Shown one piece after another: positions 1 through 64,000 of a DNA stretch of 64,000 nucleotides. Below the pieces are notes generated by a model, which worked only from the letters and a program-made list of their open reading frames with translations, made no database searches and had not been told where the DNA came from. How positions within the stretch are numbered: position 1 is the stretch's first letter; each line of letters starts with the position of its first letter. A program made the position numbers and the translations under genes. Origin of the DNA: Algoriphagus chordae (GTDB lineage Bacteria; Bacteroidota; Bacteroidia; Cytophagales; Cyclobacteriaceae); contig NZ_QKZT01000007.1 in the NCBI RefSeq assembly GCF_003254055.1, positions 62,001 to 126,000 of the forward strand, written 5' to 3'.

Positions 1-478
1 TGACCTTAGCGACAAACTCCGTGAGGCTATCTCTTTTCATCACTGTAAATAACAGATTGACCTTACCAAAACGTCCTTCTCCGCCCACATTCGTAAAGCG
101 AAAATCCCGCTCCTTCATATATTCAATCAGGTCAGGAAGTGGTTGTGGTGTAATCACTCTCACGAGCACCCTTCCAAGGGCTAGCTTCTCCTCAAAGTAC
201 ATCCCCACATAAGTTCCCATCCCGAAGCCACCAGCATAGGCAACATAAGAAAGTGGATTGTTTATGTTTTGAAAAATCTGACCTATAGCAAGCAACCAAA
301 TAAAGGCTTCAAAAAAGCCCAAAACCGGAGCAATGTTCTTTTTCCCATTCATCATAAACATGATTCTCAGGGTATTGATAGACACATCTCCTACTCTCGC
401 GCAGAAAATAAGTAAAGGCATGATTAGGTAATCGAACAATTGTTCGGAAACACCTAGGGTTTGAAAGAATTCTTGCAT
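1..478 (-). CDS. DUF2179/UPF0316-type membrane protein, C-terminus cut by window edge
   Basis: An open frame runs from an ATG at 478 down to the left edge without a stop, giving about 159 residues of an incomplete protein. It has hydrophobic segments near residues 13-30, 48-65 and 70-90 (the last with YAGGFGMGTYVG), then a soluble part that includes VRVITPQPLPDLI. A short membrane domain followed by a small alpha/beta DUF2179 domain is the UPF0316 (YebE-like) arrangement. The family has no established biochemical role. It reads away from the MFS gene to its right but on the same strand, with 69 bases between them. Family assignment is from recalled pattern, so moderately sure. Confidence 0.7.
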   Translation of the reverse strand, partial: MQEFFQTLGVSEQLFDYLIMPLLIFCARVGDVSINTLRIMFMMNGKKNIAPVLGFFEAFIWLLAIGQIFQNINNPLSYVAYAGGFGMGTYVGMYFEEKLALGRVLVRVITPQPLPDLIEYMKERDFRFTNVGGEGRFGKVNLLFTVMKRDSLTEFVAKV

Positions 479-547
479 GAAATTCGGATTCAGTTTGGAG
501 CCGCAAAACTACATTCTATTCCAGTGAGAGCGAAATAATATTTGGAA

Positions 548-1714
548 TTAGATTTTACGATCTCTACCTGCTGCTATTCCAAAAATGGTAAATGCCAGTG
601 CGAAGAATAACAAAAAGAAAATCAACACATTCCAGTTGTCAAAAAGATCCAGTGAAACCCCAAAAAGAAATGGTCCAAGTGCCGCCAAATAATAGCCAGA
701 AGACTGCACCATAGCCGAAAGTTTGGCGGTAGTTTGATCCTCAGCAGTACGCAAAGCGATCAAGGTATAAGCAATACTCAAACTCGAGCCCATACACAGT
801 CCCACCAATCCCAGCGAAACATAAGTCAGCAGTTCATTTTCTATAAATAATCCCAGATACCCCAGTACATAAGCTACTCCCACGGCCAACACCACTCCGC
901 TCTGTTCCTTGAGTTTGATCAGGAAATTGGGGGCAAAATAAGATCCCAGCAGAGAAACTACCTGCATCATCGAAGACACAAAGCCCGCTTGGGACGGAGT
1001 CCAACCACGAAAAATCAGCATATCCGGCAACCAAGTCACCATAGTGAAATACATCACCGACTGGCATCCCATGAAAATGGTGATCTGCCAAGCCAATTTG
1101 GATTTCCATACATTTTTTGCAGGATCAGTGACCTCCTCGAGACTTGCCTTAGGTCGCTGTAGCTGTGGAATCCATACAATCATCGCCAGCACCATAAATA
1201 TCGCCCAGAACGCCAAAGATCCTCTCCATCCAAAATCCCAATCCACTGCAATAGGCACACTCATACCTACTGCAATCGCCGCAAAAAGTGACATCATCGT
1301 CGCCAGCAAGGCGGTCATCAAACCCAGCTTCTCCGGCAGTCTGACTTTGATCAAAGGAATCAACAGCACATTGGCGATCACGATACCTATCCCTGTCAGT
1401 GCGGTACCGAAGAGCATCAATTCAATCCCTCCCAAGACACGAAGAATCACGCCGGCAGTCAAAATCGCAACTCCCAAAAACACGGCTCGCCCCATCCCCA
1501 GTCGCTTTCCTATGCCAGGAGCAAAAAGCGAAAAAGTCGCAAAAGTCAGTAAAGGAAGCGTCGTGAGAAATCCCGCCAAGCCATTAGACAAACCCAAGTC
1601 TTCACGGATAAATGGAATCAAGGGACCAACAGACGCTATCGAGGTGCGCAAATTGATCGAAACCAAGACAATTCCAGTGATAAGAAGTGATTGGGTGGAA
1701 AATGATTTAGTCAA
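548..1714 (-). CDS. MFS transporter, CynX/NimT-like
   Basis: The 388-residue protein is almost wholly hydrophobic, with about 12 predicted membrane helices and a short charged loop near residues 190-205 between the two halves, as in major facilitator permeases. The first helix contains SINLRTSIASVGPLI, a pattern typical of the CynX/NimT (cyanate, nitroimidazole) branch. The only plausible start is a TTG at 1714, because a stop lies just upstream and the next in-frame ATG would remove the first helices. Substrate cannot be read from sequence; anion or drug export and import are both known in the family. It stands alone, with a repeat-filled spacer upstream and no linked regulator. Confidence 0.85.
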   Translation of the reverse strand: MTKSFSTQSLLITGIVLVSINLRTSIASVGPLIPFIREDLGLSNGLAGFLTTLPLLTFATFSLFAPGIGKRLGMGRAVFLGVAILTAGVILRVLGGIELMLFGTALTGIGIVIANVLLIPLIKVRLPEKLGLMTALLATMMSLFAAIAVGMSVPIAVDWDFGWRGSLAFWAIFMVLAMIVWIPQLQRPKASLEEVTDPAKNVWKSKLAWQITIFMGCQSVMYFTMVTWLPDMLIFRGWTPSQAGFVSSMMQVVSLLGSYFAPNFLIKLKEQSGVVLAVGVAYVLGYLGLFIENELLTYVSLGLVGLCMGSSLSIAYTLIALRTAEDQTTAKLSAMVQSSGYYLAALGPFLFGVSLDLFDNWNVLIFFLLFFALAFTIFGIAAGRDRKI

Positions 1715-1849
1715 GGCTGATTATAAAAATTAAAGAATACTAAGAATGAAATATTAGCGACTCATTAAGCTCAGTAAAACTAGGGAAATTTAAAGTGAAT
1801 TAGTGACGCATTGGTAGACTTCTGGATTATTTGACTGAACAGTATGCTG

Positions 1850-1873
1850 GTCATCCCGAGCGGAGTCGAGGGA
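1850..1873. repeat. Interspersed-repeat-like sequence of the GTCATCCCGAGCGGAGTCGAGG type
   Basis: The word GTCATCCCGAGCGGAGTC, followed by GAGGGA, matches a short intergenic sequence I recall as common in Bacteroidota genomes. It lies in a spacer and encodes nothing visible. No second full copy was found in this window, so the repeat status rests on general knowledge rather than on internal evidence. Confidence 0.4.
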
Positions 1874-1940
1874 GGCTTCGACTTCACTACCAATGACAGA
1901 TTGATTTGAGGACATCAAAAGCTGGTCAGTTCGAGTACCC

Positions 1941-1996
1941 GAGAGACGGGAGTCTAGAGGTTCGAGAACCTTTCGACTTCGAGACTCTCGTCTCTC
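1941..1996. repeat. Long imperfect inverted repeat (hairpin)
   Basis: The left arm 1941-1954 (GAGAGACGGGAGTC) pairs with the right arm 1983-1996 (GACTCTCGTCTCTC) at 13 of 14 positions. A smaller hairpin, GGTTC-GA-GAACC, sits in the loop near 1959-1970. There is no T-run on either side, so it does not look like a rho-independent terminator. It may be a REP-like mobile palindrome. Confidence 0.5.
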
Positions 1997-2214
1997 AAGT
2001 GCTCAAGGTGACCATGGTTATGGTTCCAAACCAAATTACTGTCATTTCATTTTTGTATGTTCAAAGAATATTTAATACTCAGCCTGACATCACTTGAGAC
2101 AACCTTCTTTGGTTCAAGTCTCAGGACTTGGACCCAGATCAATGAAGTCTTCAGACTTCTATTCGTCTGTGCATGCAGTGGCGCCGCCGCGAGAGACAAA
2201 TTAACAGAACCTAA

Positions 2215-2269
2215 AACCTTCGAGGAGGTCCCGAAGTCTAGCGACGTTCGGGATAGTATCTCAAAGGTT
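2215..2269 (-). terminator. Nested hairpin downstream of the XRE/S24 gene, terminator-like
   Basis: The outer arms 2215-2224 (AACCTTCGAG) and 2260-2269 (CTCAAAGGTT) pair at 9 of 10 positions. The inner arms 2229-2235 (TCCCGAA) and 2247-2253 (TTCGGGA) pair perfectly. Read on the minus strand, the outer stem is followed by TTTTA, as expected for a terminator about 40 bases after the regulator's stop. The outer stem words recur in the terminator at 23792-23822. Confidence 0.5.
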
Positions 2270-2312
2270 ATACCCCTTTCGCTGCGCCGCCGCGCCGTTG
2301 CGAGAGCCCCCC

Positions 2313-3122
2313 TTACAACTCACCCTTCTGCATCAACCCCAATTTCCTATTGATCTCCGAGATCTCGATTCCCACTTGCTGTAGCGTCAATGGCTCCTGC
2401 GGAAACTCATCACTCATATAGTATTCAAATTTCCAGATCTCACGAATTTCCTCAGCTGGAACTTGATAGGAGGTATAGACAGGATTGAGCGAGCGCAGCA
2501 AAAAGTTTCTTTCCTCGGCCTGAAAACTCAGCATCTTAAAACTGAGCCCTTCACTTGCCGTCACCACGATGCAGGGAGTTTCTTTGGCAAGTCGCCACTC
2601 AGATAAATAAGATCCGATCACATAGGCTCCATCTGCGATCGGTAGCATACTGTCTCCTTCAGTTTGGAACATGCGATATTTCTTGTCCTTTGGCAGATTG
2701 GGAAGATTGAAAACTGGTAGTGTGCTCAGATATTCTGGATCTCCGAAGCCTCCCAAGTAACCCGCTTTCGCTTTAATCGGGACAAGCTCTATGTTGTCCT
2801 CATTACTTGAACTCACGGTGGTGGCGAGAATCCGAACTTTCGAACCGCTCAGAAAGACATCATTGCCAGCTTCCAGATCCCGGATTTTCAACTCGCTGAG
2901 CTTCGAAAGATCCACCCGCAGCAGGGTATCCACACTCATCCTAAAGTAATCGGCACAGAGCAGCAAATCCTCGATAGCCGGCGACTTGCTATGCCCATTC
3001 TCATGTGCATTCAACTTAGCCCTGGTCATGCCAAGATTTTCAGCAAGCATGTCCTGACTCAATTTGCGTCGCTTTCTAAGAAATTTCAGATTGCTCGCCC
3101 AGAAAAAGCTTTGACTTCCCAT
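2313..3122 (-). CDS. XRE-family regulator with LexA/UmuD-like S24 autoprotease domain
   Basis: The 269-residue protein has an N-terminal helix-turn-helix (about residues 11-70, with RKRRKLSQDMLAENLGMTRAKLNAHE split over two helices) and a C-terminal S24 peptidase fold. An Ala120-Gly121 pair is a plausible self-cleavage site, Ser158 in EGDSM is the nucleophile and Lys196 in LSFKM the general base. By analogy with LexA, lambda CI and UmuD, RecA filaments would trigger cleavage and derepression; this is inference. A TTG five codons upstream also opens the frame, but the ATG at 3122 gives the usual N-terminus. The gene diverges from dinB, and the shared spacer carries an operator-like inverted repeat, which suggests that it represses itself and the polymerase pair. 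Confidence 0.85.
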   Translation of the reverse strand: MGSQSFFWASNLKFLRKRRKLSQDMLAENLGMTRAKLNAHENGHSKSPAIEDLLLCADYFRMSVDTLLRVDLSKLSELKIRDLEAGNDVFLSGSKVRILATTVSSSNEDNIELVPIKAKAGYLGGFGDPEYLSTLPVFNLPNLPKDKKYRMFQTEGDSMLPIADGAYVIGSYLSEWRLAKETPCIVVTASEGLSFKMLSFQAEERNFLLRSLNPVYTSYQVPAEEIREIWKFEYYMSDEFPQEPLTLQQVGIEISEINRKLGLMQKGEL

Positions 3123-3130
3123 TTTTATTC

Positions 3131-3168
3131 GATACAATTAATGACAATAAAATGATATTAATAGTATC
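3131..3168. promoter_or_regulatory. Operator-like inverted repeat between the XRE/S24 gene and dinB
   Basis: Arms 3131-3146 (GATACAATTAATGACA) and 3153-3168 (reverse complement GATACTATTAATATCA) match at 13 of 16 positions and are centred near 3149.5. The repeat fills most of the 69-base divergent spacer, so one bound dimer or tetramer could block both directions. It is a natural site for the adjacent helix-turn-helix regulator. Confidence 0.6.
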
Positions 3169-3175
3169 AAATATA
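3168..3175 (-). promoter_or_regulatory. Bacteroidota-type -7 element for the XRE/S24 gene
   Basis: On the minus strand the bases read TATATTTG, a perfect match to the TAnnTTTG consensus. The predicted start point near 3161 falls inside the right arm of the operator-like repeat, about 39 bases before the ATG at 3122. No good -33 element is visible. Confidence 0.5.
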
Positions 3176-3191
3176 GCAAGTAATCTGAGAA

Positions 3192-4340
3192 ATGGAAAGG
3201 CATATCGTGCATTTGGATTTGGACACGTTTTTTGTGTCCGTGGAGCGGTTGAAAAACGCTGCCCTCAAGGACAAGCCTGTCATCATCGGCGGCAGCTCCG
3301 ATCGTGGGGTAGTAGCTTCCTGCAGTTACGAGGCACGGAAATTCGGTGTGCATTCGGCCATGCCCATGAAGTTGGCGCGGAGACTTTGCCCTTCGGCATT
3401 TTATATCAAAGGCGATCATGACAGCTACAGCCAGCAGTCCCGCTTGGTCACCGAAGTTATTCAAGAGCAAGTGCCGCTGATGGAGAAGGCTTCGATTGAT
3501 GAGTTTTACATCGATATGACGGGAATGGACAGGTTTTTTGGTTGTGAGAAATTCACCAAAGAACTACGGGAAAGGATCGTCCGAGAATCTGGTTTGCCGA
3601 TTTCCTGTGCTTTGGCAGTAAACAAATTGGTATCCAAAGTAGCCACCCATGACGCCAAGCCCAATGGGCAGAGGACTATTCCTTTTGGAAATGAAAAACC
3701 CTACCTCGCTCCTCTCCCGATCAGGAGAATGCCAGGCGTGGGCGAAAAAACCTCCACACTGCTGGAGCGCATGGGCGTGGAAAGCATCAAACTGCTCAGC
3801 GAGATTCCTCCACGGATGATGCAAAATCTCTTGGGAAAATCAGGAATCGACCTTTCCAGAAAAGCCAATGGAATCGACGAATCTCCAGTCATTCCTTACA
3901 CCGAGCAGAAAAGCATAGGCACCGAAAACACCTTTGAATCGGACACCATCGACATGGCTTTTCTCAATAGCCAATTGGTACGGATGACGGAGAAAGTCGG
4001 CTTTGAACTTCGCCAAAAAAACAAACTCTGTGGCTGCATCACGGTGAAGCTTCGCTATGCCAATTTCGACACGGTCAGCCGGCAGTGCATTATATCTTAC
4101 ACCAGTTCGGACGAAGTACTGCTACAGCGAGCCAAGGAACTCTTTGCGAAGCTCTATGAAAAGAGAATGCTTGTGCGGCTGGTTGGTGTGAAAGTCTCTC
4201 ATCTCGTGCAAGGTTGTCAGCAGATCGATCTTTTCCAAGACACCGAAGAAGGTGTGAGCCTGTACCAAGCCATCGACTGGATCAAAAACCGCTACGGCGA
4301 AAAAAGCCTCACCCGAGCCATCACCTTAACCCGCGCCTAA
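3192..4340 (+). CDS. dinB: DNA polymerase IV (Y-family translesion polymerase)
   Basis: This 382-residue enzyme inserts nucleotides opposite damaged bases. The catalytic carboxylates are present: Asp9 and Asp11 in HLDLDTFF, and Asp103-Glu104 in SIDEFYID. It is therefore an active Y-family polymerase and not an ImuB-type pseudo-polymerase. A helix-hairpin-helix stretch follows (RRMPGVGEKTSTLL), then the little-finger domain. Near the C-terminus QQIDLF (343-348) fits the beta-clamp binding motif QxxLF. The start is the ATG at 3192. It is followed after a single base by the dnaE-type gene, so the two are surely co-transcribed and probably translationally coupled. The divergent S24 regulator points to damage-inducible control. 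Confidence 0.93.
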   Translation: MERHIVHLDLDTFFVSVERLKNAALKDKPVIIGGSSDRGVVASCSYEARKFGVHSAMPMKLARRLCPSAFYIKGDHDSYSQQSRLVTEVIQEQVPLMEKASIDEFYIDMTGMDRFFGCEKFTKELRERIVRESGLPISCALAVNKLVSKVATHDAKPNGQRTIPFGNEKPYLAPLPIRRMPGVGEKTSTLLERMGVESIKLLSEIPPRMMQNLLGKSGIDLSRKANGIDESPVIPYTEQKSIGTENTFESDTIDMAFLNSQLVRMTEKVGFELRQKNKLCGCITVKLRYANFDTVSRQCIISYTSSDEVLLQRAKELFAKLYEKRMLVRLVGVKVSHLVQGCQQIDLFQDTEEGVSLYQAIDWIKNRYGEKSLTRAITLTRA

Positions 4341-4341
4341 G

Positions 4342-7296
4342 ATGTTTATTACTTGTAAAACCTGGTTTAGCTATCGCTACGGCACCTTCAGCACCGAGGC
4401 ACTCGTGAATGCGGCAGCAGAGCGCGGCCTAACTTCCCTTGGCCTTACCAATATCAACAGCACGGCAGACATCTGGGATTTTGTGGATTTCTGTAGGGAA
4501 AAGAAAATCAAACCGCTCGTAGGGGCAGAAATCCACAATGCCGATGTTTTCTGCTATACTTTATTGGCTAAAAGTGATGCTGGATTACTGGAGATTAATC
4601 ATTTTCTTTCGAAGCATTTGCAGGAAAAAAAAGATTTTCCTGAGCGCCCAACTTGCTTTTCGGAAGTGTTGATCATTTATCCTTTTGGGAGCTTAGCCGC
4701 ACAAAATCTCAAAGAGTATGAATTCATCGGGGTATTGGCAAGCCAACTGAACCGCATCAAAAAACAGGAAGTGGAAGCCGCGCCCAAGAAATGGATCATC
4801 CGACATCCCGTGACTTTTCAGGACAAAACCGCTTTCAATATCCATCGGCTGCTTCGAGCCATCGGCAAGAATACGCTGATCAGTAAGTTGGGGGAAAAAG
4901 ACTTTGCTTCTCCAGACGAAATGTTTGTACCGGAAGCAGCGCTGATGAGTGCTTTTCGGAATTTCCCCGGCATGATCAGCAATACACTCCAACTGATCGA
5001 TAGCTGTGAAATCAAAACAGAACTCCATACCGACAAGAACAAAAAGCACTACTCTGCAAGCAAGGAAGACGATAGGATTTTGCTGGAAAAACTCGCCATG
5101 GAAGGTCTGCAGTATCGCTACGGAAATAATCCTACAGCCAAAGCTCGGGTGATCAAAGAACTGAAGATCATCGATCAGCTAAATTTCAATGCCTATTTTC
5201 TGATCGTTTGGGATGTGATCCGCTATGCCCAAAACCGTGGCTTTTACTACGTAGGTCGAGGTAGCGGAGCCAATTCCATCGTGGCCTATTGTCTGAAAAT
5301 AACGGATGTGGATCCCATCAAACTCGACCTCTACTTCGAGCGATTTCTGAATCCGCACCGGACCTCTCCACCAGATTTTGACATGGATTTCTCCTGGAAA
5401 GATCGGGATGAAGTCATCGATTACATTTTCAAGCGCTACGGCAAAGACCACGTGTCCCTACTCGGAATGTACAGTACCTTCCAGCGGAGAGCAGTCATCC
5501 GTGAACTGGGGAAGGTTTTTGGCCTGCCAAAAGAAGAAATCGACCAACTCGTGCGTGGCAAAGATCAGCCGATGAACGAGGACAAAATCCAGCGCACCAT
5601 TCTGAAATACGGACAGCTGCTGGAGAATTTTCCCAATCATCATTCCATTCACCCTGGCGGGATGCTGATTTCGGAGAACCCCATCTATCAATACACGGTG
5701 AATGAAATGCCACCGAAGGGATTTTGCACCGCGCAGATCGACATGTTTTTGGCAGAGAAAATTGGCTTGTTCAAACTCGATATCCTCAGTCAGCGCGGAC
5801 TCGGACATATCAAAGAAGCCATCCGACTGGTAAAGCAAAACAAGGGAATCGATATCGACATTCACCGAGTAGAGGAATTCATGAGCGACCCAAAAGTCGC
5901 CGCACAAATCCGGAAGGCGGATACCATCGGTTGTTTCTATATCGAAAGCCCAGCTATGCGGCAGCTCCTCACCAAACTGAAGTGTGACGATTACCTCACG
6001 CTGGTGGCGGCGAGTTCCATCATTCGCCCGGGCGTGTCACAGTCAGGCATGATGAAGCAGTACATCGAGCGCTTCCACGATCCTAAAAAAGTCGTATACC
6101 TCCATCCCAAAATGAAGGAACTGCTAGCAGAAACCTACGGCGTGATGGTCTATCAGGAAGATGTGATCAAGGTCGCGCATCACTTTGCCGGCTTGGACAT
6201 GGGCGAGGCAGATATCCTGCGCCGAGCTATGTCCGGCAAGTATAGATCACATAACAAATTCAACGAAATCAGGGAAAAATTCTTCAAAAACTGCAAGGAA
6301 ATTGGGCATGAAGAAACGGTAACCGCAGAAGTTTGGAGGCAAATGGAGTCCTTTGGTGGCTATTCATTTTCCAAGGCGCACTCGGCTTCTTTTGCCGTGG
6401 AAAGCTATCAGAGTCTGTACCTGAAGACCTATTTCCCCATGGAATTTATGGTGGCCGTGATCAATAATTTCGGAGGGTTTTACAGCACCGAATTTTACTT
6501 CCACGAGCTGAAGCGTACCGGAGCCAAAGTAAATCCGCCCTGCGTCAATCGCAGCGAATACCTCTCCAATATCCGCGGCGAAGAGGTCTTTGTAGGTTTG
6601 ATCCATATACAGCAGTTGGAGAAAAAGCTCTGTGATTTCATTCTCGTAGAAAGGCAAGCCAATGGCGCTTACCTGAGTTTGGAGGATTTCATCGAGCGCA
6701 CACATGCCGGGCCAGAGCAACTGAATATTCTGATCAGCGTGGGCGCATTTGGATTTACGGGTTTAGGGAAAAAGAAACTGCTCTGGAAAGCGAATTTCGC
6801 ACAGAAGCATCTCAGTTCTATTCCTGATTCTCCCGCTCTTTTCAGAGAACCTCCCATGGACTTCACGCTACCGGATTTCCCGGATTACCCCCTCGAAGAT
6901 GCGCTGGACGAGATCAATGTGCTGGGTTTTGCGCTTACGGATATGTTCAGACTATGTGCGCATGACGGCAGCGGAACCGTCTTCGCCGAGCAGCTTCCAA
7001 GCTTGCTGGGAAAAAATGTAGAAGTTCTTGGACAACTGGTCGTGACCAAAGATGTGCGAACCATCCATCGGGAGCACATGGCTTTTGGGACATTCCTAGA
7101 CCCCAAAGGTGACTGGCTGGATACGGTGCATTTCCCTCCTTCGCTGAAGCGCTATCCATTTCAAGGCAAGGGTTTTTATAAAATGAGAGGCAGGGTCATG
7201 GAGGAATTTGGCACCTATGCGGTGGAGGTCAATTCGATGTGGAAAGTGGGGTTGAGGGGGAAGAAGGAGGTGGTGAGATCAACTATGTCACAATAA
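4342..7296 (+). CDS. dnaE: DNA polymerase III alpha subunit, error-prone DnaE2-like type
   Basis: The 984-residue C-family polymerase is shorter than a replicative DnaE (about 1160). The palm carboxylates are intact: Asp347 and Asp349 in PDFDMDF, and Asp480 in FKLDIL. The N-terminal PHP domain is recognisable (SYRYGTFSTEALVNAA) but the usual His-x-His metal motif is replaced by ITCKT, so a PHP-based phosphoesterase or proofreading activity is unlikely. The C-terminus keeps an OB-like segment (VEVLGQLVVTKDVRT). The gene lies one base after dinB. Together with the S24 regulator this is the Bacteroidota counterpart of ImuA-ImuB-DnaE2 mutagenesis cassettes, which is inference from arrangement. 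The main replicative alpha subunit should lie elsewhere. Confidence 0.9.
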   Translation: MFITCKTWFSYRYGTFSTEALVNAAAERGLTSLGLTNINSTADIWDFVDFCREKKIKPLVGAEIHNADVFCYTLLAKSDAGLLEINHFLSKHLQEKKDFPERPTCFSEVLIIYPFGSLAAQNLKEYEFIGVLASQLNRIKKQEVEAAPKKWIIRHPVTFQDKTAFNIHRLLRAIGKNTLISKLGEKDFASPDEMFVPEAALMSAFRNFPGMISNTLQLIDSCEIKTELHTDKNKKHYSASKEDDRILLEKLAMEGLQYRYGNNPTAKARVIKELKIIDQLNFNAYFLIVWDVIRYAQNRGFYYVGRGSGANSIVAYCLKITDVDPIKLDLYFERFLNPHRTSPPDFDMDFSWKDRDEVIDYIFKRYGKDHVSLLGMYSTFQRRAVIRELGKVFGLPKEEIDQLVRGKDQPMNEDKIQRTILKYGQLLENFPNHHSIHPGGMLISENPIYQYTVNEMPPKGFCTAQIDMFLAEKIGLFKLDILSQRGLGHIKEAIRLVKQNKGIDIDIHRVEEFMSDPKVAAQIRKADTIGCFYIESPAMRQLLTKLKCDDYLTLVAASSIIRPGVSQSGMMKQYIERFHDPKKVVYLHPKMKELLAETYGVMVYQEDVIKVAHHFAGLDMGEADILRRAMSGKYRSHNKFNEIREKFFKNCKEIGHEETVTAEVWRQMESFGGYSFSKAHSASFAVESYQSLYLKTYFPMEFMVAVINNFGGFYSTEFYFHELKRTGAKVNPPCVNRSEYLSNIRGEEVFVGLIHIQQLEKKLCDFILVERQANGAYLSLEDFIERTHAGPEQLNILISVGAFGFTGLGKKKLLWKANFAQKHLSSIPDSPALFREPPMDFTLPDFPDYPLEDALDEINVLGFALTDMFRLCAHDGSGTVFAEQLPSLLGKNVEVLGQLVVTKDVRTIHREHMAFGTFLDPKGDWLDTVHFPPSLKRYPFQGKGFYKMRGRVMEEFGTYAVEVNSMWKVGLRGKKEVVRSTMSQ

Positions 7297-7366
7297 CATG
7301 ATATAATGTAGTCGAGAGTCTCATAAAACTAAAAAAGAAGAGATGATTTAATATTAATTTTAACGC

Positions 7367-7807
7367 TCAACTCGATAAGTAACTATAATCCTGCGGATAA
7401 AGATTAAAAATCACATCTTTACTGTAATATTTATAGGTTTGAGGAGGAGCAAATCTCGGGAATTTCCTCTTAATACTTTCTAATGAAATTTTTGACTTAA
7501 GTCTTTTTGCACTATTAATCACAATGCCTACAGCCCTAGAAGATTCAGAATAATAATCAAAAAATCTTGTCTCATCAATTCCAAGCACCTCTGAATGACT
7601 GTTCCAAATCTCCTTTGGAGTAGACCTGATTACTTTTTCAATTTGGCACACTCCTACAATGGCCATTTCCGGAGATGTACTGTAGACAATCATTAAATCA
7701 CCTGGTTCAACATGTGGAGAAACTTTACGTAATTCAATTTTTTTAGTACCATCAAAGATCTTCTCTACAAATTCAGGCTTAATCGAAACTAAAATTAACT
7801 TACTCAT
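7367..7807 (-). CDS. ASCH-domain (PUA-like fold) protein, predicted RNA binding
   Basis: The 146-residue protein begins with LILVSIKPEFVEKIFDGTKKIELRK, the typical first strand-helix-strand of ASCH domains with the ELRK signature, followed by PGDLMIVYSTSP and AIVGVCQIEKV. Such domains are PUA-like and are thought to bind RNA or modified nucleotides. Its ATG overlaps the stop of the upstream gene by one base (TAATG), so it is translationally coupled to the GNAT-PIN fusion. The region is much richer in A+T than the dinB-dnaE genes next to it, which suggests acquisition as a unit. It is the last gene of a three-gene operon, and dnaE converges on it. Biological role unknown. Confidence 0.8.
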   Translation of the reverse strand: MSKLILVSIKPEFVEKIFDGTKKIELRKVSPHVEPGDLMIVYSTSPEMAIVGVCQIEKVIRSTPKEIWNSHSEVLGIDETRFFDYYSESSRAVGIVINSAKRLKSKISLESIKRKFPRFAPPQTYKYYSKDVIFNLYPQDYSYLSS

Positions 7808-9876
7808 TATTTGTGATTTACTCCCAATTTATATATTTCAAGGAAAATTTGATTAGACACTTCTAAAGGACCAGTAAATGAATTTCTTTTACGACCATTC
7901 GTAAATAAAATATCATTTACTTGACTAAAGGGAACTGCATACTTAAAGACCTCAGTATCACTAAACTTAAGAGCTTTAATTATAGTCTTAGGGCTGTGCT
8001 TAGCAAGCTGGAAAATATTTTTCCATTCATAAATACCATAATGTTTAAAAAGACGAAATAGTTCTTTTGCCTCTCCTATTTGTGATTCGTCTAAGTATGA
8101 GCAGGCAACTATTGAGCTTGTCCTAATACTGTATTTGTCCGAAGAGCTACTTGAATACCAAAGTATCCGGGAAGGATTTTTTTCAGAAACAGGTTTTACA
8201 TTTCTATAATAAACATTTTCCCGATTCCATACGACTGAGGCTTTTGCCCCAAATATTGAATCATTTGCTGCATAATAATCAAATAGTTGACTAGCCCAAA
8301 ATGGTTTAATAGGGATAATATATGTCGGAATGTCAACATCAGAAAATTTCAAAGGCCATAATTTTCTTTCTAGACTTATTAAAAATTCGTCTGAATTAGA
8401 AATGTCAGATAGCCTTCTCTTAATACTCTTTTCATCATAATGATCAGACACATAACCGAAATCAAATAACTGAGAGCTTCTAATAATTGCTCTAATTGCT
8501 AATTTAGACCACTCCCCATCTTTCAATAGGAATCCCATATTTTCAAGAGTTTCTTGGTCATTAGTTGCGATGAAACCATCATAAATCACTATAAGGTTTC
8601 TTTTTTTAATGACAGCATAATTAATTAATTCAGAGACAATTTGTTTAAAAAGTGTACTTGACAATTTTGACTTAGTCGTTCTTAGCAATGGTATTAACAA
8701 TCTATCTGGTGATAACTCGCTTATCCAGACGCCAAGAATTACCCTATTATTGTCCCTAATAACCCTTGTTCGACAGTCCTTAATATTTACTGAAGCTAAG
8801 GTGAATATACTCCTCAATTCATGTTTTTTCTCGGAGTTGTTTTTGTCAAATAAAGTATCTACTAAATCATCAATCTCGCCAGATTTCAAAAAACCATTTT
8901 CATAATTAACTCCTGCAATTCTTGTTGACTGGTAATTTGATTTATTGTTGTCTTCATCAATTCTTAAAATTATATCAATTGGCCTAAGTATTTGAATTCC
9001 AAACAACTTATTTACTTCAGAGTCAGCGACTAGTATTTTCTCATCTGTTGTGACAAAATAATTAATTTCCCCAGCAATGCACTCAGCAAGCTGTCTTTTA
9101 TCTGATAAGTCATTTTCAGAACTACCAGAAATAATAGGATGAAGCTTTTCCAAGATTATATCTCGCAAATCTGGATCAAATTTAGCCTCATAAAAATTAG
9201 ATAAAAAAGCTCTCGTTTCTCTAGCACGCTGATCATTTTTATCTCTTTTAATTTCATTATAAATTTCTGGAGCATAGAAAAAATCAATTTCAGAAATTAA
9301 CCAGTCATCAAGTAAGAAATTAGTTCCACTTATTTCATCCTTCCTATCATTTCTTAATTTAATTAAAATGTTAGCATCTAAGAGTGCTTTTTGCTTACTA
9401 GAATTAGAATGGGACAGGGAAAAAAGATCATGATTACCAAAGTCATACCACCATTTAAATAAGTAATTCTCTTTTAAACTACGGCTCCTAACCTTGTCCA
9501 TAGCCTTGAACCCATACTTTTCCCAAAGTGATGTAGCTTCTATGTAATCACATCTGCAACTTAGGGCTATGCCTTTTAGAGAAAATCGAAATTTATTTTT
9601 TAATGAGTTTAATAACTCTTTTGCGACCCCAGTGCCTCTCGCCTCATCAGCTATACATAATTGTATTATTCGAACATAGCTTTTACTACTTGTAATGGAA
9701 AAAAGTATATACCCTAGAAGAATTCTCTCTTGATGTGCACAAATGAGAAACCCTTTGCGTGCATGGTCTACATATGCTCCTTCGGGGAAATGTCCAAGAG
9801 TCTTACTGTTCTTAGTCCCTAATTCAACAACTTGCTTTAAAATTTCCCCATTTTCTTTAACGACTTCTATTTCCAT
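7807..9876 (-). CDS. Multidomain GNAT-PIN-GNAT-like-PUA-like protein
   Basis: The 689-residue protein starts with a GNAT acetyltransferase (about 1-150), with the acetyl-CoA loop ARGTGVA at 79-85 and ATSLWEKYGF at 114-123. A PIN nuclease domain follows (about 163-305), with acidic residues Asp167 (LLDAN), Glu204/Glu208, Asp256/Asp259 and Asp278 (TTDEK), all compatible with activity. Residues about 370-465 look like a second, diverged GNAT fold (NRVILGVWISEL, LENMGFLLKDGEW). Residues about 545-655 (RILWYSS, ALKFSDTEVF) resemble a PUA/EVE/ASCH-like domain. The ATG at 9876 is chosen over a GTG at 9894 because AAGGGAG lies 8 bases before it, a rare clear ribosome binding site here. The GNAT and PIN calls are firm; the last two domains are inferred. 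Possible roles are an RNA-targeting toxin, defence or tRNA modification. Confidence 0.75.
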   Translation of the reverse strand: MEIEVVKENGEILKQVVELGTKNSKTLGHFPEGAYVDHARKGFLICAHQERILLGYILFSITSSKSYVRIIQLCIADEARGTGVAKELLNSLKNKFRFSLKGIALSCRCDYIEATSLWEKYGFKAMDKVRSRSLKENYLFKWWYDFGNHDLFSLSHSNSSKQKALLDANILIKLRNDRKDEISGTNFLLDDWLISEIDFFYAPEIYNEIKRDKNDQRARETRAFLSNFYEAKFDPDLRDIILEKLHPIISGSSENDLSDKRQLAECIAGEINYFVTTDEKILVADSEVNKLFGIQILRPIDIILRIDEDNNKSNYQSTRIAGVNYENGFLKSGEIDDLVDTLFDKNNSEKKHELRSIFTLASVNIKDCRTRVIRDNNRVILGVWISELSPDRLLIPLLRTTKSKLSSTLFKQIVSELINYAVIKKRNLIVIYDGFIATNDQETLENMGFLLKDGEWSKLAIRAIIRSSQLFDFGYVSDHYDEKSIKRRLSDISNSDEFLISLERKLWPLKFSDVDIPTYIIPIKPFWASQLFDYYAANDSIFGAKASVVWNRENVYYRNVKPVSEKNPSRILWYSSSSSDKYSIRTSSIVACSYLDESQIGEAKELFRLFKHYGIYEWKNIFQLAKHSPKTIIKALKFSDTEVFKYAVPFSQVNDILFTNGRKRNSFTGPLEVSNQIFLEIYKLGVNHK

Positions 9877-9917
9877 CAAAATCTCCCTTTTCACATCACA
9901 TTACTAAAAATTATTTA

Positions 9918-10649
9918 CTACTTGTAAAAATCAAGTGTAAGCTGCTGATTATCGGTATTCTCATTATAAAGCGTTACCACTCTTTGATAAGCTTCTTTTT
10001 GAATCTTGGTAAAACGTTGAGCAAGCTTAACGGCTTCATTCATTTTATCCTCCTTCCATTTACTTTTTTGAAATGATTTAAGATTTAAAAACACTACGAA
10101 TAAAGCTCCTTGGGCAGCAGAAAGTAAATTACTTATGGCTACACCAGAATCACCTCTAGCAGATTTAAATCCATTGTCAAAAATTCTGAATGCATACTCC
10201 ATCAACACCAACGATGTTTCACAAATTTCAATAGGTATATCAGTAGCCTCCCTGAGTCTATCTAGTGCTAGTTTTGCATTCTCGCTCTTTTCAGGAGTGT
10301 TTTCTTTTGCTGTATCTCTCAAACGTCTATGATATGAAACCTTGTGAAACACCTGAATATCAGCATTAAATAATTCCGTAAATTTTGGTTTTGATCTAGT
10401 ATTCAATTCATTAAGTATAAATTCGAATTGACTTGCATGTTCACTATATTGCTCTCTACCTAGCGATAATGTGACAACTGTTTTCATCAACTCAACTGCT
10501 ATTAACCCAGAAAGTGCAGATGCACTGCCTGATCCAGGAATATGGCTTCCTTGACCAAAAGCATCTAGCAAATCATTGGTTGGTAGCGAGAGGTAGTCCT
10601 TATTTCCTGCCCCTTCCATCTCGATTAAGGAGCTACTTAATTCATTCAT
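9918..10649 (-). CDS. Cyclodeaminase/cyclohydrolase-fold protein (FTCD C-terminal family)
   Basis: The 243-residue helical protein carries IPGSGSASALSG at 37-48, close to the PGGGSxAA motif of the formiminotetrahydrofolate cyclodeaminase and methenyl-THF cyclohydrolase (FchA) family, followed by the long helices typical of that fold. In metabolism the family acts on folate one-carbon units. Here there is no histidine-degradation or folate gene nearby; instead it is the first gene of an operon with a GNAT-PIN fusion and an ASCH protein, 41 bases upstream of the former. A repurposed nucleotide or folate-ligand role is possible. The third glycine of the motif position is altered (GSGS rather than GGGS), so catalytic activity is uncertain. 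Confidence 0.72.
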   Translation of the reverse strand: MNELSSSLIEMEGAGNKDYLSLPTNDLLDAFGQGSHIPGSGSASALSGLIAVELMKTVVTLSLGREQYSEHASQFEFILNELNTRSKPKFTELFNADIQVFHKVSYHRRLRDTAKENTPEKSENAKLALDRLREATDIPIEICETSLVLMEYAFRIFDNGFKSARGDSGVAISNLLSAAQGALFVVFLNLKSFQKSKWKEDKMNEAVKLAQRFTKIQKEAYQRVVTLYNENTDNQQLTLDFYK

Positions 10650-10705
10650 TTTTGAAGCTTTATTGTTTCTTTGAAATATACGACTAAACTCGTTTTGTTA
10701 TTCTT

Positions 10706-10721
10706 TAACTATATTTAGTTA
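10706..10721. promoter_or_regulatory. Perfect inverted repeat at the accessory operon's predicted start point
   Basis: TAACTA (10706-10711) and TAGTTA (10716-10721) form a perfect dyad with a 4-base centre. It lies just downstream of the predicted -7 element, where a repressor dimer would block transcription of the cyclodeaminase-GNAT-PIN-ASCH operon. Confidence 0.35.
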
Positions 10722-10728
10722 TAAATTA

Positions 10729-10756
10729 CAAATATACTTCTATACATTTATTCCAA
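10729..10756 (-). promoter_or_regulatory. Promoter of the three-gene accessory operon
   Basis: On the minus strand TATATTTG (10729-10736) matches the Bacteroidota -7 consensus TAnnTTTG perfectly. A TTG (10754-10756) lies 17 bases upstream as a -33 candidate. The predicted leader is about 70 bases long before the ATG at 10649. Confidence 0.5.
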
Positions 10757-10781
10757 GATCTCCATTTATCTTTGCACTACC

Positions 10782-10799
10782 ATACCCTATACAGGGTAT
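10782..10799. promoter_or_regulatory. Perfect inverted repeat upstream of the accessory operon promoter
   Basis: ATACCCT (10782-10788) and AGGGTAT (10793-10799) are perfect 7-base arms around a 4-base centre. The site lies about 26 bases upstream of the -33 candidate, a position that fits an activator or distal operator. It also overlaps the predicted start of a possible rightward transcript. Confidence 0.35.
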
Positions 10800-10835
10800 A
10801 TTTAATCAAAAACTGACCATTTCTGTCGTTTAAAG

Positions 10836-10864
10836 ACAAAAAAACCGAAGCTCCTTCGAGTTTT
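10836..10864 (-). terminator. Rho-independent terminator of the alpha/beta hydrolase gene
   Basis: Read on the minus strand, AAACTCGAAG-GAG-CTTCGGTTT forms a hairpin with one bulge and is followed by a run of T. It lies about 60 bases after the hydrolase stop and insulates the accessory operon from readthrough. The plus strand also ends the stem with TTTT, so it may work both ways. Confidence 0.7.
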
Positions 10865-10923
10865 GGTCTGTATTTAAGAATTATCTTCTTAGATCGTATG
10901 AGATTTTTTTTCACACTTATACC

Positions 10924-12324
10924 TCACCTCACCCTTCCCTTAATCCACTCCAACACCACTTCCATAGCTTTCGGCGAAAAAGTCTGCTCAATCTCAGCAT
11001 ACTCACTTGGCGCGCCAGTCTCGGCTTCTTGAAATAGGTGATTCAGCCCAGGTAATTCCATCGTAGTCACGTTCGTATTACCTCCCTTTTCCAAGGCTGC
11101 TTTTATTGCTTCCAAGTTCTCCTTTGGCGGGACTTGGAGGTCTTTTTCTCCATTAATCGCCAAGACTGGACAGCTTACTTTTTCCAAGGCAGGAGCAGGA
11201 TCGTATTTGATGAAATACTGCATCCAAGGACTGGTAAGCTGTTCTACCTGTGCATTGACAAATTCTTCCTCACTCATTCCTTCAGGAATATTTTCCGCGG
11301 GAATATTTCTAAAAACCTGAGTCATGTAGTTTGTGATTTCACCTTTCAGTTCTGCTTCACCCTGATCTTTTAGCATGATTTCAAAAGTTTTCTTACTGAT
11401 CATATCATTCTCAGCCAGTTGGTTGGGGCTCATCCCAGAAGCTTCTCCTATCAATGCCTGTTGCGCAAGAAGTAGCTTATCCCCTCGAATTCCTGTGCCA
11501 GCAAGCAACACGATAAAGTCAATATCATCTGAATTCCCAGCTACCATCGGCGCGATAATTCCTCCTTCGCTATGACCTATCAGACCAATTTTACTTTTGT
11601 CAATCTCAGGCCTAGCCTGCAAATACTGCACAGCCGAAGCTACATCTGTCGCAAAGTCAACTGAAGTTGCATTGCTAAAATCACCTGTAGAAGCCGCTGT
11701 CCCTCGATCATCAAAGCGTAATACGGCAATCCCATTTTTGGTCAGGTAATCTGACAAGACCAGGAACGGCTTATGTCCCATCAACTCTTCATCACGATTC
11801 TGCGCACCAGATCCCGAGATCAGCACCACGGCTGGAAAGCTCCCTGTCTGCTCAGGCAAAGTCAATGTACCAGCAAGCAATATCTCCCCCTGGATATTTT
11901 CAAAAACAACTTCTTCAGAGCGATACGGGAAAGGTTTCTTTGGCTCCTGAGGTCTTTTTGAAAGTGGATTTTCGATCTCCTCCCTCGAGAGATTCATTGG
12001 AAAAGATTGGCCAGCTTGCGTGAAAACCCCGATAATGATATTATCATCTCCCAGCGTTCCCTCGTAGTTGATATTCGCGTTGGTAATGGAGATTTTCAGG
12101 TTGCCATTTTCAAAACTGGTCGAAGTCACCGGTATTCCAAAAGCGCCCTGGTCCGGGCTGTCCATGGTCGCGCTATAGCCACTTTCAGTTTTCTTCACAT
12201 TGAAAACCAATCGGAGTTGAACAGTCTGAACTTTCAGCGCACCATTCCATTGTCCAGTGATGTCTTGGGCGAATGATGAAACTGAAAAGAGACAAGCAAT
12301 AAGAAGTAGTGGCAGAGTTTTCAT
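10924..12324 (-). CDS. Secreted alpha/beta hydrolase (prolyl-oligopeptidase/BAAT-like)
   Basis: The 466-residue protein starts with a signal peptide (MKTLPLLLIACLFSVSSFAQ), then a small beta domain (about 25-115) of the type seen in periplasmic hydrolases, then an alpha/beta hydrolase fold. The nucleophile is Ser252 in GHSEGG, the acid probably Asp in NGEKD near residue 405, and the base His in GLNHLF near 432. The frame stays open 53 codons further upstream to a TTG, but the signal peptide at the ATG 12324 decides the start. The substrate is probably an ester or peptide. It is a single gene with its own terminator. Confidence 0.85.
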   Translation of the reverse strand: MKTLPLLLIACLFSVSSFAQDITGQWNGALKVQTVQLRLVFNVKKTESGYSATMDSPDQGAFGIPVTSTSFENGNLKISITNANINYEGTLGDDNIIIGVFTQAGQSFPMNLSREEIENPLSKRPQEPKKPFPYRSEEVVFENIQGEILLAGTLTLPEQTGSFPAVVLISGSGAQNRDEELMGHKPFLVLSDYLTKNGIAVLRFDDRGTAASTGDFSNATSVDFATDVASAVQYLQARPEIDKSKIGLIGHSEGGIIAPMVAGNSDDIDFIVLLAGTGIRGDKLLLAQQALIGEASGMSPNQLAENDMISKKTFEIMLKDQGEAELKGEITNYMTQVFRNIPAENIPEGMSEEEFVNAQVEQLTSPWMQYFIKYDPAPALEKVSCPVLAINGEKDLQVPPKENLEAIKAALEKGGNTNVTTMELPGLNHLFQEAETGAPSEYAEIEQTFSPKAMEVVLEWIKGRVR

Positions 12325-12581
12325 ATGAAATGGGTAGACTGAAACTTTAAGAATGACTAAAGAAAAGTAAAAGAAACTGTTTGCCAAAATAGGCTCATGA
12401 ATACTAGATTGATTGTAATACAGCTTAGACGAAATAATTGCTAGTTGAAAAATTTCTAACTGTGGCAAATAGCGGATAAGCACATGTCGTCTTAGCCCCG
12501 AATGGAGAGAAACTATTAACTGACTCGTCCTAAAAAATTTTACATTTTTATAGTAATTAAGAAATCATTAAACAAAGTCTC

Positions 12582-12595
12582 GCCCCGTTCGGGGC
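12582..12595. repeat. REP-like palindrome GCCCCG-TT-CGGGGC
   Basis: Perfect 6-base arms around TT. The same core (CCCCG-AA-CGGGG) recurs at 32352-32367, 20 kb away, also in a spacer, which argues for a dispersed palindrome family rather than a local operator. Confidence 0.5.
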
Positions 12596-12653
12596 TCTAA
12601 AAATCTACCTTATTCTCTTACCCCGCACTGCGTACGGCGTCATGAATCGTCGC

Positions 12654-12666
12654 GCTCCTTCGGAGC
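12654..12666. repeat. Short palindrome GCTCC-TTC-GGAGC
   Basis: Perfect 5-base arms around a 3-base centre, about 60 bases after the previous palindrome. It is probably part of the same REP-like cluster. Confidence 0.35.
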
Positions 12667-12817
12667 TAGGCTAATAGCTAAGATGAAGTAGCCAATTTAT
12701 CTAAGTCTTCGAAAACAGCTTCTATTTCCCTTGCAAACAAAGACAACAATTGTCTCCTTCATTCTAATTCCCTATTTTCCATTCTACAATTAACAACCTC
12801 ACCCAAACCCAACCTCA

Positions 12818-14422
12818 GTGCTGACACTTTTTAGTTTCCTAGCCTTCACAGGCTTTGTAGCCATCTATTCCACCTGGATGCTACGCAAGCAAAATCTTGC
12901 TACTCAAGACGGATATTTCCTAGGCGGACGTAGCCTGACGGGCGTAGTGATCGCAGGGTCCATGCTGCTGACCAATATTTCCACGGAACACTTGGTGGGA
13001 ATGAACGGTTCGGCTTATAAAAACGGTGCAATCATAATCGCTTGGGAGGTCACTTCCGCTATCGCTCTGGTAATCGGTGCGTTGTATTTTATCCCCAAAT
13101 ACCTAAGAATGGGACTAACCACCATTCCTGAGTTTTTGGAGAAAAGGTTTGATAAAATGACGCAGGCGCTGATTTCCCTGCTACTTATCATCTCTTTTGT
13201 AGTGACTCTTTTGCCAATCGTACTTTACACTGGCGCAATAAATATTGAGTCAATTTTCGGGATTTCGGAAACGCTGGGAATCACTCAAGCAGAAGGAATT
13301 TGGCTTACTGTCGTCGTCGTGGGAGTAATCGGAGCTGTTTACGCGATTTTTGGAGGACTGAAAATGGTGGCTTATACAGATACGATTAATGGTTTTGGTT
13401 TGCTGATCGCGGGTTTGCTTGTTCCTATTTTTGCCCTTTGGGATATCGGAGATGGGAATATCATAGAAGGTCTGACAAAGGTATTTAATAACGCGCCAGA
13501 GAAATTCAATGTAATCAGCAAAGAACCTTCCATCGGGCCGGGATCACGGGATTCTATTCTACCTTTTAGCGTACTTTTCACAGGCTTGATCATCAATCAA
13601 CTTTACTTTTGGACCATGCACCAATCCATCGTGCAGCGAGCTTTGGGAGCGGTAAGTCTGAAGGAAGCTCAAAAGGGTCTGTTGTTTACTGGGGTTTTGA
13701 AAATCTTGATTCCTCTGGTGATCGTGTTACCGGGAATTATTGGTTTTTATTATTTCGGAGATACGCTTTTTGATGCTCAGGATAGCGTATACCCTGAGCT
13801 AGTCAAGCGGGTACTTCCACCATGGATGACAGGTTTCTTTGTAGCGGTGATCATGGGAGCGATTTTGAGCACCTTCAATAGTGCTCTGAATAGTGCAGCA
13901 ACCATTTTCAGCTTGGATATTTTCAAAGTCTATATCAAAAAATCAGCTAAAGAAGGTCAACTCGTGCGAGTAGGAAAGTGGGTTTCTGCAATTTTGGCTG
14001 TAGTATCTATTCTCGTTGCACCTTTCGTGGCCAATGCGCCAGCAGGACTTTATCAGCTTTTGCAACAGCTCAATGGCATCTTCTTTATCCCTATGGCAAC
14101 GGTGATTATAGCCGGATTCTTTTTCCCAAAAGTATCTGCTAGTGGAGCCAAAGCAGGATTGGTTTTCGGACTAGCATTCTACATTCTCATGGATTTGGTT
14201 CTCCAAGTCAACATTCATTTTGTTCACATCTGGGGCATTGAGTTTGTCCTCAATCTGATCGTAATGCATCTGGTATCGGCAAAGTATCCAGTTGCGATTC
14301 CTTTCGTAATGGAGGATTCAGGAAAATTGAGCATTGTTCCCTGGAAACATGCCAAAACACTGGGCTGGATTTTGATTGCAATCACAGTAATTATTTATGT
14401 AATTTTAGGGTCAATTGCTTAA
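12818..14422 (+). CDS. Sodium:solute symporter (SSS/SLC5 family), probable inositol transporter
   Basis: The 534-residue protein has some 13-14 hydrophobic helices and family motifs such as DGYFLGGRSLTG near residues 32-43 and ILSTFNSALNSAATIFSLD near 350, so it is a Na+-coupled uptake permease of the inner membrane. The start is a GTG at 12818; the next ATG would delete the first helix. The stop lies 4 bases before the inositol oxygenase ATG, so the two genes form an operon and myo-inositol is the likely substrate (inference from context). A small inverted repeat about 60 bases upstream could be a regulatory site. Confidence 0.88.
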   Translation: MLTLFSFLAFTGFVAIYSTWMLRKQNLATQDGYFLGGRSLTGVVIAGSMLLTNISTEHLVGMNGSAYKNGAIIIAWEVTSAIALVIGALYFIPKYLRMGLTTIPEFLEKRFDKMTQALISLLLIISFVVTLLPIVLYTGAINIESIFGISETLGITQAEGIWLTVVVVGVIGAVYAIFGGLKMVAYTDTINGFGLLIAGLLVPIFALWDIGDGNIIEGLTKVFNNAPEKFNVISKEPSIGPGSRDSILPFSVLFTGLIINQLYFWTMHQSIVQRALGAVSLKEAQKGLLFTGVLKILIPLVIVLPGIIGFYYFGDTLFDAQDSVYPELVKRVLPPWMTGFFVAVIMGAILSTFNSALNSAATIFSLDIFKVYIKKSAKEGQLVRVGKWVSAILAVVSILVAPFVANAPAGLYQLLQQLNGIFFIPMATVIIAGFFFPKVSASGAKAGLVFGLAFYILMDLVLQVNIHFVHIWGIEFVLNLIVMHLVSAKYPVAIPFVMEDSGKLSIVPWKHAKTLGWILIAITVIIYVILGSIA

Positions 14423-14426
14423 TACT

Positions 14427-15245
14427 ATGGAAACTACAGAAAAGGAATTCAGAAATTATAATCACGCTGACATAAAGGCTGCCGTGAAGGAGCATTACCG
14501 AAAAATGCGCCTATATCAGACCTATGATTACGTGCAAGAAATGAAGGCTAAGTATCTCACCTTTGACAAGCCAATGTCACTTTGGGATGCGATGGAAAAG
14601 CTGAATGCGCTAATCGATGTGAGTGATCCAGATCTTGATTTGCCAAATGTGCAGCACCTAATTCAGTCGGCTGAAGCTTTGCGTCAGGACAATCGCCCAG
14701 ACTGGATGCAGTTGGTTGGTTTGATTCACGATCTCGGCAAAGTCATGTATTTATTCGGATCTGATGAAGACGGCACAAGTCAAGCTGAGCAATGGGGATT
14801 GGTTGGAGATGTATTTGTCGTAGGGGCAAAATTGCCTGACACCTGCGTCTATCCTGAATTCAATGAGTTGAATCCTGACATGAAAGATCCACGCTACAAC
14901 ACAGAATTGGGGATTTATGAAAAAGGCTGTGGTTTGGACAACCTTCAGCTGGCCTGGGGACATGATGAGTACTTTTACCAAGTCTTAAAAAATCATCCAG
15001 AAAACACAATTCCTGAGGCAGGCATGGTGATGGTTCGCTATCACTCTTTTTATCCTTGGCACAATGGTGGAAGTTATTCGCAATTTGAAGCTCCACATGA
15101 TGCACAGTACAAGGATTGGATCCTGGATTTCAATCGATATGATTTGTACACCAAGTCTCCAAAAATCTATGATCTGGAAGATGTGAAGGATTATTACTTG
15201 CCGATTGCTGAGAAGTACCTGGGAAAAGGACCGATTAACTGGTAG
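14427..15245 (+). CDS. myo-Inositol oxygenase (MIOX)
   Basis: This 272-residue non-haem di-iron oxygenase cleaves myo-inositol to D-glucuronate using O2. All expected metal ligands of the HD-like fold can be placed: His77, His101-Asp102 in IHDLGK, His179 in GHDEY, His206 in YHSFYPWH, and Asp239 in NRYDLYTK. The length is close to the animal enzyme (about 285). A TTG four codons upstream overlaps the symporter gene, so the ATG at 14427 is preferred. With the co-transcribed Na+ symporter it forms an inositol uptake and oxidation module; downstream glucuronate genes are not in the window. Confidence 0.93.
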   Translation: METTEKEFRNYNHADIKAAVKEHYRKMRLYQTYDYVQEMKAKYLTFDKPMSLWDAMEKLNALIDVSDPDLDLPNVQHLIQSAEALRQDNRPDWMQLVGLIHDLGKVMYLFGSDEDGTSQAEQWGLVGDVFVVGAKLPDTCVYPEFNELNPDMKDPRYNTELGIYEKGCGLDNLQLAWGHDEYFYQVLKNHPENTIPEAGMVMVRYHSFYPWHNGGSYSQFEAPHDAQYKDWILDFNRYDLYTKSPKIYDLEDVKDYYLPIAEKYLGKGPINW

Positions 15246-15308
15246 AAAACTCTTAGTCTGTTGTGCTATTACAGTTCTCCCCAAAGAGCTGGATGTAAGT
15301 CTGCCGAT

Positions 15309-17585
15309 TTAGTTACTCTGATAATAATCTAACTTCTCTTTAGCCTCCATAAAACCAGTCAATAAGGCTTTCTCCCAAGAAGTACATGCTTCTGTAATTT
15401 GCCTTCTGAACTCCTGTATAAGGCCCTGATTGTAAAGTGCTACACCATAATCAGCTTTTATCTTGAGGGATTCTGCGATGTCTGCCGATGCGAGCTCCCA
15501 CTCTTCCAAGGATATATATGCTGTAGATCGATGCCCGAAGGCATTAGGAATTGATGGGTTTATTTGAATAGCCAAGCTTAGATCTTCAATTGCTTCATCC
15601 AATTGCCCCAATTTGATTTTTGTGATACCTCGTTCATTCAGCGCATTATAATTCTTAGGCTCTATGGCCAACACCTGATCCAATACTATCAGAGATCCTT
15701 CATGCTCTTTTAAGCGGTTTTTTAAAGATGCTATCCACAACCTGCTATTGATTTCAGTAGGATCTAAATTTGAAGCTTGCGTAAAACTCTCTAGAGCTAC
15801 CTCATACTTTTGGAGATGGTTTTCAAGGATGCCCTTCGTCATCCAATTAGTCACTCTTTCCGAGTTTAGAGCTATCGCTTTATTCAATAACCCTAATGCT
15901 TCCTCATATTCCTTAGTGTCGATCAATAAGGTTGCTTTCTGCAAGAAATATTGATCATTCTCAGGTGCTAGTTCTATCGATTGAGTTATATCAGAGAGCG
16001 CCTGAGGAAAGCTAGCCAGCCCTCTAAAGGCCAGTGAACGATTGTACCAGAAATAACTCTGAGCAGGATTTTGTTTGATCGCTTTCGAAAAACAATCTAA
16101 GGCTTGATCATGCCTCTTGGTTTTCAAATACAGCAGACCGAGTTGATTCATTACATTTTCATCAAAAGGTCTAATAGCCAAGGTCTTCTCAAATGCTTTG
16201 ATGGAAGCAGTCAATTCATTAGTAATTTCTAGGAGAGCGCCGAGTACTATCAAAAAATTGAAATTCTCAGCATTAATCGAAAGCGCATTATTTATAGCTT
16301 GGAGCGCTTCTTTGAAATTGGATTCCTGCTTATAATGTCTTGCCAGTATATACCAATCTATAGATGAATAGCTCGAAGTCCTTTTGACTATTTTTACCCT
16401 TGACGCATATTTTTTCAGTTGTACTTTCTCGACCTCAGCATCTACAGGCACCTGAAGTATCTGAGCGATCCTATCCCGATATCTAAAAGATTTTAATGTC
16501 CAAAATATTCCGTTGATTTTGTTAGCCAATTCACTCCGTCCTTCTGGGCTCGATAAAAAAGTGCTGTAGATATTTCTTTCGTTCGGAAAGACCAACAAAG
16601 CCGCTTGTCCTGTACTGAGTTTTTGTCCCCAATTCATTAGCCAAGCCTCAGGAGGTTTGTTTATTTTATTGAGCTTTCTATTGATAGACCTTAGTATTGG
16701 TACTCCTTTATCAAGAGTATCATAGAGTTTGGCTCTGCGTACTGGGTTTTTGGCTCGCTTCAGCAACATGACAATGCTAAAGCCAAAAGAACTCATCAAT
16801 ATGGTGAACACAAGTGGCAACAGAATTCCTGCAAGTAGCACGAAACCCAAAAAGCTAAACAGCTCAAAATTATCCACATAGAGCTTTCTATCGACTGCAA
16901 TCAGCAATACAATAGTCAGCATAACCCACACTTTTAAACGCTTTTTTCTCCAAAATTCTTTTCTGACAGTTTTCAATCTAATGAAATACCCATCCAGTTC
17001 ATCTAGGTAATCCATCGCTTCGTTTTGCTTTTGAACCAAAGCAGCTGGAAAAACGGATTTCTCTAAAAAGACCAAGTATTCCAAAGCTGGCCCCACCAGA
17101 TAGATTAGAATCTTATTGAAATCGAATTTTTGACTTTCCTCATTTATTTGCTTTGCAATAGATGAAGGTTCATTTTCTATGGGATCAAGACTAAAAAATG
17201 GCAAGACATGCTCCTTAAAAAGCCCCCAACTGAGTAGTGTCGGTCGAATGATCAATGCCTGAGCACTTAGCTGCCCAGGTACAAATATCAGGAAGGAAAC
17301 CAAAATAATAGGATCATGCAACTGCTCTGGAATATCAATCCGCAGCAATGAAAAAACATGTGAGGTGAGCCAGTTCCAAGGAATACAGATAATATGAATC
17401 ACCTTTCCTAACCAAAGCAAGATCGCGAGTAGCTCTTGGCTGAAGTCTGCCACTAATAACTTGATATCATCCCAAGAGTTGAGATTTTTTAGACCATTCA
17501 AAATCCCGTAGCCTATACTTATATTCCCTGCTCCACCGAGGATTTTCCCTATTTTGCCCCTAAAAGTTCTTTTTTTATTCTTCAT
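15309..17585 (-). CDS. Membrane-anchored tetratricopeptide-repeat protein
   Basis: The 758-residue protein has an N-terminal half with several hydrophobic segments (about residues 45-75, 90-115, 210-235 and 240-280) and a C-terminal half of about ten TPR units (from about 395 to 745), with typical helices such as YNQGLIQEFRRQITEACTSW and WYNRSLAFRGLASFPQALSD. The start is uncertain: a TTG lies 18 codons upstream, but ATG 17585 begins MKNKKRTF, a natural positively charged N-terminus before a membrane helix. The membrane half was not recognised as a named domain. The TPR half suggests a scaffold on the cytoplasmic or periplasmic face. No partner gene is linked; the neighbours face other ways. 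Confidence 0.75.
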   Translation of the reverse strand: MKNKKRTFRGKIGKILGGAGNISIGYGILNGLKNLNSWDDIKLLVADFSQELLAILLWLGKVIHIICIPWNWLTSHVFSLLRIDIPEQLHDPIILVSFLIFVPGQLSAQALIIRPTLLSWGLFKEHVLPFFSLDPIENEPSSIAKQINEESQKFDFNKILIYLVGPALEYLVFLEKSVFPAALVQKQNEAMDYLDELDGYFIRLKTVRKEFWRKKRLKVWVMLTIVLLIAVDRKLYVDNFELFSFLGFVLLAGILLPLVFTILMSSFGFSIVMLLKRAKNPVRRAKLYDTLDKGVPILRSINRKLNKINKPPEAWLMNWGQKLSTGQAALLVFPNERNIYSTFLSSPEGRSELANKINGIFWTLKSFRYRDRIAQILQVPVDAEVEKVQLKKYASRVKIVKRTSSYSSIDWYILARHYKQESNFKEALQAINNALSINAENFNFLIVLGALLEITNELTASIKAFEKTLAIRPFDENVMNQLGLLYLKTKRHDQALDCFSKAIKQNPAQSYFWYNRSLAFRGLASFPQALSDITQSIELAPENDQYFLQKATLLIDTKEYEEALGLLNKAIALNSERVTNWMTKGILENHLQKYEVALESFTQASNLDPTEINSRLWIASLKNRLKEHEGSLIVLDQVLAIEPKNYNALNERGITKIKLGQLDEAIEDLSLAIQINPSIPNAFGHRSTAYISLEEWELASADIAESLKIKADYGVALYNQGLIQEFRRQITEACTSWEKALLTGFMEAKEKLDYYQSN

Positions 17586-17975
17586 CCAAAAATCTTGACT
17601 TAACCAGTTCACCTGGTCATTCACATAGAATAAATCCAATATCCTGAAATCCTTCTACTTAGCCAATCTCTTTTTGCAAGAATTTGGATTCTCATCAGCA
17701 CAATGCGCACATTTCCTTCTTCATTGCCCTCCCATCAATTCTATTTTAGAGAAAATTGACCTGCTCACATAATCTGTAATAAGCCTATGCCAAGCAATAT
17801 TATTTCTCTTATTATCAAACAGTTAAAATTAAAACCCGTAATAAACACTTTTGAGGGTTATGCCTTCGAAAACCGTCAGCATCTTAATCTCCGTCAGTTA
17901 TCTCAAAGATTTGCTGAAACCAAACTATTTCTGAACCTTAGGACTTCTATACTTAGAATAAACCCAAATATCTAT
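17586..17975. other. Divergent intergenic region, nothing specific seen
   Basis: This stretch separates the TPR protein from the acyl-CoA dehydrogenase. The dehydrogenase frame stays open back to 17787, but the extra 63 codons precede the conserved family N-terminus and lack a domain, so they are treated as noncoding leader. No clear promoter word or hairpin was found. Confidence 0.5.
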
Positions 17976-19118
17976 ATGTTAAACTTCACACAAAACGAAA
18001 ATCAACGAATGATTGCTCAGATGATTCGTGATTTTGGAGCCAAAGAGATCAGCCCTTTTCGCAAAGATTGGGATGACAGGCAATTTTTCCCCATTGACTT
18101 ATTCAAGAAACTCGGTGAACTCGGGCTGATGGGAGTTTTGATCCCTACCGAATACGGAGGATCAGGATTCGGCTACAATGAATATGTCACGGCTATCGTA
18201 GAGCTTTCGAAGCTTGACCCTTCCGTAGGACTTTCTATGGCAGCACACAATTCACTATGCTGTGGTCACATCATGGCTTTTGGCTCTGAGGAGCAAAAAA
18301 AGAAATATTTACCCAAACTCGCTACATGCGAATGGCTTGGGGCTTGGGGACTAACAGAACCGAATACAGGTTCGGATTCAGGGAATATGCGTACAGTAGC
18401 CAAAAAAGAAGGTGAATACTGGATCATTAATGGCGCTAAAAACTTTATCACGCATGGCGTTTCCGGAGATGTGGCTGTTGTGATTGCCCGAACTGGAGAG
18501 ATCGGGGATTCTCATGGAATGACTGCGTTCATTGTGGAGCGAGGTACTGCGGGATTCGAAGGTGGAAGAAAAGAGGATAAGTTAGGAATGCGTGCTTCCG
18601 AAACTGCTGAAATGATTTTTACGGATTGCAAAATTCACGAAAGTCAGGTGATAGGAGAAGTCGGCAATGGCTTCATACAATCTATGAAAGTCCTAGATGG
18701 CGGTAGAATTTCTATTGCAGCACTAGGGCAAGGAATCGCTGAAGGGGCCTTAGAAGCTTCCATTCAGTACTCTAAAGAAAGACATCAGTTCAATAAACCA
18801 ATCAGCTCATTTCAGGGAATTTCCTTCAAACTTGCAGACATGGCTACTCAGGTAGAAGCCTCCAGTCTATTGATATTCAAAGCTGCTGATCTTAAAAACC
18901 GTGGAGAAAAAGTGACTCTGGCAGGAGCTCAAGCAAAGTATTTCTCTTCTGAAGTTGCTGTTTCCGTATCAAATGAAGCGGTACAGATCTTTGGTGGCTA
19001 TGGCTTTACAAAAGACTATCCGGTGGAAAAATTCTATCGTGATTCCAAGCTTTGTACGATTGGCGAAGGAACATCTGAAATTCAAAAGATGGTAATTGCC
19101 CGTGAGATATTGAAATAA
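17976..19118 (+). CDS. Acyl-CoA dehydrogenase
   Basis: The 380-residue flavoprotein catalyses alpha,beta-dehydrogenation of acyl-CoA, feeding electrons to ETF. Both family signatures are present: [15 protein letters not shown] (about 122-136) and [20 protein letters not shown] near 336-355. Glu364 in IGEGTSEIQ is the catalytic base in the usual place for short/medium-chain enzymes. The ATG at 17976 gives the standard family length; an upstream ATG at 17787 would add 63 unrelated residues. The gene stands alone with its own terminator. Chain-length specificity cannot be told. Confidence 0.9.
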
Positions 19119-19141
19119 TTTCAAAATACTGAAAAATGATA

Positions 19142-19175
19142 AAAGCCTGAGATCTGTAAGAATTTCAGGCTTTTG
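19142..19175 (+). terminator. Terminator of the acyl-CoA dehydrogenase gene, possibly bidirectional
   Basis: AAAAGCCTGA (19142-19151) and TCAGGCTTTT (19166-19175) are perfect 10-base arms with a 14-base loop, beginning 23 bases after the stop. Minus-strand readthrough from glpF would also meet this hairpin, followed there by TTTTATCATTTTT. Confidence 0.8.
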
Positions 19176-19192
19176 TGTTGGAAGTGTATTCA

Positions 19193-19240
19193 GTGATCGT
19201 AATCACCAAATATACGTATATTTGGTGATTACGATCACTA
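19193..19240. repeat. Perfect 48-base palindrome between convergent genes
   Basis: The left half 19193-19216 begins AGTGATCGTAATCACC and ends AAATATAC; the right half 19217-19240 is its exact reverse complement, with no spacer. Pairing stops at 19192/19241. Long spacerless palindromes are usually unstable in bacteria, so its presence suggests function or recent formation. It has no T-run after it on either strand, so it is not a standard terminator, and it does not resemble known dif sites. No other copy or half-copy was seen in the window. Confidence 0.85.
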
Positions 19241-19270
19241 AACTTACAAGCTTGTCCTTAAGAGATAAAA

Positions 19271-20005
19271 TTAAGCTCCCGCCACCAAATACAATCCTGC
19301 AGCCAAAGCGGCTCCCACAAATGGCCCTAGAATAGGAACCCAGGCATAGCCCCAATCTGAACTTCCTTTATCCTTGATCGGCAGAATTGAGTGCATTATT
19401 CTCGGACCAAAATCACGTGCTGGGTTAATGGCATAACCTGTTGTTCCTCCTAGAGAAAGACCAATTACCCATACTAAAAACGCAACAGGAATTGCTCCCA
19501 GAGAACCCATTCCTATGGGCGTATTGGCACCATCGCCTATTTCGACTCCATCATTATAAAGGATGACTAAAATCAACACAAATGTACCGACTAGCTCTGA
19601 GAAGAAATTCAAAGGTAGATTTCGAATAGCTGGAGAAGTAGCAAAAGGAGCAGCCTTCAAGCCAGCATCATTTGAAGCATCGTAGTGATCTTTATAGAAC
19701 AACCAAGCTATTCCCACACCAATCATAGCTCCAAGAACCTGAGCGATAATATATCCTGGAGCCAAAGCCCATTCGAATTGCCCCGTCAAAGCTAAACCTA
19801 AGGTCACCGCAGGATTCAAGTGTGCCCCACTATAAGGACCAGCTACAACTACGCCTACGAACACACCCAATGCCCATCCTGTACTAATTGCCATTATGCC
19901 ACCACCATTTCCTTTGGTTTGCGGCAAAAGCATGTTGGCAACTACTCCAGAACCCAATAACAATAAAAGTCCTGTTCCAATTAATTCCGCTAGATATACA
20001 TTCAT
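19271..20005 (-). CDS. glpF: Glycerol facilitator, MIP/aquaglyceroporin family
   Basis: The 244-residue inner-membrane channel has six helices and two half-helices carrying HLNPAV (Asn64) and INPARD (Asn194, Arg197, Asp198). The Asp after NPAR is typical of glycerol-conducting rather than water-only channels. Its ATG overlaps the glpK stop by one base (TAATG), so it is translationally coupled. It is the last gene of the glpD-glpK-glpF operon and admits glycerol for phosphorylation by GlpK. Confidence 0.93.
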   Translation of the reverse strand: MNVYLAELIGTGLLLLLGSGVVANMLLPQTKGNGGGIMAISTGWALGVFVGVVVAGPYSGAHLNPAVTLGLALTGQFEWALAPGYIIAQVLGAMIGVGIAWLFYKDHYDASNDAGLKAAPFATSPAIRNLPLNFFSELVGTFVLILVILYNDGVEIGDGANTPIGMGSLGAIPVAFLVWVIGLSLGGTTGYAINPARDFGPRIMHSILPIKDKGSSDWGYAWVPILGPFVGAALAAGLYLVAGA

Positions 20006-21504
20006 TATTCTATCCAGTTTTTAGAGCGCTCTACTGCTTTGTGCCAAAAATGTATCAACTTTTCTCTTTCTTCCTTCTCCATTCGTGGTGTAAAGCTTTT
20101 ATCAGCATTCCACAGTGCATTGATTTCTTCCTGGTCTTTCCAAAACCCAACTGCCAAACCTGCCAAGAATGCTGCTCCAATTGCAGTCGTTTCGATAATC
20201 TCCGGACGCTTGATTTCGCAACTCAAGAGATCTGCCTGAAACTGCATTAAGAAATTATTTGCAGTGGCTCCACCGTCCACACGAAGCTCGCGAATAGGCT
20301 TCCCTGCATCTTTCTCCATGGCTTTGAGCACATCGTAAACCTGGTAGGCGATAGCTTCAAGAGCCGCCCTCGCCATATGTGATTTCTCCGTTCCTCTAGT
20401 GATTCCGAAAAAAGCGCCACGTGCATTTTGATCCCAGTGTGGCGCTCCTAAACCTGAAAGAGCAGGCACAAAGTAAACCCCATCATTACCATCAATACTA
20501 TCAGCCAAATGCTCACTTTCTCGCGCGTGTTTGAAAAGCTCCAATCCATCTCTCAACCACTGTACCGCTGCTCCGCCAATGAAGACCGAACCTTCCAAGG
20601 CATAATTGATTTCGTCTCCGATTTTCCAGGCGACTGTGGTAAGCAATTGGTTTTTGGATCGTACTGCTTCTTTCCCAGTATTCATCACCAGAAAACATCC
20701 CGTTCCATAGGTAGTCTTTGCCATCCCTGGCTCAGTGCACATCTGTCCAAATAATGCAGCCTGCTGATCTCCAGCAATCCCTGCGATAGGGATTTTCACG
20801 CTGAGCACATCTCCCGCAGTCTCACAATATACTTCAGAGCATGATTTCACCTCTGGTAAAAGTGAAGCTGGAATACCAAATAAATCCAACAATTCCTGAT
20901 CCCATTCTTGGGTATGGATATTGAAAAGCATGGTACGGCTAGCATTGGTAATGTCTGTGATATGAGTCTTACCAGCTGTAAGTTTCCACACCAGCCAAGA
21001 ATCCACCGTTCCAAAAGCAAGTTCTCCAGCTTCAGCACGCGCTCTCAGACCTTTTACATTTTCGAGAATCCAGCGGATTTTAGTGGCAGAGAAATAAGCA
21101 TCGATGATCAAACCTGTTTTGGAAACTACCATTTCGGCATGACCTTGATCCTTGAGTTCATTGCAATATTCCGCAGTTCTTCTATCCTGCCAAACAATAG
21201 CATTATAAACTGCTTTGCCTGTTTTTCTATCCCAGACAATAGTCGTCTCGCGTTGATTAGTAATCCCAATCGCAGCTATTTGATCGGCTCGAATACTTTT
21301 GCTGACCAGAGATTCGATCATTACTGTAGACTGGGAAGTCCAGATTTCACTTGGATCATGCTCCACCCATCCTGGTTTGGGGAAGAATTGCTTAAAATCC
21401 TTTTGGGCGATAGATACAATCTTGCCTTTTTTGTCAAAAAGAATGGCTCTGGAACTGGTAGTTCCTTGATCCAAGGCCATTAAATACGTTTTATGCTCGG
21501 TCAT
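20005..21504 (-). CDS. glpK: Glycerol kinase
   Basis: The 499-residue FGGY-family kinase makes sn-glycerol 3-phosphate from glycerol and ATP. The N-terminus [17 protein letters not shown] is diagnostic, as are [10 protein letters not shown] near 83-92 and the C-terminal ATP site [15 protein letters not shown] near 405-419. The length equals that of well-studied glycerol kinases. It follows glpD by 6 bases and overlaps glpF by one. No local repressor gene such as glpR is seen. Confidence 0.96.
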
Positions 21505-21510
21505 TAGGGT

Positions 21511-23076
21511 TTATTTTTTTATCAAATATTTGGAAGCTGTATTGTTAAACTCAGCCAATTCTGATGCGATCCATTCCTCATCTTTTCCAAGTTCTTTGGC
21601 CATCAATTCTGCCACTTTGGGTGCGGTATCAATGGCAGCTTGGGCATCTAGGAAAAGCATGCGAATCCTTCTCGCCAACACATCTTCTACTTTCACCGCC
21701 ATCTCCTCTCGTACTGCCCAGACTACTTCTGCTGCTATATTTGGAAAATCAGGATGCAGCTGTGCCTCCCAAGCTTTCTTCTCTTTTACCAAATCTTGGA
21801 TAGGTTTGGCATCGAAACCATAAATACCCCAGTGCCCTTTTGGGACTCTGGAGGTGGCTCCATGGATTTTCATGTCCAAGGATTTACTTGCTTTCAGCTT
21901 TTCGCCAGTGACTTTGGTAAAATACTCTACGGTATCCTCTCCCATCTTCCGGAAAGTCGTCCACTTGCCGCCAGTCAAAGTCACTAGGCCAGATTCTGAC
22001 AAAATCACTTTATGAGAACGTGAAATCTCTTTGGTTTTTGTACTTCCTTCCTTGGGTCTTGCAAGTGGTCTTAGACCTGCAAAAACTGACTTTACATCAG
22101 CCCTAGTTGGAATTCTTGCCAAATATCCCGCGGCAGTTTCCAGCACAAAATCTATTTCCTTTTGCAGTGCTTCTGGTTCTAGTTTGGGTTTTTCACGCAG
22201 GGTATCGGTAGTTCCTACTACCAATCTCCCATGCCATGGAACAGCAAATAACACCCTTCCATCCCGTGTTTTTGGGATCATCAAGGCATCTTTCCCTCCT
22301 AAAAAATCAATGTCCAACACCAAATGAATTCCTTGGCTTGGTTGTATCATTTTCGTGGCTTCAGGATTATCCATTTTCAGGATTTTATCTGCGAAAACTC
22401 CGGTAGCATTCACCACCATTTTGGCCTTCACCTCGTATCTTTTTCTGGAAAGTTTATCCGAAACATTCAAACCGCTGATCTTGCCAGCTTCATCTTTCAC
22501 CAAACTATTTACACTGACGTAATTCAACACGCAGGTGCCTGCCTCGTCTGCGGATTGCGCTAGATTCAGCGCTAGTCTAGCATCGTCAAACTGTCCATCA
22601 TGATAGACTACTCCTCCGTAAAGCCCGTCGGCTTTCAGACCAGGCAAACGCTTGAGGGTTTCTTTTTTGGAGATAAACTCGGATTTCCCCAAACTCAAGC
22701 GACCTGCCATCCAGTCATACATTTTCAAGCCTACGCTGTACATCATGCGATCTTTCCAAGAGAAAATAGGAATGATAAAAGGCTGATCATGGGCAAGATG
22801 TGGCGCATTTTGCAATAATTTCCCTCGCTCTTTAAGCGCTTCGAACACTAGTCCTACGTCTCCTTGGGCTAGATATCTCACTCCTCCATGGACGAGCTTG
22901 GTGCTTCGGCTGGAGGTGCCTTTGGCAAAATCAGATTTATCAAATAAAATCACAGACAAGCCTCTTGAAATGGCATCTAAGGCAACTCCTAAGCCTGAGG
23001 AGCCTCCACCTATCACGGCAATATCCCAAATTTTACTTGTGTTTTGAAGCTGGCTTAAGTTCTCTTCTCTATTCAT
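21511..23076 (-). CDS. glpD: Glycerol-3-phosphate dehydrogenase, FAD-dependent (GlpD type)
   Basis: The 521-residue membrane-associated flavoenzyme oxidises glycerol 3-phosphate to dihydroxyacetone phosphate and passes electrons to the quinone pool. The Rossmann motif IGGGSSGLGVALDA lies near residues 21-34, followed by SSRSTKLVHGGVRYL, a strong GlpD signature. A C-terminal helical domain (about 390-520) is present as usual. It is the first gene of the glp operon, with the ATG at 23076 preceded by an 86-base spacer in which no exact -7 element was found. Confidence 0.94.
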   Translation of the reverse strand: MNREENLSQLQNTSKIWDIAVIGGGSSGLGVALDAISRGLSVILFDKSDFAKGTSSRSTKLVHGGVRYLAQGDVGLVFEALKERGKLLQNAPHLAHDQPFIIPIFSWKDRMMYSVGLKMYDWMAGRLSLGKSEFISKKETLKRLPGLKADGLYGGVVYHDGQFDDARLALNLAQSADEAGTCVLNYVSVNSLVKDEAGKISGLNVSDKLSRKRYEVKAKMVVNATGVFADKILKMDNPEATKMIQPSQGIHLVLDIDFLGGKDALMIPKTRDGRVLFAVPWHGRLVVGTTDTLREKPKLEPEALQKEIDFVLETAAGYLARIPTRADVKSVFAGLRPLARPKEGSTKTKEISRSHKVILSESGLVTLTGGKWTTFRKMGEDTVEYFTKVTGEKLKASKSLDMKIHGATSRVPKGHWGIYGFDAKPIQDLVKEKKAWEAQLHPDFPNIAAEVVWAVREEMAVKVEDVLARRIRMLFLDAQAAIDTAPKVAELMAKELGKDEEWIASELAEFNNTASKYLIKK

Positions 23077-23162
23077 AGACTATAAAATACCGTTTTAAGG
23101 TAGGGAAAAAATTGGGAAAGAGCAGAATGAGCAAACAATGGAAGTAAGCAATCTGCAATAAA

Positions 23163-23660
23163 TCAAAATTCCTTATAGGTTTGCCGATTCACCGAGGAAG
23201 TTCCATCTTCATTCAGCGTCACCACATAGATAAAATTGTATTCTGAATCACTGAGATCAGCATACTTCTCACCTTCACCTACAAAATAATTAGCAACTTG
23301 CCCAACAGTATTGCTGTGGCCGACCACCAATGCATTTCCATCAGTCTCTTTTAGTTTTTCAACAAGTTCGTCATGATTTCGCGGGTCATAGCTTTCGATC
23401 TCAACCCCAGCTGCGCTAGCTGTGGCTGCGGCAGTCAAGCGCGTTCTCTTGTAATCCGTGCTATAGACATGCTTTATATCCTTATCCGCTAGGATCTGTG
23501 AAAGCTTCACCGCTCGGGCATTTCCTGCTACCGAAAGTTCGGGGTCATTCCCCGTCAGCTGTTTCTCAGCATGGCGAACGATGTAGATGGTTTTCGGCTC
23601 TTGAGAAGTAGAACATGCTGCAAATAATGAGGCAACTAAAAAGAGTAAAATATATTTCAT
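23163..23660 (-). CDS. Histidine phosphatase (SixA/PGM-like) lipoprotein
   Basis: The 165-residue protein has a lipoprotein signal (LFAAC, Cys16) and the histidine phosphatase fold. The catalytic RHxE motif is VRHAEK with His30, and the second active-site His is His115 in VVGHSNT. The small size resembles SixA-type phosphohistidine phosphatases, but an outer-membrane or periplasmic lipoprotein would act on secreted phosphate esters. It may be the glp operon's downstream neighbour by chance: it lies upstream of glpD on the same strand, with an 86-base gap. Substrate unknown. Confidence 0.85.
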   Translation of the reverse strand: MKYILLFLVASLFAACSTSQEPKTIYIVRHAEKQLTGNDPELSVAGNARAVKLSQILADKDIKHVYSTDYKRTRLTAAATASAAGVEIESYDPRNHDELVEKLKETDGNALVVGHSNTVGQVANYFVGEGEKYADLSDSEYNFIYVVTLNEDGTSSVNRQTYKEF

Positions 23661-23782
23661 TCCAAAAGTTAATCAATTTTGAAAATGAATTATAAATAAG
23701 CATAGAAAACAAAAGCCCTATGATGTAATGGGAAATAACCGCTGTTCCTTCTCTGCGAAAATCATTGCGGACTTCGCGGTTA

Positions 23783-23822
23783 TAACAAAAAAACCTTCGA
23801 GATTTTTGAAATCTCAAAGGTT
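23783..23822 (-). terminator. Terminator of the RluA-family gene
   Basis: Read on the minus strand, AACCTTTGAGATTT pairs with AAATCTCGAAGGTT (one mismatch) and is followed by seven T, starting 6 bases after the stop of the pseudouridine synthase. The outer stem repeats that at 2215-2269. Confidence 0.85.
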
Positions 23823-23828
23823 AAATTC

Positions 23829-24563
23829 TTATCCGCTGAACGAATTATCCAAATGCTGGTCTTTCGTTTTGATGCTTTCATATTCTAGGAACTGCTCCCA
23901 GAATTCCTCCTCTGGCACGGCGGCTCTTAGGTAAAGCTTCTCTTTTTTGATCGGGTGAACAAATATCAAATTAAATGCATGCAGATTGATGCTTGCATCT
24001 GGATTTGGCTTTGCGAAGCCATACTTGATATCTCCACGAATCGGGCAACCCATAGACGCCAACTGGACGCGAATCTGGTGAGGACGACCTGAAATAGGAC
24101 GAACTTCGATCAGCCAGTGGTCATTCATAAAACCGAGTGTCTTGTAATTCAACTCTGCTTTTTGAGATCCTGGCACTTCACGATCATGTGCCGTCACCAC
24201 ATTTTTCTGTTCGTCTTTGACTAGATAATGCGTCAGTTTCCCACTTTCCTCCCTTGGCTTTCTCTTTACGAGTGCCCAGTAAACTTTATGGATCTCTCGC
24301 TTACGGAAAATCTCCATCATGCGCTCCAGCCCTTTAGAAGTACGGGCAAAAGCTACTAATCCACTTACTGGCCTATCCAGTCTATGAATAGGGTGTAAAA
24401 AAACAGCTCCCGGTTTATCATATTTTTTGGCAATGTACTCCTTGAGGTAATCCGTAAGAGTTTTGTCTCCCGTCTTATCTCCCTGCACCAATACGCCCGC
24501 AGCTTTATTTACTATCAAAAGGTGGTTGTCTTCGTAGACAACGCTATATGGTTTCTTTTTCAT
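23829..24563 (-). CDS. RluA-family pseudouridine synthase
   Basis: The 244-residue enzyme isomerises uridine to pseudouridine in rRNA or tRNA. The catalytic motif is HRLDRPVSG with Asp63, and RPISGRPHQIRVQLA near 155-170 is the second conserved block. It lacks the N-terminal S4 domain of RluC and RluD, so the exact target base cannot be named. It is a single gene with a strong terminator. Confidence 0.9.
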   Translation of the reverse strand: MKKKPYSVVYEDNHLLIVNKAAGVLVQGDKTGDKTLTDYLKEYIAKKYDKPGAVFLHPIHRLDRPVSGLVAFARTSKGLERMMEIFRKREIHKVYWALVKRKPREESGKLTHYLVKDEQKNVVTAHDREVPGSQKAELNYKTLGFMNDHWLIEVRPISGRPHQIRVQLASMGCPIRGDIKYGFAKPNPDASINLHAFNLIFVHPIKKEKLYLRAAVPEEEFWEQFLEYESIKTKDQHLDNSFSG

Positions 24564-24836
24564 CTGTTTTTAATTGTACTTCAATTGTCAGATGGAATCT
24601 CACAGCGCATTTAAGCATTTCTCTTTATCACTTAAAGAATATTGCTCGATTTCATAATCTCTGACAAAGGTAAGGATTTCGAAGGAGTTGAATAATTGAA
24701 TTTTCATAAGCTTCGCAAAAGATATTTTAGAGCTATTTCTTAGAAGCATTATCCAATATTTTCACTAGTACTATAGGGAAATTATCTATTTGTCACCAGA
24801 CAACCTAACAATAGGTAACTAGCAAAGCATCTCCTA

Positions 24837-25409
24837 CTAACTAACCACTTTCATGGCTTGAACCCAGTTTTGTACTAGTTGCAGCCCATACTGTGTCAAG
24901 TGCGCTTCCGGATGATATTGAATCCCAAGAATTGGTAAACTAGTGTGTGCAATCCCCATTACTTCTCCAGACTCAGTCTCCAAAATCACTTCGAGTCCTT
25001 CAGGTAAATTGGCTAATTGTAAGGAATGGTAACGGGTTACTTTAAAAGATTCAGGTATGCTTTCCGTGAATGGATGGGCTTTAGTCTTTCTGACTTGATG
25101 CACTTTTCCATGAGTAGGAACGGCATTCTTTTTCAGGCTAGCTCCAAAAAATTCGCCGATAGCCTGATGCCCAAGACAAACTCCCAGCACCGGGACTTTG
25201 TCATGATAGTAGGCCAATATTTTATTGAGATTCCCTGCTTGAGATGGCACTCCTGGTCCAGGAGACAAGACCAAGCCATCAAACTCCATCATTTTGATTT
25301 CCTCAACTGAAACATCATTGCGAAGCACGATTAAATCTTCCCCGGTCTGTCTCAGCAAATCAGCCAACATATGACTGAAAGAATCAAAATTATCAATCAG
25401 TAGCAGCAT
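24837..25409 (-). CDS. pabA: Glutamine amidotransferase, anthranilate/aminodeoxychorismate synthase component II
   Basis: The 190-residue class I glutamine amidotransferase supplies ammonia for making anthranilate or aminodeoxychorismate. The triad is Cys78 (GVCLGHQ), His166 and Glu168 (YHPEAH); the N-terminus LLIDNFDSF is the family hallmark. Because no trp genes are near, a folate (PabA) or dual role is more likely than a dedicated TrpG, but sequence alone does not decide. The first 17 bases overlap the end of the cvpA-like gene, so it is read as third gene of yqeY-cvpA-pabA. Confidence 0.85.
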   Translation of the reverse strand: MLLLIDNFDSFSHMLADLLRQTGEDLIVLRNDVSVEEIKMMEFDGLVLSPGPGVPSQAGNLNKILAYYHDKVPVLGVCLGHQAIGEFFGASLKKNAVPTHGKVHQVRKTKAHPFTESIPESFKVTRYHSLQLANLPEGLEVILETESGEVMGIAHTSLPILGIQYHPEAHLTQYGLQLVQNWVQAMKVVS

Positions 25410-25938
25410 CTTTGATGTCTTCCACGATTCCTTCCAACTTCTTCAAACTCTCTTCTATACTTGGGAAAAATGGCTCTACAGCAGCTACAATTCCTGGAGC
25501 TATAGGTTCGATGAAATAAAGCATCTCAGAATCTTTAGTCCATTTCTCAGTCATCTCCAGCTTAAAAAGACCTGCTTGCCAAAAGAACAGACTGATAAAA
25601 AACGCCGCTTTCACCACACCAAAAACAGCCCCTACTATCGCATCTAATGGCCCAAGTAGTATCATATTCATCACCTGCTTCAGTATCCATCCTGCAACTT
25701 TGATAAATAGTAAAGTGAGGACAAAAACGACTATAAATCCAAGAATGGGAAAGCCAAGATTGAATTCTGTGACATTCTCTGCCAACCAATCATTCATTGG
25801 TGACATAAAATAAATTCCCAGGATAATTGCAATCACAAAACCAAATAGGCCTAGAACACCCAGAAGAAAACCCGAACGGTATCCTTCGTAAGCTCCTAGG
25901 CCAAGAATGATCACTATGATGATATCTATGATATTCAC
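25393..25938 (-). CDS. CvpA-family membrane protein
   Basis: The 181-residue protein has four hydrophobic helices (about 3-25, 29-48, 65-88 and 100-120) and begins NIIDIIIVIILGLGAYEGYRSG, typical of CvpA proteins, which affect colicin V production and envelope homeostasis. The start is a GTG at 25938, one base after the YqeY stop. The acidic C-terminal tail overlaps the pabA start by 17 bases. Confidence 0.82.
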   Translation of the reverse strand: MNIIDIIIVIILGLGAYEGYRSGFLLGVLGLFGFVIAIILGIYFMSPMNDWLAENVTEFNLGFPILGFIVVFVLTLLFIKVAGWILKQVMNMILLGPLDAIVGAVFGVVKAAFFISLFFWQAGLFKLEMTEKWTKDSEMLYFIEPIAPGIVAAVEPFFPSIEESLKKLEGIVEDIKDAATD

Positions 25939-25939
25939 C

Positions 25940-26392
25940 TTAGCTGTTCAGTATGGCTTTCACTTTCTCCGAAATCACTTTACCATCAGCCTTTCCTGCC
26001 AATTGCTTACTCGCAACTCCCATTACCTTACCCATATCTTTTGGACTTGAAGCGCCTGTCTGAGCGATGATTTCTTGGATTGCTGCCGTGATCTCCTCAT
26101 CGGTCATTGCCGCCGGAAGAAACTCTTGAAGAATCTCTAATTCAGCCATTTCCACTTCTAATAGGTCTTCACGACCCTGCGTTTTGTATATCTCTGCAGA
26201 ATCTTTACGTTGCTTAGCTGCTTTGGTCAACAACTTCAACTCATCCTCCTCCGAAATTTCAGCTTTCGCTCCGCTTTTCGTTTCTTCCAAAAGAATCAGC
26301 GATTTGATAGATCTCAAAGCTCCCAAACGGGTCTTGTCTCTGGCGATCATTGCTGATTTTATTTCACTTTCTATTTTCTGCTTTAAACTCAT
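25940..26392 (-). CDS. GatB/YqeY domain protein
   Basis: The 150-residue protein matches YqeY along its whole length, starting with [18 protein letters not shown], the tRNA-binding-like helical domain also found at the end of GatB, and ending with [17 protein letters not shown]. The free-standing protein may bind tRNA or amidotransferase complexes; its function is not settled. It leads the yqeY-cvpA-pabA operon and diverges from pdxJ. Confidence 0.9.
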
Positions 26393-26430
26393 TAGTCCTA
26401 AGTTTGTGTTACACTTCTAATAATACTGAC

Positions 26431-26462
26431 AAAAATACCTTTTTCGACTCGGATATGACCAA
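26431..26462 (-). promoter_or_regulatory. Promoter of the yqeY-cvpA-pabA operon
   Basis: On the minus strand TATTTTTG (26431-26438) matches TAnnTTTG perfectly, with a TTG (26460-26462) 21 bases upstream. The predicted leader is about 33 bases. The -33 candidate lies within the first codons of the divergent pdxJ gene. Confidence 0.5.
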
Positions 26463-27168
26463 GCTAAGCGTAAATATTAACAAGATCGCCACCCTTCGCA
26501 ACGCCCGCGGAGCGGATAATCCAAATGTAGTCAAAGTAGCTCTGGACGCAGAGCGCTTTGGTTCTCAAGGCATTACCGTGCATCCTAGACCGGATGAGCG
26601 CCACATTCGTTACCAAGATGTAATCGATTTGGCTAAGGTAGTCACCACTGAATTCAATATCGAAGGTTATCCTGATAAGCGCTTTATGGAAATGGTTCGC
26701 TTGATTAAACCTGCTCAAGCTACACTTGTCCCGGATCCACCGACGGCAATTACTTCAAATAATGGTTGGGATACGATTGCAAATCAAAGCATGTTGAAGG
26801 ACATCGTCGCCGAACTTCATGAGTCTGGCGTACGGGTTTCGATTTTCATCAATCCAGAAACCAAATACTTCGAACCTGCAAAACTCACCGGCACGGATCG
26901 CGTAGAGCTTTACACCGAGCCTTATGCTGTCAATTATCACAAAGACCGAGATGCAGCGGTGAAGCCGTACATAGAAGTGGCCGAATTGGCTCGGGAATTG
27001 GGAATGGGACTAAACGCCGGACATGACCTAGACCTACAGAACTTAGCCTTTTTGAAACAAAGCATTCCACACCTAGATGAGGTCTCCATTGGCCATGCGC
27101 TAGTTTGTGACGCGCTGTATTATGGCTTGGAAAATACGATTCAGATGTATAGAAGAAAACTAGAGTAA
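26455..27168 (+). CDS. pdxJ: Pyridoxine 5'-phosphate synthase
   Basis: The 237-residue TIM-barrel enzyme joins 1-deoxy-D-xylulose 5-phosphate and 3-amino-2-oxopropyl phosphate to make vitamin B6 phosphate. The N-terminus [16 protein letters not shown], the block [13 protein letters not shown] near residues 38-50 and the C-terminal [12 protein letters not shown] near 183-194 are diagnostic. An ATG 35 codons upstream is in frame but would overlap the divergent yqeY gene, so the ATG at 26455 is chosen. Confidence 0.95.
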
Positions 27169-27186
27169 ATATTGTCCAATGTTTGT

Positions 27187-27211
27187 TGCCCGATGCCAGA
27201 TGTTATGTCAC
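27187..27211. repeat. Degenerate GATGCC-type short repeat
   Basis: The spacer after pdxJ holds TGCCCGATGCCAGATGT followed by TATGTCAC. A similar tract with the same CGATGCC-like units and the same end TGTCAC occurs at 30858-30894. Function unknown; both lie just after genes. Confidence 0.35.
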
Positions 27212-27296
27212 ATATGAAAGAGGCTAGAGTAGAAAAATAGAGGTTTGAGGTACAAAGGATCTCGTAAATCGTAATTCAAAAAATCGTAAATCCAAA

Positions 27297-28055
27297 ATGC
27301 AGTTAAATTTTAAAAAACTAGGCGCTGGAAAGCCATTAATCATACTTCACGGACTTTTTGGTTCGGCGGATAATTGGTTCAGTATTTCCAAAGAACTCAA
27401 GGATAACTTCACCCTTTACCTTATCGACCAGCGAAATCACGGAGATTCTCCTCAGTCTGATGAGTGGAATTACGAGGTGATGGTAGAAGATCTGAAAGAA
27501 CTAATGGATAGTGAAGGCTTGAAAAAAGCATTCTTGATGGGACATTCTATGGGTGGAAAAACGGTGATGAATTTCGCTTTGAAATACCCTGAGAAAGTAG
27601 AAAAATTGATTGTTGCAGATATTGCACCGCGTTATTACGCAGTTCACCACCAGAGTATTTTGGAAGGATTGAATGCCTTAGATCTTTCCGAAATTCAATC
27701 CAGAAAAGAGGCCGATGACGAATTGGCTAAGTACATTCCAGAGATCGGAGTGCGCCAGTTTCTGCTAAAAAGTCTGGGTAGAGATTCGGATGGTTTTATG
27801 TGGAAAATCAATCTTCCAGTCATCACTGAGAAAATCAATGAGGTAGGGACAGCGCTTCCAGAAGGAAATAAATTCACTGGCCCTACGCTATTCATGGCAG
27901 GATCTAATTCTAGCTATATTCAACAATCTGATTTGGATGATATTGATGCATTTTTCCCAAACAATGAGGTGGAATTCATTGCGGATGCTGGACACTGGCT
28001 TCATGCTGAGCAGCCAGATGCCGTGGTAGAGGAAATCAGGAAATTTCTTGATTAG
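27297..28055 (+). CDS. Alpha/beta hydrolase, YbfF-like esterase
   Basis: The 252-residue cytoplasmic hydrolase has the oxyanion motif LHGLFGSADNW near 18-27, nucleophile Ser84 in GHSMGG, and a C-terminal His in DAGHWLHAEQ near 235. This set (HGLFGS, RNHGDSP, GHSMGG) is that of the YbfF/ABHD11 esterases, which act on short acyl esters. The ATG at 27297 is preceded by A-rich sequence. It is a single gene with no partner. Confidence 0.87.
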   Translation: MQLNFKKLGAGKPLIILHGLFGSADNWFSISKELKDNFTLYLIDQRNHGDSPQSDEWNYEVMVEDLKELMDSEGLKKAFLMGHSMGGKTVMNFALKYPEKVEKLIVADIAPRYYAVHHQSILEGLNALDLSEIQSRKEADDELAKYIPEIGVRQFLLKSLGRDSDGFMWKINLPVITEKINEVGTALPEGNKFTGPTLFMAGSNSSYIQQSDLDDIDAFFPNNEVEFIADAGHWLHAEQPDAVVEEIRKFLD

Positions 28056-28154
28056 GCTTACAGCCAAATTCTTCGTATTAATTGAGAAATTCCAACTTGG
28101 AAAAGTCTCATTTCAACTAAATTCTCGTTCCTTTTTAAACAACCAACCTCTAAA

Positions 28155-28865
28155 ATGCCTAAAGGAAAACTCTTCCTCATACCGAATGTACTAGCGGACA
28201 ACACGCAAGATGCTGTCATTACCCCACAGGTAAAAGAAGTCATCGCAAACACCAAAGTCTATTTGGTGGAAAATATGCGTACCGCTCGTCGCTATATTTC
28301 TAGCTTGAAGCTTGGTGTAAACCTGGAGCAGGTTCACATGGAGATCCTTGACAAAGGCACCTCTCCAGAATTCATCAATCGCCTGATGCAGCCTTTGATG
28401 AATGGTGCTGACATCGGCGTTATCTCCGAGGCAGGATGTCCAGGTATCGCTGATCCTGGGGCTTTGGCTGTCGAGCATGCACACAAAAAAGGAATTCAAG
28501 TTATACCACTTTCGGGGCCTAGTTCCATGTTTTTGGCGCTCATGGGATCTGGTTTTTCCGGTCAGTCATTCGCTTTTCATGGCTATTTGCCCATTGACAA
28601 AAAAGATAAAGCTACCGCAATCAAGAAGCTGGAAGCAGAATCTCTACGCGAAAGAAGGGCGCAAATCTTTATGGAAACCCCTTTCCGAAACAATCAATTA
28701 CTAGCAGATTTACTGCGAGTCCTCTCGCCTCAGACCAAACTTTGTATTGCCAAAAACATCACTGGTTCGGATGAAATGATTCTGACTAAAACAGTTCAAG
28801 AATGGAAACAACTTCCACTTGATCTACATAAAATTCCAACCGTTTTCGTACTTCAAAGCTTTTAG
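28155..28865 (+). CDS. SAM-dependent methyltransferase, RsmI-like (tetrapyrrole methylase fold)
   Basis: The 236-residue protein has the fold of RsmI, the 16S rRNA C1402 2'-O-methyltransferase: KLFLIPNVLADN at the start, ISEAGCPGIADPG near 93-105, and PLSGPSSMFLALMGSGFSG near 121-139. It differs from canonical RsmI in the first motif (LIPNVLA rather than a VATPIGN-like word) and has a shorter C-terminus, so it is likely a Bacteroidota paralogue of unproven target. Three bases separate it from the dipeptidase gene. Confidence 0.82.
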   Translation: MPKGKLFLIPNVLADNTQDAVITPQVKEVIANTKVYLVENMRTARRYISSLKLGVNLEQVHMEILDKGTSPEFINRLMQPLMNGADIGVISEAGCPGIADPGALAVEHAHKKGIQVIPLSGPSSMFLALMGSGFSGQSFAFHGYLPIDKKDKATAIKKLEAESLRERRAQIFMETPFRNNQLLADLLRVLSPQTKLCIAKNITGSDEMILTKTVQEWKQLPLDLHKIPTVFVLQSF

Positions 28866-28868
28866 ACC

Positions 28869-29939
28869 ATGTTTACAATCGACGCCCACCTTGACCTAAG
28901 TATGAATGCGCTGGAATGGAATCGTGATCTCACGGTGCCTGTCTCAGAAATAAATGCGAGAGAAAAAGGACTTTCCGATAAGCCCGATCGCGGGAATGCG
29001 GTAGTTTCTCTACCGGCACTTCGAAAAGGTAATATAGGTCTTGTCGTCGCTACGCAAATCGCTCGTTATGTAGCCCCAGACAACTCACTTCCAGGATGGC
29101 ATTCTCCAGAGCAGGCTTGGGCACAGACCCAAGGTCAGCTGGCTTGGTATCAGGCGATGGTGGACAAAGGCGAAATGTCTCAAATCAGAAATCTTGCAGA
29201 ACTGGATGCTCATCTGGCACTTTGGGAAAATGGAGAAGACAATTCCATCAAACCCCTGGGCTTCATACTTTCTCTCGAAGGGGCTGATTCCATAGTCACT
29301 GTAGACTATTTGGAAAAAGCCTATGAGAATGGGCTCCGTGCGCTTGGGCCAGCACATTATGGCCCAGGACGATACGCTCATGGAACAGATGCCTCGGCAC
29401 CTTTGAATGAAGATGGAAAAGCCCTAATCCGAAAAATGGATGAATTGGGGATTATCCTTGATGCCACCCACTTATGTGATTTGGCTTTCTGGGATGCTTT
29501 GGAGATTTACAATGGCTCGGTCTGGGCAAGTCATAATAACTGTCGAGCCTTGGTGGATCACAACCGCCAGTTTTCTGATGAGATGATCAAAGCACTGATC
29601 GATCGAGGAGCTGTAATCGGTGGAGCGATGGATGCCTGGATGCTTAGTCCGGGTTGGGAAAGAGGAAAATCTACTCCCCAAGAAAGAAATGTGACCTTGA
29701 ATACTGTTTTAGATCACATGGAGCATATTTGCCAACTAGCTGGAAATGCCGATCACGTAGGAATCGGGTCAGATTTGGATGGTGCCTTTGGTAGCGAGCA
29801 GTCCCCGCATGATTTAAGGACAATTGCAGATTTGGAAACTATTCCTGACTTGCTTCGCAAAAGAGGATTCTCGGAGGAAGATATTATCAAAGTAATGTCT
29901 GGAAACTGGTTAAGGTTTTTGAGAAAAGCTTGGGCTTAA
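28869..29939 (+). CDS. Membrane-dipeptidase-type peptidase (M19 family)
   Basis: The 356-residue TIM-barrel metallopeptidase shows the zinc ligands of renal dipeptidase: HxD in IDAHLDL near the start, Glu in LSLEGADS near 137, His in DATHLCDLAFWD near 200, His in WASHNNCRAL near 220, and Asp in GIGSDLDGAFG near 299-309. It hydrolyses dipeptides, perhaps D-amino-acid-containing ones. There is no signal peptide, so it acts in the cytoplasm. It is co-transcribed with the RsmI-like gene. Confidence 0.9.
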   Translation: MFTIDAHLDLSMNALEWNRDLTVPVSEINAREKGLSDKPDRGNAVVSLPALRKGNIGLVVATQIARYVAPDNSLPGWHSPEQAWAQTQGQLAWYQAMVDKGEMSQIRNLAELDAHLALWENGEDNSIKPLGFILSLEGADSIVTVDYLEKAYENGLRALGPAHYGPGRYAHGTDASAPLNEDGKALIRKMDELGIILDATHLCDLAFWDALEIYNGSVWASHNNCRALVDHNRQFSDEMIKALIDRGAVIGGAMDAWMLSPGWERGKSTPQERNVTLNTVLDHMEHICQLAGNADHVGIGSDLDGAFGSEQSPHDLRTIADLETIPDLLRKRGFSEEDIIKVMSGNWLRFLRKAWA

Positions 29940-30198
29940 TTATTGTTCTCGCATACAAGAACTCAAGGCTAGCATGTTTTTATAAAAATCGTGAAAGTAG
30001 GCGTTTAGCTTCAGGACAAATTGTAATGATTTAGTTTATCCTTATTCTAAAAATGGCTGCGGGGTCCTTCCTGATAATCTAGTCCTAGCCTTATAAAAAT
30101 CAGTATTTTAAGCTATTTTTACTCTTAACAATCCTCTAGTTAAAAGAAACAAATACCTAAAATCGAGTATCAACAATTAAAATGACCCTATTTAACTT

Positions 30199-30858
30199 AT
30201 GAAAAAATTCAATTTATTTTTAGCTATCCTGCTCTCTTTTGCCACCGTATCTTTTGCGCAGGACACTCTTTCTTTTGCGCAAGCACCCATTAAAATCGCC
30301 TGCGTAGGCAACAGCATCACGCAGGGCCCAGGCAGAGACAATCCTGACAGCTGGCCGCTACAGATGCAGGCCATACTCGGTGATGCTTATGAAGTCGGCA
30401 ATTTTGGAGTATCCGGCAGAACGCTTCTGAGAAAAGGTGATTATCCGTATTGGAATGAACCACAGTTTCAGCAGGTGAAGGACTTCGGTGCAGACATTCT
30501 GGTGATCATGCTGGGTACGAATGACTCAAAGCCGCAGAATTGGAAGTATGCTTCTGAATTCAGACAGGATTATTTGGATATGATCGCAGAGTTTAAGGAA
30601 ACCATGCCGGCAGATGGCAAAGTGTATGTGGTCATGCCCGTACCTGTAACCCGCGAAAATTTCGGAATTACGCCAGTGGTGATGAACAATGAGCAGCGCA
30701 TGATGATCATGGACATTGCTTTAGATTCAGGCTCCGAGCTGATCGATCTTTACACGCCATTTATGGGTCATGAAGACTTGCTACCTGATGGCGTACATCC
30801 AAATACTGAAGGATTGGGCATTATGGCGAAGGTGGTCGCAAGGGCGATACGCTTGTAG
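30199..30858 (+). CDS. Secreted SGNH/GDSL hydrolase
   Basis: The 219-residue protein has a signal peptide (about 1-20, ending SFAQ) and the SGNH esterase blocks: GNSITQG with Ser39, a Gly in the NFGVSG block, GTNDS with Asn near 113, and PDGVHP with Asp197 and His200. It is like sialate O-acetylesterases and lysophospholipase-type enzymes that remove acyl groups from glycans or lipids in the periplasm. It stands alone after a 259-base spacer and ends in a strong terminator. Confidence 0.88.
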   Translation: MKKFNLFLAILLSFATVSFAQDTLSFAQAPIKIACVGNSITQGPGRDNPDSWPLQMQAILGDAYEVGNFGVSGRTLLRKGDYPYWNEPQFQQVKDFGADILVIMLGTNDSKPQNWKYASEFRQDYLDMIAEFKETMPADGKVYVVMPVPVTRENFGITPVVMNNEQRMMIMDIALDSGSELIDLYTPFMGHEDLLPDGVHPNTEGLGIMAKVVARAIRL

Positions 30859-30894
30859 GATGCTAGGTGTCGGATGTCCGATGCCCGGTGTCAC
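30858..30894. repeat. Degenerate GATGCC/GATGTC short repeat
   Basis: About four imperfect units of the form GGATGCT, GGTGTC, GGATGTCC, GATGCCC and GGTGTCAC lie right after the SGNH hydrolase stop. A related tract is at 27187-27211. Such tracts may form by slippage or be parts of dispersed elements. Confidence 0.4.
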
Positions 30895-30934
30895 AAACCC
30901 TCCAAGTTTTTAGATATTTGGAGGGTTTTGTTTT
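30895..30934 (+). terminator. Terminator of the SGNH hydrolase gene
   Basis: AAACCCTCCAA (30895-30905) and TTGGAGGGTTT (30918-30928) are perfect 11-base arms, followed by TGTTTTTA. The convergent DUF4221 gene ends a few bases beyond, so the hairpin may serve both strands. Confidence 0.85.
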
Positions 30935-30936
30935 TA

Positions 30937-32118
30937 TTAATCCAATAAGAAGGTCTTGAAAAACAATTTATCTTCATCCTCAAAATCAGAATAAAAAATA
31001 TTTAATCCTCGTTCGTTCACAAAACATCGATCTAAAAAAACACCTGCATCACTTTGTCTTAATTTCATCTCTGCCTTCTTATCAAATGAAACCGCATCAA
31101 AAGCCATCACTATCATATTTCTAGGCTTGAACAAAGGATCTTTAATAAACTCCATCCCATAATCTGGATTTGGCTCTAAGGCAATTCGGTAAATTAATTT
31201 TCTGTAAGAATCGTAGAGTACTGAACCAAATCGAAACTGCTCGTTATAATGTGCCAAATAAGCCGCTTCATTATTAATAGCAGAAGCAGAAATTGGCAGA
31301 ATGTCGTTGTAATTATTTGGTGTAGCTTCGAAATTTTGGATAACCTTAAATTCTTTATCCACCAAATATAAATTATCATCCGCTTCATAGCTGATAATGA
31401 AATTATTTCCTTCTGTATTGTAATCCGCATATGCATTTGCGTGAAGAGGTCCCCAAGCATTATTTTTTAATTTTTCAGAAAATCCAAGCATTTTGCTGAT
31501 TGAATCCTCTGCCAAATCATAAGAAACCAGAACGGTTCCTAGGTCAAAGTATTCTGATTGTCTTGCGTTTTTATCAGAAGAAGCAGTTAGATATGCCACT
31601 CCATCTACTAGTGTAAATATCCTATTATGAGAAAATACAGGCAGAAACGTATCCCCACTAACAGGGATTCTGGTTTTAGCATCAACTTCAATATCATCTT
31701 TTAAAAAATTCAATTCTGAAGTCACTTCATATTGACTATTGACCAAATAAGTCGTATAGAGATATCTTTTATTTAGAAAAATACTGTCTTCATTAATGAT
31801 ATGAAAATCATATATCCCTTGAAATGGAGTAGGACCTTTGGAGTTGTATGAGAATGTATCGAACAATTCACCGCTTGCTAGGTCATAAATTTTTATTTCA
31901 TCCTTTCCGCGAATATGGAAGGCAAAAACCTCCTTTCCTTTCCAGTTCTTAACGTACTGAACATAGTCTTCAACTGGTGATGTAAATTGATCCAGATTTA
32001 TCTCGTAGAATGACACCTCTTCAAAAGTCCTTTCTACATGAGAATCTTCTTTATTCTGACAGGATGAAACAGAAAAAAATAGTAAAAAATAGAAGAGTAG
32101 CTGTAGCTTTTTGAACAT
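30937..32118 (-). CDS. DUF4221-type lipoprotein, predicted beta-propeller
   Basis: The 393-residue protein has a lipoprotein signal (FSVSSC, Cys about 20) and then repeated beta-rich segments such as IKIYDLASGELFDTF and NLYLVDKEFKVIQNF, spaced as in six-bladed propellers. The family is common in Cytophagales but has no known function. It is probably anchored in the outer membrane. It is a single gene facing a palindrome-rich spacer upstream. Confidence 0.72.
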   Translation of the reverse strand: MFKKLQLLFYFLLFFSVSSCQNKEDSHVERTFEEVSFYEINLDQFTSPVEDYVQYVKNWKGKEVFAFHIRGKDEIKIYDLASGELFDTFSYNSKGPTPFQGIYDFHIINEDSIFLNKRYLYTTYLVNSQYEVTSELNFLKDDIEVDAKTRIPVSGDTFLPVFSHNRIFTLVDGVAYLTASSDKNARQSEYFDLGTVLVSYDLAEDSISKMLGFSEKLKNNAWGPLHANAYADYNTEGNNFIISYEADDNLYLVDKEFKVIQNFEATPNNYNDILPISASAINNEAAYLAHYNEQFRFGSVLYDSYRKLIYRIALEPNPDYGMEFIKDPLFKPRNMIVMAFDAVSFDKKAEMKLRQSDAGVFLDRCFVNERGLNIFYSDFEDEDKLFFKTFLLD

Positions 32119-32531
32119 TTTAACAGACCTAGAATTTACATTTAATTAAAATGAGGAATTTCACCCCCCTAAAGTTAGTTTGAAAGTACATTTTTTTGTT
32201 TTTTTTCAGCTACTTCTGATTCTACAAATTGAAGAGTTCAACCCCTTTGGAGTTATCATATCATATTCTTTAATTCCCACGGGTTTCACCCGCGGTTATT
32301 GAAAGTTGGACCACTTCGTAGTCGTGAATATGAATCCAAATGTAAAAGCAAGACCCCGAACGGGGTCAAACCATTACTAGCCATGGGTGCAACCCATGGT
32401 TTACAAAAATGACGAAAGAAACCACGACCCCGAAGGCGGTCGAACTCATTCCTGAATTTCTTAAATACTCTTTGTAATTTCCTGATAAAAGTGAAGCAAC
32501 AACTTTATTGTAAATCCTAATTAGGCTACCA
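32119..32531. other. Intergenic region with a REP-like palindrome cluster
   Basis: These 413 bases contain no gene. They hold the palindrome cluster at 32277-32441 and the promoter region of the DUF4221 gene, in which no exact TAnnTTTG element was found. Confidence 0.5.
32277..32441. repeat. Cluster of four REP-like palindromes
   Basis: The units are CCACGGGT-TTC-ACCCGCGG (32277-32295, one mismatch), GACCCCG-AA-CGGGGTC (32352-32367, perfect), CCATGGGT-GCA-ACCCATGG (32381-32399, perfect) and GACCCCGAAGGCGGTC (32426-32441, imperfect). Two designs alternate: a CCCCG type and a GGGT-NNN-ACCC type. Such arrays are typical of REP elements moved by RAYT-type Y1 transposases, none of which is in the window. 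Confidence 0.6.
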
Positions 32532-34094
32532 CTACTCCACAAAGCCAATCTGCTTCCATTCTCCATCGATATGATCATTGGATTGTGGAGCGCCAGGGGT
32601 GCTTCTGCCCTCTTTGATATACTTGATCAAGAGTGCTTTTAGCGAAACAACTTTCTCCTCATTGTCAGCATAGACATTATTGGTCTCACCTGGATCAGAA
32701 GCTAAATTGTACAACTGTACATCTGGAAGACCTTCTTCTGCTGGAGTATTAGGCTTAGGAATACTCCATCCTCCTGAACCTTTGGCCATAATCAATTTCC
32801 AGTCGCCTTGACGGATCGCAAAAGAACCATTGATGGAATGTGAAACAGTGGCTTCACGGAACTGCTCCACTTTGTTATTTGCATCAAAAAGCGATACCAA
32901 ACTGTAGCTATCTTCACCTTCATTGTCTTTAAGCGTATAGCCAGAAAGCTCCGCTCCTGTTGCCATCAAATCAGTCAAACAGATCGTTTCACTCCTTGAA
33001 GTCCCTTTCTGAATCTTAGCTGGCCACTTGGCAATAAAAGGAACTCGATGTCCTCCTTCGAAAATATCTGCTTTATGCCCACGGTAGATATAGCTGGAAA
33101 AATGCCCAGCTGCCTGCATTACATCCAGACCTGCTGCTGGCGAACCTCCATTGTCACTCGTGAATACAACAAGTGTGTTTTCCTCAATTCCGGCCTTTTT
33201 CAAAGCTTTATTGACCTGACCTATATAATCATCGATCATCATCATAAAGTCGCCATAGGGAGCCAAACCGCTTTTACCTTGCCATTCTGCTGGAGGTAAG
33301 ATCGGCGTATGCGGTGATGGTAGTGCTAGATACAGGAAAAACGGCTTATCCTCCTTGGATTTTTCAGTGATGTACTGGATCGATCTTTCGAAGAAATTAG
33401 GAGTTACTTTCTCATGATCAAAATCCGGGGACGTTGGCCCTTCTCGCCACCAGGAATATTTGCCTTTATTTACAGTTACTGTATCTGGAATCGCAGTTAT
33501 TTGCCCATTTTCCACATAGACATAAGGAGCCATATCCAAAGACCCATTATGACCATAAGCGTAGTCAAAACCCAAGTCATTTGGGGTATGCGTCACCGGT
33601 TTGGTGAAATCTATCTTATCGAAATCATGTGGCCCCCAGCCTTCAGCCGTAAGCGGATCTCCGTCCAGAGTAGCCCAGTCCCAACCTAAATGCCATTTAC
33701 CTATAAATGCGGTATTATATCCTTGGCCTTTGAGCACAGAAGCCATGGTGCTTCTATCATCAGGTATCAAGGCTTTGGAATTCCCTGTCAATACGCCAGA
33801 CTTGAGCGTACTCCTCCAATTATATCTGCCTGTCATAAAGCCGTAGCGGGTAGGCGTACACACTGCTGAAGGCGTATGTGCATCAGTGAAAATCATTCCT
33901 TCTGAGGCCAATTGATCTAGGTGCGGTGTTGGTATTTTGCTATCAGGGTTAAAAGCTTTCACATCTCCATAGCCCAAATCATCCGCTAGAATGACGATAA
34001 TGTTTGGTTGTTTTTCTTGTTCAGGTTCTTGGGGAGTACAGGAGAAAATCTGGATGATACAGACTAGAGCAAATAACTGGAGTAGATGTTTCAT
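32532..34094 (-). CDS. Arylsulfatase-type sulfatase lipoprotein
   Basis: The 520-residue enzyme hydrolyses sulfate esters. It has a lipoprotein signal (QIFSC, Cys19), the metal-binding start NIIVILADDLGYGD, and the formylglycine motif CTPTR (Cys79, CxPxR) that must be oxidised by a maturase not encoded here. HIGKWHLG-like residues appear as FIGKWHLGWDW, and FTSDNGG near 300 holds further metal ligands. An in-frame ATG 8 codons upstream exists, but ATG 34094 gives the better signal peptide. Algal or animal glycan sulfates are likely substrates for a marine-type bacterium (inference). Confidence 0.9.
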   Translation of the reverse strand: MKHLLQLFALVCIIQIFSCTPQEPEQEKQPNIIVILADDLGYGDVKAFNPDSKIPTPHLDQLASEGMIFTDAHTPSAVCTPTRYGFMTGRYNWRSTLKSGVLTGNSKALIPDDRSTMASVLKGQGYNTAFIGKWHLGWDWATLDGDPLTAEGWGPHDFDKIDFTKPVTHTPNDLGFDYAYGHNGSLDMAPYVYVENGQITAIPDTVTVNKGKYSWWREGPTSPDFDHEKVTPNFFERSIQYITEKSKEDKPFFLYLALPSPHTPILPPAEWQGKSGLAPYGDFMMMIDDYIGQVNKALKKAGIEENTLVVFTSDNGGSPAAGLDVMQAAGHFSSYIYRGHKADIFEGGHRVPFIAKWPAKIQKGTSRSETICLTDLMATGAELSGYTLKDNEGEDSYSLVSLFDANNKVEQFREATVSHSINGSFAIRQGDWKLIMAKGSGGWSIPKPNTPAEEGLPDVQLYNLASDPGETNNVYADNEEKVVSLKALLIKYIKEGRSTPGAPQSNDHIDGEWKQIGFVE

Positions 34095-34495
34095 AGGAGG
34101 AATATAATTAATTAGCAATTTAGGGCAAAAGAACCAATTTTGGGAATAAAAAGGTTATTGGTTGATTTGAACAATTTCGAGAAGTACGATAAAAATCCCC
34201 CTACCCCCTTTAAAGAATTTTAATTTCCAAAAGAACTCATGAAATCAAGGGGGAGTTGATTGTGCTAGCATTTAATCTTAGTCCTTAAAACTAAATAGAT
34301 TGGCTATCCTATTGCCGCGCTAAGTAGAACAAAATTTAGGACAAAATCAGAAAAAGATGTCCAGTTTCTGGAGAAGCAGGATTACTCCAAACTCTGCTCT
34401 CTACGAAACCACTGCGGCCAATGTGGTTATAAACAGTTCATAAAAAAACCACAACCCTTGCGAGCTGTGGTTTTGGAAAATAGGTCTATCGTATT
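34095..34495. other. Intergenic region, no gene seen
   Basis: It lies between the sulfatase start and the end of the ATP synthase operon, and holds only the operon terminator at 34442-34474. A tract with CCCCCTACCCCC near 34198-34209 and AAGGGGGAG near 34248 is partly complementary but too far apart to call a hairpin. Confidence 0.45.
34442..34474 (-). terminator. Terminator of the ATP synthase operon
   Basis: On the minus strand AAAACCACA and TGTGGTTTT pair perfectly over 9 bases around a 12-base loop and are followed by further T, beginning about 22 bases after the atpG stop. Confidence 0.85.
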
Positions 34496-35368
34496 TTAAC
34501 TATCCTCAAGTGCATTTGCACCGGAGACAATTTCAAGTATTTCATTGGTAATTGCTGCCTGACGTGTTCTGTTGTACATCAATCTAAGCTCTTTCAACAA
34601 TTCACCGGCATTGTCTGTTGCCTTGTCCATCGCTGTCATTCTAGCGCCATGCTCACCGGCATTGCTTTCTAGAACAGCCTTGTAAAACTGGATCTTCAAA
34701 GAAGTTGGCACCAACTCTTCGATAATGTATTTTCTAGATGGCTCGAGGATGTAATCTGTGTCAGGCGTTTTCTCATCATCAGAATCATCATTTGCCATAG
34801 GCAAAAACTGCTCAACCTTAACCACCTGAGTCGCTACGTTTTGGAATTCATTGAAAACCAACACTACCTGATCATATTCACCAGCAATAAATGCGTTCAT
34901 AGCATATTCAGCTGCGTTGCGAGCATTTCCAAAGGTAAGGTCATGGAATAGCTGAGAATAATCAGCCACCATATTGAATCCACGCTTTTTGAAAGATTCA
35001 AAAGCCTTTTTACCAATAGGAAGTATAGTGATATCCTTTCCAGCAAATTGTCCTGCGATAGCAAGATTCACTCCTTTGATAACATTTGAATTGAAAGCAC
35101 CACAAAGTCCTTTGTCTGAAGTCACTGGAATGATCAATACATTTCTCACTTCACGCTTTTCAGCAAATACAATATCTGCGGCTCCATCAGAAGCAGCGGA
35201 TACGTTGTTCAGGATTTGGGTCAACTTCTGAGAGTAAGGACGCATCTGTACGATTTTATCCTGCGCTCTTCTAAGTTTGGCGGCGGAAACCATTTTCATG
35301 GCCTTAGTAATCTGCTGAGTAGAGACTACTGAGGTTATCCGTTCCTTTACTTCCTTAAGGTTAGCCAT
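34496..35368 (-). CDS. atpG: F1F0 ATP synthase gamma subunit
   Basis: The 290-residue central stalk protein has the paired terminal coiled coils of gamma: ANLKEVKERITSVVSTQQITKAMKMVSAAKLRRAQ at the start (given here in pieces: KERITSV, KAMKMVSAAKLRRA) and LMYNRTRQAAITNEILEIVSGA at the end. It rotates inside the alpha-beta hexamer. It is the last gene of the operon; in many bacteria atpD and atpC follow, but here the operon ends with a terminator. Confidence 0.96.
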   Translation of the reverse strand: MANLKEVKERITSVVSTQQITKAMKMVSAAKLRRAQDKIVQMRPYSQKLTQILNNVSAASDGAADIVFAEKREVRNVLIIPVTSDKGLCGAFNSNVIKGVNLAIAGQFAGKDITILPIGKKAFESFKKRGFNMVADYSQLFHDLTFGNARNAAEYAMNAFIAGEYDQVVLVFNEFQNVATQVVKVEQFLPMANDDSDDEKTPDTDYILEPSRKYIIEELVPTSLKIQFYKAVLESNAGEHGARMTAMDKATDNAGELLKELRLMYNRTRQAAITNEILEIVSGANALEDS

Positions 35369-35433
35369 CTTGCTTGCTTTGTGCTTGGGTATTAACTAAC
35401 CGGAAGACTTTCGCCTTCCGGAATTCAAATCAA

Positions 35434-37011
35434 TTATTTAGAGAACTTAGGAGCCAATTCTGCAGCTGCCTTAGAAAGAACTTTACCAGCTCCATCCACA
35501 TCACCTTTTAGGATCAGTTGAAGCGCCTCAGGATAAGAAGTATCCAAAAGTGTATAGAATTCTTTTTCAAAAGCTCTAGCATTTTCTACAGGAACTGTGT
35601 CCATCAAGCCTTTTGTAGAGGCATAAATGATAGCTACCTGATGCGCTACTGGTACTGGTGAGTACTGCGCCTGCTTCAAGATTTCTTGGTTTCTTCTACC
35701 TCTTTCGATTGTACGCTTGGTAGTTGCATCTAGATCAGAACCAAACTTAGAGAATGCTTCCAATTCACGGAAAGCTGCCTGATCCAATTTCAGAGTACCG
35801 GCAATTTTCTTCATTGCTTTGATCTGTGCGTTACCACCTACTCTAGATACCGAGATACCTACGTTAATCGCAGGACGGATACCAGAGTTGAACAAGTTAG
35901 TCTCCAAGAAGATCTGACCATCTGTAATAGAGATTACGTTAGTCGGGATATATGCAGAAACATCACCAGCTTGAGTTTCGATAATAGGAAGTGCAGTCAA
36001 AGACCCGCCTCCTTTTACCAAATGCTTAATAGAATCTGGCAAATCGTTCATTTCACTAGCGATCTTATCAGATTTATTGATTTTGGCCGCTCTTTCAAGC
36101 AATCTTGAGTGAAGGTAGAATACATCACCTGGATATGCTTCACGTCCTGGAGGTCTTCTCAAAAGTAGAGATACCTCACGGTAAGCTACTGCTTGCTTAG
36201 AAAGATCATCATAGACAACCAATGCTGGACGACCTGTATCTCTGAAAAATTCACCGATCGAAGCACCTGTAAATGGCGCAAAGAACTGCATTGGAGCTGG
36301 CTCAGATGCTGGAGAAGCTACAACTACTGTATATGGAAGTGCACCGCCTTTTTCCAAAGCTGCTACTACACCTGCTACGGTAGATGCTTTCTGACCGATT
36401 GCAACGTAGATACAGAAAACTGGCTCACCTTTATCGTAAAATTCTTTTTGGTTCAAGATAGCATCGATAACTACCGCTGTCTTACCAGTCTGACGGTCAC
36501 CAATTACTAATTCTCTTTGTCCTCTACCGATTGGAATCATCGCATCGATAGATTTGATACCTGTTTGAAGAGGCTCAGTTACTGGCTGACGATAGATTAC
36601 ACCTGGAGCTTTACGTTCCAATGGCATCTCGTACAACTCACCAGTGATAGGGCCTTTACCGTCAATAGGATTACCCAAGGTATCCACTACACGGCCTAGC
36701 ATTCCTTCACCTACTTGAATAGAGGCAATTCTTTTTGTTCTTTTTACGGTATCTCCTTCTTTTACAGATTTGGAATCACCGAAAAGTACAGCTCCTACAT
36801 TGTCTTCTTCAAGGTTCAGAACCATTGCTTTCAGACCATTGTCGAATTCGAGCAATTCACCGGACTGCGCCTTAGAAAGTCCATAGATACGAGCTACACC
36901 ATCCCCCACTTGAAGGACTGTACCCACTTCTTCGAGTTCTGCTTCGGTTCTTGCACCAGAGAGTTGCTCTCTTAAAATTGCCGAAACTTCATCAGGTCTT
37001 ACTTCTGCCAT
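35434..37011 (-). CDS. atpA: F1F0 ATP synthase alpha subunit
   Basis: The 525-residue protein carries the Walker A motif GDRQTGKT at 171-178 and the alpha signature [14 protein letters not shown] near 385-398. Alpha binds nucleotide at the non-catalytic sites. The gene lies between atpH and atpG, as usual. The length is slightly more than the E. coli protein (513). Confidence 0.97.
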
Positions 37012-37036
37012 GATATATTAAGATTAATGCTTTTGA

Positions 37037-37597
37037 TTAGATTTTACTTTCGTAATGATTTTGGATAAACTGAGTTTTCAACTGTCTCAGTTTGCTACTC
37101 AACGACTCGTCAAGCTGACGGTCATTTACTTTCAAAATATATCCACCTATCAAGGCTGGATCTATTTTCTCCACCAATTGTACTGATTGCTTACCGGAAA
37201 TCTCCTTCACCACTTCCGCAAACTCCTTACGTAGTTTGTCACCGATAGGGAACGTAGTAGTCACTTCAGCTACCTGAATAGATTTATGTAGATTATACTG
37301 GTTTTCAAATTCCTTTGCTACATCTAGCAGAATTTCTTCTCTATTCTTACGCGAAACAATCTCGAAGAAAGTCAATGTAAGTGGATCAGCTCCTTTAGCA
37401 AAAAGCGCTTTCAGCACATTCAGTTTCTTATCAGAATTGACAATTGGATTCTTTAGAACCGCGCTCAACTCGTGATTGCTATCTGCCAAGGCAGTTAGCC
37501 TTAGAAAATCTGTGTGCACCTCCTCTAGTCTTCCTTTTTCCAAAGAAAGTTCCATGATTGACTTGGCATAGCGGGATGCTACTCTCTGGTTTGACAT
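37037..37597 (-). CDS. atpH: F1F0 ATP synthase delta subunit
   Basis: The 186-residue protein starts VASRYAKSIMELSLEKG, the standard N-terminal six-helix domain, and ends with DPALIGGYILKVNDRQLDESL, the conserved delta block. It joins the b stalk to the top of F1. Spacing to atpF is 9 bases. Confidence 0.94.
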   Translation of the reverse strand: MSNQRVASRYAKSIMELSLEKGRLEEVHTDFLRLTALADSNHELSAVLKNPIVNSDKKLNVLKALFAKGADPLTLTFFEIVSRKNREEILLDVAKEFENQYNLHKSIQVAEVTTTFPIGDKLRKEFAEVVKEISGKQSVQLVEKIDPALIGGYILKVNDRQLDESLSSKLRQLKTQFIQNHYESKI

Positions 37598-37606
37598 GGA
37601 GGAGTA

Positions 37607-38101
37607 TTAGTTAAGCTTAAGTTCTTTGATAAATCCATCTACCAAATCCTTTTGAGACTTGTCGTCAGATAGATTTTTTCTCAATAATTTCTCTGTAACC
37701 TCTAGAGACAAAGCAGCAACTTGAGATTTCACGTCTGCCAAGGCAGCTTTTTTCTCAGTTTCAATGACTGCTTTGGCATTTTCGATCATCAAAGCACCAG
37801 CTTTTACAGCATCGTTCTTTGCATCATCGATCATTTTTACAGAAGCATCTTGTGCTTTCTTCAAAATAGTATCTCTTTCCAGTCTAGCATCAGCAAGAAG
37901 TTTCTCATTCTCAGCTTTCAAATTTGCCATTTCATTTCTAGCTGTTTCAGCTGCTTTCAATGCATTATTGATGCTGCTTTCTCTTTCCTCCAAGGCCGCT
38001 AGCATAGGCTTCCATGCAAACTTGATTAGAATGAAAAGTAGGCCTAAAAAGCCAAATAATTGCCAGAAAATAAGACCGGTACCTGGTGTGATTAAATCCA
38101 T
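37607..38101 (-). CDS. atpF: F1F0 ATP synthase b subunit
   Basis: The 164-residue protein has one N-terminal membrane helix (LIFWQLFGFLGLLFILIKFAW) and a long, charged, Ala/Lys/Glu-rich coiled coil, forming the peripheral stalk. It lies between atpE and atpH, in the usual order. Confidence 0.94.
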   Translation of the reverse strand: MDLITPGTGLIFWQLFGFLGLLFILIKFAWKPMLAALEERESSINNALKAAETARNEMANLKAENEKLLADARLERDTILKKAQDASVKMIDDAKNDAVKAGALMIENAKAVIETEKKAALADVKSQVAALSLEVTEKLLRKNLSDDKSQKDLVDGFIKELKLN

Positions 38102-38179
38102 GGGGTATGTTTTATTTCAGATTGTTCAATAGAAGAAAGAAAAGGGAAAGGCCAAACGCCAATCCCTTTTCAAAGTAAA

Positions 38180-38437
38180 TTAAGCGATCTCCGCGATGTT
38201 TAGCGCGATCAACAAACAGATAACTGCTGCGAATAGAGAAACTACCTCAATCAAGGCTGCAATAATCAACATTGCACCCTGGATTTTACCAGCAGCTTCT
38301 GGCTGACGAGCAATAGCTTCCATAGCCTGACCACCAATACGACCGATACCTAGGCCTGCGCCAATCGCAACAATACCTGCACCGATACCAGCTCCCATTA
38401 GAGCGTAACCAGCAGTCAACAAGATAATAGTTAACAT
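38180..38437 (-). CDS. atpE: F1F0 ATP synthase c subunit
   Basis: The 85-residue hairpin of two membrane helices has the polar loop ARQPEA (Arg43/Gln/Pro region) and the ion-carrying Glu64 in ALIEVVSLF. The residues after Glu64 are Val-Val, without the Ser/Thr typical of Na+-binding rings, so proton use is likely. Confidence 0.95.
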   Translation of the reverse strand: MLTIILLTAGYALMGAGIGAGIVAIGAGLGIGRIGGQAMEAIARQPEAAGKIQGAMLIIAALIEVVSLFAAVICLLIALNIAEIA

Positions 38438-38476
38438 AAGTTTGAATTTATAAATTGAACAAAGAAATTACTAAAA

Positions 38477-39502
38477 TTAATGATCTGCATGAGCATGCTC
38501 AGCTACCGCAGAACCTATGTACATCGCTGAGAACAACGTAAATACATATGCCTGAATAGTGGCTACTAACAACTCAATTAGATTTATAAAGGTAACCATC
38601 AGTGTACTAGCGACACCAATAGTATACGATTCGAAGATAAAGGCCAAAGCTATAAAGCCTAGGATTACAATGTGTCCTGCTGTGATCGCTACAAAAAGAC
38701 GAACCATCAAGGCGAAAGGCTTGGTAAACAAACCGATAATCTCTACAGGAACAATGATCAACAACATCAATGGCGGAACACCTGGCGTCATAAAGACGTG
38801 CTTCCAGTAATCCTTATTTCCATTCACATTGGTAATGATGAAGGTCAAGATCGCCAATACAAAAGTTACCGCAATATTTCCAGTCATGTTGGCAGCACCG
38901 GGGATAAGCCCTAGTAAATTACCAAACCATACAAAAAGGAAAAGTGTAATCAAATATGGTACAAAACGCTTGTACTGTGGACCAATAGACTCTTTTGCGA
39001 TGTCATCTCTTACGAAAATAACGATCGGCTCTATGATAGCAGCAGCCCCTTTTGGAGCTACAGCACCATTTTTCTTATAGAATGAAGCAGCAGAAAGTGC
39101 CAACCAACCTACGACGATCAAGACTATAAATAGCATCACCACGTTCTTGGTAATAGAGAATTCTATAAAGCTACCTCCATCCGATCTACCTAGGTGATCG
39201 TGCTCATCGATGAAATACCCTTCATGTGCATAAGCTTCACCAAATGCATGTGTTTCGTGATTTTGGAAATCAGAAGATTTGAAAAACTCCAAACCACGAT
39301 CACCAGAATATACGATCACTGGAAGTGGCAAAGTAACATGAGTATGCCCCAAAGTCACCAAATGCCACTCATGCGAATCCTTCACGTGATGCATGATGAA
39401 GCTAGTCTTGTCTTCTTCTTGCCCTGCGGCGAAAGTGGTGCTATTAAAAACAAGCAAAAATGCTGAAATTAAAAGACTTAGGGCCAGTAATTTACGCTTC
39501 AT
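38477..39502 (-). CDS. atpB: F1F0 ATP synthase a subunit with His-rich N-terminal extension
   Basis: The 341-residue protein is longer than typical a subunits (about 270) because of a signal-peptide-like start (MKRKLLALSLLISAFLLVF) and a His-rich segment of about 100 residues (for example HHVKDSHEWH, LGHTH, DEHDHLG) before the first canonical helix. The essential Arg is in LMVRLFVAITAGH near residue 270. The C-terminus is again His-rich (EHAHADH). The open frame extends upstream to 39568, but that would overlap the previous gene; ATG 39502 leaves a 19-base gap. Confidence 0.93.
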   Translation of the reverse strand: MKRKLLALSLLISAFLLVFNSTTFAAGQEEDKTSFIMHHVKDSHEWHLVTLGHTHVTLPLPVIVYSGDRGLEFFKSSDFQNHETHAFGEAYAHEGYFIDEHDHLGRSDGGSFIEFSITKNVVMLFIVLIVVGWLALSAASFYKKNGAVAPKGAAAIIEPIVIFVRDDIAKESIGPQYKRFVPYLITLFLFVWFGNLLGLIPGAANMTGNIAVTFVLAILTFIITNVNGNKDYWKHVFMTPGVPPLMLLIIVPVEIIGLFTKPFALMVRLFVAITAGHIVILGFIALAFIFESYTIGVASTLMVTFINLIELLVATIQAYVFTLFSAMYIGSAVAEHAHADH

Positions 39503-39521
39503 TAACTCTTTTTTTTGAGGG

Positions 39522-39905
39522 CTACTTTGAAATCGGGCGCAAGTTAGACAGAAAGGTGTAGATATCAAAAACTAAGTAGAACAAAAAAACCACGAAGAAA
39601 TCTGCTATAAACAAAATAATATTCTCCATTCCTGGCCAAACAGCTATTCCTATAAACACTATTGTGGCTATAAATCTCAGAATCATAGCTAAAACCATGA
39701 TATTGAAGAAATTTTCAGCAAATGATTTCAAGAGAAACCCATTCAATAAGCTGATCAAAAAAGACATAATTACCATGAAAAAATAAATGTTCCAGATTTT
39801 TTCGTGTACAATATCAGGCAATAAAACACAAAATAAACCGATCAACCCCGCAACTGCAGCTGAGAAAAGCAGGAATTGAAGGTGCATGTTTTTTGGCAAG
39901 CGCAT
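39522..39905 (-). CDS. Small AtpI-like membrane protein of the ATP synthase operon
   Basis: The 127-residue protein has four hydrophobic helices and sits between the atpZ-type gene and atpB, the place usually held by AtpI, an assembly factor for the c ring. Sequence similarity to AtpI is only in size and topology as far as I can see, so the name is left out. A gene of this kind is typical at this position in Bacteroidota. Confidence 0.75.
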   Translation of the reverse strand: MRLPKNMHLQFLLFSAAVAGLIGLFCVLLPDIVHEKIWNIYFFMVIMSFLISLLNGFLLKSFAENFFNIMVLAMILRFIATIVFIGIAVWPGMENIILFIADFFVVFLFYLVFDIYTFLSNLRPISK

Positions 39906-39948
39906 AGTTTTTGACTTTTGCCTGCAAAATTAGCGCATTTTTATTAAC

Positions 39949-40179
39949 TCACTTATTATCCTGCTTCATCGACATCCACAGCTGGTAGAAAGCCAAGATT
40001 ATCGACAGAAAACAAAATACTAGTAACCATACTGGAAACTTCATGTCAGATCGCTGTTGAAGCCACCATCCAAACCATGTGCCTGCTCCTATTATCCCAA
40101 AAAGCTGGAAAGAAAGCCCAATGTATTTTACATAAACTGGGGTACTTTTTGGTTTTGTATCTTTGTGATCTTGGCTCAT
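39949..40179 (-). CDS. AtpZ/AtpI-family small membrane protein
   Basis: The 76-residue protein has a short charged N-terminus and two helices, with YIGLSFQLFGIIGAGTWFGWWL, the start of AtpZ/AtpI family proteins (Gly-rich first helix, GxWxGxWL), and LVFCFLSIILAFYQLW. It leads the ATP synthase operon and probably helps assembly or Mg2+ supply. It diverges from the SprE-like gene across a 145-base spacer. Confidence 0.85.
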   Translation of the reverse strand: MSQDHKDTKPKSTPVYVKYIGLSFQLFGIIGAGTWFGWWLQQRSDMKFPVWLLVFCFLSIILAFYQLWMSMKQDNK

Positions 40180-40324
40180 AATTGCTGCTGTAGAAGTCTT
40201 AATTTATTAAAAATCTTGAGGTAAATGATACTGAGTTTAAACGATACAAATAATAGACCAGTGAATTCGTTCACTAAGTAAAGCAAAAAACCTATTTTGC
40301 TACTTGAATTGGGCAAAACCACTC

Positions 40325-42952
40325 ATGAGAATATTTTCTAGACTAGCGATAGTCATTTTACTTTTTAGCGGAGCGTGTTCTTCCGAACGCAACACCTTTA
40401 CAAACAGGACATTTCATAATGTCACTGCACATTTCAATGCCTATTATCTTGCGGATGTCAAATTGCAAGAGGTAGAAACGGAAGTTTTCCAAAATTACAA
40501 AGAGGACTACACTCAGATACTTCCAGTATTTATTCCCTTCGATTCTGCGACTATCCAGGCTAATTCAGAAAAACTTCAATCTTCCCGGGAATTAGCTTCA
40601 AAAGCCATCGAATGGCATAAAATCAGTAAATGGGTTGATGACAGTTACTATATACTCGGGAAGCTCGATTATTATCAATCGCACTTTGATGATGCGCAGA
40701 ACACCTTTAAATATATCAATGTAAACTCCAAAACCCCGGACCTGAGACATCAGACTTTGATCACCTTACTTCGTCTCTATGTGGATCAAGGAGAATTTGA
40801 AAACGCAAACTTCACCATTGATTATCTTTCTAAGGAAAGTAAGATATCCGAGAAGAACCGCTATGAACTCTATAGAACACTCGCTTATTACTATGAAAAA
40901 AGAGGTGATAAAAGTGGTGTAATTGGGGCTTTGGATAAGGCAATAGAATATTCTCAAAATAAGAAAGAAGAGTCTAGAATTAACTTCATTCTAGCACAGC
41001 GCTACCAGCGAGAAGGGTTCGATGCATTGGCGCACGAGTACTATGGCAAGGCCTTAGAAGGAAATCCTCCTTATGAGCGCAGCTTCTATGCGCAGCTATA
41101 CGCCCAACAAGTAGCAGAACTGAATGCTTCAAAGGATCTCAAGAAAGTCCGAAAGTACTATGACGATCTATATGAAGATCCTAAAAACAAAGATTTAAAA
41201 GACGTAGTTATTTACGAAAGGGCTTTATTTGAGCAGAAGCAGGGTGATACCGAGCTCACTTTAGATCTACTACATCAGGCGGCTAAGGAACCAGGGAGCA
41301 ACCCACGGGTGAAAGGCTATATTTATCAGAAACTGGCGGTAATAAATCTTGATGAATTTCACGATTATAGAGCCTCCAAGTATTACCTAGATTCCGCACT
41401 CACTTTTATCAATGAATCTGATCCAGTCGCTATCCAAATCACAAGTCAAAAAGAATCTCTTGATCAGTATGTTTTCCATTATGAGCGAATTCAAGGGAAT
41501 GATAGTCTGCTCAGCTTAGCAAGCTTGACTCCCGACGAGCAAAAACTAGTCGCTGAAAATTACATCCAATCGGAAGAAGAACGACTGATAAGCGAGGCAC
41601 AAGCACTTCAGCAGCCCAAAAACACCAGTATTTTTGACAATCTATTAGCATTCAGTGATAGAGGCTCGGGCTCGTCATTTTATTTTGATAATGGGGTAGC
41701 TATGCAGCAGGGAGCGATAGATTTCCGACGTACTTGGGGAAACAGACCCTTACAAGACAACTGGAGGAGAAGCGCAGTGAGCTTCCAAAGTACAGAACCT
41801 ACGATCCCGGAGCCTTCAGAAAATGATTCAACGGGGACTGAAAAAGAAAGTCTTGTCTCTCAACTTCCAACCGTAGAAGATCTATTGGCAAATATCCCCA
41901 ATTCTCCAGAGCAAATAGAAACCCTAAATCATGAACTAGAGGAGTCTTATTTCGAATTGGGGAAACTCCTATATTTTGATTTGAAAGAAACGGTGCAAAG
42001 CATAGATTATTTAGAAACCTTGGTTCGGGAGTATCCTAACTCCTCCAGAAAGCCTGAAGCTTACTATTTATTATACTTGGCGCAAAAAGATCTGGGAGGA
42101 AATTCACAGCAATACGTCACAGGTCTGAATCGAGAGTATCCGGACTCTCAATATACTTTTTCGGTAAATAATCCAGATGCAGCCTCTGGTAATTTGGCTT
42201 ATGTAGAGTCTTCAAAAAGATACGAAATAGCCTATAATGCCTATTACGCTGGGCAATATCAAACGAGCAAAAGCATTATAAAGTCTGCCCTGGAAGAATT
42301 CCCCCTTACGCGAAATACCGAGCGCCTTTTACTCTTGGATATTATGAATACTGGCCAAACTGAGGGCCGTGTCAGGTATCGAGAACGGCTGGAAAATTAT
42401 ATTCAGAATACTCAAGATGAAGCTTTGGTAGAATTGGCAAGGATTATGCTAAAACCATTACTATCCGAGGCAGAGTTGGCGGAGCTTAATCCAAAAGACA
42501 TTGAAGCTGCTGATTCCACCCAAGTAGAAAATAAGGAATTGGCTGAAAATGGAGGAGATGAAGACTTGTCTGAGTCACCTTACGAATACAATGAAAACAG
42601 CACCCATATCTTTGTGCTGGCAATGGAACCTGGGCAAGCAGATGCTGCAAAGAATTTATTGGCAGATTTGGAGAATTTCCATTCAAAGAATTTCCCTAAG
42701 GAAAGACTGAGAACAGGAAATATGAATAAGTGGGAGAATGCGATTTTCATCATTAGCCCTTTTTCAAATGCTGAAAAAGCGAAAGTATATTACAATGAGT
42801 TTCTAAAAGATTTCAAATCTGAAGGACTCTCTGATGAGGTAAAGTCAAACTCATTTGTGATTTCAATTGAAAACTTTCAGGTGCTGAGCAAAAGCAAAAA
42901 ATTAGAAGAATTAGAAGAATACAGGACTTTCTTTAAGTCCGCTTATAAGTAA
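40325..42952 (+). CDS. SprE/PorW-like type IX secretion TPR lipoprotein
   Basis: The 875-residue protein has a lipoprotein signal (LFSGAC, Cys18) and many TPR-like helices (YYILGKLDYYQSHFDDAQNTF, YELGKLLYFDLKETV and others). The N-terminal pattern NRTFHNVTAHFNAYY followed by YTQILPVF matches SprE/PorW, the gliding and T9SS lipoprotein that links PorKN-type rings with the rest of the machine. The length is near that of SprE (about 870). A TTG seven codons upstream exists, but the ATG at 40325 yields the better signal. It is followed after 3 bases by the PBP1A gene. Identification is by recalled pattern; moderately sure. Confidence 0.78.
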   Translation: MRIFSRLAIVILLFSGACSSERNTFTNRTFHNVTAHFNAYYLADVKLQEVETEVFQNYKEDYTQILPVFIPFDSATIQANSEKLQSSRELASKAIEWHKISKWVDDSYYILGKLDYYQSHFDDAQNTFKYINVNSKTPDLRHQTLITLLRLYVDQGEFENANFTIDYLSKESKISEKNRYELYRTLAYYYEKRGDKSGVIGALDKAIEYSQNKKEESRINFILAQRYQREGFDALAHEYYGKALEGNPPYERSFYAQLYAQQVAELNASKDLKKVRKYYDDLYEDPKNKDLKDVVIYERALFEQKQGDTELTLDLLHQAAKEPGSNPRVKGYIYQKLAVINLDEFHDYRASKYYLDSALTFINESDPVAIQITSQKESLDQYVFHYERIQGNDSLLSLASLTPDEQKLVAENYIQSEEERLISEAQALQQPKNTSIFDNLLAFSDRGSGSSFYFDNGVAMQQGAIDFRRTWGNRPLQDNWRRSAVSFQSTEPTIPEPSENDSTGTEKESLVSQLPTVEDLLANIPNSPEQIETLNHELEESYFELGKLLYFDLKETVQSIDYLETLVREYPNSSRKPEAYYLLYLAQKDLGGNSQQYVTGLNREYPDSQYTFSVNNPDAASGNLAYVESSKRYEIAYNAYYAGQYQTSKSIIKSALEEFPLTRNTERLLLLDIMNTGQTEGRVRYRERLENYIQNTQDEALVELARIMLKPLLSEAELAELNPKDIEAADSTQVENKELAENGGDEDLSESPYEYNENSTHIFVLAMEPGQADAAKNLLADLENFHSKNFPKERLRTGNMNKWENAIFIISPFSNAEKAKVYYNEFLKDFKSEGLSDEVKSNSFVISIENFQVLSKSKKLEELEEYRTFFKSAYK

Positions 42953-42955
42953 ACT

Positions 42956-45262
42956 ATGAGTAACAAAGCAAAACCCCAAACATCCACCTGGGTATCCAAA
43001 ACAATCAAGTTCCTTTGGATCGCCTTTATTGCAGGATTTCTTGGTTTCATTCTGTTTGTTTGGATGGTCAGTATCAATTTCCTTGGGCTATTTGGATCTC
43101 TTCCAGATTTCAAAGCGCTAGAGAATCCCGATTCTGAGATCGCATCAGAATTATACTCGGCAGACGGAGTGCTTCTAGGACAATATTTCCGAGAAAACAG
43201 AAGTCCTGTGAAATATGAAGACCTTTCGCCCAATCTAGTTAATGCTTTGATCTCTACGGAAGATGTTCGTTTCGAAGATCACTCCGGTATAGATATGAAA
43301 GCAATGATGCGGGTTTTTGTCAAATCTATCTTACTTGGTCAAAATGCCGGTGGTGGATCTACACTAAGTCAGCAGACTGCCAAAAACCTTTTTAAGACCA
43401 GAACAGATGTCAGCGGTGGATTGCTCAGTTCAATTCCTGGGTTACGTATGCTTATTGTTAAGACCAAAGAATGGATAGTAGCTACCCAATTAGAAAAATC
43501 TTACACCAAAAATGAGATTCTAACTCTGTATCTCAATACTTCAGATTTTGGTTCCAATGCCTTTGGAATCAAAACTGCCGCTAAAACCTTTTTCAATAAG
43601 ACTCCTGACAATCTAGCTATTCAGGAATCTGCAGTACTTGTGGGACTCTTCAAGGCTCCTTCCTATTACAGCCCTGTATATAATCCTGAAAATTCTCTTC
43701 GAAGAAGAAATACAGTATTAGGACAAATGAGAAATAATGATGTGCTCACTGAGGCTGAGTTTGACTCTTTAGCGAGTTTACCTATAGAATTGAACTATAG
43801 TGTAGCCAACCAGAATAAGGGCTTGGCAACTTACTTCCGAGAAATCGTAAAGGCTGATTTGGTAAAATGGACGAAAGAAAATCTCAAATCAGACGGAACT
43901 GCTTACGATCTCTATGGTGATGGATTAAAAGTCTATGCGACTATTGATAGTCGTATGCAGCGCTATGCTGAGGAAGCTGTAGCGGATCACATGAAAGGAC
44001 TTCAAGCTGCTTTTTATAAAGAAATGGGCAAACGGGATCCTTGGGTGGATGGTGATAATCGTGTCATTCCAAATTTCATAGAAGATGCTGTAAAAAGAAC
44101 GGAGGCCTATAGATTGCTCAAGGTTAGATACGGAAACGACACCGATTCTATCAACCTAAAGCTAAATGAGAAGAAGCAAATGAAGGTATTCTCATGGGAA
44201 AAAGGCGAAGTTGATACACTAATGAGCTCTATGGATTCCATGCGGTATTACAAAAAATTCCTTCAAACAGGCTTTATGAGTATGGATCCCCACACTGGAC
44301 AAATCAAAGCATGGGTGGGTGGATTAGATCACAAATACTTCAAGTTTGACCATGTACTAAGAGGTAAGAGACAACCGGGCTCTACTTTCAAGCCTTTTGT
44401 ATACGCTGCCGCGATTGAGAATGGATATAGCCCTTGCTATAGCGTAATCGATCAGCCAGTGGAAGTGTATATCCCAGATCAGCCAGCATGGAGTCCTGAC
44501 AATGCAGACGGCAAGTTCACCTATGAGAAAATGACTATCAGACAGGCAATGGCTCAATCGGTCAATTCCATCACAGCCTATATGATGAAGAAATTAAGCC
44601 CTAAAATAGTGGTAGAAACTGCTCGAAGGCTAGGCATCACAAGTGATCTTCAAGAAGTACCTGCTTTGGCCCTTGGTGTAAATGATGTGTCTATTTTCGA
44701 AATGGTAGGAGCTTTTGGGACTTTCGTCAATAAAGGCGAGCATACTACTCCTTTCTACATAGACCGAATTGAGGATAAAAACGGAAATGTAATCCAGCAA
44801 TTCACCGCTAAGAAAAGACCTGCGATGAGTGAAGAACATGCATATTTAATGACTTACATGTTAAGAGGAGGGTTTGAGGAAAGAGGTGGAACCAGTCAAG
44901 GTGTTAATTTTGACTTAAGAAATGGACTCGAATTAGGTGGCAAGACAGGTACTACTCAGAATGCTTCCGATGGATGGTATATGGGAATGAGTAAAGACCT
45001 AGTCAGCGGTGTTTGGGTAGGTGGAGATGACCGCGCTATTCACTTCAGAAGCTGGATAGCAGGCCAAGGCGGTAGAACTGCAAGACCGATCTGGCAGAAT
45101 TATATGATAAAAGTCTATGGAGATGAAAGCCTTGGTTACACTAAGGGGCCTTTCCCTAGACCAGATCGTCCATTGAGCATAGAGATCGATTGTGATGTCT
45201 ATGAAACAGAAAGTCAACGATTTGCTGATTTTGATTACGATGCTAAGAAAAATGATTTCTAG
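42956..45262 (+). CDS. Penicillin-binding protein 1A, bifunctional transglycosylase/transpeptidase
   Basis: The 768-residue protein builds peptidoglycan. After one N-terminal membrane helix (about 18-42) comes a GT51 domain with Glu102 in STEDVRFEDHSGID and GGSTLSQQTAKNL. The transpeptidase has SxxK as Ser476-Thr-Phe-Lys479, SxN as SVN in AQSVNSITAY, and KTG in GGKTGTTQN. All catalytic motifs are intact. It is co-transcribed with the SprE-like gene and has its own terminator. Confidence 0.95.
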   Translation: MSNKAKPQTSTWVSKTIKFLWIAFIAGFLGFILFVWMVSINFLGLFGSLPDFKALENPDSEIASELYSADGVLLGQYFRENRSPVKYEDLSPNLVNALISTEDVRFEDHSGIDMKAMMRVFVKSILLGQNAGGGSTLSQQTAKNLFKTRTDVSGGLLSSIPGLRMLIVKTKEWIVATQLEKSYTKNEILTLYLNTSDFGSNAFGIKTAAKTFFNKTPDNLAIQESAVLVGLFKAPSYYSPVYNPENSLRRRNTVLGQMRNNDVLTEAEFDSLASLPIELNYSVANQNKGLATYFREIVKADLVKWTKENLKSDGTAYDLYGDGLKVYATIDSRMQRYAEEAVADHMKGLQAAFYKEMGKRDPWVDGDNRVIPNFIEDAVKRTEAYRLLKVRYGNDTDSINLKLNEKKQMKVFSWEKGEVDTLMSSMDSMRYYKKFLQTGFMSMDPHTGQIKAWVGGLDHKYFKFDHVLRGKRQPGSTFKPFVYAAAIENGYSPCYSVIDQPVEVYIPDQPAWSPDNADGKFTYEKMTIRQAMAQSVNSITAYMMKKLSPKIVVETARRLGITSDLQEVPALALGVNDVSIFEMVGAFGTFVNKGEHTTPFYIDRIEDKNGNVIQQFTAKKRPAMSEEHAYLMTYMLRGGFEERGGTSQGVNFDLRNGLELGGKTGTTQNASDGWYMGMSKDLVSGVWVGGDDRAIHFRSWIAGQGGRTARPIWQNYMIKVYGDESLGYTKGPFPRPDRPLSIEIDCDVYETESQRFADFDYDAKKNDF

Positions 45263-45282
45263 AAAAACATAAATCCTCTTTC

Positions 45283-45313
45283 AAAAACAGCCTTAATCCA
45301 AGGCTGTTTTTTT
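45283..45313 (+). terminator. Terminator of the SprE-like/PBP1A operon
   Basis: AAAAACAGCCTT pairs with AAGGCTGTTTTT around a 5-base loop, followed by more T, about 20 bases after the PBP1A stop and just before uvrC. Confidence 0.85.
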
Positions 45314-45324
45314 AATTTTAGACC

Positions 45325-47130
45325 ATGCTCTCATCTTCATTCTTACCTACTGAACACCTTAGTCTCCCTGATCATCCAGGAGTGTATAAGTATTTCAATG
45401 AGGAAAATGAACTGATCTACGTCGGCAAAGCCAAAAGCCTCAAAAAACGAGTCAGTAGCTATTTCAATAAAAATGCAGGAGTCAATCTCAAGACTAGAAA
45501 AATGGTCAAAGAGATTCGAAGGATAGAAATAACCTTAGTAAACACCGAATTTGATGCGCTACTGCTGGAGAATAACCTGATCAAGAAATCTCATCCTAAG
45601 TATAACATCCTACTGAGGGATGATAAAACCTACCCATACCTCCTATTGACCAAGGAGAACTTCCCGAGGATATTCCCTGTCAGGAAAGTAATCCCTAAAA
45701 AAGGCACTTATTACGGGCCTTTTGCAAGTGTCAAAGCGATGAACAACGTGCTTGAATTGATACGGGAGTTGTTCACCATACGAACCTGCAAGCTGGATCT
45801 AGCGCCACATAAAATAGCGGAAGGCAAATACAAGGTATGCCTAGAATACCACATTGGTAATTGCTTAGGGCCATGTGTGGGCCTTCAAAAAGAAGAGGAA
45901 TATCAACAAGATTTGGAGCAGGCAAAACATATTTTGAAAGGAAATCTAGCTGTTGCGAAGACTTATTTCAAGCAAGAAATGCAGTATCAGGCTGAGAATT
46001 TGCAATTTGAAAAGGCACAGCTGTTTAAGGAAAAACTAGAATCACTAGAAAATTACCAAGCCAAATCCCTAGTAGCAAGTCCCTCGATTAACAACCTGGA
46101 TGTATGTACTATTGTCTCCGACGATAAGAGTGCCTATGTCAATTTTATGCATGTGAAAAATGGCTCCTTGACTACCTCGAAGAATGTGGAGCTCAAGAAA
46201 AAACTGGATGAATCGGACGAGCAATTGCTATTAACAGCCTTGATCCGACTGCAAGACCAGTTCCAAACCGATGCAGAAGAAGTGCTACTAAATATCGAAT
46301 TGACTGAGCCAATCGAGGGATTGAATGTATTTGTGCCCAAAATTGGTGACAAGAAGAAATTGATAGAACTCTCATTAAAAAATGCTTTGTACTATAAAAA
46401 GGAAAAGGCATTACTTCTTGGACTGAATCAAGACAAGAAGGATCGTGTAATACGACAACTCCAGCAAGACCTCAGCCTACCTGAAATCCCTGATCATATT
46501 GAGTGTTTTGATAACTCAAATATCCAAGGTACCAATCCTGTGGCAAGTATGGTGTGCTTTCTAAATGGAAAACCAGCTGTTAAAGAATATCGGCATTATC
46601 ACATCAAGACAGTAGTTGGCCCAGATGATTTTGCCAGCATGAAAGAGGTGGTTGGGAGGAGATATAAGCGTCTATTAGAAGAAGGCAAGCCTATGCCGAA
46701 GCTGGTTGTAATAGATGGCGGAAAAGGCCAATTATCGTCTGCTGTGGATGCCCTGAAAGAATTAGGAGTTTATGGCCAGATGCCAATTATCGGAATAGCA
46801 AAACGCTTGGAAGAAATTTATTTCCCGGGGGATTCTTACCCAATTCACATAGATAAGAAATCTGAGAGCTTAAGGCTATTGCAGCGAATTCGTGATGAGG
46901 CTCACCGCTTTGCGATTACCTTTCACAGAAATTTGCGAAGCAAAAATGCTTTTGGGACACAACTGACTGCTATACCTGGGATTGGGCAGAACACAGCGGA
47001 TAAGTTATTAAGTCAGTTTAAATCCGTGAAAAAAATAAGTGAAGCAACCGAAGAGGAAATTGCGGAAGTAATTGGTGCCAGTCGAGCAAAGACTTTGATC
47101 GCATGGAAAGAAAAAAACAAAGGGGCATGA
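45325..47130 (+). CDS. uvrC: Excinuclease ABC subunit C
   Basis: The 601-residue nuclease makes both incisions in nucleotide excision repair. The GIY-YIG domain is at the start (PGVYKYF and LIYVGKAKSLKKRVSSYF), a UVR motif lies near 205-240, the RNase H-like 3'-side... 5' incision domain contains ECFDNSNIQGTNPVAS, and the C-terminal helix-hairpin-helix is IPGIGQNTADKLLSQF. The length is normal. Its last codons form the stem of a terminator. Confidence 0.96.
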   Translation: MLSSSFLPTEHLSLPDHPGVYKYFNEENELIYVGKAKSLKKRVSSYFNKNAGVNLKTRKMVKEIRRIEITLVNTEFDALLLENNLIKKSHPKYNILLRDDKTYPYLLLTKENFPRIFPVRKVIPKKGTYYGPFASVKAMNNVLELIRELFTIRTCKLDLAPHKIAEGKYKVCLEYHIGNCLGPCVGLQKEEEYQQDLEQAKHILKGNLAVAKTYFKQEMQYQAENLQFEKAQLFKEKLESLENYQAKSLVASPSINNLDVCTIVSDDKSAYVNFMHVKNGSLTTSKNVELKKKLDESDEQLLLTALIRLQDQFQTDAEEVLLNIELTEPIEGLNVFVPKIGDKKKLIELSLKNALYYKKEKALLLGLNQDKKDRVIRQLQQDLSLPEIPDHIECFDNSNIQGTNPVASMVCFLNGKPAVKEYRHYHIKTVVGPDDFASMKEVVGRRYKRLLEEGKPMPKLVVIDGGKGQLSSAVDALKELGVYGQMPIIGIAKRLEEIYFPGDSYPIHIDKKSESLRLLQRIRDEAHRFAITFHRNLRSKNAFGTQLTAIPGIGQNTADKLLSQFKSVKKISEATEEEIAEVIGASRAKTLIAWKEKNKGA

Positions 47131-47140
47131 AGCCCCTTTT
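47119..47140 (+). terminator. Bidirectional terminator overlapping the uvrC stop codon
   Basis: AAAGGGGC (47119-47126) and GCCCCTTT (47132-47139) are perfect arms around a 5-base loop that contains the uvrC TGA. T-rich sequence follows on the plus strand, and GTTTTTTT follows on the minus strand, so gldN readthrough would be stopped as well. Confidence 0.8.
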
Positions 47141-47144
47141 TATA

Positions 47145-47969
47145 TTACCACTCCCATAGGGAATTTTCGTATTCTAATAGTTTGTATTCAAAGTTAATCG
47201 CATCCACATAGGCCTGCACCTCAGGATTTGGACTGTCTAGCGGTACCAAATCAGCGATCAACGCATCCTCGGAGTTGGTAAACCTTCTGACCACAGATCT
47301 AAACAACCTAGTTTCAAAAGCCTCAGAATAAGTCAAGTTCTTTGCTTGGTTTTGGAAGTTAATCCATCTAGCATCTGGATGATCTTTGAAGTAATTGTAG
47401 AAATCTTTATATCGAATGAAAGCAATAGTTTTCTGACCCGCATTGGAATTCGTCTCAGAAGGCATTACCAACTCAAGATACTTGATGTCAAATAACATAT
47501 CTGAATGATGCTTGTCAAATACAAAATCCTCTTTGAAATCTAAGTAATAAAGCTGCTTGGCAAAGATACTATCTCCGGTAGCATTCAACCAGAAATTATC
47601 TTGGAATTCAGCAATAGAAAGTGGCTGTGTAAAATCCTCATCACCAAAAACCTCTAGTGCATTCTCCTCAACGATAGCCTTATAAATCTGATTTACAATA
47701 CCATTAGACTTTGTATCTCCAGCTCCGTAAAGCGGTCTATTATATTTCTCACGAAGGTCAATTCTTCTCCATACGCCTATCTGGTACATCTTATCATCTT
47801 CTCTGATTCTTTTGGCAGAGTAGATGGTGTCCATATCAAACTGACGATCGCCAAAGCCTGATGGATTCACACTGGTAGCAGCTATCTGCGCCTCAGATGT
47901 AAGAGGTGCAATGCCTGCTGCTATCAGCAGGGACAAGATTAATTTTGGAAGAAACTTTTTCATAATCAT
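47145..47969 (-). CDS. gldN: Gliding motility / type IX secretion protein GldN (PorN)
   Basis: The 274-residue periplasmic protein has a signal peptide (about 1-28, ending SEAQ) and the GldN features IREDDKMYQIGVWRRIDLREKYN and FNQ-type mid region KTIAFIRYKDFYNYF. GldN and GldK form the ring attached to the outer membrane. The start may be ATG 47969 or, two codons on, ATG 47963. It is the last gene of gldKLMN, 27 bases after gldM. Confidence 0.92.
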   Translation of the reverse strand: MIMKKFLPKLILSLLIAAGIAPLTSEAQIAATSVNPSGFGDRQFDMDTIYSAKRIREDDKMYQIGVWRRIDLREKYNRPLYGAGDTKSNGIVNQIYKAIVEENALEVFGDEDFTQPLSIAEFQDNFWLNATGDSIFAKQLYYLDFKEDFVFDKHHSDMLFDIKYLELVMPSETNSNAGQKTIAFIRYKDFYNYFKDHPDARWINFQNQAKNLTYSEAFETRLFRSVVRRFTNSEDALIADLVPLDSPNPEVQAYVDAINFEYKLLEYENSLWEW

Positions 47970-47996
47970 TCGTTTATCTTAATCCCACTTTGAGTT

Positions 47997-49610
47997 TTAT
48001 TTAACTCGAATAGGAACAACTTGTCTTAATTCTGAAGGAATTTTATTTCCTCTGAAGTTAGTTCTGGTAACCTGTCTGATTTCAAATACAACTACATCAC
48101 CAGCTCTAGCACTTTCTAATAACGAACGCATCGCTAAACTATTACCATTAGTGATTTGAACTGTCTGTCTTGGAACCTCGTTTCTCAACAATCTCATTTC
48201 ACCACCAGTCACTTCGAAAGCGGCATCTTTAGCCATTGTTCTAGCGAAAGTAGGTTCTGCTTTAGCGAGCATCTTAAGTCCCATTAGGGAGCTGATCGCC
48301 TGAGCTTGGCTCAAATCAAGTTCAGATCCATTGGATGTAGCAGGAACTAAGGTAGGAGCAGGAACTGGCTTGATATCATAATCAACAGTACCAATCTTAT
48401 TACCTCCACTACTTACACCGATATTAACTTTCCCAGATGCTCCAGGTATAACTGTCAATTGTCCAGGCTTAGATCCTTTGATAGACTGCCCATTGCTTAC
48501 AGCAAACTCTGGAGAATAAGTATTTCCCAAAGCAGGAACCTCTATCAACAACTCATTAGCACAATCTGCATATAACTGCTGAACAACTTCTGAGGAAACC
48601 TTTATAACTGGCTGAGCAACGAAGTAATCATACTCCACAGGAAGAACTTTATCTTCTCCACCGATGCTAGTTATAATCTCTCCTTTCAGTGTTCTTTTTG
48701 CCAATCCACGCTCGTCATATTGACCTGCTGGAGTAACAGTGAATTCTATTTTACCGAATCCTTTTGGATCTACAGTAACCGAACGACCATCAATAGTCAT
48801 CGTAGGTGCCGCTGAGGTAGAACTTGATGCGATAAACATATCAGCTTCGAACTTTGTACCCGCTGCTACTACGTTAGATGAAGCAGCAATTCTAGCTTCT
48901 GTCACATCAGCCTTGAAAAAGAATGAACCAATAGTATTCTGCACTGCAGTTAATGACTCACTTTCTATATTCAATACTTCATTTTGATACTGAGAGATCA
49001 GAGCAATTACTGCACCTACTGGAGATTTCACAAAGTTAAGTTTCTCAAAACTCAAATTCTGCGCTTCCCTGTCATTATTGAACAACTCTATGTCCTTAGC
49101 ATCCTTAGCAATAGCATCGAATTTCAAATCCCCAAGACCTACACTAGATAAAATCTCTGTAATTTTTACAGGATACTCATTTAGCCTTGTCTTCATCTCT
49201 GCGCCTTTACCATTATTCACAAAGATATTACCGGTGATTTCCGTATTCTTCAAGTTTGCATTAACGAAGTTTCCTTCATCATTCTTTGCGTTGGACTGCA
49301 CAATCAAATCTTCTTTGATTGCTTCTAAGTAATCAAAGATTTCAGATGTTGCTTCTCTAATATCCTCAGATGCTGCCACTTTTGGCACATCCACTTCCTT
49401 ATTTCCTTGCTGCTCTACCGTATAGGCGATAGACTCAACGGTCTTTGTATTTTTATTGATAAAATTCTGGGAAGTTCTTTCCATCCCATCATTAATCAAG
49501 ACGAATTTCTGGAGGATCTTATTACTTACCTGGAGGGCCAATAGGGCCGTTAATACCAGGTACATCATACCAATCATCCGCTGTCTAGGTGTCTCTTTAG
49601 CTCCTGCCAT
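47997..49610 (-). CDS. gldM: Gliding motility / type IX secretion motor protein GldM (PorM)
   Basis: The 537-residue protein begins GAKETPRQRMIGMMYLVLTALLALQVS, the hallmark single membrane helix of GldM. It is followed by a long periplasmic part of beta domains. GldM with GldL forms the proton-driven rotary motor of gliding and T9SS and reaches up to the GldKN ring. It lies 40 bases after gldL. Confidence 0.95.
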   Translation of the reverse strand: MAGAKETPRQRMIGMMYLVLTALLALQVSNKILQKFVLINDGMERTSQNFINKNTKTVESIAYTVEQQGNKEVDVPKVAASEDIREATSEIFDYLEAIKEDLIVQSNAKNDEGNFVNANLKNTEITGNIFVNNGKGAEMKTRLNEYPVKITEILSSVGLGDLKFDAIAKDAKDIELFNNDREAQNLSFEKLNFVKSPVGAVIALISQYQNEVLNIESESLTAVQNTIGSFFFKADVTEARIAASSNVVAAGTKFEADMFIASSSTSAAPTMTIDGRSVTVDPKGFGKIEFTVTPAGQYDERGLAKRTLKGEIITSIGGEDKVLPVEYDYFVAQPVIKVSSEVVQQLYADCANELLIEVPALGNTYSPEFAVSNGQSIKGSKPGQLTVIPGASGKVNIGVSSGGNKIGTVDYDIKPVPAPTLVPATSNGSELDLSQAQAISSLMGLKMLAKAEPTFARTMAKDAAFEVTGGEMRLLRNEVPRQTVQITNGNSLAMRSLLESARAGDVVVFEIRQVTRTNFRGNKIPSELRQVVPIRVK

Positions 49611-49650
49611 TTTTTAGTTTTAATGGATTTTAAAATGAATTGAAGAGAAA

Positions 49651-50454
49651 TTAACCTTTCATAGCGGATAGCATTCCACCATAGATTTTATTCAATGAAC
49701 TGACGTTCTGATTCAATTTTGATAATTCTGTTTTAAATGCTTGGGTTTCTTTACCAGCTTCGGTAAGACCTTCCATAGCAGCAGTCATATTTGCATAGAA
49801 CTTATTCAATGTCTTCACGTGGCTGTTAGCATCCTGAAGCTCCATCTCATAGACTGAATTAAGAGCAGAAAGATTTTTAGTAACAGTCACCACCTGCGTG
49901 TGGTATGCTTTTGCATCTTGAGAAGCAGAGGACATTTCTGTAAGAGCCGCTGCAGTTTTGCTGTAAGATGCGTTCATATCCACCAAAGTCTTGGCAGCAG
50001 ATTTTACATTCGTAGCATATTCATTCGTAGCTACAGCCGCATCTGAAAGGTTACCCATTTTCTGAGCTGAGGTAGCAAGATTCTGCATTCCTTTACCTAA
50101 GCTTTCGATCAATTCTGGACCCACTTTAGCGTTTGCTAGCATTTCATCAAGCTTCTGAGAAACCTGATCTCCACCAGCTACTACTTTTTGCATTCTTGGA
50201 GAACCTGGCGCACCGCCTTCAAGTTCTGGATATACTTTACTCCAGTCCACCTCAGTATGAGTTGGCTCAAATGCGGAAAGGAAAAATATTAATGCCTCAG
50301 TAGAAAGTCCAATACCAATCATCCAATTGGCTCCAGTCCAATCTAAGATTTTGAACATCGCACCAAGAATAACTATAGCAGCACCAATGCCATAGATTTT
50401 TGGCATGATGCTAGAATAAAATTTTGCTGAAAATGAGTTGCTGTTACTAGCCAT
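49651..50454 (-). CDS. gldL: Gliding motility / type IX secretion motor protein GldL (PorL)
   Basis: The 267-residue protein has two N-terminal helices (MPKIYGIGAAIVILGAMFKI and WMIGIGLSTEALIFFLSAFEP; the Glu in the second is the proposed proton carrier) and a long cytoplasmic coiled-coil tail. It forms the stator of the GldLM motor. It lies 54 bases after gldK. Confidence 0.95.
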   Translation of the reverse strand: MASNSNSFSAKFYSSIMPKIYGIGAAIVILGAMFKILDWTGANWMIGIGLSTEALIFFLSAFEPTHTEVDWSKVYPELEGGAPGSPRMQKVVAGGDQVSQKLDEMLANAKVGPELIESLGKGMQNLATSAQKMGNLSDAAVATNEYATNVKSAAKTLVDMNASYSKTAAALTEMSSASQDAKAYHTQVVTVTKNLSALNSVYEMELQDANSHVKTLNKFYANMTAAMEGLTEAGKETQAFKTELSKLNQNVSSLNKIYGGMLSAMKG

Positions 50455-50508
50455 GTGAAATGATATAATAAATTGTTAGGTAGTTGTTTTCGTTTTTTTG
50501 ATAATAGA

Positions 50509-51603
50509 TTATCTTCTTCTTCTAGATGAACTTTTCACATCCATTGAGCCAGAGCGGCCAATAAACGTCATCTTCGTTCTAAATCCGATGTGTGCCTGAG
50601 CAACATCTTCGTATTCGTATGCTCTTGTACTAGTTTCTAAGTAATGAGCGATGTCTTTCCAACTACCACCTCTTACGATTTTTCTAGGCTCAGATGGAAC
50701 ATCATATACTGGGTTCAAATCCCAAGTAATAGAACTAGAGGTAGTGGCATAGGCATCAAGTACCCACTCTGCGACATTTCCAGACATATTGTACAATCCA
50801 TAACCATTGGGAGCAAACACATCAACTGGAGCAGTGTATGCAAAGCCATCGTCAATGTAATTACCTCTTCCTGGCTTAAAATTGGCCATCAAGCAACCTC
50901 TCTTGTTTTTCAAGTAAGGACCGCCCCAAGGATACTTGGCAACTTCCTTGCCTCCTTTAGCTGCATATTCCCACTCTGCTTCTGATGGAAGCTGAAATGC
51001 TGGGCCATCAAAATCACTATCATCATTTGCTCTCTGGTGATAGGTTCTCCACTCACAGTACTTTTTGGCTTGATCCCAAGTAACACCTACAACTGGGTAA
51101 TTATCAAATGCTGGGTGATCAAAATAAAATTCCATCAAAGGATCTCCATAATGATAAGCAAAGCTAGTAGACCAAACTGTCGTATCTGGCTTGAGCTCAT
51201 CATAATTCAATTGAGGAGGATCTTTCAAGGTAGTAGGAGTACCAGTCTCCAAAGTTCCGCTTTTTACGGATTCCAAAAATTGACGGTACTTATTGTTAGA
51301 CACTTCATACTTATCTATGAAAAATTCTGATATGGTAATCTGCTTATTCAAAACCGATTGCGTGTAGGCGATATCTTCATCAGCCTGCCCCATCCAAAAA
51401 GTCCCTGCTTTTACTGGCACCATATCATAAGGAAGATTCTGTTGCCAGTTTGTACGCTTAGGTACACCCGTCACTTCTCCTCTTCTATTCATCTTTTCGC
51501 TAGCTGAACCTTTCTTGTTAAAAAGGCCACAACTCGGCAAAAGCGTCACCAGTGCCAACCCTAAGGTTATGGGCAGTAAGCGAACATTAATTTTTCTATA
51601 CAT
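50509..51603 (-). CDS. gldK: Gliding motility / type IX secretion lipoprotein GldK (PorK)
   Basis: The 364-residue lipoprotein (LLPSC signal, Cys about 25) has an FGE/SUMF1-like fold, seen in FQLPSEAEWEYAAKGG, NMSGNVAEWVLDAY and KIVRGGSWKD. In GldK the fold is structural and not catalytic; it forms the outer-membrane ring with GldN. An ATG 8 codons upstream is in frame, but ATG 51603 gives the normal lipoprotein signal. It is the first gene of gldKLMN. Confidence 0.93.
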   Translation of the reverse strand: MYRKINVRLLPITLGLALVTLLPSCGLFNKKGSASEKMNRRGEVTGVPKRTNWQQNLPYDMVPVKAGTFWMGQADEDIAYTQSVLNKQITISEFFIDKYEVSNNKYRQFLESVKSGTLETGTPTTLKDPPQLNYDELKPDTTVWSTSFAYHYGDPLMEFYFDHPAFDNYPVVGVTWDQAKKYCEWRTYHQRANDDSDFDGPAFQLPSEAEWEYAAKGGKEVAKYPWGGPYLKNKRGCLMANFKPGRGNYIDDGFAYTAPVDVFAPNGYGLYNMSGNVAEWVLDAYATTSSSITWDLNPVYDVPSEPRKIVRGGSWKDIAHYLETSTRAYEYEDVAQAHIGFRTKMTFIGRSGSMDVKSSSRRRR

Positions 51604-51660
51604 AAATGACGTTTTTTCGTTCATCAAATAATTACGCTGTGTAAAGTATTTTCAAGACTC

Positions 51661-51693
51661 GAAATTTAGCTGAATTTGGCACAATAATGCAAA
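51661..51693 (-). promoter_or_regulatory. Candidate promoter of the gldKLMN operon
   Basis: On the minus strand TTTG (51690-51693) is followed after 21 bases by TAAATTTC (51661-51668), one base from TAnnTTTG. The spacing is right for Bacteroidota and the leader would be about 50 bases. Confidence 0.45.
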
Positions 51694-51770
51694 TAACCTG
51701 CCAATTGTAGTGCAATGATAACATCTAGTTAAAACTTATCATACTCAAATCTGCTCTATTTCAGATATTT

Positions 51771-52751
51771 TCAAAACCTAAATCTTGGTGTCCGCTGGAT
51801 TACCCGCTGTACTTCTCTACTCACATCTGACAATGTATAGCGAAGCATCAACTCATGACTTGTAGGAGATTTAGCCTCTACGCCGCTAAATACCATGTCA
51901 AACGAATAGCCCAATTTAAGAGAATTGTCTTTCAACAGACTATATCCAAGGATTAAGGACACCGATTCATCTCCTCTAAATCCAATCCCTCCACTTATCT
52001 TATTCTGATGCGTAGCAATAACGCTAGCTTCATAAGAAAAATTATTGAAGGACACTGATTTTAATAATAAACTAGGCTCAATAGAAAGTTGCCCTACAGG
52101 TCTAAACCTATAACCGACGAGCAAATACGAATGGTTTTTCAACTGATTAGCATAAGAACCATCCCCAAAATCAAAGTTAGGTTCGTTGATGTGTCTACTA
52201 CTCAATCCTATATAATAGTCTCCTGCATCAAATAACAAACCAGCGCCTACATTGAAATTAATCTGGCTCTCCTTTCCCGAACTTGGAAGATTAGGTTCAG
52301 GATTCACTACAATCAGCTCACCATAATCTATCGAACTAGAATACATTCCTACATACGCGCCAAAGCTCAATGTAGATCTATTAAATTTCTTGTGATAAGC
52401 AGCCTGGAGATTAACTTCCAAATTACCTATAGCACCTATTTTATCATTGACTAAGGTAAGACCATAGCCAATATTTTTACCTTCCAGTCTTCCTTGCGCA
52501 GTCACCAACTGTGTGACTGGTGCTCCACCTTGTCCCGAGTTGGTCGTATAATTCAACCACTGCGAGCGATGCAAGGCAGAAAACCTATACCCTCCATCTT
52601 TTCCTGCGAAAGCAGGGTTGTAGTACATGCCGTTATACATGTACTGCGTAAATTGAGGATCCTGCTGGGCCATCAACGAAGAAATCTCAAAAAAGAAGAG
52701 TACGAGAATAAAGTATCTCAAAAAGTATTTTCCATGGCCTCTTTGAATCAT
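51771..52751 (-). CDS. PorP/SprF-family type IX secretion outer membrane protein
   Basis: The 326-residue protein has a signal peptide (cleavage near LMAQ) and starts its mature part QDPQFTQYMYNGMYYNPAFAG, the hallmark of PorP/SprF beta barrels, which anchor adhesins or gliding components in the outer membrane. The C-terminal strands (HELMLRYTL) end near the stop. It lies upstream of gldK on the same strand with a promoter between them, so it may be a separate transcript. Confidence 0.92.
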   Translation of the reverse strand: MIQRGHGKYFLRYFILVLFFFEISSLMAQQDPQFTQYMYNGMYYNPAFAGKDGGYRFSALHRSQWLNYTTNSGQGGAPVTQLVTAQGRLEGKNIGYGLTLVNDKIGAIGNLEVNLQAAYHKKFNRSTLSFGAYVGMYSSSIDYGELIVVNPEPNLPSSGKESQINFNVGAGLLFDAGDYYIGLSSRHINEPNFDFGDGSYANQLKNHSYLLVGYRFRPVGQLSIEPSLLLKSVSFNNFSYEASVIATHQNKISGGIGFRGDESVSLILGYSLLKDNSLKLGYSFDMVFSGVEAKSPTSHELMLRYTLSDVSREVQRVIQRTPRFRF

Positions 52752-52827
52752 TGTATAGCGGTTTCGTCCAACGTAAGAACTATTGTAAGAATTTAAACTG
52801 AATAACCACAGATTTTGATTCTATGTT

Positions 52828-53601
52828 TTACAAATTATTCACCTTTTTAATATAAAGCTCCAGTGCACCAGTCATACTTGGAGCATTTGGCATCGGTGCT
52901 TCAATATCCAAAATCAAACCTAAATCCCTCACTGCCTGCGAAGTAGTAGGCCCAAAAGCAGCAATCCTGGTATTACCCTGCTCAAAATCAGGGAAATTAA
53001 TTTTTAGAGATTTAATTCCCGATGGGCTGAAAAAAGCAAGGATGTCATATTTCACATCAGCCAGATCAGACAAATCTGCCTCCAGAGTATGGTAGATGAT
53101 GGCTTCTGTAAAGGCAATCCCATTCTTTTCCATGTATTCTGGAATATCATCTTTACGGATATCTGAACAAGGAAATAAATATTTTTCTGATTTATGCTTT
53201 TTGAAATAATCAAATAAATCCTGTGCAGTCTTTTGACCTACGAATAATTTACGCTTTCGGATTACTATATATTTCTGAAGGTAGTGAGCAGTCTGATCTG
53301 AGATACAGAAATACTTCATATCTGCTGGCATCTCGATTTTAAAATCTTTGCAGATTGCAAAGAAATGATCTATAGCATTCCGGCTGGTGAAAATCACAGC
53401 TGTATGCTTTAAAATATCAATCTTCTGCTTACGGAATTCCTTTGATACCACAGGCTCTACTTTGATAAACTGACGAAAGTCAATCTTCAAGTTATATTTT
53501 TCTGCTAGTTGTACGTAGGGAGAATTTGCACCCGCTGGGGCTGGTTGAGATACTAGAATACTTTTTACCGATCTGAACCTGTCTTTGGTAACTGCGCTCA
53601 T
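52828..53601 (-). CDS. Uroporphyrinogen-III synthase family protein (HemD-like)
   Basis: The 257-residue protein has the two-lobed HemD pattern: KSILVSQPAPAG at the start, VIFTSRNAIDHFF near 70-82, and FFSPSGIKSLKIN and AAFGPTTSQAVRDLG in the second half. The enzyme closes hydroxymethylbilane with ring D inversion. No other haem gene is linked. In motile Bacteroidota a HemD-like gene often sits beside DUF4271 and T9SS genes, so a role beside haem synthesis is possible but unproved. Confidence 0.8.
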   Translation of the reverse strand: MSAVTKDRFRSVKSILVSQPAPAGANSPYVQLAEKYNLKIDFRQFIKVEPVVSKEFRKQKIDILKHTAVIFTSRNAIDHFFAICKDFKIEMPADMKYFCISDQTAHYLQKYIVIRKRKLFVGQKTAQDLFDYFKKHKSEKYLFPCSDIRKDDIPEYMEKNGIAFTEAIIYHTLEADLSDLADVKYDILAFFSPSGIKSLKINFPDFEQGNTRIAAFGPTTSQAVRDLGLILDIEAPMPNAPSMTGALELYIKKVNNL

Positions 53602-53633
53602 GCTTCTATTATTCCTTTTGGTGATTACAGAGA

Positions 53634-54755
53634 TTAATGACCCAAATCAAGCACCAATTTGGCCAAGATTAAAAAGGGCACTAATTCTGCGATGCAAAGG
53701 TAAGTAAATAAATGGTATTTCTTAAAACCCAGCCTATTACCCATAATTAGAAACAAACCCATTATACCTAAGATGTATATCCAGAAAAACCCTGTAAATG
53801 AGAGCTCTAGAGCCATTTTGATGGATGAAAACTCGTTCAATAAAAAAAATGCACATACCAATAACAAACCTATAGTTGAAATCACAACCAAACGTAGCAA
53901 ATAGAAGAAATGCGGAAATTCTAATTTCCCCAAATCAAATAGATAGGCTAAAATTTTGATGGCTGTAAACTTGAGAACTGTGAGTACTAATAGCAGAACA
54001 GCTCCTCCTAGCCAAAGCAAAATAAGTGTGCCGAAACTCAAGGCTATTCTGGCTTCTAACCATTCCTGTCGGAAAATCACCATGCCTGTCACCATTGCAA
54101 GTGACAAAAGCATATTCACTATTAAGACATAAAACAGAATATCTATTGAAAAAAACTTTTGTAAACTCCCACTTTCAGAAAAATCTTCTGCGTTCACCAA
54201 TGAGATCGGTTTAATCATCATCTCGAAAATGAAGGGGTAAGCCAACTTATAAAACGTAATTAAAACCAGGGAAACCAGCAATCCGACTATAAAAAAATCA
54301 CGAATACTTTGTCTATCTACCTCTCTTTTTAATGTAGCCATTGCTACTACTCCCGAACTGGATTCTACGGGCGCAGCTTTCAAAATTTTCTGTACACTTG
54401 CTTGATCTGAAGAAATTCCACTTTTGAAAACCGTAAGATTTACCTGATCTGCAGGAAATTCTTTTCTAAGCTCTCCCACCTGCTCTGTGAATGCAGTGTC
54501 TTGATCCGTAAAAAACCACAGTTTCTCTCCCACAAATACCACAGAATGATCAGGGAATTCGAATGAAAAATAGGCTAATGGAAATGTCTCTAAATCCAAA
54601 TCCAAGATCAATCGGTCATTTGAACTAAACCAAGTCTCGCGCTCACCTTCTTGCCAGTTTGGATTATAATCCTCCAAAACTTGAGAAAATGCTTGTTGAC
54701 CCACTGCAAAAAACAGTAGACATATAAGTATTGACTTGCTGATCAATTTTTTCAT
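53634..54755 (-). CDS. DUF4271 membrane protein
   Basis: The 373-residue protein has a signal peptide (MKKLISKSILICLLFFAVG, ending FSQ), a periplasmic domain of about 120 residues, and then about seven helices. This is the DUF4271 layout of Bacteroidota, of unknown function, usually next to hemD. ATG 54755 is chosen over a TTG two codons earlier that overlaps the previous stop. The gap to the BamA-like gene is 2 bases, which shows an operon. Confidence 0.8.
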   Translation of the reverse strand: MKKLISKSILICLLFFAVGQQAFSQVLEDYNPNWQEGERETWFSSNDRLILDLDLETFPLAYFSFEFPDHSVVFVGEKLWFFTDQDTAFTEQVGELRKEFPADQVNLTVFKSGISSDQASVQKILKAAPVESSSGVVAMATLKREVDRQSIRDFFIVGLLVSLVLITFYKLAYPFIFEMMIKPISLVNAEDFSESGSLQKFFSIDILFYVLIVNMLLSLAMVTGMVIFRQEWLEARIALSFGTLILLWLGGAVLLLVLTVLKFTAIKILAYLFDLGKLEFPHFFYLLRLVVISTIGLLLVCAFFLLNEFSSIKMALELSFTGFFWIYILGIMGLFLIMGNRLGFKKYHLFTYLCIAELVPFLILAKLVLDLGH

Positions 54756-54757
54756 AC

Positions 54758-56461
54758 TCAAAACCTGGCTAAGTAGCCAAAATGTATCCTAGAATAGGAG
54801 AATTGTAAAGGTTGCAAATTTGATTTCCCAACTCCGTAAATAAATCGAAATACTCCAGAGCCTGTATCCAGATTGATTCCTGCGCCAAAAGAAACAGGTT
54901 TGTCAATCGAAGGTGCAAAGTACGGGTTTTCCAGAATCCCAAAGTCAGCAAAAACCATGAGAAATGAGTTTTCTCCAAAAAAAAGTCGCTGCTCCATATT
55001 CAAATAACCATAAGATCGCGCAAAAAAGAAGTTCTCATTGAAGCCACGAATGCTTTTCAGTCCTCCCAGTCGGAATAGATCGTTCAAAAGCAGGTTTTGA
55101 TTTTGAATAAAACCACCATTCCCTTTCAGCCACATTCCCCATCCTGGCCGAAAGAAAAAATGCTTCTCCACCTCCACTTGACCGAAATACTGCGGACTAC
55201 TCATATCTACTCCCACATAGACTTCCGGTGGGAATCCCGTGTTTTCTATAATTCGCTTATTCCCCATCGCTAATTCGCTATTGATCAAGAAACCTCTTCG
55301 AGGGAAATAGGGAGAATCCAACTTATCCCAATCCCAACCCAAGCCATACTGATTCCATCGATAATCGGCTACATCAGGGAGTTCTGTAGCATTGTCATAA
55401 GCTTCTGTTTCTAGGACATCACTAGCCTGCCTTCGAGTAAAAAACCGCAGGTAGCTATTGGAGGTCATGTGATAGCCAAAATCCAAACTTAGGTTCCTAG
55501 TCAAAAATGAAGAGTCTTGCTTTAGCAGATTGAATCCCAGACTGACATCAAGAGGAGAGTTCAGAACAAATGACTCTTTTGCATAGATGTCCAAAGACTG
55601 CGTTGCAATATTCACCCGCTGCCAATGCACCGCTATGTCCCTGCCCTTGCCTCCCAGATGATACAATTCCAGATCTAACTGCCCTGTAATAAGCATTTTA
55701 CCGGGCTCATTGGTATTGGGTAGCAATCCTATTATCCCATCTAGCACATTCGTATTTCTGTCTCGTAAAGTGAATACGGGCTGTGCTTTTTTGATCTGAA
55801 AATCAACTGTGGCCGATTGCGTCTGCACAAAATAAGGGGAGCGGTTGAGCACTATTTTAGCCTCTTCCAATTGCTTTTGGGAAAAGGGAGCCCCAGGTCG
55901 AATTCCCGTAATATGCTGAATGTACCTCTCCTGAGTTTTCGTGTCTCCAGCTACTTTTATGCTATCCCAAAGAATAAGTGGACCAGAATCATAGTGAAAA
56001 ACTGCAGAAAGCTTATCTCCTTTTCGCTCAATACTATCGAGTTTTATTTCGGCAAAAGGAAACCCTCTGTTCTCCGCTTCAGTAATCACATGCCGCATCC
56101 ATTGTGAAGCAGATGCATACTCATCGCTCACAGGTTCAATATCCTCGGTAAACTCCCTTGGCACATTTCCCTGGGAAATTGATTCCCAGAGATATTTCGT
56201 TCCCAGGAATATTTTCACCTGCAAAGAATCTTTGCCTATTTCTTCCTCTTCCGAGTAAAGACTTAGATACCCTTCGTTTTGAAAAGAATTCTGAATTGAG
56301 TCTAAGTACTTCCTGCCTTCAGGCTTAGTGACAAAGCCTCTCCAATCCCCAACCTGTTGAGGATCATCGCTTGACCATTTGAGCCAATAGCTATTTTGCG
56401 CTTCACAAATCAATCCTCCGGCAAGGAAAAAAAGGATGCATGCCAAAAGGGAGGTTTTCAA
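54758..56461 (-). CDS. BamA/TamA-family outer membrane protein
   Basis: The 567-residue protein has a signal peptide (about 1-22), POTRA-like segments (for example PFAEIKLDSIERKGDKLS and PGAPFSQKQLEEAKIVLN), and a C-terminal beta barrel with GGLKSIRGF, the conserved (V/I)RGF loop of Omp85 proteins. It is shorter than BamA itself, so it is probably a TamA- or patatin-linked-type paralogue. The start is a TTG at 56461; no ATG fits. It diverges from hemW, whose start is also TTG. It is the first gene of a minus-strand run through DUF4271, hemD and porP. Confidence 0.85.
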   Translation of the reverse strand: MKTSLLACILFFLAGGLICEAQNSYWLKWSSDDPQQVGDWRGFVTKPEGRKYLDSIQNSFQNEGYLSLYSEEEEIGKDSLQVKIFLGTKYLWESISQGNVPREFTEDIEPVSDEYASASQWMRHVITEAENRGFPFAEIKLDSIERKGDKLSAVFHYDSGPLILWDSIKVAGDTKTQERYIQHITGIRPGAPFSQKQLEEAKIVLNRSPYFVQTQSATVDFQIKKAQPVFTLRDRNTNVLDGIIGLLPNTNEPGKMLITGQLDLELYHLGGKGRDIAVHWQRVNIATQSLDIYAKESFVLNSPLDVSLGFNLLKQDSSFLTRNLSLDFGYHMTSNSYLRFFTRRQASDVLETEAYDNATELPDVADYRWNQYGLGWDWDKLDSPYFPRRGFLINSELAMGNKRIIENTGFPPEVYVGVDMSSPQYFGQVEVEKHFFFRPGWGMWLKGNGGFIQNQNLLLNDLFRLGGLKSIRGFNENFFFARSYGYLNMEQRLFFGENSFLMVFADFGILENPYFAPSIDKPVSFGAGINLDTGSGVFRFIYGVGKSNLQPLQFSYSRIHFGYLARF

Positions 56462-56507
56462 AGGGCTGACGGGGATTGATTATATTCGCAAAATAATAGA
56501 ATTCACA

Positions 56508-57629
56508 TTGGCAGGCATATACATACACATTCCTTTTTGCAGGCAGGCATGCCATTATTGCGATTTTCACTTCAGCACCAATCTCGATAGAATTGACCAG
56601 ATGACTGAAATGATTTGTCGGGAACTAGAACTGAGAGCCGACTACCTCCCTAGCAAGCAGTTGGAAACCATCTACTTTGGAGGAGGAACTCCATCCCTGC
56701 TTGAGCCACAATTAATCGAGAAAATCCTAGATCAGATTTCCAAAACCTACCACGCTGATTGGAAGGAAGTAACACTGGAAGCAAATCCAGATGATTTGAC
56801 TGTGGATAAACTTAGCGCATGGAAGGCTCTTGGGATAGATCGTTTGAGTTTGGGAATTCAGAGTTTTGATGAGGAAGTGTTGAAATTCTACAATCGCGCA
56901 CACTCTGCAGAAGAATCTAAATCTGCGATAGCCAAGGCACGAAAAGTAGGGTTTGAGAAATTCAGCTTGGACCTAATCTATGGTTATCCACAGCCAAATC
57001 ATAAACTTTGGAAGCGGGATTTATCAGAAGCCATCAGCCAAAACCCTGGCCATATCTCAAGCTATGCACTTACGGTAGAACCTAAAACTGCACTCGGAAA
57101 CTGGACTAAAAAAGGAATGTTCCAGCCTGCAGAGGATGATTTTGTGGCTGAGCAATTTGAAATCCTACAAGAGCAAACTGATAAAGCAGGGTATATACAA
57201 TATGAGGTTTCCAACTTTGGCAAGCCTGATCAATTCGCTTTACACAACACCAATTATTGGAAAGGGGTGCCTTACCTAGGCCTAGGCCCAAGTGCACATT
57301 CTTTTGATGGGAAAAACAGAGGAGCTAACCCATCCAACAATTCCAGTTACCTGAAAAGTATGGAGAGCAGCAGCCCTCCATTTATTGTGGATAACTTATC
57401 AGATGAAGAGCGTTTGAATGAATACATTCTTACAGGACTGCGTACGCTTTGGGGAATTGATTTTGACTATATACACAGAGATTTCGGGCATGATCTCTTG
57501 ATTTCCAAAAAGGGTATATTATCTCAAATGGATTCGGAAGGCTGGCTCCTTTGGAAGGATAAAAAGCTATCTTTGAGCAAAAGTGGAAAACTGTTAGCCG
57601 ATAGCATCGCTGCAGCACTTTTCATCTGA
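56508..57629 (+). CDS. hemW: Haem chaperone HemW / coproporphyrinogen oxidase-like radical SAM protein
   Basis: The 373-residue protein begins AGIYIHIPFCRQACHYCDFHFS, with the Cys11, Cys15, Cys18 radical SAM cluster in CxxxCxxC form, as in HemW, which inserts haem into respiratory proteins. FGGGTPSLL and SLGIQSFDEEVL are conserved blocks. The ATG at 56436 in the same frame would overlap the divergent gene's coding start, whereas the TTG at 56508 gives the exact family N-terminus. A -7-like TATATTCG lies at 56481-56488, so the leader is short. Confidence 0.92.
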   Translation: MAGIYIHIPFCRQACHYCDFHFSTNLDRIDQMTEMICRELELRADYLPSKQLETIYFGGGTPSLLEPQLIEKILDQISKTYHADWKEVTLEANPDDLTVDKLSAWKALGIDRLSLGIQSFDEEVLKFYNRAHSAEESKSAIAKARKVGFEKFSLDLIYGYPQPNHKLWKRDLSEAISQNPGHISSYALTVEPKTALGNWTKKGMFQPAEDDFVAEQFEILQEQTDKAGYIQYEVSNFGKPDQFALHNTNYWKGVPYLGLGPSAHSFDGKNRGANPSNNSSYLKSMESSSPPFIVDNLSDEERLNEYILTGLRTLWGIDFDYIHRDFGHDLLISKKGILSQMDSEGWLLWKDKKLSLSKSGKLLADSIAAALFI

Positions 57630-57642
57630 CAGGAATTCAATT

Positions 57643-57954
57643 ATGGCGGGAAACGGATATTTTAGCAGAAAAAAAGAAGTGGCTCCACTGGAGTCAGCAT
57701 TCAATGATCTACTCAAAGCCTATCGCTTGGAAGGGAAATTCAGGGAAAAATCTCTGGTTCACGATTGGCCCTTAATCGTCGGAAAAACCATTGCAGATCG
57801 AACCAGTTCGGTTTTTATAAAGGACAAAAAACTCTTTGTGAAATTGAGTTCTGGACCAATTAAGAAGGAATTGCTGATGAACAAAAGTAAGGTCCTACTC
57901 TTAATCGAGGAGAAATACGGGGCAGATGTCATCGACGATTTGGTTTGTATGTAA
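57643..57954 (+). CDS. DUF721 (DciA-like) protein
   Basis: The 103-residue protein has the DUF721 pattern VHDWPLIVGKTIADRTSSVFIKDKKLFVKLSSG. Relatives of this domain in DciA load the replicative helicase. The Bacteroidota form is short and lacks the long tail of proteobacterial DciA. It follows hemW by 13 bases. Role inferred from the family only. Confidence 0.8.
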   Translation: MAGNGYFSRKKEVAPLESAFNDLLKAYRLEGKFREKSLVHDWPLIVGKTIADRTSSVFIKDKKLFVKLSSGPIKKELLMNKSKVLLLIEEKYGADVIDDLVCM

Positions 57955-58073
57955 TGAGGTTAAGATTTTTTGAGTCTAAAAAATTAGAATTTTTTAACAA
58001 CTGACTACCTTCCGTATCCAAACGACTTTCATCATTTTCCAATCCGAATGAGTATTATTGTGGCGTCGCATTT

Positions 58074-60152
58074 ATGATCAAACTACCACAAATCCATATC
58101 GGAAAGCTTAGCCTGTTACTTGCCATCTTGGTATGGCTTGCTATGCTATTTGTGAATTTGGTGAGACTATTCGGCTCAATCAATGAAATGAATTCTGGTA
58201 TAGCCATCGAATTCACCTGGATTTTGCAAACGGCATTCTATTTAACAGTCTATGGTTTTTATAAGTATTCGATAGCTAAAAACACGCAAAATGATTTCCT
58301 CAATCTGATTTGGAGAGGAGCTTCCACCGGTATTTTTGCGGTAGCGGTCTATATTATCATTGACTTATTTATTGGTTCTCTTGGAGAAAGTAAACTTGCT
58401 AGAGATCCATTTCTTGGAATATTCTTCCATCATGTTCGCTTTGGTCTACTGACCATTTTTCTGATTTCCACTGCTCTTTTATGGCAACACCTCATTTTGT
58501 ATCAAAAAACCAAGCGGGTAGTAAAGCAATGGCAGGCTTTTGAAATAACCATGCTAATAGGTATGTTCTTGGTGTTCTTTGATAGAGGCGATTATGACTA
58601 TCCTTTCTTCTTTGGTTTTGCACTCTTGGGAATACTATCCGTAATCCTTTCTACAAATCTGAAGTGGATCCCTTACCTGACTTTCAAGGAAAAATGGAAA
58701 TCCCTGCTATTCCTTGCTATTATTATCAGCTGTATAGGCTATCTCCTTTGGTATTCATTCTCACGTGAGTTCGAAAGGAATTATCCTATTATACTGACAG
58801 GCTATTTATTTCTGACTTCTCTTTTTTGGTTTGTTCTAGTTTATGCCGTTCTCAGCTTTCTTGTCACACTATTCAACCTTCCTACCTCTTCGGTTTTCGA
58901 GCAAAAATTGACCGAAGCCATCAATTTCCAACGCTTAAGCCAGTCTATTAAGCCAGAGGAAAATGAGGAACAAGTGCTGGACATCCTTATGGATTCCTGT
59001 ATGAGTGCTGCCTACGCAGATGCAGCTTGGCTAGCGATGAGCAATGAAGAGTTTCCGGATGGCGTAATCCAAGAGCGTTTTATAGATAGAAAAACAAGAA
59101 AAGAGGTCTTGGAATTGATCCAGCAGCAGAAACCTGCGCAAGAATGGGCTGCAGAAAAGCCTACAGACAACCTCAATCCTATCAGTCTTCGCATCAATCA
59201 CTCGAAATTCGAATCTGTGCTATTGGTTCCTTTGGTCATTAACAAATCGGTGATTGGGAAAATTGTGCTGTGTAAAGAGGTTCGAGATGGGTTCAACAAA
59301 GAAATGCTGAACATCATCAGCACCTTTGCACGTCAGGCCTGTATTGCGGTAGAAAATCATAGACTGCTCAATCAAGCAATCCTGAATGAACGCTATCAAG
59401 AGGAATTGAAAATCGCCCAGCGTGTTCAGAAATCACTGCTACCAACTAAATTGGATCACAATCAATCTTTTGATATTTGCGCTTTTTCCAATGCAGCGGA
59501 TGAAGTGGGGGGTGATTATTACGACACCTATCAGCTGGACGAAGATCGCTTTGTCTTGATTATTGGGGATGTGTCTGGCAAGGGAACCTCAGCAGCATTT
59601 CACATGTCGGAGATGAAAGGCATTTTCCAAAGTCTCATTCAGCTCAATTTGAGCCCATCGGATTTTATGGTCAAAGCCAACTCAGCTCTGAGTAGATGCC
59701 TAGAAAGGAACCATTTTATCACGGCATCGATTTTTGTCATCAATACCGCAAAACAAAGTATCTGTCACTCACGTGCTGGCCATGTACCAACACTATTTCA
59801 TCAGGAAAAACTGCATAAATCTGCGTTTTTAGAAATAGATGGCTTGGGCTTGGGAATTTTAAGAAACATGCAATATGAAAAACACGTAGAGGAAAAGACA
59901 TTTACCTATCAAGCTGGCGATGTACTGCTACTATTCACAGATGGTATAGTAGAAGCCAAAAATGAAAAATCCCAACAGTTCGGTTATGAGCGTATCAGAA
60001 CCTTATTAGAAGTTTATCACGAACTAAACCCACTTGAAATTCAGACCAAGATTATTGATTCCTTGCATGCTTTTGTAGGCGGAGATCGATTGATAGATGA
60101 TGATTATTCGATTATGGTGGTGAAATTTGCCAACCAAAATAAAGACAGCTAA
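58074..60152 (+). CDS. Membrane GAF-PP2C (SpoIIE/RsbU-type) protein phosphatase
   Basis: The 692-residue protein has about eight N-terminal helices (residues 10-275), a GAF-like domain (about 295-430), a signalling helix, and a SpoIIE-type PP2C domain (about 460-690). The metal-binding Asp residues are in VGGDYYD, IIGDVSGKG, LFTDGIVEA and DDDYSIMVV. Such enzymes dephosphorylate STAS anti-anti-sigma proteins; one is encoded 2 bases downstream. The membrane region suggests sensing at the inner membrane. No sigma factor gene is linked. Confidence 0.9.
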   Translation: MIKLPQIHIGKLSLLLAILVWLAMLFVNLVRLFGSINEMNSGIAIEFTWILQTAFYLTVYGFYKYSIAKNTQNDFLNLIWRGASTGIFAVAVYIIIDLFIGSLGESKLARDPFLGIFFHHVRFGLLTIFLISTALLWQHLILYQKTKRVVKQWQAFEITMLIGMFLVFFDRGDYDYPFFFGFALLGILSVILSTNLKWIPYLTFKEKWKSLLFLAIIISCIGYLLWYSFSREFERNYPIILTGYLFLTSLFWFVLVYAVLSFLVTLFNLPTSSVFEQKLTEAINFQRLSQSIKPEENEEQVLDILMDSCMSAAYADAAWLAMSNEEFPDGVIQERFIDRKTRKEVLELIQQQKPAQEWAAEKPTDNLNPISLRINHSKFESVLLVPLVINKSVIGKIVLCKEVRDGFNKEMLNIISTFARQACIAVENHRLLNQAILNERYQEELKIAQRVQKSLLPTKLDHNQSFDICAFSNAADEVGGDYYDTYQLDEDRFVLIIGDVSGKGTSAAFHMSEMKGIFQSLIQLNLSPSDFMVKANSALSRCLERNHFITASIFVINTAKQSICHSRAGHVPTLFHQEKLHKSAFLEIDGLGLGILRNMQYEKHVEEKTFTYQAGDVLLLFTDGIVEAKNEKSQQFGYERIRTLLEVYHELNPLEIQTKIIDSLHAFVGGDRLIDDDYSIMVVKFANQNKDS

Positions 60153-60154
60153 TA

Positions 60155-60487
60155 ATGCTAAAAATAGAAACCCAACAAGAAAACGGTCACGATATATTAC
60201 TTCTCCAAGGCGAGGTGGATGCCAGCAACTCAGTAATTCTGGATGAGGCAATTACCAAAATGGTAACCGATGGATGCCGTTCTATTTTAGTAGATGGCTC
60301 AGGATTGGAATACATTTCTTCAGCAGGATTGGGGGTTTTCATGTCTTACTTGGAGGATTTCCAGGAAAAAGAAATCGACTTGAAGATCTACTCACTTTCC
60401 GATCGAGTATTTGAAGTGTTCAGAATACTGGGCTTAGACCAGCTTATCCGCATATATCCTGACAAAAAAACAGCCTTGAGTTCCTGA
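60155..60487 (+). CDS. STAS-domain anti-sigma factor antagonist
   Basis: The 110-residue protein has the SpoIIAA/RsbV fold with YISSAGLGVF; Ser56 just before AGL is the expected phosphorylation site. Phosphorylated by the kinase next door and dephosphorylated by the PP2C upstream, it would switch partners. Spacing is 2 bases before it and 1 base after it, which shows tight operon structure. Confidence 0.92.
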   Translation: MLKIETQQENGHDILLLQGEVDASNSVILDEAITKMVTDGCRSILVDGSGLEYISSAGLGVFMSYLEDFQEKEIDLKIYSLSDRVFEVFRILGLDQLIRIYPDKKTALSS

Positions 60488-60488
60488 T

Positions 60489-60902
60489 ATGAAACATCAG
60501 ATGAAAATATCTTGTCAAACTACAGCACTCTCTCAGCTGCGTGTTTTTTTGAAAAAAGCGCTAGGAGAGATGAATATGTCTGACATCGACCAGCACCAGA
60601 TCACCCTGGCAGTGGAAGAGGTATGCGCCAATCTGATCATCCATTCACATAAGTGCAATGCGCTGGACTACATTCAACTCAAGATCAAACAAAACCCAGG
60701 CAAATTAATTTTTGAAATAACCGACGAAGGCAAGGCCTTCAATATGCTCGATTATGAGGTTCCCGACCTCGATAAAGTAAAAGGAGAAAAGCGAAAAGGA
60801 GGTTTAGGCATAATTTTGGTCAAGAAGATCATGGATGAAATCGAATTTGAGTCTAGCAAAGGCACAAACACCTGCCGCCTGATCAAATGGTTTCAGTCCT
60901 AA
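60489..60902 (+). CDS. Anti-sigma-type serine kinase (RsbW/SpoIIAB-like ATPase)
   Basis: The 137-residue GHKL ATPase has an N box (VEEVCANLIIHSH), a G1 box (EITDEGKAFN) and a G2 box (KRKGGLGIILVKKIMD). It would phosphorylate the STAS protein encoded just before it. Whether it binds a sigma factor, as RsbW does, or another partner cannot be told. It is the last gene of the module. Confidence 0.9.
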   Translation: MKHQMKISCQTTALSQLRVFLKKALGEMNMSDIDQHQITLAVEEVCANLIIHSHKCNALDYIQLKIKQNPGKLIFEITDEGKAFNMLDYEVPDLDKVKGEKRKGGLGIILVKKIMDEIEFESSKGTNTCRLIKWFQS

Positions 60903-60949
60903 TTCTTGTTAATTGCTTAGTATTCGGGACATTTGACTTGAAATCCTAA

Positions 60950-60957
60950 TAAATTTG
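60950..60957 (+). promoter_or_regulatory. Bacteroidota-type -7 element for the parvulin genes
   Basis: TAAATTTG is a perfect TAnnTTTG match, 32 bases before the ATG at 60990. No good -33 element is seen. It would drive both peptidyl-prolyl isomerase genes. Confidence 0.45.
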
Positions 60958-60989
60958 TAAAATTGCATTCCAATTCTGCCATTTAATAC

Positions 60990-62990
60990 ATGACAAACCG
61001 AACCCTTTCGGCACTTATATTCACCCTCCTCCTAGTGTTTGAGTCCTCCTTACCGGCGATGGCTATAGTACAAGCTTCGGGGCAGGATGACCCCCTATTG
61101 ACTATAGGAGGCAAGTCTGTGGATAAAGACGAGCTGATCTATATGCTTTCTAAAGGCACCAAATCTGAGCCTGGCACTACAGGAATGTCCAGAGACGAAT
61201 TTGATGAGAACCTTGACCTTTTTATCAATTACAAATTAAAAGTAAGGGAAGCAGAGGCTCAAGGCCTTGATCAGACGGAGGAATTTCTCAGAGAATTTGA
61301 ATCCTTCCGAGAAAACCTTAAAGCTCCTTTCCTGATTCGAAATTCTTTAGAAGAGGGGGAACTGAGAAAAGCATATTCTAGAATGCAGGAGATTATTCGT
61401 GCCAGCCACATTCTGCTCAAATTCCCTCCAAATGCCAGCAAGGAAGACAGTTTGATCGTCCTGCGCATGGCATTGAAGATAGAAGATGAAATAAAAAATG
61501 GTAGTAGCATCAACGATCTTGCTGTAGAATATTCAGATGATCCATCAGCTCAAGTAAACAAAGGAGATCTAGGTTATTTCACTGCTCTTCAGATGGTTCA
61601 GCCCTTCGAAGATGCAGCTTATGCACTTCAAGCAGGCCAAGTTTCAGACCCTGTATTGACCAACTTTGGTTATCACATCATCAAAGTGCAGGATCGCCAA
61701 CCCAACCCTGGCCAAGTACACGTATCACATATCCTAGTGCGTATAGATGAAAATGCTCCAACAGGCGAAGACATCGCGAAGCGCAAAGTGGCTGATATCT
61801 ATAATGAGATCCAGAAAGAAAATACCATCTGGGAGGATATTGTAAAAAATTATTCTGAAGATCCTGCAAGTAGCCAAAAGGGAGGAATTCTACCTTGGTT
61901 CAGCGTTGGATCTATGATCCCTGAGTTTGAAATGGCAGCATTTTCCCTGACGGAAGTTGGTGAAGTCTCTCCTCCTGTAAGAACTCGCTATGGTTATCAC
62001 ATTCTGAGATTAGAAGACAAGAGACCTGTTGAAAGTTTTGAAGCTCTGGAAGAGAGCATCCGCTCTAGAATCTTAAGAGATTCGCGATCCACTATGATAC
62101 AGTCTCAGGTGATGGCTATTCAGAAGTCTCGATACAATTTCGACGAGAATGAAGAGAATGTAGCCAAACTGAGAGCAGAATTAGCCAACACGACTAAAGC
62201 TGGATTTTCACAGGCATTGACAGCTAAAGGTCTGACAAGCGATCAACTCTTTTTGCTTCAGGGCAAAAGCTACATTGCCGAAGATCTTGCAGATTATATG
62301 CTTGAAGTAGAAATCAGCCTGCCAAGTAAATCCAGTGTTTTCGATGCTTGGTATGATCGATTTGTGGCGGCAGTTCTCAACGAGGCTGAAGAGTCTGATT
62401 TGGCGGCCAACAATAAAGAGTATCGCATGCTGTTGAAAGAGTATCGAGATGGCATTTTGCTATTCTCGCTGATGAACGAAGAAGTTTGGCAAAAAGGCCT
62501 TCTGGACTCGACAGCTCAAAGAGCCTATTTCGAAAAAAACATTCAAAATTATCAGTGGAAAGGCAGATCAAATGCCTATATCGTCAAAGTGCTTGACTTG
62601 ACTCAGTTGGATGCTGCACGAAAAGCGCTTAAAGACAAACCACTTTCAGAGGAGCTTATTGCTTCTTTTGAGAGTAGTTACCAAAGCAGTAATTCTTTGG
62701 CCTATCAAACAGAAACAGGGCTGATAGAACACAGCGAGCACCCAGTTTTGTCTAAAGTAGATTTGAACGAGTCCTACCAAGAGCTCGAAACTAACGGTCA
62801 TCTTCACATTGTGCTTATGGGAGAAATCAGTCCAGCTGGGCCAAAGAAATTCGAAGAAACACGTGGCTTGGTCATACGAGATTATCAGGAATATTTGGAT
62901 GAAAGTCTTGTGGAATCTTTACGCAAAAAGTATCCAATCAGTATCAATCCAAAAGCTAAAGAGGAAACTTTCATAGCTTTGAATCAATAA
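60990..62990 (+). CDS. Periplasmic peptidyl-prolyl isomerase with two parvulin domains
   Basis: The 666-residue protein has a signal peptide (about 1-27), an N-terminal chaperone region (ISKGTKS, FINYKLKVREAEAQG), two parvulin domains (about 133-235, starting RASHILLKF, and 242-348, starting VSHILVRI, each with the GGxLGxF/GGILPWF-type loop), and a C-terminal part of about 300 residues without a clear domain. Like SurA or PrsA it should help outer-membrane or secreted proteins fold. A further parvulin gene follows 51 bases on. Confidence 0.87.
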   Translation: MTNRTLSALIFTLLLVFESSLPAMAIVQASGQDDPLLTIGGKSVDKDELIYMLSKGTKSEPGTTGMSRDEFDENLDLFINYKLKVREAEAQGLDQTEEFLREFESFRENLKAPFLIRNSLEEGELRKAYSRMQEIIRASHILLKFPPNASKEDSLIVLRMALKIEDEIKNGSSINDLAVEYSDDPSAQVNKGDLGYFTALQMVQPFEDAAYALQAGQVSDPVLTNFGYHIIKVQDRQPNPGQVHVSHILVRIDENAPTGEDIAKRKVADIYNEIQKENTIWEDIVKNYSEDPASSQKGGILPWFSVGSMIPEFEMAAFSLTEVGEVSPPVRTRYGYHILRLEDKRPVESFEALEESIRSRILRDSRSTMIQSQVMAIQKSRYNFDENEENVAKLRAELANTTKAGFSQALTAKGLTSDQLFLLQGKSYIAEDLADYMLEVEISLPSKSSVFDAWYDRFVAAVLNEAEESDLAANNKEYRMLLKEYRDGILLFSLMNEEVWQKGLLDSTAQRAYFEKNIQNYQWKGRSNAYIVKVLDLTQLDAARKALKDKPLSEELIASFESSYQSSNSLAYQTETGLIEHSEHPVLSKVDLNESYQELETNGHLHIVLMGEISPAGPKKFEETRGLVIRDYQEYLDESLVESLRKKYPISINPKAKEETFIALNQ

Positions 62991-63041
62991 TAATTCACAA
63001 AACAAACCTGTCTCCTAAGTACCGGAGATGGAAAAACACCC

Positions 63042-64000
63042 ATGAAATTGCTAAACCGACTTACATTCACTCTAGTTGCCAGCTTGCTGATTACCGCATC
63101 ATTTGCGCAAGAAGACCCTCAAACAGGCCAGGTTCTTGACAAAATTGTGGCTAAAGTGGACAACTATATCTTGTTAGAATCAGATGTACAGAAAGCATAT
63201 ATAGAAACGCTTTCCCAAATGCAACAGGGGCAAGAAACTCCTTCCAGATGCCAGATATTTGAATCCTTGATGATTAATAAATTGATGGTAGCCAAGGCTG
63301 AAGTCGATTCGGTAATCGTCACGGATGCAGAAGTAATGATCCAAACTGAACAGCGCTTCAGCATGGTCATGCAGCAATTTGGCGGAGATGAAAGCACCTT
63401 GGTAGAAGCCTATGGAAAAACCTCTGATCAGCTCAAGGCTGAAATCGAGGATGTGATCAAAGAGCAACTAATCGTACAGCGTATGAGAACTCAAATCACA
63501 GAAGGTTTGACTGTTTCTCCCAATGATGTAAGACAGTTTTACAATAGTATCCCACAAGATTCATTGCCTTTGTTCACTTCAGAGGCTACCGTAGGACAGA
63601 TCGTGGTGAAGCCAGAAGTAAACCCACAAACAAAGCAGGACATCTACGATCAGATGCTGCAATTCAAGAAAGACATTGGCGAAGGAAATGCTGATTTCGC
63701 AGATCTTGCGAGAAAATTTTCCGAAGATCCAGGGTCCGCTACTAATGGTGGAGATCTTGGTTTTTCGTCAAAAGGGCAAATGGTTCCTCAGTATGAAAGT
63801 GCTGCTTTAAGTCTAAAACAAGGTGAGATTTCTGATCCTATCGAAAGTGATTTTGGATTTCACTTGATTCAACTGTTAGAAATAAAAGGTAACACCTACA
63901 ATACTCGTCACATCTTGATGTCTCCAAAAGCGACTGAGGCGGATGTAGCAAAATCTGAAAGGTACCTCGATAGTCTAAGAACTGAGATTTTAGCTGGAAG
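63042..64000 (+). CDS. surA: SurA-like peptidyl-prolyl isomerase, C-terminus cut by window edge
   Basis: The frame is open from the ATG at 63042 to the right edge, giving 319 codons. It has a signal peptide (MKLLNRLTFTLVASLLITA, ending SFAQ), then VLDKIVAKVDNYILLESDVQKA, the typical SurA N-terminus, the chaperone helices, and one full parvulin domain (about 185-285, with NGGDLGFSSKGQMVPQYE). A second parvulin domain seems to begin with TRHILM at the edge. The whole protein is likely about 450 residues. It is co-directional with the previous parvulin gene. Confidence 0.88.
   Translation, partial: MKLLNRLTFTLVASLLITASFAQEDPQTGQVLDKIVAKVDNYILLESDVQKAYIETLSQMQQGQETPSRCQIFESLMINKLMVAKAEVDSVIVTDAEVMIQTEQRFSMVMQQFGGDESTLVEAYGKTSDQLKAEIEDVIKEQLIVQRMRTQITEGLTVSPNDVRQFYNSIPQDSLPLFTSEATVGQIVVKPEVNPQTKQDIYDQMLQFKKDIGEGNADFADLARKFSEDPGSATNGGDLGFSSKGQMVPQYESAALSLKQGEISDPIESDFGFHLIQLLEIKGNTYNTRHILMSPKATEADVAKSERYLDSLRTEILAG

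Follow-up and report, generated by a model that had tools for sequence, protein, structure and literature searches.

The window, a stretch of 64,000 nucleotides from the genome of Algoriphagus chordae, contains a perfect palindrome of 48 bp at 19192..19239. As originally predicted, it is situated between two convergent genes. The gene on the plus strand (17787..19118; start as listed, with the starts in relatives lying further in) presumably encodes an acyl-CoA dehydrogenase, a name given by similarity. The gene on the minus strand (19271..20005) is taken to be the glycerol channel gene glpF from its similarity and from the adjoining glpK- and glpD-like genes. A separate terminator beside the palindrome had been proposed as well, and a terminator-like hairpin distinct from the palindrome was found 3' of the dehydrogenase gene at 19141..19174. 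It is apparent from the sequence and its stem is present in RNA folds, while a simple terminator scan listed none. The hairpin (AAAAGCCTGA...TCAGGCTTTT) recurs with hardly any change at the same place in many of 17 genomes, and sequences like it also occur at other places in some genomes of the genus. Terminator and palindrome are separated by 17 bp (19175..19191), and according to the spacer comparison this place is taken by an ATPase gene in relatives. No ATPase ORF was found in the window between 19118 and 19271, and the triplet expected to be the start codon (19185-19187, minus strand) is ACA and not ATG.

The palindrome is exact in the window sequence, without a spacer and with all 24 pairs matched. 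In this respect the original prediction was correct; the interval 19193-19240 given for it is not palindromic itself, and the true place is one base further to the left. Beyond both ends of the 48-mer there is one mismatch, followed by two further paired bases on either side. The next best arm without a spacer in the 64 kb window is 7 bases long, and the chance expectation for arms of 24 is approx. 4e-8 per 5.19 Mb based on base composition alone. The genome-wide copy count suggested earlier was carried out and placed either arm at a single site in the 5.19-Mb genome with up to three mismatches. A dispersed repeat of the REP or MITE type was therefore rejected, as the sequence occurs at one place only in its own genome. 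A known Rfam RNA was rejected too, the top overlapping match being Thr_leader with 31.2 bits against a gathering cut-off of 55. The palindrome is not flanked by a T-run on either side, in agreement with the original prediction. It was rejected as an intrinsic terminator because no T-run follows the stem and the terminator scan lists none.

The conserved parts of the element are two GTGAT-N4-ATCAC dyads, 32 bp apart, around a -7 box. Dyad 1 is GTGAT-CGTA-ATCAC (19193..19206), and dyad 2 (GTGAT-TACG-ATCAC, 19225..19238) is located 32 bp from it. The linker AAATATACGTATATTT (19208..19223) is fully symmetric here and less so in the compared relatives. The -7 consensus of Bacteroidota is TAnnTTTG. 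The box TATATTTG at 19207..19214 on the minus strand matches this consensus and points at the presumably lost ATPase gene. A mirror -7-like box on the plus strand (19217..19224) points towards glpF and probably just follows from the complete symmetry.

The same locus in related genomes

The locus was searched in 72 genomes of the genus, of which 67 matched, and 20 regions were read. The palindrome recurs in several of the 72. In seven genomes (G007, G038, G056, G025, G001, G024 and G014), the end of the element is located 5 nt upstream of the ATG of an ATPase gene with 378-382 codons, the 3' end of which is directed towards the dehydrogenase gene. In all seven, TATATTTG begins exactly 27 nt before this ATG. 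The element was kept with no such gene seen in the spacer in the window genome (G000) and in G069, G070, G006, G042 and G003, and only decayed parts of it were left in G028, G020, G013 and G051. No clear element was detected in the compared spacer parts of G015, G034 and G029. The gene-facing -7 box was kept in four of the ten orphans (G000, G070, G020 and G013) versus 7/7 gene-bearing genomes (Fisher p 0.03, a value that ignores kinship and is too small). An artefact of assembly is unlikely, because other genomes have the same element at the corresponding position. A recent origin by inversion-duplication, one of the possibilities raised originally, can be discarded, as members of the genus have the element in common.

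The spacer between the dehydrogenase gene and glpF hosts other accessory genes in relatives and looks insertion-prone. In G042 it contains a ParE-like toxin together with a small partner (L043:3312-3829), in G003 an ORF of 100 codons (L042:3248-3550) and in G029 an ORF of 506 codons (L045:3545-5065).

The copy in the window was compared with those of eight relatives; G003, whose linker is 1 bp shorter, and the strongly decayed copies were left out. Over the 28 dyad positions, no difference from the window copy was found in G007, G038, G056, G069 and G070, one in G042, two in G006 and five in G025. The other 20 positions were proportionally more changed in seven of the eight relatives, with G025 as the exception (5/28 versus 3/20). 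Fourfold sites of the linked genes differ from those of G000 by 55-68%, so the dyads have been under strong constraint for at least as long as the gene was there. Full symmetry of 24/24 pairs is confined to the window among the nine copies, and the eight relatives keep 18-23 pairs. The survival of the palindrome had been attributed to selection among other options. A protein site is the best-supported of these, but perfect symmetry itself is not the selected feature, as the four gene-bearing relatives compared pair at only 20-23 of 24 positions. Decay of the element, proposed as a check, was followed between species only and gave a mixed picture: the copies of G028, G020, G013 and G051 are strongly decayed and that of G006 partly, and G000, G069 and G070 share all 28 dyad positions despite a difference of 58-59% at fourfold sites of the neighbouring genes.

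History of the ATPase gene

A tree was calculated from three linked genes with FastTree. Its deep branches are weak, and G028 is placed on a long branch, a placement that was not trusted. The tree joins G007, in which the gene is present, with G006, in which it is absent, and G000 comes next (supports of 1.000 and 0.999). Under losses only, G000 and G006 would thus have lost the ATPase gene separately. The ATPase protein of G038 shares 96% identity with that of G056, 87% with G007, 78% with G025 and 66-68% with G001, G014 and G024. An old and mostly vertical descent of the gene beside the dehydrogenase gene would fit these identities, and we infer that it was lost rather than gained late.

Properties of the ATPase protein

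Pfam detected AAA_14 (PF13173) and DUF4143 (PF13635) over cut-off in the proteins of G038 and G001. PADLOC assigned the proteins of G007 and G001 to PDC-S01 (E 6e-161), which it lists as a phage-defence candidate, and the other five gene-bearing proteins are 78-96% identical to one of these two. PDC-S01 with its AAA_14 and DUF4143 domains corresponds to COG1373. NCBIfam gave nothing over cut-off for the ATPase. Fifty named relatives were studied, mostly from Bacteroidota and with A. aquimarinus among them. The PDC-S01 models were matched by 44 out of 44 scanned named relatives with E 1e-10 or better and by all ten AAA_14 genes of the window genome, albeit much more weakly by L077 and L078.

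When the full ATPase sequence was searched against solved structures, the matches were weak and confined to the P-loop part. The protein of A. aquimarinus, a gene-bearing relative, was modelled with a mean pLDDT of 88.9, and the model suggests the order ATPase, winged helix and nuclease-like domain. The winged helix was read from the order of the helices and strands in the model. Residues 1-277 resembled 2qen and 2fna most closely among the structures named here (Z 16.3, rmsd 3.3, 253-254 residues), followed by CED-4 and plant NLR cores (Z ~14) and Cdc6/Orc1 on origin DNA (2qby), for which Z was 12.2 but rmsd 9.0. The C-terminal domain modelled alone reached a mean pLDDT of 89.7 and weakly resembled Can2, McrC, Hjc and EcoRV with a best Z of 7.2, the best Foldseek match being McrBC (E 0.007). 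Judging from the entry names, these structural matches are presumably mainly PD-(D/E)XK nucleases. In an alignment of 44 of the 50 named relatives, E299, D325 and E338 are invariant and K340 is nearly so; a second protein alignment comprised 35 of those 44. Proteins with dyads of the GTGAT type and those with dyads of the GGATT type have different recognition-helix regions, a difference that is confounded by descent and fits a direct reading of the DNA.

Upstream arrays in the ATPase family

The regions upstream of AAA_14-type genes were classified as array-bearing at a palindrome score of at least 10 or a repeat score of at least 18. The survey of the genus drew on 16 of the 72 genomes and yielded 36 loci including the ten of the window genome, which corresponded to 33 non-identical upstreams. 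Out of 30 new loci, four (L150, L152, L162 and L167) had been dropped as they had no gene or start. Among the loci compared, L092 lacks an ATG where the start was expected, and its start was taken from the match instead. Arrays were found in 28/33 Algoriphagus upstreams and 36/50 named relatives versus 5/123 control ORFs from the window and the 20 genus regions, and in 2/165 and 5/250 shuffles; the controls are interrelated and so are the 50 relatives, and the p-values are therefore too small. The scores of 5/33 Algoriphagus and 14/50 other upstreams were below both thresholds.

Direct repeats in the 50 named relatives showed a clear preference for one distance. The mean best 22-mer match was 18.1/22 at 32 bp and 11.8 at most at the others between 12 and 74, and 32 bp was the best repeat distance in 36/50. 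A strict count of paired dyads, which is less sensitive than the repeat score, gave 9/50, each with a 32-bp pair, compared to a shuffle mean of 0.5/50 and 1/231 control ORFs. TAnnTTTG was present within the last 75 nt in 37/50 relatives and 10/33 Algoriphagus upstreams versus 6/123 controls.

In the window genome, ten genes match AAA_14 strongly (80.7 to 112 bits), eight of them with DUF4143 over cut-off, and an eleventh match with 27.8 bits looks DnaX-type. Arrays were found upstream of seven of the ten, with L077, L079 and L084 falling short. The dyad motifs differ from gene to gene within one genome, which makes a single host regulator unlikely. These upstream sequences point to a self-regulating family formed by the relatives of the lost gene.

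Other subfamilies have repeats of 22 or 23 bp (L142, L145 and L153). In one subfamily (L142, L143, L145, L146, L154 and L155), TGTACA dyads recur every 22 bp up to the start region, with L154 scoring best at 44. Two further long palindromes were observed before AAA_14-DUF4143 genes of the genus. L157 has a perfect one of 57 nt immediately upstream of the ATG, which has a single base at its centre and is longer than that of the window, and L161 has a perfect one of 46 nt, nearly the length of the window's, approx. 30 nt before the ATG. Relatives from IMG/VR are distant (21-31% identity), and arrays were found for 9/27 distinct proteins, a count that includes L178 and L179 with one shared upstream. 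Exact direct repeats of 33 bp precede the ATPase gene on six IMG/VR contigs (L190, L193, L194, L198, L199 and L200).

Distribution of the double dyad

The 72 genomes were also searched for the pattern dyad-N18-dyad with up to two mismatches, two overlapping matches in G025 being counted as one array. Double dyads with the 32-bp spacing were present at 19 places in 16 genomes. Twelve of these places precede an AAA_14-type ATPase gene, including a second place in G056, and the remaining seven, in G000, G006, G042, G069, G070, G010 and G011, are orphan copies adjacent to the dehydrogenase gene. No double dyad was found away from ATPase genes or the dehydrogenase gene in the 72 genomes at this stringency. 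In G010 (L220) and G011 (L221), the orphan array has a tyrosine-recombinase gene on one side and the dehydrogenase gene on the other; G001, G014 and G024 carry the ATPase gene at this place. The sole second double dyad in the 5.19 Mb of the window genome (C7:218064-218109, up to two mismatches) is upstream of a paralogue, with domains at C7:216992-217966, that shares 49% identity with the lost protein as it exists in G038. Exact 14-mer matches elsewhere in G029, G032 (two) and G042:C1 were taken as chance, all of them being inside ORFs. No second dyad was seen beside them, and no ATPase-like start was detected nearby among the first 70 residues of ORFs with at least 90 codons.

Discussion

The palindrome is most likely the orphan operator-promoter of a deleted AAA_14-DUF4143 (PDC-S01) gene that probably regulated itself via its own product. 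In the ancestor, the ATPase gene would have been located between the palindrome and the dehydrogenase gene, reading leftwards. The dyads, with their distance of 32 bp or about three helical turns, would lie on the same face of the DNA and flank the -7 box. The product of the ATPase gene itself most likely binds both of them through its winged helix: as the dyads are gene-specific and the fold of the protein is of a DNA-binding kind, binding of each product to its own array is the simplest reading. Since the array extends over the -7 box as well as the presumed start of transcription, binding should repress, and the bound product would shut off its own promoter. Some trigger, perhaps phage infection, might then relieve the repression. 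The window genome lacks the coding sequence at this place. What is left of the gene there is the palindrome, in all probability as a relic; residual activity as a promoter or RNA hairpin is possible. The operator array predicts self-regulation of PDC-S01, and a phased, gene-specific operator before most of the members examined provides an immediately testable DNA target for these proteins. Orphan arrays would mark past gene loss in turn and indicate where a PDC-S01 gene once stood.

The relic reading has to account for the identity of the dyads in the orphans G000, G069 and G070, which exceeds the expectation for dead relics unless the losses were recent, and counts against it. The upstreams of the family without an array (5/33 and 14/50) and the occurrence of the -7 box in only 10/33 Algoriphagus upstreams likewise speak against the operator reading. 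The 28 shared positions would be explained if the palindrome was still in use and bound in trans by another protein, e.g. the 49%-identical paralogue, whose array in the same genome shares the GTGAT-N4-ATCAC motif and the 32-bp spacing. We regard this as rather unlikely, since the intactness of the orphan elements has no clear link with the presence of a paralogue array, as judged by the pattern with up to two mismatches, which misses more divergent arrays. Among orphans with such an array, the element is intact in G000 and G069 and changed or decayed in G003 and G020; among those without, it is intact in G070 and changed in G006 and G042. Recent independent loss accounts equally well for the conservation. 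A role as RNA hairpin that stabilises or ends the transcripts of glpF or the dehydrogenase gene is improbable. Either strand gives a much more stable fold than its shuffles (z -10.2 and -10.5), but good folding is expected of any long palindrome. Moreover, substitutions in the eight relatives break pairs and mostly leave the dyad sequence as it is, a T-run is missing with a separate terminator-like hairpin at hand, and gene-bearing relatives have the element in the position of a 5' promoter region.

The presence or absence of the gene beside an intact palindrome, together with its nuclease-like domain, could also mean that the palindrome is an empty homing or recombination target for insertion of the ATPase gene. 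This is very improbable: the site is intact beside the gene, so that the locus itself would be cut by a site-specific nuclease, the search of the 72 genomes found no empty double-dyad sites away from the dehydrogenase gene, and the -7 box has a fixed distance from the ATG. On the tree, lineages with the gene and those with an orphan are intermixed as well, which taken alone would also fit gains. CRP half-sites fit a GTGA-N6-TCAC core, and the dyad core agrees with them. A site for a regulator of the CRP/FNR type or another global regulator is still hardly credible, given that the element lies between convergent genes in the window and that only two double sites exist in 5.19 Mb (up to two mismatches), the other of which precedes a PDC-S01 gene. 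In addition, PDC-S01 genes of the same genome carry different dyads at the same position.

Returning to self-regulation by the lost gene's own product, an extension of it would be that PDC-S01 proteins are self-addressed DNA binders with a private palindrome array each, and that the occupied array is more than an operator, for instance by keeping the nuclease inactive in an assembly that infection would release. We consider this extension a speculative and distinctly unlikely one. If it were true, orphan arrays including that of the window would still capture paralogous proteins.

According to the model, the ATPase and winged helix fold is shared with the archaeal AAA ATPases Sso1545 (2fna) and PABY2304 (2qen) and, more loosely, with Cdc6/Orc1. 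The binding sites of Cdc6/Orc1 are origin repeats in the vicinity of the gene that encodes it. PDC-S01 differs from these proteins by the additional nuclease-like domain, by an array that overlaps a promoter-like box and in that no replication role is indicated. As for PDC-S01 itself, the gene beside the homologous element matches this system, whereas the window has only the upstream control region. By title or the start of the abstract, no operators or palindromes for DUF4143, COG1373, PF13173/PF13635 or PDC-S01 were found in the open-licence literature, and PMC12988326 makes no mention of a palindrome, operator, inverted repeat or autoregulation. A likeness exists to RptR, which is reported to repress the promoter of a restriction-modification defence island by binding three direct repeats with a 6-bp palindrome as minimal site (PMC12255303). 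Both cases would share a repressed, defence-linked promoter with repeats, the repression being a prediction here. RptR is a separate small repressor, whereas the likely binder here is the ATPase-winged helix-nuclease protein itself, and the dyads are longer, gene-specific and phased at 32 bp. Self-regulated defence promoters with repeats are known from RptR, while the proposed family-wide, gene-specific and helically phased operator of PDC-S01 appears to be a new form of them, as judged from the open-licence literature.
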